Shown: positions 1 to 21,276 of the stretch, in pieces
Position numbering within the stretch: the first letter of the stretch is position 1
Layout: every line of letters starts with the position of its first letter
Source of the DNA: a virus
Virus record (IMG/VR): IMGVR_UViG_3300035698_003841
Coordinates: 1 to 21,276 of that record
Length of the DNA: 21,276 nt
Direction: 5' to 3' (one strand)
Position numbers and translations under genes: made by a program
The notes under the pieces: model-generated
Told to the model about the DNA's origin: nothing
Database searches by the model: none
The model's input: the letters and a program-made list of their open reading frames with translations, nothing else

Positions 1-585
1 CCATGCATTGCTTGCGGCCGTCGCCGCACTGGTGGCCGTCGTTGTCGCCGTGCCGTCAACTGATACTATTATTTCGATATTCCCGGCGGCAGTGCGCCGT
101 AACCAGTAACTATGATTGCCAGCAGCCGCCCGACGCTTGCTAAAAAATATCTCGTTGCCGCCGATAGCACTGGAAAAGTACACCCAGGTTCCGATACCGA
201 GGCCGCGCTGCGGGGGCAGGGTATAACCTTCAGTGCCGGTCACGTCCGCCCAGTTCCCTGCGCCGCCGTCAGCCTTGAAGAGCCTACTTGCACCATCGTA
301 ATACGATACTGGCAATAGAGTGCTAGTCGCATCGTAACCGAATTTAGTGGTGGCGCGTGTCAGGTGGTTCCCATTGCCCGATACGTCAAGCGCCTGTGGG
401 CTGGTATAGGCTACGGGCGACATTGGCCAGAAACCGCGTAAAGCAGGAAGGCTCAAAACAGAAGAGATCGCCGTACGCCAAGCGTCTTCGTCATCTTTTT
501 GTATTTCTGTTGCTTCATTCCTATCTATAATACCGTCAACCGCAATTCTCAAATCCCTTAATTCTCTTAAAATATTTTCAGTCAT
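1..585 (-). CDS. Tail fibre / receptor-binding protein with LamG-like domain (partial, N-terminal 195 residues)
   Basis: An open frame starts at ATG 585 and runs without a stop through the left edge (195 codons seen). The start overlaps the stop of the upstream hub gene (ATGACTGA). Residues 1-35 are a polar, AT-rich leader. From about residue 48 the sequence reads like a laminin-G/concanavalin-type jelly roll: DVSGNGNHL, a loop, YYDGASRLF, GIGTWVYFSS, then WLRRTAAGNIEIIVSVDG. The motif of D-x-SGNGNHL followed by G-x-W-V is typical of LamG_3 domains in phage fibres and secreted adhesins. Its place right after the tail hub fits a fibre or tip protein binding host surface glycans. The domain is far richer in GC than its own first 35 codons, suggesting a swapped binding domain. 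The C-terminus is not visible, so an enzyme domain further on cannot be excluded. Confidence 0.75.
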   Translation of the reverse strand, partial: MTENILRELRDLRIAVDGIIDRNEATEIQKDDEDAWRTAISSVLSLPALRGFWPMSPVAYTSPQALDVSGNGNHLTRATTKFGYDATSTLLPVSYYDGASRLFKADGGAGNWADVTGTEGYTLPPQRGLGIGTWVYFSSAIGGNEIFFSKRRAAAGNHSYWLRRTAAGNIEIIVSVDGTATTTATSAATAASNAW

Positions 586-1723
586 TTTCCCAATCCGGCT
601 TACACTGTATAGTTTCTATCCCATTTTCGTTCAAAGACAACACTACCCCACGTATCAGAGTATCAAAAGAAAAGCCAGCATATCTAGCTTTTACCTTGTC
701 ACCAACATTATAATCCCTACCATACCGAATAGCCCTTGTATCTATCAAAGATGCTTGAAATATCCTGATCGGTCTTGTTGCGTCGAGCTTTGCCCGGGCT
801 GCTTCCCTAACCCCATCTTCGTCGCCCTGATCTCTGGATTCAGCCACGCCTTCGCATCTGTTCCACTGTGAGGCATTATAACGACTAGAATCACCGACTT
901 GTACCACAGTTCTGTTTGATTTTTTACCTGCTCCTAAGCCATAAATATAGTTCTCTTCTTTAAGGTATGAAAATTTTAACTTAGGTTGCTTCAGGTTATT
1001 ATTTCTTTGCGAGAATACAATGGTATCTGTTCTATCCATTCCTGGCTGACCGATTTTAGTTATAAACTTGAAAGAAATACTATTACTTGTTACTACATCA
1101 GGTACAATGTCAAAGAAGACTTCTGTTCCTTCTGCGCGACTTGCCTTCACAATTGTGCCAAATACGCCTCCACCCTGCAAGGTAAGCAACTTCTTAAATG
1201 GAATATCTTGTGTCAAGATCGGGCCAGAACTGGTATCTGCTGCTATGGTTAGGTCATTCCATACTCGTGTGCCGTCGTCAACAGCAGGGGCAACGCCGTC
1301 TACAATCGCTTCTGATAAAATCTCTTTTAACATGTCGTCTGCATAGGTGAATTTCGTTGCTGTATCGCTGCCTTTATAATAGGCCACTATTCTGCGCCTA
1401 AGCAGTTCATTCATATCTGCGCCCGTTAGCTGTATGACCAGTTTACCGTTTGAGGTAATATATTCCAACTCACGTATGAAATACACGTTAAAAATACTCT
1501 TCGTTCCTCCATCCGGTTTACGCCAGACCTGAACCATCATATCGGTATTTTGGAAAAATAAGTCAGTGTCGAAAGTAATAGGCACTTTCATCATTAGATT
1601 GCCAATACCGTTTACAACCTTTGATATTGTGAATGACAAAGGCTTTGTTATTGGTATTAAACCATATTCATTCGTTATTCTAGCGCCGTGATCGGTTGTC
1701 AGCCAAAATTCATATTTTGTCAT
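578..1723 (-). CDS. Tail hub / baseplate protein, Siphovirus ReqiPepy6 Gp37-like
   Basis: A 381-residue protein that most resembles the Gp37-like family found after Dit in siphophages (analogues of the gp27/Tal hub that closes the tail tube). Supporting features are the N-terminal beta segments with PLSFTISKVVNGIGNLMMKVP, the VYFIRELEY strand typical of a hub domain reading its ligand frame, a middle LLTLQGGGVFGTIVKASRAEGTEVFFDI, and a C-terminal DYNVGDKVKARYAG...RGVVLSLNENGIETIQ segment that matches the closing domain of this family. It starts 7 bp after the Dit stop and its own stop is overlapped by the fibre gene, so the three are one translational unit. No peptidase or lysozyme domain is visible, so it is likely a structural hub onto which the fibre is docked. 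The family assignment is from memory of the pattern. Confidence 0.8.
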   Translation of the reverse strand: MTKYEFWLTTDHGARITNEYGLIPITKPLSFTISKVVNGIGNLMMKVPITFDTDLFFQNTDMMVQVWRKPDGGTKSIFNVYFIRELEYITSNGKLVIQLTGADMNELLRRRIVAYYKGSDTATKFTYADDMLKEILSEAIVDGVAPAVDDGTRVWNDLTIAADTSSGPILTQDIPFKKLLTLQGGGVFGTIVKASRAEGTEVFFDIVPDVVTSNSISFKFITKIGQPGMDRTDTIVFSQRNNNLKQPKLKFSYLKEENYIYGLGAGKKSNRTVVQVGDSSRYNASQWNRCEGVAESRDQGDEDGVREAARAKLDATRPIRIFQASLIDTRAIRYGRDYNVGDKVKARYAGFSFDTLIRGVVLSLNENGIETIQCKPDWEND

Positions 1724-1730
1724 ATTTCAC

Positions 1731-4286
1731 CTAATCGAACGAGTCATAAGTGCTTGTATATAGCATAAACAGCGTTATAGTAGCATCAGGTGTACTAACA
1801 AATGATGTTATTTGATTATTGCCAGAATTCAATACGAATTCTTCAAAATCAGAACCAGCAAGAACGGCATCTGGTCTTGACCTATAAAAACTTGATAAGA
1901 TATACTTGTTATTTGGATCGGTGTTCAAAGTAAGCGTTTCTCCATCTGCTAGGTTATAATCAAAAGACAATGTTATTCCTAGCGTTTCATTTCTTATTTG
2001 TCGCAAGGTCGCTGCCGTGCCCCCACTGCGAGAAAGTATAAATTTTGGATATGCTAGTTGATTTCCATCATTATCTTCCGTAACGATACCTGAGAAGTCG
2101 GAAGCAACCGTCGCGCTTGCATTTGCCCCGAACCATATATTATAGTTATCAGGTACGATAGAATCTTGTTTTGAAAAGGCAACACTATACGCGATCATTG
2201 AACTGCCAAATTCTACATCTAAGTGTATCCAAACAGAGCCGTTCCAAATACTGCCCGTCTGTGTAGAATCAATACCGCCGATGGTGGTAAAATCTCCAAA
2301 AGCATACAATAACCCGTTCGGTGAAAATTTCAAGACCCTAACCGTGTTATTCGCTCCACCATTCATGTCAGACCAGGCGACGTTATTATATTTAGCGACT
2401 CTTAAAAATGAAGTACCTCCTATTGTCGTAAAAGAGCCACCTATATATTTATTATTAGAATTGTCTATGGCTATTGTGCCAACGGCGCCATTAGGCTCAT
2501 CATTAATAGTGATAAAACTGGTTCCATCCCAAGATACGAAATAAAGTGCTGCTGATCCTCCGGCAGTCGTAAAAGAGCCACCTATCCACAATAGATTATC
2601 GTCGTCAACGCCTAACGCTAGACCTATAGAACCTAATCCGCTACTTAAAGCACTGTAAACAGAGCCATTCCAACATACTATATAATCAGCATTAGCAATG
2701 TTATTCCAATCTGTAAAGTTACCAGTTATGTATAATAAACTATTTTTATCTATTGCCAGTGCGTTTACATTAGTTATGGATGCCGATCCTGTTAACGGGT
2801 CGCCGACTGCTGAAAAGGTATTCGCAACCGGATCGTATAGTGCTAGGTGTTCTGTGTTTGCCACTCCACCGGCCAATGTAAAATCGCCGCCCATATATAA
2901 TTTTCCTGTTGCATCAAATACCATACAACGTACAATACCATTAGTGCCTGTACTCAATGCTGACCAAATTCCGGTAGATACTGTATATTTTGCGACATAG
3001 CTCGTATTGGCAACACCATCTACGCTATTTAACAACCCGCCTATATACAGATCGCCATCTGGTGAAGTTGCAACAACGAATACGGTAGTTATTGACGATG
3101 CGCCGTCTAGATTTAAAACATCCCATTGCCCAGAAGATGTTAACCTTGCCCCAACCCGTCTTAAAGTCGCACTATTAACAGTATCCAGCGTAACGCTATT
3201 TTCCCCTATCGCATACCAAAAAGGATCAGGGGAGTCAAATTGCAAGGCGACCTTTTCATGTACTTGGTTGTCTACACCTAGATTCACTTCTAATCCTGAT
3301 TTATAGTGTACCTTTATTTCCTTTGCTATATCACCCATATATCGTATAATGACCGGTTGCCATCCGTTTTCGTCAGCCGGCACACTATTATATTTTAAGG
3401 CACTGATTAGATTTTTTCTTGCTGCGTTCAAGTCGCAAGTATCAACCCCAGTTAGATCAATGTTCCCGACTAATTGCCACGTTCGGGGTTTCGTTTTCAC
3501 GCTGTTTAATTGCCCGCCTGGTTCGGTTGCATAATTATCTATAGTATTATTTTGCTGTGTAGCACCTGCCCCGATTATATCTGATATCCCAAAATAATAG
3601 TCGTCTTTAAAGTCATAAACTCGGCCACCGGCACGACTTAGGGCGTTTCTGGTGGTCGAACTGCCATTCGGAGTCGAATCCCAATCACAATCCGACTGAG
3701 AGCCGTCTGCGAATGTCGTCCAATATTCCTTCTCTTCTACTTGTACAGCATCTACGTAAAAATCACCGCTCCCAGCACCGCTCTGAGCAAGCCACAACAA
3801 CGTGCTTCCGTTCGCCTGTGCTGCCGGAAATTGAAGACCGTACAGCGACCATATACCGTCATAGTCAAGTAATTTTGCCGGTGCAGTGAAAGTGCCCCCA
3901 CTGTCAAGCGACCACGTTGTTCCGTTAGCCGGCAATGTGCCGCGTATGCGAACAGTCACATAGTGAATCGCGTTTGACAATGCGCCAAGTGTTAAGACTA
4001 TACGCTCAGAAACCCCAGCCGTTTGCACCCTGTATCCATATACGCCCTTCCAGCCATACGCAGCAACCCGTGTTACTGTTGCGCCGCCCCCAGCTACGAA
4101 ATTTCCTGCTATTTCACCAGACGGATTATATACCTTGTTCTGTGTAGATTCTGGTAATATAAATTTCCATTTACTCATATATATACTCTCTTTTCGCACA
4201 AGAGGCATATAAATCTCATAAACCTCTTGCGCTGATACATTGACTACTAATAAAATACATAAAACTATAAATATTATCTTTTTCAC
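1731..4286 (-). CDS. Distal tail (Dit) protein with carbohydrate-binding-like module and inserted beta-propeller
   Basis: This gene follows the tape measure by 11 bp and precedes the hub, the canonical place of Dit, the ring that joins tube and tip. From GTG 4286 (AAAGGG ahead of it) it has 851 residues. Residues 1-20 look like a signal peptide (MKKIIFIVLCILLVVNVSA). A second start, ATG 4178 (residue 37, GAGAG 7 nt upstream), gives a normal Dit without it. Residues 45-200 form a beta-rich CBM4/9-like module (YNPSGEIAGNF ... FYVDAVQVEE). Residues about 215-355 match the Siphovirus tail-component RIFT domain (DYYFGISDIIG, PRTWQLVGNID, LQFDSPDPFWY). Residues about 400-690 hold six 48-52 residue repeats of YIGGSFTTIGG type, a propeller. 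The last 110 residues resemble the Dit C-terminal galectin-like part. Dit identity is good; the start and the sugar-binding roles are inferred. Confidence 0.8.
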   Translation of the reverse strand: MKKIIFIVLCILLVVNVSAQEVYEIYMPLVRKESIYMSKWKFILPESTQNKVYNPSGEIAGNFVAGGGATVTRVAAYGWKGVYGYRVQTAGVSERIVLTLGALSNAIHYVTVRIRGTLPANGTTWSLDSGGTFTAPAKLLDYDGIWSLYGLQFPAAQANGSTLLWLAQSGAGSGDFYVDAVQVEEKEYWTTFADGSQSDCDWDSTPNGSSTTRNALSRAGGRVYDFKDDYYFGISDIIGAGATQQNNTIDNYATEPGGQLNSVKTKPRTWQLVGNIDLTGVDTCDLNAARKNLISALKYNSVPADENGWQPVIIRYMGDIAKEIKVHYKSGLEVNLGVDNQVHEKVALQFDSPDPFWYAIGENSVTLDTVNSATLRRVGARLTSSGQWDVLNLDGASSITTVFVVATSPDGDLYIGGLLNSVDGVANTSYVAKYTVSTGIWSALSTGTNGIVRCMVFDATGKLYMGGDFTLAGGVANTEHLALYDPVANTFSAVGDPLTGSASITNVNALAIDKNSLLYITGNFTDWNNIANADYIVCWNGSVYSALSSGLGSIGLALGVDDDNLLWIGGSFTTAGGSAALYFVSWDGTSFITINDEPNGAVGTIAIDNSNNKYIGGSFTTIGGTSFLRVAKYNNVAWSDMNGGANNTVRVLKFSPNGLLYAFGDFTTIGGIDSTQTGSIWNGSVWIHLDVEFGSSMIAYSVAFSKQDSIVPDNYNIWFGANASATVASDFSGIVTEDNDGNQLAYPKFILSRSGGTAATLRQIRNETLGITLSFDYNLADGETLTLNTDPNNKYILSSFYRSRPDAVLAGSDFEEFVLNSGNNQITSFVSTPDATITLFMLYTSTYDSFD
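2209..3080 (-). repeat. Six-fold beta-propeller repeats inside Dit
   Basis: Six protein repeats at roughly 140-160 bp spacing share the pattern (Y/W)-h-x-G-x-F-T-x-x-G-G followed by 7-9 residues and a strand ending in W-N-G or Y-N-N: YIGGLLNSVDG, YMGGDFTLAGG, YITGNFTDWNN, WIGGSFTTAGG, YIGGSFTTIGG, YAFGDFTTIGG. Each is preceded by a strand of the form V-x-A-h-x-h-D, for example VRCMVFDATGKLYMGG and VRVLKFSPNGLLYAFG. This is the look of delta-60/Rax2-type beta-propeller repeats. The repeats are diverged at the DNA level, so they are protein repeats rather than recent tandem duplications. Confidence 0.75.
4176..4190 (-). promoter_or_regulatory. Internal ribosome binding site and ATG for a short Dit form
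   Basis: GAGAG at 4190-4186 lies 7 nt before ATG 4178-4176, in frame with the GTG start at 4286. Starting here gives MSKWKFILPE..., which is how a cytoplasmic tail protein would begin and removes the 36-residue signal-peptide-like leader. Which start is used, or whether both are, cannot be told from the sequence. Confidence 0.5.
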
Positions 4287-4297
4287 ATAAACCCTTT

Positions 4298-7200
4298 CTA
4301 CATTAATGCTCCTGCTAATTGCATATTCATCATTTGCCTATCTTCATCGCCACTATTTTCAAAAGTGGCGTTTATTGTCTTGCTATTATCTATTTCTGTC
4401 TTGCCTGAATTGACCAAACCAGCCATACTTGCCGTTATCGACGCTTCGGGTATTTTTACGTTCGCATCTATACCGACTGCTATTCCTTCCATAATTGGCT
4501 TACCGATTAGGTTAGCAAACACGGTAGAAGGTGAAGCAATTCCAAGCGCCTTTTTAGCTGAAGCAATAGCGTTCTCAATAGCCGTCGTGATTGCGGAAAG
4601 AACTGCTCCCGCGCCCGACGTAATACCACTGGCGATACCACTTATTAGGTTGCCGCCTAAGGTCTTAAAGCTCTCAACTTGTTCGCCAAGCCACGTTGAT
4701 ATTTCTCCAATTTTGCCGGTTACTGCTGTATAAATCTCTTCTGCTTTTTCCGAAACCGTCGTTACAATCGAAGTCCAGATCGTTAGTATTGCCGTAGATA
4801 TTTCTTCTAGTTTCTCATCAATTTCGTCTTTTATTTCTAACCATTTGTCGGTAATCGTAGTTAAAACTTCCGCAACCTTTTCCGATACTATAGTACTGAT
4901 TTCTGTCCATTTGTCGGTTAAGATGGTTAATATCTCAGTAATTTTTTCCGAGATAGCATCTTTTATTTCTAACCACTTGTCGGTTAAGACTTGCCATACC
5001 TCTGTTACTTTTTCGGTTATTGTCGCAACAATGTTGGTCCAGACCTCCAACATATTTGCTAAAATATTTAGCAAGAACGTTGCAACCGCCAGAACGATAT
5101 TGTTCCAAATCGTTGTTATAGAAGTTTTTATTTCGGCTTGCTTGGCTGCTATGGCTAACTTTATGTTATCCCACGTCGTCAAAATAGACCCTAGCATTTC
5201 CAGCATTTTATTAGAGATGAGCAATACAAAATTATTCCACATCCTAGTAAGGTTAGTTTTGATCTCTGTTAATTTGTCGCTTATAGCGGTCTTTATATTA
5301 TCCCAAACCGTCGCCACGATCAGTTTCACGTCTGCCCAGATCGTCGCCCAGCGTTCCTTCATTTCTTCAAGGTCTAACCCCATCGCTGTAAAAATATCAG
5401 CGATAAATGTAGCTATCGCCAGTTTGATGTTTTCCCAGGTGGTATTTAGTATAAGTAAAAAATTATCCCAATTTGAAGTCCACGTATCAACAAGGTTCGT
5501 AAACCAATCTGTTATGCTAGTTATGATGTTATCTATAATTGTGTTGATAATTAAAAGTATATTGTTCCAATTAGTTTCCCACAGAGTTATTAAATTAGCT
5601 AGCCATGTTACAATGCTATTTTTTATGTTGTCTACTGCTGATGTGACACCCGTGAACAGGTCACTCCAAAATTTTGTCCAGGCTGCCCGAACTGCTGTTA
5701 TCCAGGTATTTATACCTAGTAAGATATTTGTTATAGACGTGTTAACCCAGTCGGTTATCGCCTTCCAAACTTCTGCAACCTTTTTAAAAACGCCATCCCA
5801 AAAGTTGACCCAAGCAGTTCCTATCTTCGCCATCGAGGTTCCAAACAGCGCTAAGACCGTATCTATAGCGGTTGCAACTATTGTTACGATATTATCCCAT
5901 ACTGCCCCCAGTGCCATTTTGATGGCTAGCCAAGCCCCTTCCCATTCGCCCTGCAAAGCGAACATGGCTGCGACGAAGAGGGCGCCAATAAATACAAGAG
6001 AATTATTAAAAAGTTTCTTAATCCCTTCCCAAGCGACGGAAAGGGCATCTTTCATATTTTCCCACGTCTTAAACCAAAAACCGTCTGTATTGCTCAATTC
6101 TTTTTCTAGGTTACTTGAAACCTTTTTCCAAGTCGGCACGACCAGATCGTTCCAAACACCCACAACCGCTTCAGTTTTACCCTGAATATCACCCCAGTTA
6201 TTTTCCCAAGCCAGCCATAGTGCCGCTGCCCCGACTATTAGCAACCCGATAGGAGACAAAATCCCCCCAATAACCGTAGCAACTACTCCGCCAGCCAAAC
6301 TTAAAAGGCCGAATCCTATTGCCAAAACAGCGATCACGCCTATCAATTTCCCTATGTCTTGCAGGGTAATCGGAGGGATGAATTCTTTAAATTTGTCTAT
6401 AGTCGGTTGTACTTTCTTATCCCAAAACGTTTTGACGATACCAGTGAACCAATCCCACTTATCGCCTAAAGCGTCAAGCGTCGGCGACATTTCTTTATCC
6501 CAAGCGTCTTTAAATGGGCTAAACATATCAGTAAACATATTGCCCATTTTTGTCTTGTTCTTTTCAAAGTCGGGCAATAGTGAATCAAGAGCTAATCCGC
6601 CAGCAGGAAGCATATCTGCAATATCAGGTATTGCTAGACCGGCGCCCCCTTTACCTGGCTTCGCTTTGTCTTCTGCGCTATCTGCTATGCCTTCTTGTGC
6701 TTTATTTATGTCTATTAGTTGATTTAATACTTTTTGTTGTAAAGAAAGCTCTTTTTCAAGTGGAGCGACCGTGCCTTCTGTTGCTTTTTGGTCTTTAATC
6801 GCTTGCTTTTCTTGTTCTTTTGCAAGGTCAAGATTTTTCTTTGCCGCGTCGAATTCTGCTCTCTTTGCTTTTAGTATAGCAGGATCGGCGCCACCCGCCA
6901 CCAATTTATTATAAGCATCAGCCAAGTCATCTACGGTATCTTGTGCCTTAGATGTCTGATCTCTTGCGTTCGCAAGGTTTTCTTCTGCTATTCTTACCGC
7001 TTCTGTAGCCTTCGCCAGGGCAAATTGTTTCTCCGCTAAACCTGCTAATTGATTCCCGTATACGCCCCCAGCAGCACGTAACTTTTCAAAAAGACCAGTT
7101 CCAACTTCTCCAGTCTTTTGGAATACGTCTAACGACTTTGTAATTTCTTGGGTAAGTGTGGCGAACGTTTCATTAGCTACGCCCTCGCCTATAGCCCCCA

Positions 7201-8512
7201 TTCCTTCTAAACTGGACAAAGCATTTTTAAGTGGCGATTGTAGCCCTTCCAAAATACCAAATGAGGATTCTGTCATTCCCATTAAAAATTGTTCAAATGC
7301 TTCCGTTCCCCATTTGTCCATGTCGGGCGCAACACGGGGCGGCGAGCCAGGAGCTAAGAAATATGACAGCATACCACCGATATAATTCATTGCCGCTGTA
7401 AGTGCCGCCGCAGCGCCTTTGACTATACCACTCGCTAATTGAACGGATATATTCACACCCCATTCAAAAGCGTTCTTTGCCGCTTGCCCTAATCTTGCAG
7501 CAAGTTTTTGTACGAATGTCGTTCCTACTGTTTCAACGACTGGAATTATCTGACCAAATCCATCTGTAACAAAATTGACAAATTCTCTTGTTGTGTCGCC
7601 TGCTGTTACCAGGCCACTAATTACATCGCTAATTTTATCGGCAAAAAAACCTAGTGCCGGGGCAACACGTGTTTCTACGAAATTGACCAGCAAAGGAAGA
7701 ACCTCTGCTCCTAGCATATTTAATGTTTCTAGCCCTTTATTTAAGACCGGACCTAGTGCGGAACCAATTTGATCTTTGAAATTCTGCCAAATTGTTTGCG
7801 ATTTTTGTATCTGCTCGGAAAGGGTTAATTGCGATCCGCCGAATTGGTCTATTATCTTTTGACCAGCTTCAGCCGTAGCATTTAAAATCGCAATGCTTTT
7901 TTCTTGTGATGTTAGTTGCTCAACTGTCTTTCCTAGTTTGGTGGCGAGTGTTTGGTTTGCTTCGCCTAACTTTAATACAATACCCGTGTTGTCAATTAAC
8001 ATAGGCGAACCGCGCTTAACACCAGTCACAAGCGATTCAAATAAGAATCCTACGTCTTGACCAGTTGCCCGTGCGGCTGCCCTTGCTGATTCTAACAAAA
8101 CGGGCAATTTCTGCCCAAATTCTACACCCAGTTCTTGCCCCGCGCCGGTTAAAGCAGTGTTCGCCGCTTGCATCAGCTTAAAGTCGGTTATAGTGCCGCT
8201 CGCCGCTGATTTCATAGCATCTAGAGAAACGCCAAACTGGTTTTCCATAACGCTAAAAGATGCGGCTACCGACTGAATCGGCGCCGCATCTACGGCAAGC
8301 TGAGCGAAAGACTTCCCGATTAGCCCAATAGTAGAAAGTGTACTTTTAACGCTACTACCGATAAAATCGAGTGTTCTATCTATAACCTGTGTTTTTATTT
8401 TTTCACTCCAAGTCGTTGTCGTTTGGAGTGTCGTATTTAATCCTTTCTGCCAGTCTTTTGCGTCTAACGCAAGAGAGGTGACAAGTGTTGCCACGTTTAA
8501 CTTTTCAGCCAA
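4298..8512 (-). CDS. Tail tape measure protein
   Basis: About 1400 residues, the longest gene in the window, in the slot after the tail chaperones. It sets tail length; at the usual 0.15 nm per residue a tail near 200 nm would be expected. Numbering from an in-frame TTG at 8548: residues 110-240 hold the tape-measure helical region (MQAANTALTGAG, SLVTGVKRGSP), about 400-415 hold PGSPPRVAPDMDKWG, 500-610 a coiled coil, 731-781 strongly hydrophobic segments (IGVIAVLAIGFGLLSLAGG and following) that could enter the host membrane, about 1082-1279 tryptophan-led 22-residue repeats, and the end carries GIASPSTVFANLIGKPI, typical of tape measures. The start is uncertain: TTG 8512 (GGTGAGG 9 nt ahead) and GTG 8494, just after the GT stop, are both better than 8548, which lies inside the T gene. 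No lysozyme or peptidase domain is seen. Confidence 0.92.
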   Translation of the reverse strand: MAEKLNVATLVTSLALDAKDWQKGLNTTLQTTTTWSEKIKTQVIDRTLDFIGSSVKSTLSTIGLIGKSFAQLAVDAAPIQSVAASFSVMENQFGVSLDAMKSAASGTITDFKLMQAANTALTGAGQELGVEFGQKLPVLLESARAAARATGQDVGFLFESLVTGVKRGSPMLIDNTGIVLKLGEANQTLATKLGKTVEQLTSQEKSIAILNATAEAGQKIIDQFGGSQLTLSEQIQKSQTIWQNFKDQIGSALGPVLNKGLETLNMLGAEVLPLLVNFVETRVAPALGFFADKISDVISGLVTAGDTTREFVNFVTDGFGQIIPVVETVGTTFVQKLAARLGQAAKNAFEWGVNISVQLASGIVKGAAAALTAAMNYIGGMLSYFLAPGSPPRVAPDMDKWGTEAFEQFLMGMTESSFGILEGLQSPLKNALSSLEGMGAIGEGVANETFATLTQEITKSLDVFQKTGEVGTGLFEKLRAAGGVYGNQLAGLAEKQFALAKATEAVRIAEENLANARDQTSKAQDTVDDLADAYNKLVAGGADPAILKAKRAEFDAAKKNLDLAKEQEKQAIKDQKATEGTVAPLEKELSLQQKVLNQLIDINKAQEGIADSAEDKAKPGKGGAGLAIPDIADMLPAGGLALDSLLPDFEKNKTKMGNMFTDMFSPFKDAWDKEMSPTLDALGDKWDWFTGIVKTFWDKKVQPTIDKFKEFIPPITLQDIGKLIGVIAVLAIGFGLLSLAGGVVATVIGGILSPIGLLIVGAAALWLAWENNWGDIQGKTEAVVGVWNDLVVPTWKKVSSNLEKELSNTDGFWFKTWENMKDALSVAWEGIKKLFNNSLVFIGALFVAAMFALQGEWEGAWLAIKMALGAVWDNIVTIVATAIDTVLALFGTSMAKIGTAWVNFWDGVFKKVAEVWKAITDWVNTSITNILLGINTWITAVRAAWTKFWSDLFTGVTSAVDNIKNSIVTWLANLITLWETNWNNILLIINTIIDNIITSITDWFTNLVDTWTSNWDNFLLILNTTWENIKLAIATFIADIFTAMGLDLEEMKERWATIWADVKLIVATVWDNIKTAISDKLTEIKTNLTRMWNNFVLLISNKMLEMLGSILTTWDNIKLAIAAKQAEIKTSITTIWNNIVLAVATFLLNILANMLEVWTNIVATITEKVTEVWQVLTDKWLEIKDAISEKITEILTILTDKWTEISTIVSEKVAEVLTTITDKWLEIKDEIDEKLEEISTAILTIWTSIVTTVSEKAEEIYTAVTGKIGEISTWLGEQVESFKTLGGNLISGIASGITSGAGAVLSAITTAIENAIASAKKALGIASPSTVFANLIGKPIMEGIAVGIDANVKIPEASITASMAGLVNSGKTEIDNSKTINATFENSGDEDRQMMNMQLAGALM
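4712..5305 (-). repeat. Nine tandem 22-residue repeats in the tape measure
   Basis: Nine consecutive blocks of exactly 22 codons (66 bp), each opening with Trp: WDNIKTAISDKLTEIK, WNNFVLLISNKMLEML, WDNIKLAIAAKQAEIK, WNNIVLAVATFLLNIL, WTNIVATITEKVTEVW, WLEIKDAISEKITEIL, WTEISTIVSEKVAEVL, WLEIKDEIDEKLEEIS, WTSIVTTVSEKAEEIY (first 16 residues of each). 22 equals two 11-residue turns, the period of right-handed (hendecad) coiled coils. Some blocks are close at the DNA level (the WLEIKD pair), pointing to growth by unit duplication. Confidence 0.9.
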
Positions 8513-8840
8513 TTTTTTTAACCTCACCGTCGAACATCGCGTTAGCAACGAATAGCTTGTCTAACAATTGTTCGGGGGTTTTTGTTTTTGGTTTCTCAAA
8601 TTCTAATAGAAAGTCTTTGATCTTATAAACTGGTTTTCCTTTCTCTCTGTTACTATTAGCAAATGTACTGCATATCAAGGCTGCCCGTAGATCGCCTCTG
8701 GATTCGCCGAATGGGTCTACGCTGTAAAACCGTATCCATTCTTGCCATACTTTATTCGTCATCTCATCTAGCATTTTGTCGGGGTTTGCGTAACCCAATG
8801 CCAATGCCAGCTTGAATTGAAACCTACGGGTTACGGTTAG
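8505..8840 (-). CDS. Tail assembly chaperone, T part of GT (expressed by -1 frameshift)
   Basis: This frame has no convincing start of its own; TTG 8804 is the first initiator-like codon and no good Shine-Dalgarno precedes it. It is joined in the -1 frame to the upstream chaperone gene at the slippery site 8846-8840, giving ...KKLTVTRRFQF then LALALGYANPDKMLDEM. The segment VDPFGESRGDLRAALICSTFAN is the signature of T-like C-terminal domains of siphophage GT chaperones (D-P-F/W-G-x-x-R-x-D-L-R-x-A). The GT form binds the tape measure and recruits tube subunits during tail assembly, and is absent from the finished virion in lambda-type systems. The frame ends at TGA 8505, overlapping or abutting the tape measure start. 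Confidence 0.85.
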   Translation of the reverse strand, partial: LTVTRRFQFKLALALGYANPDKMLDEMTNKVWQEWIRFYSVDPFGESRGDLRAALICSTFANSNREKGKPVYKIKDFLLEFEKPKTKTPEQLLDKLFVANAMFDGEVKKIG

Positions 8841-8846
8841 TTTTTT
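8789..8846 (-). promoter_or_regulatory. Programmed -1 ribosomal frameshift signal (slippery heptamer plus stem)
   Basis: On the mRNA strand the upstream gene ends GAA GAA AAA AAC TAA. Positions 8846-8840 are A AAA AAC in the zero frame, a canonical X XXY YYZ heptamer, directly before the stop. Four nucleotides downstream CGTAACCC (8835-8828) can pair with GGGTTACG (8796-8789), a perfect 8-bp stem with a 31-nt loop. A -1 slip leads into the T frame, open to 8505. Slippery site and frames are read directly; function follows from the conserved G/GT arrangement in siphophages. Confidence 0.88.
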
Positions 8847-9187
8847 TCTTCTTTTTCTTCCTCTTTTGCCTGACTAACGCCTGATATTTCAAAAATAGCA
8901 TTGCTTATTTCTGTGATAATAGAAGAGCTTATCGTTTCCAGTCGCTTTATATCACCTTTATTAAACAATTGTTCCATATTTTCGTCAACAGCGCACCACC
9001 TAACGGCAAGAGCCTGTTTACCTTTTAAATTCTCATCGTCGCCTTTTATTCCTAGACCTATCTCTTCGATTTCTCTTTGCGTCAATTCGCGCACAAGAAC
9101 GGAAAAGTCACGGTCTTTGAATTCAACAAGTTTCGTTTTATACGTTGCACTTGTGAAAAAATCTGCTCTATTAGTAATCTTTTGCAT
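8837..9187 (-). CDS. Tail assembly chaperone, G-like
   Basis: A 116-residue protein in the place between tube and tape measure reserved for the G chaperone. It begins FFTSATYKTKLVEFKDRDFSVLVREL with Q-R-E-I-E-E-I motifs, contains ALAVRWCAVDENMEQLF, typical of gpG-like proteins (beta-hairpin start, then helical part, acidic C-terminus), and ends in a Lys/Glu tail (KEEEKEEKN) that encodes the slippery site. The start ATG has a strong AAGGAG 6 nt upstream and sits 12 bp after the tube stop. Most ribosomes should make this short form and a minority the GT fusion. The individual family is not certain, but the architecture and order leave little doubt about the role. Confidence 0.85.
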   Translation of the reverse strand: MQKITNRADFFTSATYKTKLVEFKDRDFSVLVRELTQREIEEIGLGIKGDDENLKGKQALAVRWCAVDENMEQLFNKGDIKRLETISSSIITEISNAIFEISGVSQAKEEEKEEKN

Positions 9188-9199
9188 GTTACTCCTTTT

Positions 9200-9658
9200 C
9201 TATGTTACTGTTAATGTGGGCTTACCACTTATTTTGATTGTTAAATCTGCTGTGTGCTGACCTTCTACCGGCGAGCTTTGCGTAAAGTTGGTTGGATATC
9301 CGTCAAAAGTCCAAATAGCCGTAGTACCAGTGCAAGAATTAAGGGTACATTGCCACGATGGCACGATACACCCATCTTCGTCAAACGAACCTAGTATACC
9401 CGTGCCTGCCGCCCCGACCACAACCGAATTCGTAGGATCAAATCCAATAGTGAATGAACATTCGCCACCATCAGAAACCCCAGCTATAAATTCCCTGTAT
9501 CCGCTTGCCGCCACTTTTGAATCGTGGTCTGTTACGTCTATCGTTGAGCGTGTTACGCCCATAACTTGTAAGTCCTGTACTTGCCCTACTGCCCCATACG
9601 CTGTTCCGCCAGCAGGATCAAATTGTAAAATCGAACCAAAACTTGGAACGTGTGTCAT
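9200..9658 (-). CDS. Major tail tube protein
   Basis: 152 residues, preceded by AAGGAG, directly upstream of the tail chaperones, the canonical tube position. It has the tube-protein signatures SRSxIDVTD-like (TRSTIDVTDHDS), a loop YREFIAGVSDGGECSFTIGFDP, and a C-terminal SPVEGQHTADLTIKISGKPTLTVT, the pattern of siphophage tube proteins in which the last strands carry E/D-G-x-x-x-x-x-x-L-x-I-K-x-T/S-G-K. It stacks as hexameric rings around the tape measure to form the tail. A clear paralogue makes up the C-terminal half of the gene at 14179-15219; this copy lacks the extra N-terminal domain and is best placed for the main tube. Confidence 0.88.
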   Translation of the reverse strand: MTHVPSFGSILQFDPAGGTAYGAVGQVQDLQVMGVTRSTIDVTDHDSKVAASGYREFIAGVSDGGECSFTIGFDPTNSVVVGAAGTGILGSFDEDGCIVPSWQCTLNSCTGTTAIWTFDGYPTNFTQSSPVEGQHTADLTIKISGKPTLTVT

Positions 9659-9701
9659 CTATGCATCTCCTTGTATCAAACTGATACCTATGTTAATCTT
9701 T

Positions 9702-10031
9702 TCATCCTTTCCTGTTCTCTATGAGTCGTCTTCTGGTGTTTATATCTTTAGCCCAAACAATAAAGTAAGAATCATCCAGTTCCTTTATGTCTACCGCCCC
9801 GATCATCTTACAGATAGCCTTCTTTTCCATTTGTCTACCTGCTGTAATTATGACTACGTATTTTTTACAAATGCGTTTGGCTAATTTTACCAGCCTGCTG
9901 GATTCTTTATTAAAACCGTTTAATATTACAACGTCGGCGCTTAAATTGTCGGGGCTATCTTCAGCTATAATCAGCGTCGTGTTATTAGTCGTGTATTGTA
10001 GCGTGTATCTTTGTATGTCAGTTAATCGCAT
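9702..10031 (-). CDS. Unknown protein, alpha/beta fold, last gene of the glycosyltransferase cluster
   Basis: 109 residues, overlapping the end of the preceding glycosyltransferase by 14 bp and thus likely translated with it; a 43-bp gap with the tube's ribosome site follows. I do not recognise the family. The pattern is alternating strand and helix: LIIAEDS, ADVVILNGF, a basic helix KLAKRICK, YVVIITAG, a helix KKAICKMIG, and SYFIVWAK. That arrangement resembles the second half of a Rossmann fold, such as a class I methyltransferase without its SAM-binding glycine loop, so it may be a truncated enzyme or an accessory subunit. This is inference from strand order only. Confidence 0.6.
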   Translation of the reverse strand: MRLTDIQRYTLQYTTNNTTLIIAEDSPDNLSADVVILNGFNKESSRLVKLAKRICKKYVVIITAGRQMEKKAICKMIGAVDIKELDDSYFIVWAKDINTRRRLIENRKG

Positions 10032-10797
10032 TTTCTATTGTCTCCCAAAAAATCCGCGTGGCATTGCGGCACATGTCGGGGTTATACCACTCGTAGAATG
10101 ATCTTGTATCTCCATACAAGACACATTCTAGACCACTGCATATTGCCTCTATTACAACGTGGCAATACAAATCATCCATAATTGGTTTATACCAAAAATA
10201 CTTGTATTGTGCTAATATATTATGAATATCGCCGTGCGGAATTACGCCTTTATATACTAAAGGTTTCTCCACAACACTTTTCGCATTCCTTCCCATTTGC
10301 CCGTATATGTCAACAGACACCCCGTTCTTATGAGCAAAGTCAGCTAGGAAATGAATGCCTTTTTCTATAGAAGCTCTACCGAACCAAACATACCCGCTCC
10401 TGCTAGGTAATCTGGCGCTAAATTTGTCAATATCAACCGGTAAAGGTACAAATCTAGTTTTTGTAAAATCATAATCCCATTGGAACATACTTTGTTGTTT
10501 TGGGGAATTAAATAGTACTGCTTGCGCGTTGTCTAATATAAATCTGGTTAATCGAACATCGCCTAAAGGCATTAGATCGTGACAGTGCTTTACGAAAGGT
10601 TTATCTTTTAGAACGCCTATCCAGCGTCTATCATAATAGATACTGTTGTTTATTACAAAAATATCAATGCCATCCGGTGGTCTCATATTAGCAGGGCAAT
10701 GCACGATTTCGCCCGGAGCGCCTAATACAAAAGCATCGTCTGATACCTCCGCGCCTCCTAATACATTAGTTTTATCGCTTATCCATCCTATTCGCAT
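10018..10797 (-). CDS. GT-B glycosyltransferase, family 4-like (short)
   Basis: 259 residues, short for the family (usually 350-400). The N-terminal half opens MRIGWISDKTNVLGGAEVSDD, with the G-G-A-E acceptor-side loop of GT4 enzymes; the middle has RFVPLPVDIDKF (family pattern x-x-P-N-G-V-D-x-x-x-F) and GRASIEKGIHFL (nucleotide-sugar-domain G-R-x-x-x-x-K-G). Near the end YCHVVIEAICSG carries Glu217 of the E-x7-E motif, while the partner eight residues earlier is Asp209. It should transfer a sugar from a nucleotide donor to an unknown acceptor. Shortness plus the Asp substitution raise the chance of altered or weak activity. It overlaps both neighbours (10 bp and 14 bp), so it is in one operon with the larger transferase. 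Confidence 0.85.
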   Translation of the reverse strand: MRIGWISDKTNVLGGAEVSDDAFVLGAPGEIVHCPANMRPPDGIDIFVINNSIYYDRRWIGVLKDKPFVKHCHDLMPLGDVRLTRFILDNAQAVLFNSPKQQSMFQWDYDFTKTRFVPLPVDIDKFSARLPSRSGYVWFGRASIEKGIHFLADFAHKNGVSVDIYGQMGRNAKSVVEKPLVYKGVIPHGDIHNILAQYKYFWYKPIMDDLYCHVVIEAICSGLECVLYGDTRSFYEWYNPDMCRNATRIFWETIENAIN

Positions 10798-11000
10798 TCC
10801 GTTATCACCACATCTACGCCGTTCATCACTAAAATCTCAACATCTTTTTCGCAGCCGAGATTTTTTAACTTCTCAGAAACCAGATCAGATATATGTACAA
10901 AATCTTCCACGTCAATTAAACCGCCATCGACTTTTAAAACGACAAGATATTTCTTGCCTGGTTTTATTTGATATAACCCCGTCAAGTCTACGTTTACCAT
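10788..11000 (-). CDS. Small unknown protein between two glycosyltransferases
   Basis: 70 residues, starting at ATG 11000 inside the end of the upstream glycosyltransferase (7-bp overlap) and overlapping the next by 10 bp. I do not recognise it. The sequence is beta-alpha-beta: KYLVVLKVDGGLIDVEDF, a helix HISDLVSEKLKNLG, then VEILVMNGVDVVITE. No Cys/His metal site, signal peptide or membrane segment is present. Tight coupling on both sides implies a role tied to the glycosylation genes, perhaps a subunit or regulator, but that is context only. Confidence 0.6.
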   Translation of the reverse strand: MVNVDLTGLYQIKPGKKYLVVLKVDGGLIDVEDFVHISDLVSEKLKNLGCEKDVEILVMNGVDVVITECE

Positions 11001-12139
11001 AAAGTTTTTTCTACCCTTTCTAGATAAGATTTCCAGTAATTGTTCATCACGAAATTGTGATCGTATTCAGTCATCGCACTTATACCTTGCACGGTCAAAG
11101 GCGCAAGTTGCCCTTTGTAAACGGCTTCTAACGCTTGCGCCACATTATCAATGTTTGCTCGTGTCCACCAATAGTGTAATCCTGGATGCATTTCTTTTTC
11201 GCCGCCAGCACAGCATATACCGTTAATAGTCAGTTCTGGCATCGCGCTACAATCGTTAGTAATGACCGGAATACCGCTTGCTTGTGCTTCTATGAGCGGC
11301 ACGCCAAACCCTTCGCCCCGTGACGGCAATAGAAATGCGTCTGATGCTTGGTATATTTTTACTAATTGATTGTCGGGGATTCCAAAAAAGTATTCTACCT
11401 GATTCACGAAACAGACAGACGCTTCGGGCATATTTATTAGATTAAAAAACTCTTCAAAATACATACCTTCTTTTGAGCCGAAAGGAGTCGGGGTAGTATG
11501 CAAGTATAGCAGGGAGTCAGGGTGTTTCAAGTGAAATTTTTTGTACGCTTGCAGTAATTCGGGCCAGCCTTTACGGTAGGGGAAACCCTTGTTTGCCGCT
11601 ATTGTCGAAACTATAAATTTGTCGGGCGGAAAACCAATACTCTCTTTGGCTTTGCGTTTGTCGTCTACTGGCTTAAAGATTTCGGTTTCTACCATTAAAG
11701 GAATATACTCGGTATCGTACCCGACTTTTTTATATTCTTCTTGGGCAAACCGCGCCATTGTGATAGGGTATTCTATCTGTGCCATTTTATTGATCATTGC
11801 TTTTGGCACGGGATCACCGTCAAGAGGTATCCAGGCCATCCAAGGGCAAGGGAGCGTTTTCTTTACAAAATCGGGGATCGCCCAAATGTCGTATAAAGAA
11901 ATGATTAATTGTGCCCGAAAATGCTTAGCATATTTACCAACTGTATCAGCACCTAAAGGGTGGCGCTTGATTGGATAGATGGTCATTCCACGCCAGTTCA
12001 AGCTACTGCCATAAAGTCCATAATTCGCTATAATGGCGACTTCATGACCTAAGCGTTGCAAACCCAGTGCTAATAATTTTGTCTGTTTGCCATAACCCGT
12101 ATAGGTATGAGGCGAAGCAGAATATATTGCGATTCTCAA
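10994..12139 (-). CDS. GT-B glycosyltransferase, family 4
   Basis: 381 residues, full length for GT4. The N-terminal domain begins RIAIYSASPHTYTGYGKQTKLLALGLQRLGHEVAII, the acceptor-side Rossmann fold with the G-Y-G-x-Q/T loop. The donor domain contains FIVSTIAANKGFPYRKGWPELLQAY (in place of the usual G-R-x-x-x-K-G) and a complete E-x7-E motif, Glu276 and Glu284, in PSRGEGFGVPLIEAQASGIPVI. It likely transfers a hexose or similar from a nucleotide donor. The start is TTG 12139 with GGAAGGA 7 nt upstream; the codon overlaps nothing and lies 1 bp after the stop of the tail terminator. Position inside the tail cassette suggests a virion protein or the host surface as substrate; the acceptor is unknown. 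Confidence 0.92.
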   Translation of the reverse strand: MRIAIYSASPHTYTGYGKQTKLLALGLQRLGHEVAIIANYGLYGSSLNWRGMTIYPIKRHPLGADTVGKYAKHFRAQLIISLYDIWAIPDFVKKTLPCPWMAWIPLDGDPVPKAMINKMAQIEYPITMARFAQEEYKKVGYDTEYIPLMVETEIFKPVDDKRKAKESIGFPPDKFIVSTIAANKGFPYRKGWPELLQAYKKFHLKHPDSLLYLHTTPTPFGSKEGMYFEEFFNLINMPEASVCFVNQVEYFFGIPDNQLVKIYQASDAFLLPSRGEGFGVPLIEAQASGIPVITNDCSAMPELTINGICCAGGEKEMHPGLHYWWTRANIDNVAQALEAVYKGQLAPLTVQGISAMTEYDHNFVMNNYWKSYLERVEKTLW

Positions 12140-12140
12140 A

Positions 12141-12536
12141 TTAAAATCCTTCCAATAAGTAATCTATGGTTACGTCTACCGCAACCCTATATTTGTTGAT
12201 ACCCGTTTCGTAACCGGATATCTCGTTATTTATAAACGCATAACCTACCGTGCAGCTATCGTTATAGCCAGACCACGCAGAACGAATTTGCTCTGCTACG
12301 GCCCAAACGTCATCGGGCAATTCTGCCCAACAATTCATCTGCACCCGTGATACTGCTCTTGACGGGGCGCCGTCGTGCGTTCTATAGATTGTGTCTACCG
12401 TAGACACAATCAGGTAAGAAATGGCGGGATAAGTTACATCTTCCGGCAATTCGTCTGGGTAACATCTCAACCCGATCAGCGCGAAAAGTCCGGCATAAGT
12501 TGTATTTCTTGAGAATACTATTTCTCTGATTGTCAT
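12141..12536 (-). CDS. Tail terminator, DUF3168-like
   Basis: 131 residues. The region RCYPDELPEDVTYPAISYLIVS (pattern R-x-Y-P-x-x-L-P-x-x-x-x-x-P-A-I-x-Y) and the later VQMNCWAELPDDVWAVAEQIRSAW match DUF3168/tail terminator proteins that cap the tube end and join it to the head connector; the closing YRVAVDVTIDYLL strand fits too. AAAGGA sits 6 nt before ATG 12536, just after a hairpin. In ordinary siphophages this gene lies right after the gp10 homologue and right before the tube; here it is separated from both by accessory genes. Confidence 0.82.
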   Translation of the reverse strand: MTIREIVFSRNTTYAGLFALIGLRCYPDELPEDVTYPAISYLIVSTVDTIYRTHDGAPSRAVSRVQMNCWAELPDDVWAVAEQIRSAWSGYNDSCTVGYAFINNEISGYETGINKYRVAVDVTIDYLLEGF

Positions 12537-12547
12537 AAAATTCCTTT

Positions 12548-12574
12548 AAGGGTGTCGAAAAAATCGACACCCTT
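12548..12574 (-). other. Perfect 11-bp hairpin between virion spike gene and tail terminator gene
   Basis: AAGGGTGTCGA and its complement TCGACACCCTT are separated by a 5-nt loop (A on the plus strand, U in the mRNA). It sits 7 bp after the stop of the beta-helix gene; the next gene's AAAGGA follows the 3' arm. There is no U tract after the stem on either strand, so it does not look like a factor-independent terminator; an mRNA-stabilising or processing hairpin is more likely. Confidence 0.75.
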
Positions 12575-12581
12575 GTCTAGG

Positions 12582-14165
12582 CTATACGGCCGCCACAACG
12601 GTTGATAATGGAGAAAGTGGTACATAAGACATATACCAAGCTATTCGACCAGTTTCAGCCGCACTGCCTAAAGCTTCAATCTCTCCAATCGGGCAGAGCC
12701 ATCCTAGACGCGAAACGTCTGGTATTACTCCGGCGGTAGTCGGGGTAAGTACACTGGGCGAAGCAGCAGTAAACGTATATGATGTTCCTACCGCATCATT
12801 ATCAATGGCAACGGTAGTTGTAAAAACAGTTGTTCCGGCTGGGGCGGTAGTTGTTGCTTGAACCGTCATATTTACCGCTCCACCGATTAAGGTTGTCACA
12901 ATGCCAACAAACTCCTTAATCATAATAGGCCCTCCCGTAACCGTGAACAGTGCGTCGGCAGCGTTCAGAACATCGCCATCTATCTTTACAATAGACTGTT
13001 CTTGCGCGTCGTCTGAGTGCCTAAGTACTTCTGCCATACTAATAGCATTAGCGGCTTTTGCGGCGGCGGGATAGGTTGCTACCCCAGTTGCCCCGACTAA
13101 ATTAGCCATCAAGTCTTCTAGACGTTCTAAAATAGAACCGTCTACATTTCTAACGATATTAGTTGTGGCAGCTTCGTTATTGGCGTCGTCTACCCCGACA
13201 AAGTTGGTTGGGGAATCAGACGGAACGCCTATTAGCTGACCAGTCTCACCATCGGTATCGACGGCATAGTTTTCAAACCATTCACAATCTGCCGCAACAA
13301 TCGCATCGTCGGGATCAAGTCCAGTACTAGCGATATAGTTGTGAATAATACGACCGGTAGCCGTTGCGACCAGTTCAATTCCTGGCTCTCCATCAGCGAC
13401 CTTGATTGCGTTATTAGCAATATACAAATTCAGTGCCGCACCTGTATCGTTAGTGATACCGGCGGTAGAATATGCGCCGTCTACGATATTATCATAAACC
13501 CTGCATCTGCTTGACGCACCAGTCATCTTGACGGCATCGGTTGCCCCGGCGGCGGAAACGTGGGTATAAAATCGGCTACCCCGAACCACCGTATCATTAC
13601 ATCCGGCTTTTATGTCAACAGAAAGAATAAACTCGTCTACCCCAGCGCCATCTTCGCCGACCATAGCCTCGCAATTTTGGATCAATGTGCCAGTTATTCC
13701 TGCTTCAACATCAATTCCAATCAATACGTCTGTTACACTAGGCAACATTCTGATACCGCTTACAGTTATGTTATTCGCTCCAATATCAATACTTGCAGCC
13801 GCATTATCAAAATGTACTTGTGGTAAACTACCACCCGAACCGACACCAATCACATATACGCCCGCTATATCCATATCTATCGTAGCAGCGGCTAACGATT
13901 CAACGTGTCCAGGCAGCACCCATAAAATATCACCAGCCACCAAAGACTTACCGAACGCCCCGTCAATAGTCGCAAGTGGTAAGGCCGGATCAGTGCCAGT
14001 GTTGGCAGTGTCGCTGGCACTCGCATTAGTCGAATCTATATAATACTGTGTTTTTGATTGTGTCCAGTCGCCATTTGAAAGACTGTCAATTAAATCATCG
14101 TGATAGTCCTGCGGGTCACGCCCCTTAAAATGGTCTTTTAGCCATTGATTTGTTCTAATAGTCAC
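12582..14165 (-). CDS. Virion-associated parallel beta-helix protein
   Basis: 527 residues, starting at GTG 14165 with AGAGGAG 7 nt upstream. Residues 1-35 are a helical, charged leader (NQWLKDHFKGRDPQDYHDDL). Residues about 40-330 look like a right-handed parallel beta-helix: YYIDSTNASASDTANTGTDP, DILWVLPGHVES, then short strand-turn repeats such as ITVSGIRMLP, TLIQNCEAMV, TVVRGSRFYT, CRVYDNIVDG, LYIANNAIKV, RIIHNYIAST, as in pectate-lyase-like PbH1 folds. The last 150 residues are a Thr/Ala/Val-rich beta domain (TVTGGPIMIKEFVGIVTT). I infer a surface spike or decoration that may bind or cut polysaccharide; no catalytic residues can be named. It sits between the tube paralogue and the tail terminator. 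Confidence 0.7.
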   Translation of the reverse strand: MTIRTNQWLKDHFKGRDPQDYHDDLIDSLSNGDWTQSKTQYYIDSTNASASDTANTGTDPALPLATIDGAFGKSLVAGDILWVLPGHVESLAAATIDMDIAGVYVIGVGSGGSLPQVHFDNAAASIDIGANNITVSGIRMLPSVTDVLIGIDVEAGITGTLIQNCEAMVGEDGAGVDEFILSVDIKAGCNDTVVRGSRFYTHVSAAGATDAVKMTGASSRCRVYDNIVDGAYSTAGITNDTGAALNLYIANNAIKVADGEPGIELVATATGRIIHNYIASTGLDPDDAIVAADCEWFENYAVDTDGETGQLIGVPSDSPTNFVGVDDANNEAATTNIVRNVDGSILERLEDLMANLVGATGVATYPAAAKAANAISMAEVLRHSDDAQEQSIVKIDGDVLNAADALFTVTGGPIMIKEFVGIVTTLIGGAVNMTVQATTTAPAGTTVFTTTVAIDNDAVGTSYTFTAASPSVLTPTTAGVIPDVSRLGWLCPIGEIEALGSAAETGRIAWYMSYVPLSPLSTVVAAV

Positions 14166-14178
14166 TAGTATTCTCCTC

Positions 14179-15219
14179 TCACGTTACTGTGAGCGTGGGT
14201 TTCCCCGTTATTTTTATCGCCAAATTTGCTATGTGTTCGCCTTCTACCGGCGAGTCTTGCTTAAAGTCTTGTACGAAACCAGAAAATTGCATTATTGCTG
14301 TATCTTCACAAGTGTTCAAGTCTATTTTGAAAGTCGCTACCGATGTTCCAGGATTTGATAGGTTAGCGAATAAATTTGTACTGTGTTCTGCGTTCTCAGG
14401 ATCAAAACCGATGGTAAACGCAAGTTGCCCGCCATCGCTGAAGCCTGGCGTATATACTCTAAACCCGCCATTTGTCGCGATGTCATCTCTATCGGTAACG
14501 TCAATTACTGATCGCGAAATAGAAACCGTCTGGATATCTTTAACTTGCCCGACTACTACCCAAGCAGTTCCACCCGCACTATCCCAACTCAGGATCGTTC
14601 CAAATGATGAGATATGAGAATGAAATACGCTACCGCCACCAAAATCATTAAGGGCTAAGTTAAAACTTGCGCCAGCCCCGATATAACCTGCTAAAGAATA
14701 AGTAGCATCTGATTCAGTGGCAACCTCACCCCAGCTTCCACCGACCGGTTGACGGTAGCACGAAATATCGCTACCGTCTACTCTAAGACCTAGTTTGTCA
14801 CCTTCTTCTATAGAAAGTTCAATGACAGCGCCAATTACTTCTATGTCTTCGTATGTATCTAGCCTTAAAAGAAATAAAAGATCGATGTCTGCATCAACTC
14901 TGGCATAACCAAGGGCATAGCCCGTTAAGGTAGTAGCGTGGGGGTTATTCATTCTAACGAATAATATTATTGCTATCTCTTCGTCATCAATATCAGTGGC
15001 AATAGTGCAATACGCTTCTGAATTTGCATTAAACTTTGTAGTATTCCACCAAGCATTATTATACTCGTTTGCCGTAACTTCGGTTGCTAGGTTAGACTGT
15101 ATTTCTAGACCTTCACCGGCAAGCGTAAAGAATATATCGTTTGTCCAACTAGAATTCGGTGGTGAAGTCCCGTTTACACCGTCAAAAGTCTCAATTATGG
15201 GGGTAACAGGAAACGTCAT
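14179..15219 (-). CDS. Tail tube paralogue fused to an N-terminal concanavalin/LamG-like domain
   Basis: 346 residues in two parts. Residues 1-195 read as a concanavalin/LamG-like jelly roll (ETFDGVNGTSPPNSSWTND, repeated strands, KLGLRVDGSDISCYRQPVGG). Residues 200-346 are a paralogue of the tail tube protein at 9200-9658: shared are DxAGGTA followed by VGQV, SRSxIDVTD, GFSDGGQLAFTIGFDP, and the nearly identical end SPVEGEHIANLAIKITGKPTLTVT. It follows the gp10-like gene by 1 bp (AGAGGC ahead of ATG). It may be a minor tube subunit that displays the sugar-binding fold along the tail, or the working tube with a decoration domain. No frameshift or broken motif argues for decay. Confidence 0.82.
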   Translation of the reverse strand: MTFPVTPIIETFDGVNGTSPPNSSWTNDIFFTLAGEGLEIQSNLATEVTANEYNNAWWNTTKFNANSEAYCTIATDIDDEEIAIILFVRMNNPHATTLTGYALGYARVDADIDLLFLLRLDTYEDIEVIGAVIELSIEEGDKLGLRVDGSDISCYRQPVGGSWGEVATESDATYSLAGYIGAGASFNLALNDFGGGSVFHSHISSFGTILSWDSAGGTAWVVVGQVKDIQTVSISRSVIDVTDRDDIATNGGFRVYTPGFSDGGQLAFTIGFDPENAEHSTNLFANLSNPGTSVATFKIDLNTCEDTAIMQFSGFVQDFKQDSPVEGEHIANLAIKITGKPTLTVT

Positions 15220-15220
15220 T

Positions 15221-15694
15221 TTATGCCTCTAATTTACGCAGTTCTACCAATAGCCTTGCCGCAATAGCTTTTACGGTCATATCTTTATGACTATCTATCG
15301 CTGGCCTTAAATAAGGTTTTGCTTTTATAGTGTATGTTTCGCTCAGTGCTAAAGCCATCCACATACCGTCTTTTGTTGATCTGTATTTATACCAAAAGAA
15401 CGCTCGTTGTTTTGGGGTAATCGTTACCGTCGTTCCATACTCGTGTGCTGCCCCGTAGTCTACACCAACTTTTACATCTACCCGAAATTGGTTGACTTTG
15501 ACAGGAACGATACTGTCTATCATGTCGCCGCTATCCATTAACCCGTTGGCGACGGCATTATCCCTTGCCGCGATGGCAATTACCCAAGCGCCATCTTCTA
15601 GCATATCCGACATAATTGGTCCAGGAATCAGTTTTTTCAGACGTTTAAAGGTATTGTCCAGGTCTTGCGTTCCTACGGTTTTTGACTTAAACAT
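15221..15694 (-). CDS. HK97 gp10-like tail completion / neck protein
   Basis: 157 residues. The stretch GLMDSGDMIDSIVP ... VGVDYGAAHEYGTT is the hallmark of the HK97 gp10 family (L-x-x-S-I, then V-G-x-x-x-x-Y-x-x-x-x-E-x-G-T), followed by PKQRAFFWYK and the KAKPYLRPAID segment (P-A-x-P-F/Y-L-R-P-A). Proteins of this family sit at the head-tail interface and complete the tail. It begins in a TAATG overlap with the head closure gene. Confidence 0.9.
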   Translation of the reverse strand: MFKSKTVGTQDLDNTFKRLKKLIPGPIMSDMLEDGAWVIAIAARDNAVANGLMDSGDMIDSIVPVKVNQFRVDVKVGVDYGAAHEYGTTVTITPKQRAFFWYKYRSTKDGMWMALALSETYTIKAKPYLRPAIDSHKDMTVKAIAARLLVELRKLEA

Positions 15695-16056
15695 TATTCT
15701 ATCTTCTCCAACATCACAGAAATATGATGCGGTTTTGTGCTGTTGCGCTTTAATAACGTCTCTACCGTGTAAGCGTCTGCATCTACCAACGTCCCATCTT
15801 TAAGCCTTATATTTGTACAGCGATCTGATTCTAAAACGTCAACCCCATTATTAAACAGCATCATAAAATCAGATCGCATCATAAACCCTATATTCTCTTG
15901 TGCATACCTATTCACTTTTGCCACAAACCGACAAGGAACGTCTGTATAAGTGCTTGCCCACGTCGGAGTTAATTGGCCGCTCGTGGTTTGCGTATTCGAT
16001 GCCCGTTCTATCGTACATGTATGTAATAATAGGTTACGAAAATGAATACTAGCCAT
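15694..16056 (-). CDS. Head closure / head-tail joining protein
   Basis: 120 residues, the usual size of SPP1 gp16-like head closure proteins. It begins FRNLLLHTCTIERASNTQTTSGQLTPTW, matching the family pattern L-x-H-x-x-x-I-x-R, then ... G ... W, then DVPCRFVAK, and ends with KPHHISVMLEKIE as in phage head-tail joining proteins. It plugs the portal channel after packaging and docks the tail. Start ATG lies 8 bp inside the adaptor gene; its ribosome site is weak, so translational coupling is likely. Confidence 0.8.
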   Translation of the reverse strand: MASIHFRNLLLHTCTIERASNTQTTSGQLTPTWASTYTDVPCRFVAKVNRYAQENIGFMMRSDFMMLFNNGVDVLESDRCTNIRLKDGTLVDADAYTVETLLKRNSTKPHHISVMLEKIE

Positions 16057-16471
16057 CTGTTGTGTCCTCGTCTATCTCTGCATAGTTAAAAGCGTGTAAT
16101 GAAACACCCTTTAACCCATATTTCGGCAATGTACCACTACAATCCATAGCCTTGGCTGCTTGTCCATAGGTTGAACCATCTAGCATTAAACCATCTTTGC
16201 CCATAAAGCTCGCAGCATATTCCCCAGCTATGCTAATACTTTTTAGCTGGCGCTGATCGGGATGCATTGACATAAAGTGAGCGGCGAGAAGTCGCTGGAT
16301 AATGCATAATGCTCCGTTACCCCCACATTTATCTAGCTTCCCGACTAGTCGCAAAGTCGCATAATACGCCATATTTATAAAGAAATTTATCTGTGTATCT
16401 ACTAGGTCAGTGTCTATTATTTCCCTAACGTCGTCAGCATCAATGCACGCCCCGGCAACGAGTGTAGTCAT
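16049..16471 (-). CDS. Head-tail adaptor, DUF4054/gp6-like
   Basis: 140 residues, mostly helical. DADDVREIIDTDLVDTQINFFINMA is the typical first segment of head-tail adaptors that bind the portal (sequence beginning with x-x-D-V-R-x-x-x-x-x-x), followed by LCIIQRLLAAHFMSMHPDQR and SIAGEYAASFMGKDGLMLDGSTYGQAAKAMDCSG, in line with DUF4054, where A-H-x-x-x-x and Y-G-Q-x-A/F-x-x-x-D are conserved. It starts at the stop of the E3-binding-motif gene (TAATG). Confidence 0.8.
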   Translation of the reverse strand: MTTLVAGACIDADDVREIIDTDLVDTQINFFINMAYYATLRLVGKLDKCGGNGALCIIQRLLAAHFMSMHPDQRQLKSISIAGEYAASFMGKDGLMLDGSTYGQAAKAMDCSGTLPKYGLKGVSLHAFNYAEIDEDTTDG

Positions 16472-16713
16472 TATTCTACCGCTACTATATCAGTCTTGAT
16501 AATTCTTCCGCCCGATCCGGTTCCATCTACCGTAGCCAGATCAACACCTTTTTCTTGTGCAAGTTTAATCGCCGCAGGGGACGCTTCAACCTCTTCGGCT
16601 AACACGACTATTTCTAATCTGTCTTTAAATGATTCGTACTCTTCTACCGTAGCATCAATAATAGAACCAGCACTATGCCCATTATGCTTGCCTCTTAGAA
16701 CTTTTACTTTCAT
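16471..16713 (-). CDS. Small head protein with E3-binding-like (peripheral subunit-binding) motif
   Basis: 80 residues. Residues 1-40 form a small domain (KVKVLRGKHNGHSAGSIID, then a helix). Residues 44-78 are a close match to the peripheral subunit-binding domain of 2-oxo-acid dehydrogenase E2 subunits: ASPAAIKLAQEKGVDLATVDGTGSGGRIIKTDIV, with the usual S-P-x-x-x-x-x-A, G-x-D-L, G-T-G-x-G-G-R-I and D-V/I signature. Such motifs occur in small phage proteins between major capsid and adaptor genes; the role there is not settled, and binding to the capsid or connector is my inference. ATG is preceded by AAAGGA; the gene lies behind an attenuator-like hairpin, so it should be made at a lower level than the capsid protein. 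Confidence 0.8.
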   Translation of the reverse strand: MKVKVLRGKHNGHSAGSIIDATVEEYESFKDRLEIVVLAEEVEASPAAIKLAQEKGVDLATVDGTGSGGRIIKTDIVAVE

Positions 16714-16727
16714 TTTTTCATCCTTTC

Positions 16728-16750
16728 AAAAAGGGGCGTTAAAGCCCCTT
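16728..16750 (-). terminator. Attenuator-like hairpin after the major capsid gene
   Basis: AAGGGGC and GCCCCTT pair as a 7-bp GC-rich stem with a 6-nt loop (UUUAAC in mRNA) and are followed by a run of U that starts with the last bases of the stem (CCCCTTTTT). It lies 4 bp after the capsid stop and before the next ribosome site. The short U run suggests partial termination, which would favour capsid mRNA over downstream genes. Confidence 0.65.
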
Positions 16751-16754
16751 CGTT

Positions 16755-17759
16755 TTATGCGCCTGTGTAATGTAATAATCCGGAATGACCATTATAATCC
16801 GATTTAAATCTCGGAACCGCTACGGTCATGACTTTGAAGAAGTTTGTTCCGCCATCGCCGCTCATCCACTGAATATTTCTGCCCATGAATGTCAGCCCAA
16901 GATCAATTACGTTAGGTGTCATTTGCATTACGATAAGTACACCACTTGTCAACCAATCGCTAGGATGTACTGCTCGAAGTTGAGGCAATTTCCGCACTGT
17001 ACGTTCAAGCGCTGAATCACCGCTACCATCCGAATACACTTCTAGCATTTCGATATATTGATCATTAGCCACCCAACTTTCAAACGGCCCGTGAAACCCA
17101 TCCGCCGTAAGAGCTTTGATTGCTTTAATATAAGTCGAATAAATATTACTTATTGTACCAAAGTCGCCCGAGGCTGTTCCCGTATTCCGATCTGGATGTG
17201 TTGTCGCGCCATAAATCGGATTACCCGATAGAGAAATTGTCGCATCGCCATCATAGAACATACGTTCCAATTCTTCAGCAACCACTTGACTTGCGGCATA
17301 AGCATTACTAGCGTCAATGCCATCGCCGAATCTGCGGCTTGCAGCAAGCTCCCGTTCACCAAGAGCGTACTCCTTGTGAATTACTGGAACCGGCACACTA
17401 GCCAGATTATAATCTACCCGATCTTTATCTGTGTTACCACGACCGGTTATAGATACTTCGGCGCGAGCCATTTCGGAAACAACGTTCCATTGCGAAAGAA
17501 CTGTGCCAATAGAACCAAATCTCTTAACCAGCCCCAACGTTTGGAGTCTGGCAATAGCGTTTAGTCGGTCTTCTTGCGCCTTGATAACTTGGCGATCTAA
17601 TTCTTCCCATTCGTCTTTTCTCAAAAGAGAGTTTGTCGTGATCTGTCTAACAGAATTATAAACTTCTACAAACCCGTTTTTATTAACCTTTAACTCGCCA
17701 TTTACAGCCAGCGGTTCAAAGGCTTTACTGAATTCAATATTCGCTTGTGATTGTATCAT
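16755..17759 (-). CDS. Major capsid protein, HK97 fold, encapsulin-like
   Basis: 334 residues, with TAGGAG ahead of its ATG. The N-terminal arm (1-50) is followed by LRKDEWEELDRQVIKAQEDRLNAI, then DYNLASVPVPVIHKEYALGERELAASRRFGDGIDASNAYAASQVVAEELERMFYDGD, the pattern of encapsulin/linocin-like HK97 proteins (P-x-P-h-x-x-x-x-x-h-x-x-R-E-L ... A-A-x-x-x-x-E-x-E-x-x-h-F-x-G). The loop GNPIYGATTHPDRN and the C-terminal TMGRN-like P-domain strands agree. It follows the protease/scaffold and decoration genes as expected and is the main shell subunit. No N-terminal cleavage site can be defined from the sequence. Confidence 0.9.
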   Translation of the reverse strand: MIQSQANIEFSKAFEPLAVNGELKVNKNGFVEVYNSVRQITTNSLLRKDEWEELDRQVIKAQEDRLNAIARLQTLGLVKRFGSIGTVLSQWNVVSEMARAEVSITGRGNTDKDRVDYNLASVPVPVIHKEYALGERELAASRRFGDGIDASNAYAASQVVAEELERMFYDGDATISLSGNPIYGATTHPDRNTGTASGDFGTISNIYSTYIKAIKALTADGFHGPFESWVANDQYIEMLEVYSDGSGDSALERTVRKLPQLRAVHPSDWLTSGVLIVMQMTPNVIDLGLTFMGRNIQWMSGDGGTNFFKVMTVAVPRFKSDYNGHSGLLHYTGA

Positions 17760-17769
17760 TTTATATCTC

Positions 17770-18231
17770 CTACGCTATGTTGACGCGAACACGCGCCACT
17801 GCTGATGTTGTTGTCAGAACTTCGTTTGCATACCCGACTATCGAACCGGCGAATGTCTCTGTACCAACTGTTAATACCGACAAATTACCACTCCCATCGC
17901 TACCAAGAGGCGAGCCAATAACTGCCGTTTCTGCTGTTCCCAAGAACATATTCAATTCGTCGCCAGATACTCCAAACATATAACGAGTTGTTTCGTCTGC
18001 CGCATAAGGATCATCAATTCCGGCTGTTCCGGCGGTTTGAGTGTACGGATTTTTATCGGCAACCATCTTTTGCGATTCGCCACCTGCTGTACTGTGGTAT
18101 TGTAGCTTGCCGCTTGTCCATTCTACGAGTTTGCCAGGTATGATTGCACTATCTGCCAACGCTTCGTGAATGTAATTGTCGCGATCACCTTGACGGCTGA
18201 TTACGATTGTGTGATATACTGAACTAGCCAT
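17770..18231 (-). CDS. Capsid decoration (cement) protein
   Basis: 153 residues between protease and major capsid genes, where decoration proteins lie in many siphophages. Composition is Gly/Thr/Ala/Ser-rich beta, with the pattern of DUF2190-like or lambda D-type proteins: HEALADSAIIPGKLVEWTSGKLQYH (effect of A-x-x-I-x-x-G-x-L-V), a middle MFGVSGDELNMFLGT, and a C-terminal GSIVGYANEVLTTTSAVARVRVNIA, in which the short loop and the last strands (G-x-A-x-x-x-x-x-x-x-x-x-V-R-V) are common to the group. A very strong GGAGGAGG at 18246-18239, inside the end of the protease gene, indicates high expression. The start shares one base with the protease stop. Confidence 0.8.
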   Translation of the reverse strand: MASSVYHTIVISRQGDRDNYIHEALADSAIIPGKLVEWTSGKLQYHSTAGGESQKMVADKNPYTQTAGTAGIDDPYAADETTRYMFGVSGDELNMFLGTAETAVIGSPLGSDGSGNLSVLTVGTETFAGSIVGYANEVLTTTSAVARVRVNIA

Positions 18232-19937
18232 TATTTAACCTCCTCCGTAAACTTGTAACCCATCTTGCGAATTTCTACTGTTTCTTCTTTATCCAAGTTA
18301 TTTGTTGCTCCCAGACCAGCATAATTCGCCGGAGCAAGGATTTTCTCAAGGTTAGTCAAAGATTCGTCAGCCATCGCTTCTAGCTGTTCTTTAGTGAAAG
18401 TGTTTCTTTCGTTGGCAATCAAGCCTTCAATAACTATGTTTCTAGCTTGTGTTTTGTTTTCAACAATCTCTTTGTACTCTTTGAGAACGTTGTCAACCCC
18501 ACCAACGGCAGCGAATTTGCCGACCATCGCTTCAACCGATTTAGTCAGTTCGTCAATTTTAGAATTAGTTTCTACTTGCCCTTGCTCTAATTCTACAATC
18601 TTGGCATTTGGTTTTGCGTCTTCTTTCTTTTCGTCTTCTTTCTTTTCTGCTGCTTTTTTAACTGGTTTTTCTTCTTCGTCGTCGTCTTTTTCCCAAGGGA
18701 ATTTAGCCAGCACAGAAATGAGTTTGTTCAAAACTTTCGCGTCAACACCTTCCAACTGTTCTACTGTAAAGCCGTGTCTTTTAAGTATTGCTACTTTCTT
18801 TTCATCCATTTTATTCTCCCGTACAAACCACGTCTTGAATTTCTCAAAAACGCTTTGCGCTACTTGCTCAGTTTCTAGAGCAACTTGTGTATTGTTCCCA
18901 GTATTGTCCGTCACTTTTTTTTTCTCCTCTAATTCGTAATCATATCTTTTACCATTCATATACAAACTGATAATGTTAAATTTTATATTAGAGACTGTAT
19001 TGATCTCTTGTTTAATTGAATCACCTTTTTCAAGATATTTCAATGTAATATGGGCTATAAATTTATCTTTTCTCGATACTGCAAAATCGTGTTTAGATAA
19101 TAGTTCTACCAGATCAGTTCTGAATTGTAGCAATTCAGAACTTTTATACCCAACATAAAAAGCAGTATTTTTTTCTAATTCAAATTTTCCAGAACCTTCA
19201 ATGTTGCCACTTACCGGATAATGCAGTAAAGAAAAATCTTGTACTATTTGTTTTAACCTGCTATCACTGACTTGTCCGAGATGTGCCAATGTTAAATGCA
19301 AGTCGGTAGGTTTTTCTCCACCCTCTACCGCAATTTTTCTAGCTGTTTCTGTATCAAGAGAGAACGCTATAATTGTACTTTTGCTAATATTGTCCCGTAT
19401 TCCACAACCATCTTCACAGCTACAGGCTCCAACGTCATCAAGCAGGATAGCCAAATGATCGGGTTTAATGTTTTTCGCTATCGTAGCATAAACATCACCA
19501 TTCCAAATGCCCGGATTCTCATCATAATCCCTAAAATAGCCGGTTGATACTTCGATTTTGTTTTTGGTTTTTAGAGATTCTAAAAGCCTTCGCCCGTCTC
19601 TGTGTTTCCTTGCTTTGCTTAGATCAATCCACGCCTCTCCTTTTAGCGCTTTGCCAACTAATTTAGTATTAAATAATTGACCAATTTGATACTTAGCTAA
19701 GACTTCAGGGCTATTCGCGGAAGTCGGTAGGCCGTCTGCCAATTCGGGATGATTCATAACTATCGGCCTACCATTCCAAGAAGGAAATCCGTCAGCTATT
19801 TCTTTAAAAGGTACAAATTCCCCATTTAAAACGCCTTCGATTATGGCCACTACTGGGGCTATGGCATAATCTACCCCATCTACCGTCTTGTATGTAACGC
19901 CTGCTATTCTGTTGCTTGTATATTGTATTTTGTTCAT
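18231..19937 (-). CDS. Capsid maturation protease (DUF2213/XkdF type) with inserted 2H phosphoesterase and C-terminal scaffold
   Basis: 568 residues in three parts. Residues 1-180: prohead protease of DUF2213/XkdF type, with NGRPIVMNHP (His63), KIEVSTGYF (Ser131) and KPDHLAILLDDVGAC (His161), as in HK97-type serine proteases. Residues 187-336: a 2H phosphoesterase (LigT-like) domain with both motifs, HLTL at 214 and HITL at 296. Residues about 340-568: a scaffold-like part with a charged Lys/Glu run (417-442), a coiled coil (447-495) and an end EEVK. The protease is assumed to cut scaffold and capsid arm during assembly; the 2H domain would hydrolyse a 2',3'- or 2'-5' phosphoester. It precedes the decoration and capsid genes. 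ATG 19937 has only a weak ribosome site and sits 2 bp after the previous stop, so coupling is likely. Confidence 0.88.
   Translation of the reverse strand: MNKIQYTSNRIAGVTYKTVDGVDYAIAPVVAIIEGVLNGEFVPFKEIADGFPSWNGRPIVMNHPELADGLPTSANSPEVLAKYQIGQLFNTKLVGKALKGEAWIDLSKARKHRDGRRLLESLKTKNKIEVSTGYFRDYDENPGIWNGDVYATIAKNIKPDHLAILLDDVGACSCEDGCGIRDNISKSTIIAFSLDTETARKIAVEGGEKPTDLHLTLAHLGQVSDSRLKQIVQDFSLLHYPVSGNIEGSGKFELEKNTAFYVGYKSSELLQFRTDLVELLSKHDFAVSRKDKFIAHITLKYLEKGDSIKQEINTVSNIKFNIISLYMNGKRYDYELEEKKKVTDNTGNNTQVALETEQVAQSVFEKFKTWFVRENKMDEKKVAILKRHGFTVEQLEGVDAKVLNKLISVLAKFPWEKDDDEEEKPVKKAAEKKEDEKKEDAKPNAKIVELEQGQVETNSKIDELTKSVEAMVGKFAAVGGVDNVLKEYKEIVENKTQARNIVIEGLIANERNTFTKEQLEAMADESLTNLEKILAPANYAGLGATNNLDKEETVEIRKMGYKFTEEVK
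18807..18820 (-). promoter_or_regulatory. Internal ribosome binding site for a possible separate scaffold protein (start at residue 377)
   Basis: GGGAG at 18820-18816 lies 6 nt before ATG 18809-18807, in frame with the protease gene. Starting here would give a 192-residue protein, MDEKKVAILKRHGF..., holding the charged run and coiled coil. This is the arrangement by which lambda C makes scaffold Nu3 from within the protease gene. Confidence 0.6.
18912..18929 (-). promoter_or_regulatory. GAGGAG - A9 - GTG: second possible internal start at the edge of the 2H domain
   Basis: GAGGAG (18929-18924) is followed by nine A (18923-18915) and GTG (18914-18912), in frame at residue 342. The spacing of nine is workable for an internal start, giving a 227-residue scaffold-like form. 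The A9 run is also slippery: a -1 slip reaches a stop after about 16 codons and a +1 slip stops at once, which would release protease plus 2H without scaffold. Confidence 0.4.
18930..19379 (-). other. 2H phosphoesterase (LigT-like) domain, AT-rich insert
   Basis: Residues 187-336 of the maturation protease: IIAFSLDTETARKIA (first strand), LHLTLAHLG, GSGKFELEKNTAFYVGY, a helix LLQFRTDLVELLSKH, FIAHITLKYL, and a final strand NIISLYMNGKRYDYEL. Two H-x-T-h motifs about 80 residues apart define the 2H superfamily (2'-5' RNA ligase/cyclic phosphodiesterase group). By hand count GC is about 27% over 18961-19140, against about 47% (19681-19800) and 41% (18241-18360) in the flanking protease and scaffold parts. 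Confidence 0.85.
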
Positions 19938-19939
19938 CG

Positions 19940-20278
19940 TTATATCGTTTTGACTGCCGCTATCCCAGCCGCCAGATCAGCATCCACAGCGTCAACCGCA
20001 AATTCCATATATTCATCTTGGATTTTAACATCCGTTGCGGATACCGTTCTAATGGGCAAACTAAACTCGTCAGCGTGATTTTCCGTGTGCTTTGCCATTA
20101 CCCGCACCCGTACATTCAAGCTATCGTTTATGTCTACATTTAAATAGATACCGACATTTCTTGCCCCTTGCACGTTCAATTCGCCACCCAAGTCTACCCA
20201 GCCACTTGTTAGGTCTTGCGCAGTACTGATCAGCGTTTCAAGACCGCAGATATTTCCTGGAAATTTTAAATTTGCCAT
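19940..20278 (-). CDS. Unknown small beta-rich structural protein
   Basis: 112 residues from ATG 20278, with GGAGAG 8 nt upstream; a GTG at 20287 gives 3 more residues but lies too close to the same site. It overlaps the end of the preceding gene by 13 bp and ends 2 bp before the protease. The sequence is beta-rich: TSGWVDLGGELNVQGARNVGIYLNVDINDSLNVRVRV, with alternate polar and non-polar residues, then MEFAVDAVDADL. This resembles small phage virion or decoration-type domains, but I cannot name a family. Confidence 0.7.
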   Translation of the reverse strand: MANLKFPGNICGLETLISTAQDLTSGWVDLGGELNVQGARNVGIYLNVDINDSLNVRVRVMAKHTENHADEFSLPIRTVSATDVKIQDEYMEFAVDAVDADLAAGIAAVKTI

Positions 20279-20460
20279 TCCGGCCACTCTCCGACTATTT
20301 GTATATGAACTAATATATTAGCTACCATCGTTAAAGGCTTGCTTCTTTCGTCGTGTTTCATTATGTGAAAAAACCCACGATATATCCTACCGTCTGTATA
20401 TCCAGTCAAACCCCTAATTCGTCCGAACATCAATTTACGTCGTGCTTCTCCTATTGTCAT
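20266..20460 (-). CDS. Unknown small protein
   Basis: 64 residues from ATG 20460, chosen over ATG 20514 because AGGGGG lies 7 nt upstream of 20460. It begins inside the end of the preceding gene (26-bp overlap) and its last codons overlap the next. Features: basic N-terminus MTIGEARRKLMFGRIRGL, then FFHIMKHDERSKPLTMVANILVHIQIVG and a Trp-containing end (EWPEWQI). No family recognised. Confidence 0.6.
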   Translation of the reverse strand: MTIGEARRKLMFGRIRGLTGYTDGRIYRGFFHIMKHDERSKPLTMVANILVHIQIVGEWPEWQI

Positions 20461-20668
20461 CGTATTTCCCCCTGGCTTTTCTGTTAAAGCCAAAGGTGTT
20501 ACAATAATAATCATCTAATATCACTAATATCCTGTGAAGTATAGCTGGGCCAGGCAAACTTTGACTATTCATCTTTTCTTCAATATTCATCAACGCTTGC
20601 ATAGCAGCCATACTTTGTAGCGTACTATGATTTTTAAGAAAGTCATATATCACTTGGAAGTCTTTCAT
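20435..20668 (-). CDS. Unknown small helical protein
   Basis: 77 residues, starting in an ATGA overlap with the preceding gene. Mostly helical: FQVIYDFLKNHSTLQSMAAMQALMNIEEKM, then LHRILVILDDYYCNTF, and a basic end FNRKARGKYDDNRRSTT. No family recognised. Length and coupling match the small genes that often sit between portal and protease in siphophages. Confidence 0.65.
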   Translation of the reverse strand: MKDFQVIYDFLKNHSTLQSMAAMQALMNIEEKMNSQSLPGPAILHRILVILDDYYCNTFGFNRKARGKYDDNRRSTT

Positions 20669-20859
20669 GTCTTGTTAGCCAAATTGTTCAAACATACTTG
20701 ATACCCGATAGTTATTTGCAACGATTCTGATCTGCTAAACCCTTGCTTTCGTAACAATTCGTAATACATCTTTAAGGCTTTTGCCACGTTAGTAAACGCT
20801 TCTTTCCGTACTTGTAATACTGTCAATTTATTATGTGCATCTAATACAGGGTTACTCAT
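20665..20859 (-). CDS. Unknown small helical protein
   Basis: 64 residues, ATG 20859 preceded by AAAGG. Helical throughout (NKLTVLQVRKEAFTNVAKALKMYYELLRKQGFSRSESLQI), no signal peptide or metal site. The segment LRKQGFSRSESLQITIG has a helix-turn-helix-like spacing, but too weak to call. It lies 3 bp after the fibre-adaptor-like gene. Confidence 0.65.
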   Translation of the reverse strand: MSNPVLDAHNKLTVLQVRKEAFTNVAKALKMYYELLRKQGFSRSESLQITIGYQVCLNNLANKT

Positions 20860-20862
20860 TTT

Positions 20863-21141
20863 TTACCTTTCTCTTACATCTATGCATATTGATCTTTCGT
20901 CTGTTCTATCGCCAATTGTTATAATCTGATTTACTAATGTGTATCTTGTGCCGACCGTGCCGCCAGACAACCAGATTATCGTTTTAGTCGTTGTTTCGGT
21001 ATCGCTATCTTTTGTAATTCCCGTTGGCACGATCCAAGTGCTTGAGGCTATTTCATCAGTACCTAACCAATCTTCCCAGTCAACGGCATAATCCAATACC
21101 GCGTTTGGGTCTTTCCAAAAATTATTATTTCCTTGTGCCAT
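20863..21141 (-). CDS. Fibre-tail-adaptor-like Ig-fold protein
   Basis: 92 residues. The pattern VDWEDWLGTDEIASSTWIVPTGITKDSDTETTTKTIIWLSGGTVGTRYTLVNQIIT is characteristic of small phage proteins annotated as fibre-tail adaptors (D-W-x-x-W-L-x-x-D-x-I-x-x-S-x-W ... W-L-S-G-G-x-x-G-x-x-Y-x-x-x-N-x-I-x-T), an Ig-like fold. It is 1 bp downstream of the preceding stop. The name suggests a tail role, but here it lies on the head side of the operon, so it may decorate the head or neck. Confidence 0.78.
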   Translation of the reverse strand: MAQGNNNFWKDPNAVLDYAVDWEDWLGTDEIASSTWIVPTGITKDSDTETTTKTIIWLSGGTVGTRYTLVNQIITIGDRTDERSICIDVRER

Positions 21142-21142
21142 T

Positions 21143-21276
21143 TTACGCTGCCGCAGCAGTAAAGGTAATCGTCACGTTCAGAACGTCGTCATCGTCAATA
21201 GTCTTATCGCCTGCTGTAAACGCCCCTACTCCATAAAGAACACCGGTCGCTCCGCCTTTTGTCGAAAGCGTTACTA
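21143..21276 (-). CDS. C-terminal end of an unidentified beta-rich structural protein (partial)
   Basis: An open frame enters from the right edge and ends at TAA 21145-21143; 43 residues are visible, GATGVLYGVGAFTAGDKTID then DDDVLNVTITFTAAAA. It is Ala/Thr/Val-rich with alternating strands, as in the last strands of phage virion proteins, and the next gene starts after 1 bp. The rest of the gene is outside the window, so its identity cannot be given. Confidence 0.7.
   Translation of the reverse strand, partial: VTLSTKGGATGVLYGVGAFTAGDKTIDDDDVLNVTITFTAAAA

Follow-up and report, generated by a model that had tools for sequence, protein, structure and literature searches.

The 2H phosphoesterases share an enzyme fold and cleave RNA ends and nucleotide signals. 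RNA 2',3'-cyclic phosphodiesterases of the LigT/ThpR type carry this fold, with its two HxT motifs, as free-standing proteins, and the phage anti-CBASS nuclease Acb1 has it as well. The text of Iyer et al. 2017 (PMC5512222) describes 2H domains in polyvalent proteins and in fusions to MuF or portal, never with RNA ligases, and suggests for them a role as RNases or in breaking down the nucleotides that counter-invader systems use. The text of Iyer et al. 2022 (PMC9503650) carries the same idea, with packaging and injection, and describes Nudix domains fused to a capsid-processing serine peptidase.

Here we analyze a 21,276-nucleotide stretch of viral DNA (IMG/VR record IMGVR_UViG_3300035698_003841, positions 1 to 21,276; hereafter the window) in which a 2H domain shares one polypeptide with a head-assembly protein, as in the head-packaged 2H type. 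The gene resembles the MuF-2H and portal-2H proteins of Iyer et al., which are fused to virion head proteins and for which those texts predict packaging, injection, and an action on RNA or immune nucleotides. The carriers named there are MuF and portal, whereas the carrier in the window is a DUF2213 maturation protease-scaffold. LigT/ThpR provides the best sequence and structure match, with the same fold and motifs, but the window domain is embedded in a head gene and falls under the TIGR02258 equivalog cut-off. Acb1 shares the fold and a phage origin, yet the window protein has no Acb1 family match and a weaker structural score to Acb1 than to LigT. T4 gp21 has the fold of the protease domain in common (Z 12.3); the match covers just this part of the window protein, and T4 gp21 lacks a 2H domain. 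A 2H-protease fusion was not found in the text of either Iyer paper, although their figures may draw one; as far as we found, the DUF2213 protease-scaffold carrier, its exchangeable slot, a presence/absence pair, and the range of protease types involved are new relative to those texts.

Results

Architecture of the protease-2H-scaffold gene

The gene, its parts, and the two genes that follow it are listed below.

18231..19937, minus strand: whole gene, maturation protease, 2H phosphoesterase, and scaffold-like tail, 568 aa (single open frame; family matches; full-length model)
19428..19907, minus strand: DUF2213 head maturation protease domain, residues ~11-170 (PF09979, phrog_760, structure match to T4 gp21)
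19383..19421, minus strand: disordered linker, residues 173-185, with invariant R181-x-N183 (pLDDT <50; candidate cleavage site)
18927..19385, minus strand: LigT-like 2H phosphoesterase domain, residues 185-337 (Pfam, TIGRFAM, and PHROG matches; AF2 pLDDT 95.6; drCPDase and LigT as best structures)
19287..19298, minus strand: first 2H motif HLTL, residues 214-217 (sequence)
19041..19052, minus strand: second 2H motif HITL, residues 296-299 (sequence)
18234..18926, minus strand: scaffold-like tail, residues 338-568 (secondary structure and pLDDT; motifs in common with the L087 tail)
17770..18231, minus strand: next gene, putative decoration or head-stabilizing-like protein, 153 aa (function suggested by position)
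16755..17759, minus strand: major capsid protein (DUF6260 3.8e-24, Linocin_M18 2.7e-11)

Both motifs lie where the initial annotation had placed them, HLTL at residue 214 and HITL at residue 296 of the 568-aa frame, and its placement of the 2H domain between protease and scaffold parts agrees with the DUF2213 match before the domain and the helical tail after it. The protease-2H-scaffold architecture is real and well supported; the functions of its parts are predicted from sequence and models. The gene order of protease, ~155 aa protein, and capsid protein is also seen in contig L087 and in the L114-L129 group.

The match of the protease part to PF09979 (DUF2213; 9e-5) is barely over threshold, at 22.9 bits against a cut-off of 22, and that to phrog_760 is strong (3e-29). 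In the full-length model this part superimposes on the T4 gp21 capsid assembly protease (5jbl, Z 12.3) and, at Z 7-8, on herpesvirus proteases. His63, Ser131, and His161 are invariant in alignments of its relatives; they fit a Ser-His-His head protease, and from what we know of the fold we presume them to be the likely catalytic residues. By the PF09979 match and this conserved His/Ser/His set, the domain is a predicted member of the DUF2213 capsid maturation proteases, and its fold and gene order imply that it would cleave scaffold and capsid protein.

Model confidence is low in both linkers that bound the 2H domain, residues 173-185 (pLDDT <50) and 340-380. Within the first, R181 and N183 are invariant in 19 relatives, whatever occupies the position after the protease. 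Beyond the second, the full-length model continues into helices, and low-confidence coil with helix is the expected look of a scaffold. Tails of DUF2213 proteins show a roughly twofold enrichment of Asn that follows Ala/Thr/Val and has Ile/Leu/Pro another two positions upstream. This hints weakly at a possible maturation cleavage motif, and homology among the tails can also produce the enrichment.

The insert had been reported as near 27% GC. Its low GC relative to the flanks stands, but for the whole insert we measured 31.3%, against 41% in the protease part and 39% in the tail, and only the inner part falls to 23-30%. Third-position GC is 22% (versus 35-38%), and the insert is close to the lowest-GC 450-bp stretch of the window (bottom ~1%). 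This fits later acquisition, and the Lys/Asn-rich protein itself contributes to the low GC.

We also noted features of other genes in the window, all on the minus strand. The capsid protein (16755-17759) matches the encapsulin family (Linocin_M18 2.7e-11) besides DUF6260. Directly downstream, an 80-aa product (16471-16713) carries an E3-binding (peripheral-subunit-binding) domain by PF02817 (5.9e-15), which is more familiar as a part of 2-oxoacid dehydrogenase complexes. Two paralogous tail-tube-like proteins (9200-9658 and 14179-15219) share 48% identity over 151 residues, the second having an extra ~200-residue N-terminal part. Amid the tail genes lie a group-1 glycosyltransferase (10994-12139; PF00534 7.8e-16) and a similar-looking neighbor with no Pfam match (10018-10797), and a large tail-region protein (1731-4286) has a Rax2-type beta-propeller match (PF12768 9.8e-10).

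The inserted domain is LigT-like

Searched with the whole protein, TIGR02258 (3.6e-10) and the LigT_PEase / 2_5_RNA_ligase2 pair, PF02834 (1e-7) and PF13563 (5.6e-7), all match, both Pfam scores exceeding their curated cut-offs. PHROG families named 'RNA ligase' match the 2H domain down to 2e-15, and a PHROG named head maturation protease matches weakly through its own 2H-like part. The TIGR02258 equivalog cut-off of 65.7 bits was not reached by the whole protein (40.0 bits) or by the domain alone (43.4 bits), and we therefore call the domain LigT-like rather than LigT.

An AlphaFold (AF2) model of the domain, built with 68 aligned sequences, has a pLDDT of 95.6. Its best solved match is the Deinococcus RNA 2',3'-cyclic phosphodiesterase (drCPDase; Z 17.7, 152 residues aligned, rmsd 2.8), accompanied by Thermus and archaeal LigT-like proteins and by E. 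coli LigT (Z 15-16). Human Usb1 scores Z ~15.6 with ~8% identity in the structural alignment, the rotavirus VP3 2'-5' phosphodiesterase Z ~13.9, and Acb1 (7t26/7t27) Z 10.9-11.3. A Foldseek run also ranks LigT-like structures ahead, and the closest predicted viral structures are the same kinds of head-gene 2H proteins. A sequence profile gives a parallel order: archaeal and bacterial LigT-like proteins at 7e-13, coronavirus ns2 at 3e-4, poxvirus cGAMP phosphodiesterase at 0.016, and Acb1 at 1.5. The Acb1 Pfam family (PF23474) has no match at E <=1 to the whole protein or to the 2H domain alone, and PADLOC, run on defence families, returned none. Against the PDB, phmmer with the single domain found no match where the profile did.

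The 2H fold proposed from the motifs is therefore confirmed by Pfam scores above cut-off, the confident model, and the drCPDase match, and on the two HxT/S motifs and the predicted fold we assign the domain to the 2H superfamily. Comparison of the model with LigT and Acb1, suggested at the outset, gave Z 15-16 for the former and at most 11.3 for the latter. Acb1, offered as kin, was not the nearest relative, since LigT and the RNA 2',3'-cyclic phosphodiesterases are far closer by both profile and structure. The wider idea of the initial annotation, a head-enclosed 2H domain that may act against host defence, had already been published in 2017 and 2022.

The second motif, which was absent from the search pattern, is kept as HxT/S in 67 of the 68 aligned relatives. 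The first is present as HxT in 68/68, but most of these relatives were found with a pattern that included it. Widespread loss of the two histidines in homologues, which would have spoken against the domain, was not seen. Intact second motifs in all but one relative make an inert relic unlikely, and the domain is very probably an active enzyme.

The architecture recurs, and its slot is exchangeable

A full-protein search of viral contigs returned zero exact relatives, and the single 2H query only one; alignments were needed for more. With these, the insert was traced to other DUF2213 proteins: the DUF2213-2H-scaffold order occurs in at least four other viral contigs (L087, L095, L113, and L116), all with both HxT motifs. 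The L087 protein (543 aa) is 32% identical over its full length, and its head genes are syntenic, followed by the same two gene types. Because the architecture recurs, it is not a one-off accident, and we rejected assembly chimerism on the same ground. Elsewhere in L087 (690-3230), a MuF-like gene is seemingly split by an intein-like insert, with a further peptidase-like part at its end (by eye).

The nearest 2H-less protease relatives, L096 and L097, are 53% identical over residues 21-180. In these two, in L101 (a Paenibacillus mesophilus locus), and in most other 2H-less relatives, a small alpha/beta-looking domain fills the slot; elsewhere it holds ParB_N (L158), TUDOR (HATV-3), or almost nothing (L099). 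Since its content ranges from varied domains to nothing, the slot is exchangeable.

A second arrangement is found in L114, L119, and L121, where the 2H domain sits before the DUF2213 protease. L127-L129 lack it and are ~94-96% identical to the carriers in flanking protease-side DNA, so that gain or loss of the cassette is seen inside a single phage population. Between the diverged pairs L114 versus L119/L121, dN/dS in the 2H domain is 0.10-0.14, which points to a functional protein. In the tree, the L114 domain groups with that of the Mu-like-protease fusion L033 (support 100/94) and not with the C-terminal-slot domains, so that fusions of 2H to DUF2213 proteases probably arose on two or more occasions. 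The window domain lies on a long branch; it and the other C-terminal-slot DUF2213 2H domains are ungrouped, and a single clade of them is not rejected (p-AU 0.41).

Related 2H domains occur in head genes of other phages

With a profile of head-associated 2H domains, 240 relatives were found in viral contigs and 80 kept. Local profiles, with seeds from the same set, detect a head domain in 49 of the 80 viral ORFs. A Pfam scan of 59 ORFs gave XkdF protease in 17, portal in 10 (plus 3 Mu-type), MuF in 7, Mu-like protease in 6, capsid domains in 3-4, and DUF2213 in 1, counts drawn by similarity to head-associated 2H queries, so that the head bias is partly selected. Domain orders include portal-2H-MuF, 2H-XkdF, and 2H-...-capsid, and some fusions also carry histidine phosphatase, ADP-ribosyltransferase, zeta toxin, or uracil-DNA glycosylase domains. 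Weak hits to the Acb1 Pfam family were obtained for two of these 59 head-fused ORFs (best 1.4e-4).

Among cultured phages, the same 2H subfamily occurs in head genes of Arthrobacter, Gordonia, and Streptomyces phages, and Mycobacterium and Gordonia phages have stand-alone 2H genes near portal or protease/head genes. Arthrobacter phage Edmundo gp18, Gordonia phage Stultus gp17, and Streptomyces phage YDN12 gp12, labelled 'RNA ligase' or 'capsid maturation protease', have it in or beside maturation protease/MuF genes; they differ from the window in protease type (XkdF and others) and domain order. Taken together, the subfamily is a recurrent head passenger, which suggests cargo carried in the particle.

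Several loci have further features. Histidine phosphatase, 2H, and XkdF protease share one head-gene polypeptide in L038 (2772-6719), L066 (2835-5954), and L035 (3063-5933), the phosphatase being called by Pfam in the first two and by eye in L035; L038 adds an ADP-ribosyltransferase domain. A capsid domain lies downstream of 2H in the same polypeptide in L027 (4863-7853), L031 (4683-7691), and L073 (3834-7610), so that 2H copies would there equal capsid subunits. In Gordonia phage GMA6 (L011, 4175-5290), the gene after the 2H gene resembles an ADP-ribosyltransferase by eye. Virion proteomics has been published for Gordonia phages, with GMA2 and GMA6 among them (PMC4524720).

Discussion

We propose, at a little short of even confidence, that an active LigT-like 2H enzyme rides as passenger cargo in the slot of the protease-scaffold, where it would be enclosed, freed, and injected for early counter-defence. 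By analogy with protease-scaffold biology, the scaffold part would draw the fusion into the prohead, a step that we consider highly likely. As the head matures, the protease would break down the scaffold, and it may also cleave within the two flexible linkers that flank the 2H domain; the low-confidence linkers and the invariant R-x-N in the first of them suggest that the protease frees it. A free domain of ~150 residues would be left inside the head, and some of it would be ejected with the DNA; to retention and injection we give even chances. Maturing heads usually expel or degrade their protease and scaffold, and by the same route the 2H domain could vanish before infection, which counts against delivery. 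In a new host, its two HxT motifs would, by family chemistry, hydrolyze 2',3'-cyclic phosphate or 2'-5'/3'-5' phosphodiester bonds. The benefit would most likely lie in weakening host defence at an early stage, either through destruction of nucleotide alarm signals or through processing of the RNA ends that defence RNases make. LigT likeness pulls toward RNA ends and the head location toward early counter-defence; that an immune nucleotide rather than RNA ends is the main substrate is plausible, though we hold it with somewhat less than even confidence. The long branch of the window domain means that its own function could have drifted, which also counts against this proposal.

The nearest families and structures are RNA 2',3'-cyclic phosphodiesterases (TIGR02258; drCPDase, Z 17.7; E. 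coli LigT, 15-16; LigT profile, 7e-13), and this makes it a substantial minority possibility that the domain works as LigT/ThpR does, opening the 2',3'-cyclic phosphates that metal-independent defence RNases leave on RNA, either after injection or late in the producing cell. Fusion to a head protein suits delivery better than same-cell repair, however; the text of Iyer et al. 2017 reports this kind of 2H never with RNA ligases, and the 21-kb window, which leaves out most of the genome, contains no ligase. An effector that attacks host RNA, a Usb1-like RNase delivered to damage or remodel it, would accord with the structural score of human Usb1 (Z ~15.6) and with the RNase role that Iyer et al. 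propose in their text for head-fused 2H domains; we regard it as quite improbable, as the sequence profile does not pick Usb1 and only ~8% of residues are identical when the two structures are aligned.

Cleavage of 3'3' cyclic oligonucleotides by an equivalent of Acb1 is improbable too. The common fold (7t26/7t27, Z 10.9-11.3) and the weak Acb1 Pfam matches of two of the 59 head-fused relatives speak for it, but a common fold leaves the substrate unfixed, LigT-like structures score far higher, the Acb1 profile reaches only E 1.5, and the Acb1 Pfam family does not hit the window protein at E <=1. Relatives whose slot is nearly empty or holds an unrelated domain illustrate that a spacer can do without catalysis, and the domain might accordingly be a structural relic or serve non-catalytically, for example in sizing the protease-scaffold. 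We consider this very improbable: the second HxT/S motif persists in 67 of 68 diverse relatives, a related cassette is under purifying selection (low dN/dS), and the same 2H is also attached to portals, MuF, and other proteases, settings in which a spacer would have a different role. The relic alternative raised in the initial annotation is disfavored on these grounds.

A broader version of the passenger-cargo proposal, which is speculative and on present data unlikely, is that one 2H subfamily has been attached again and again, in many unrelated phage lineages, to whichever head protein comes to lie inside the prohead (protease-scaffold, portal, MuF, or capsid precursor). The head protease would free the enzyme, which would be injected and would cut host nucleotide alarm signals before phage gene expression, and the protease-scaffold slot would serve generally as a bay for interchangeable cargo.

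The 'RNA ligase' genes of many actinophages would be better described as head-associated 2H phosphoesterases, and the carriers L119 and L121 set against L127-L129 offer a natural presence/absence contrast for 2H function. If the 2H domain is delivered, it would constitute a phage counter-defence working before gene expression, and the protease-scaffold gene would be a modular cargo-loading device readable from sequence.
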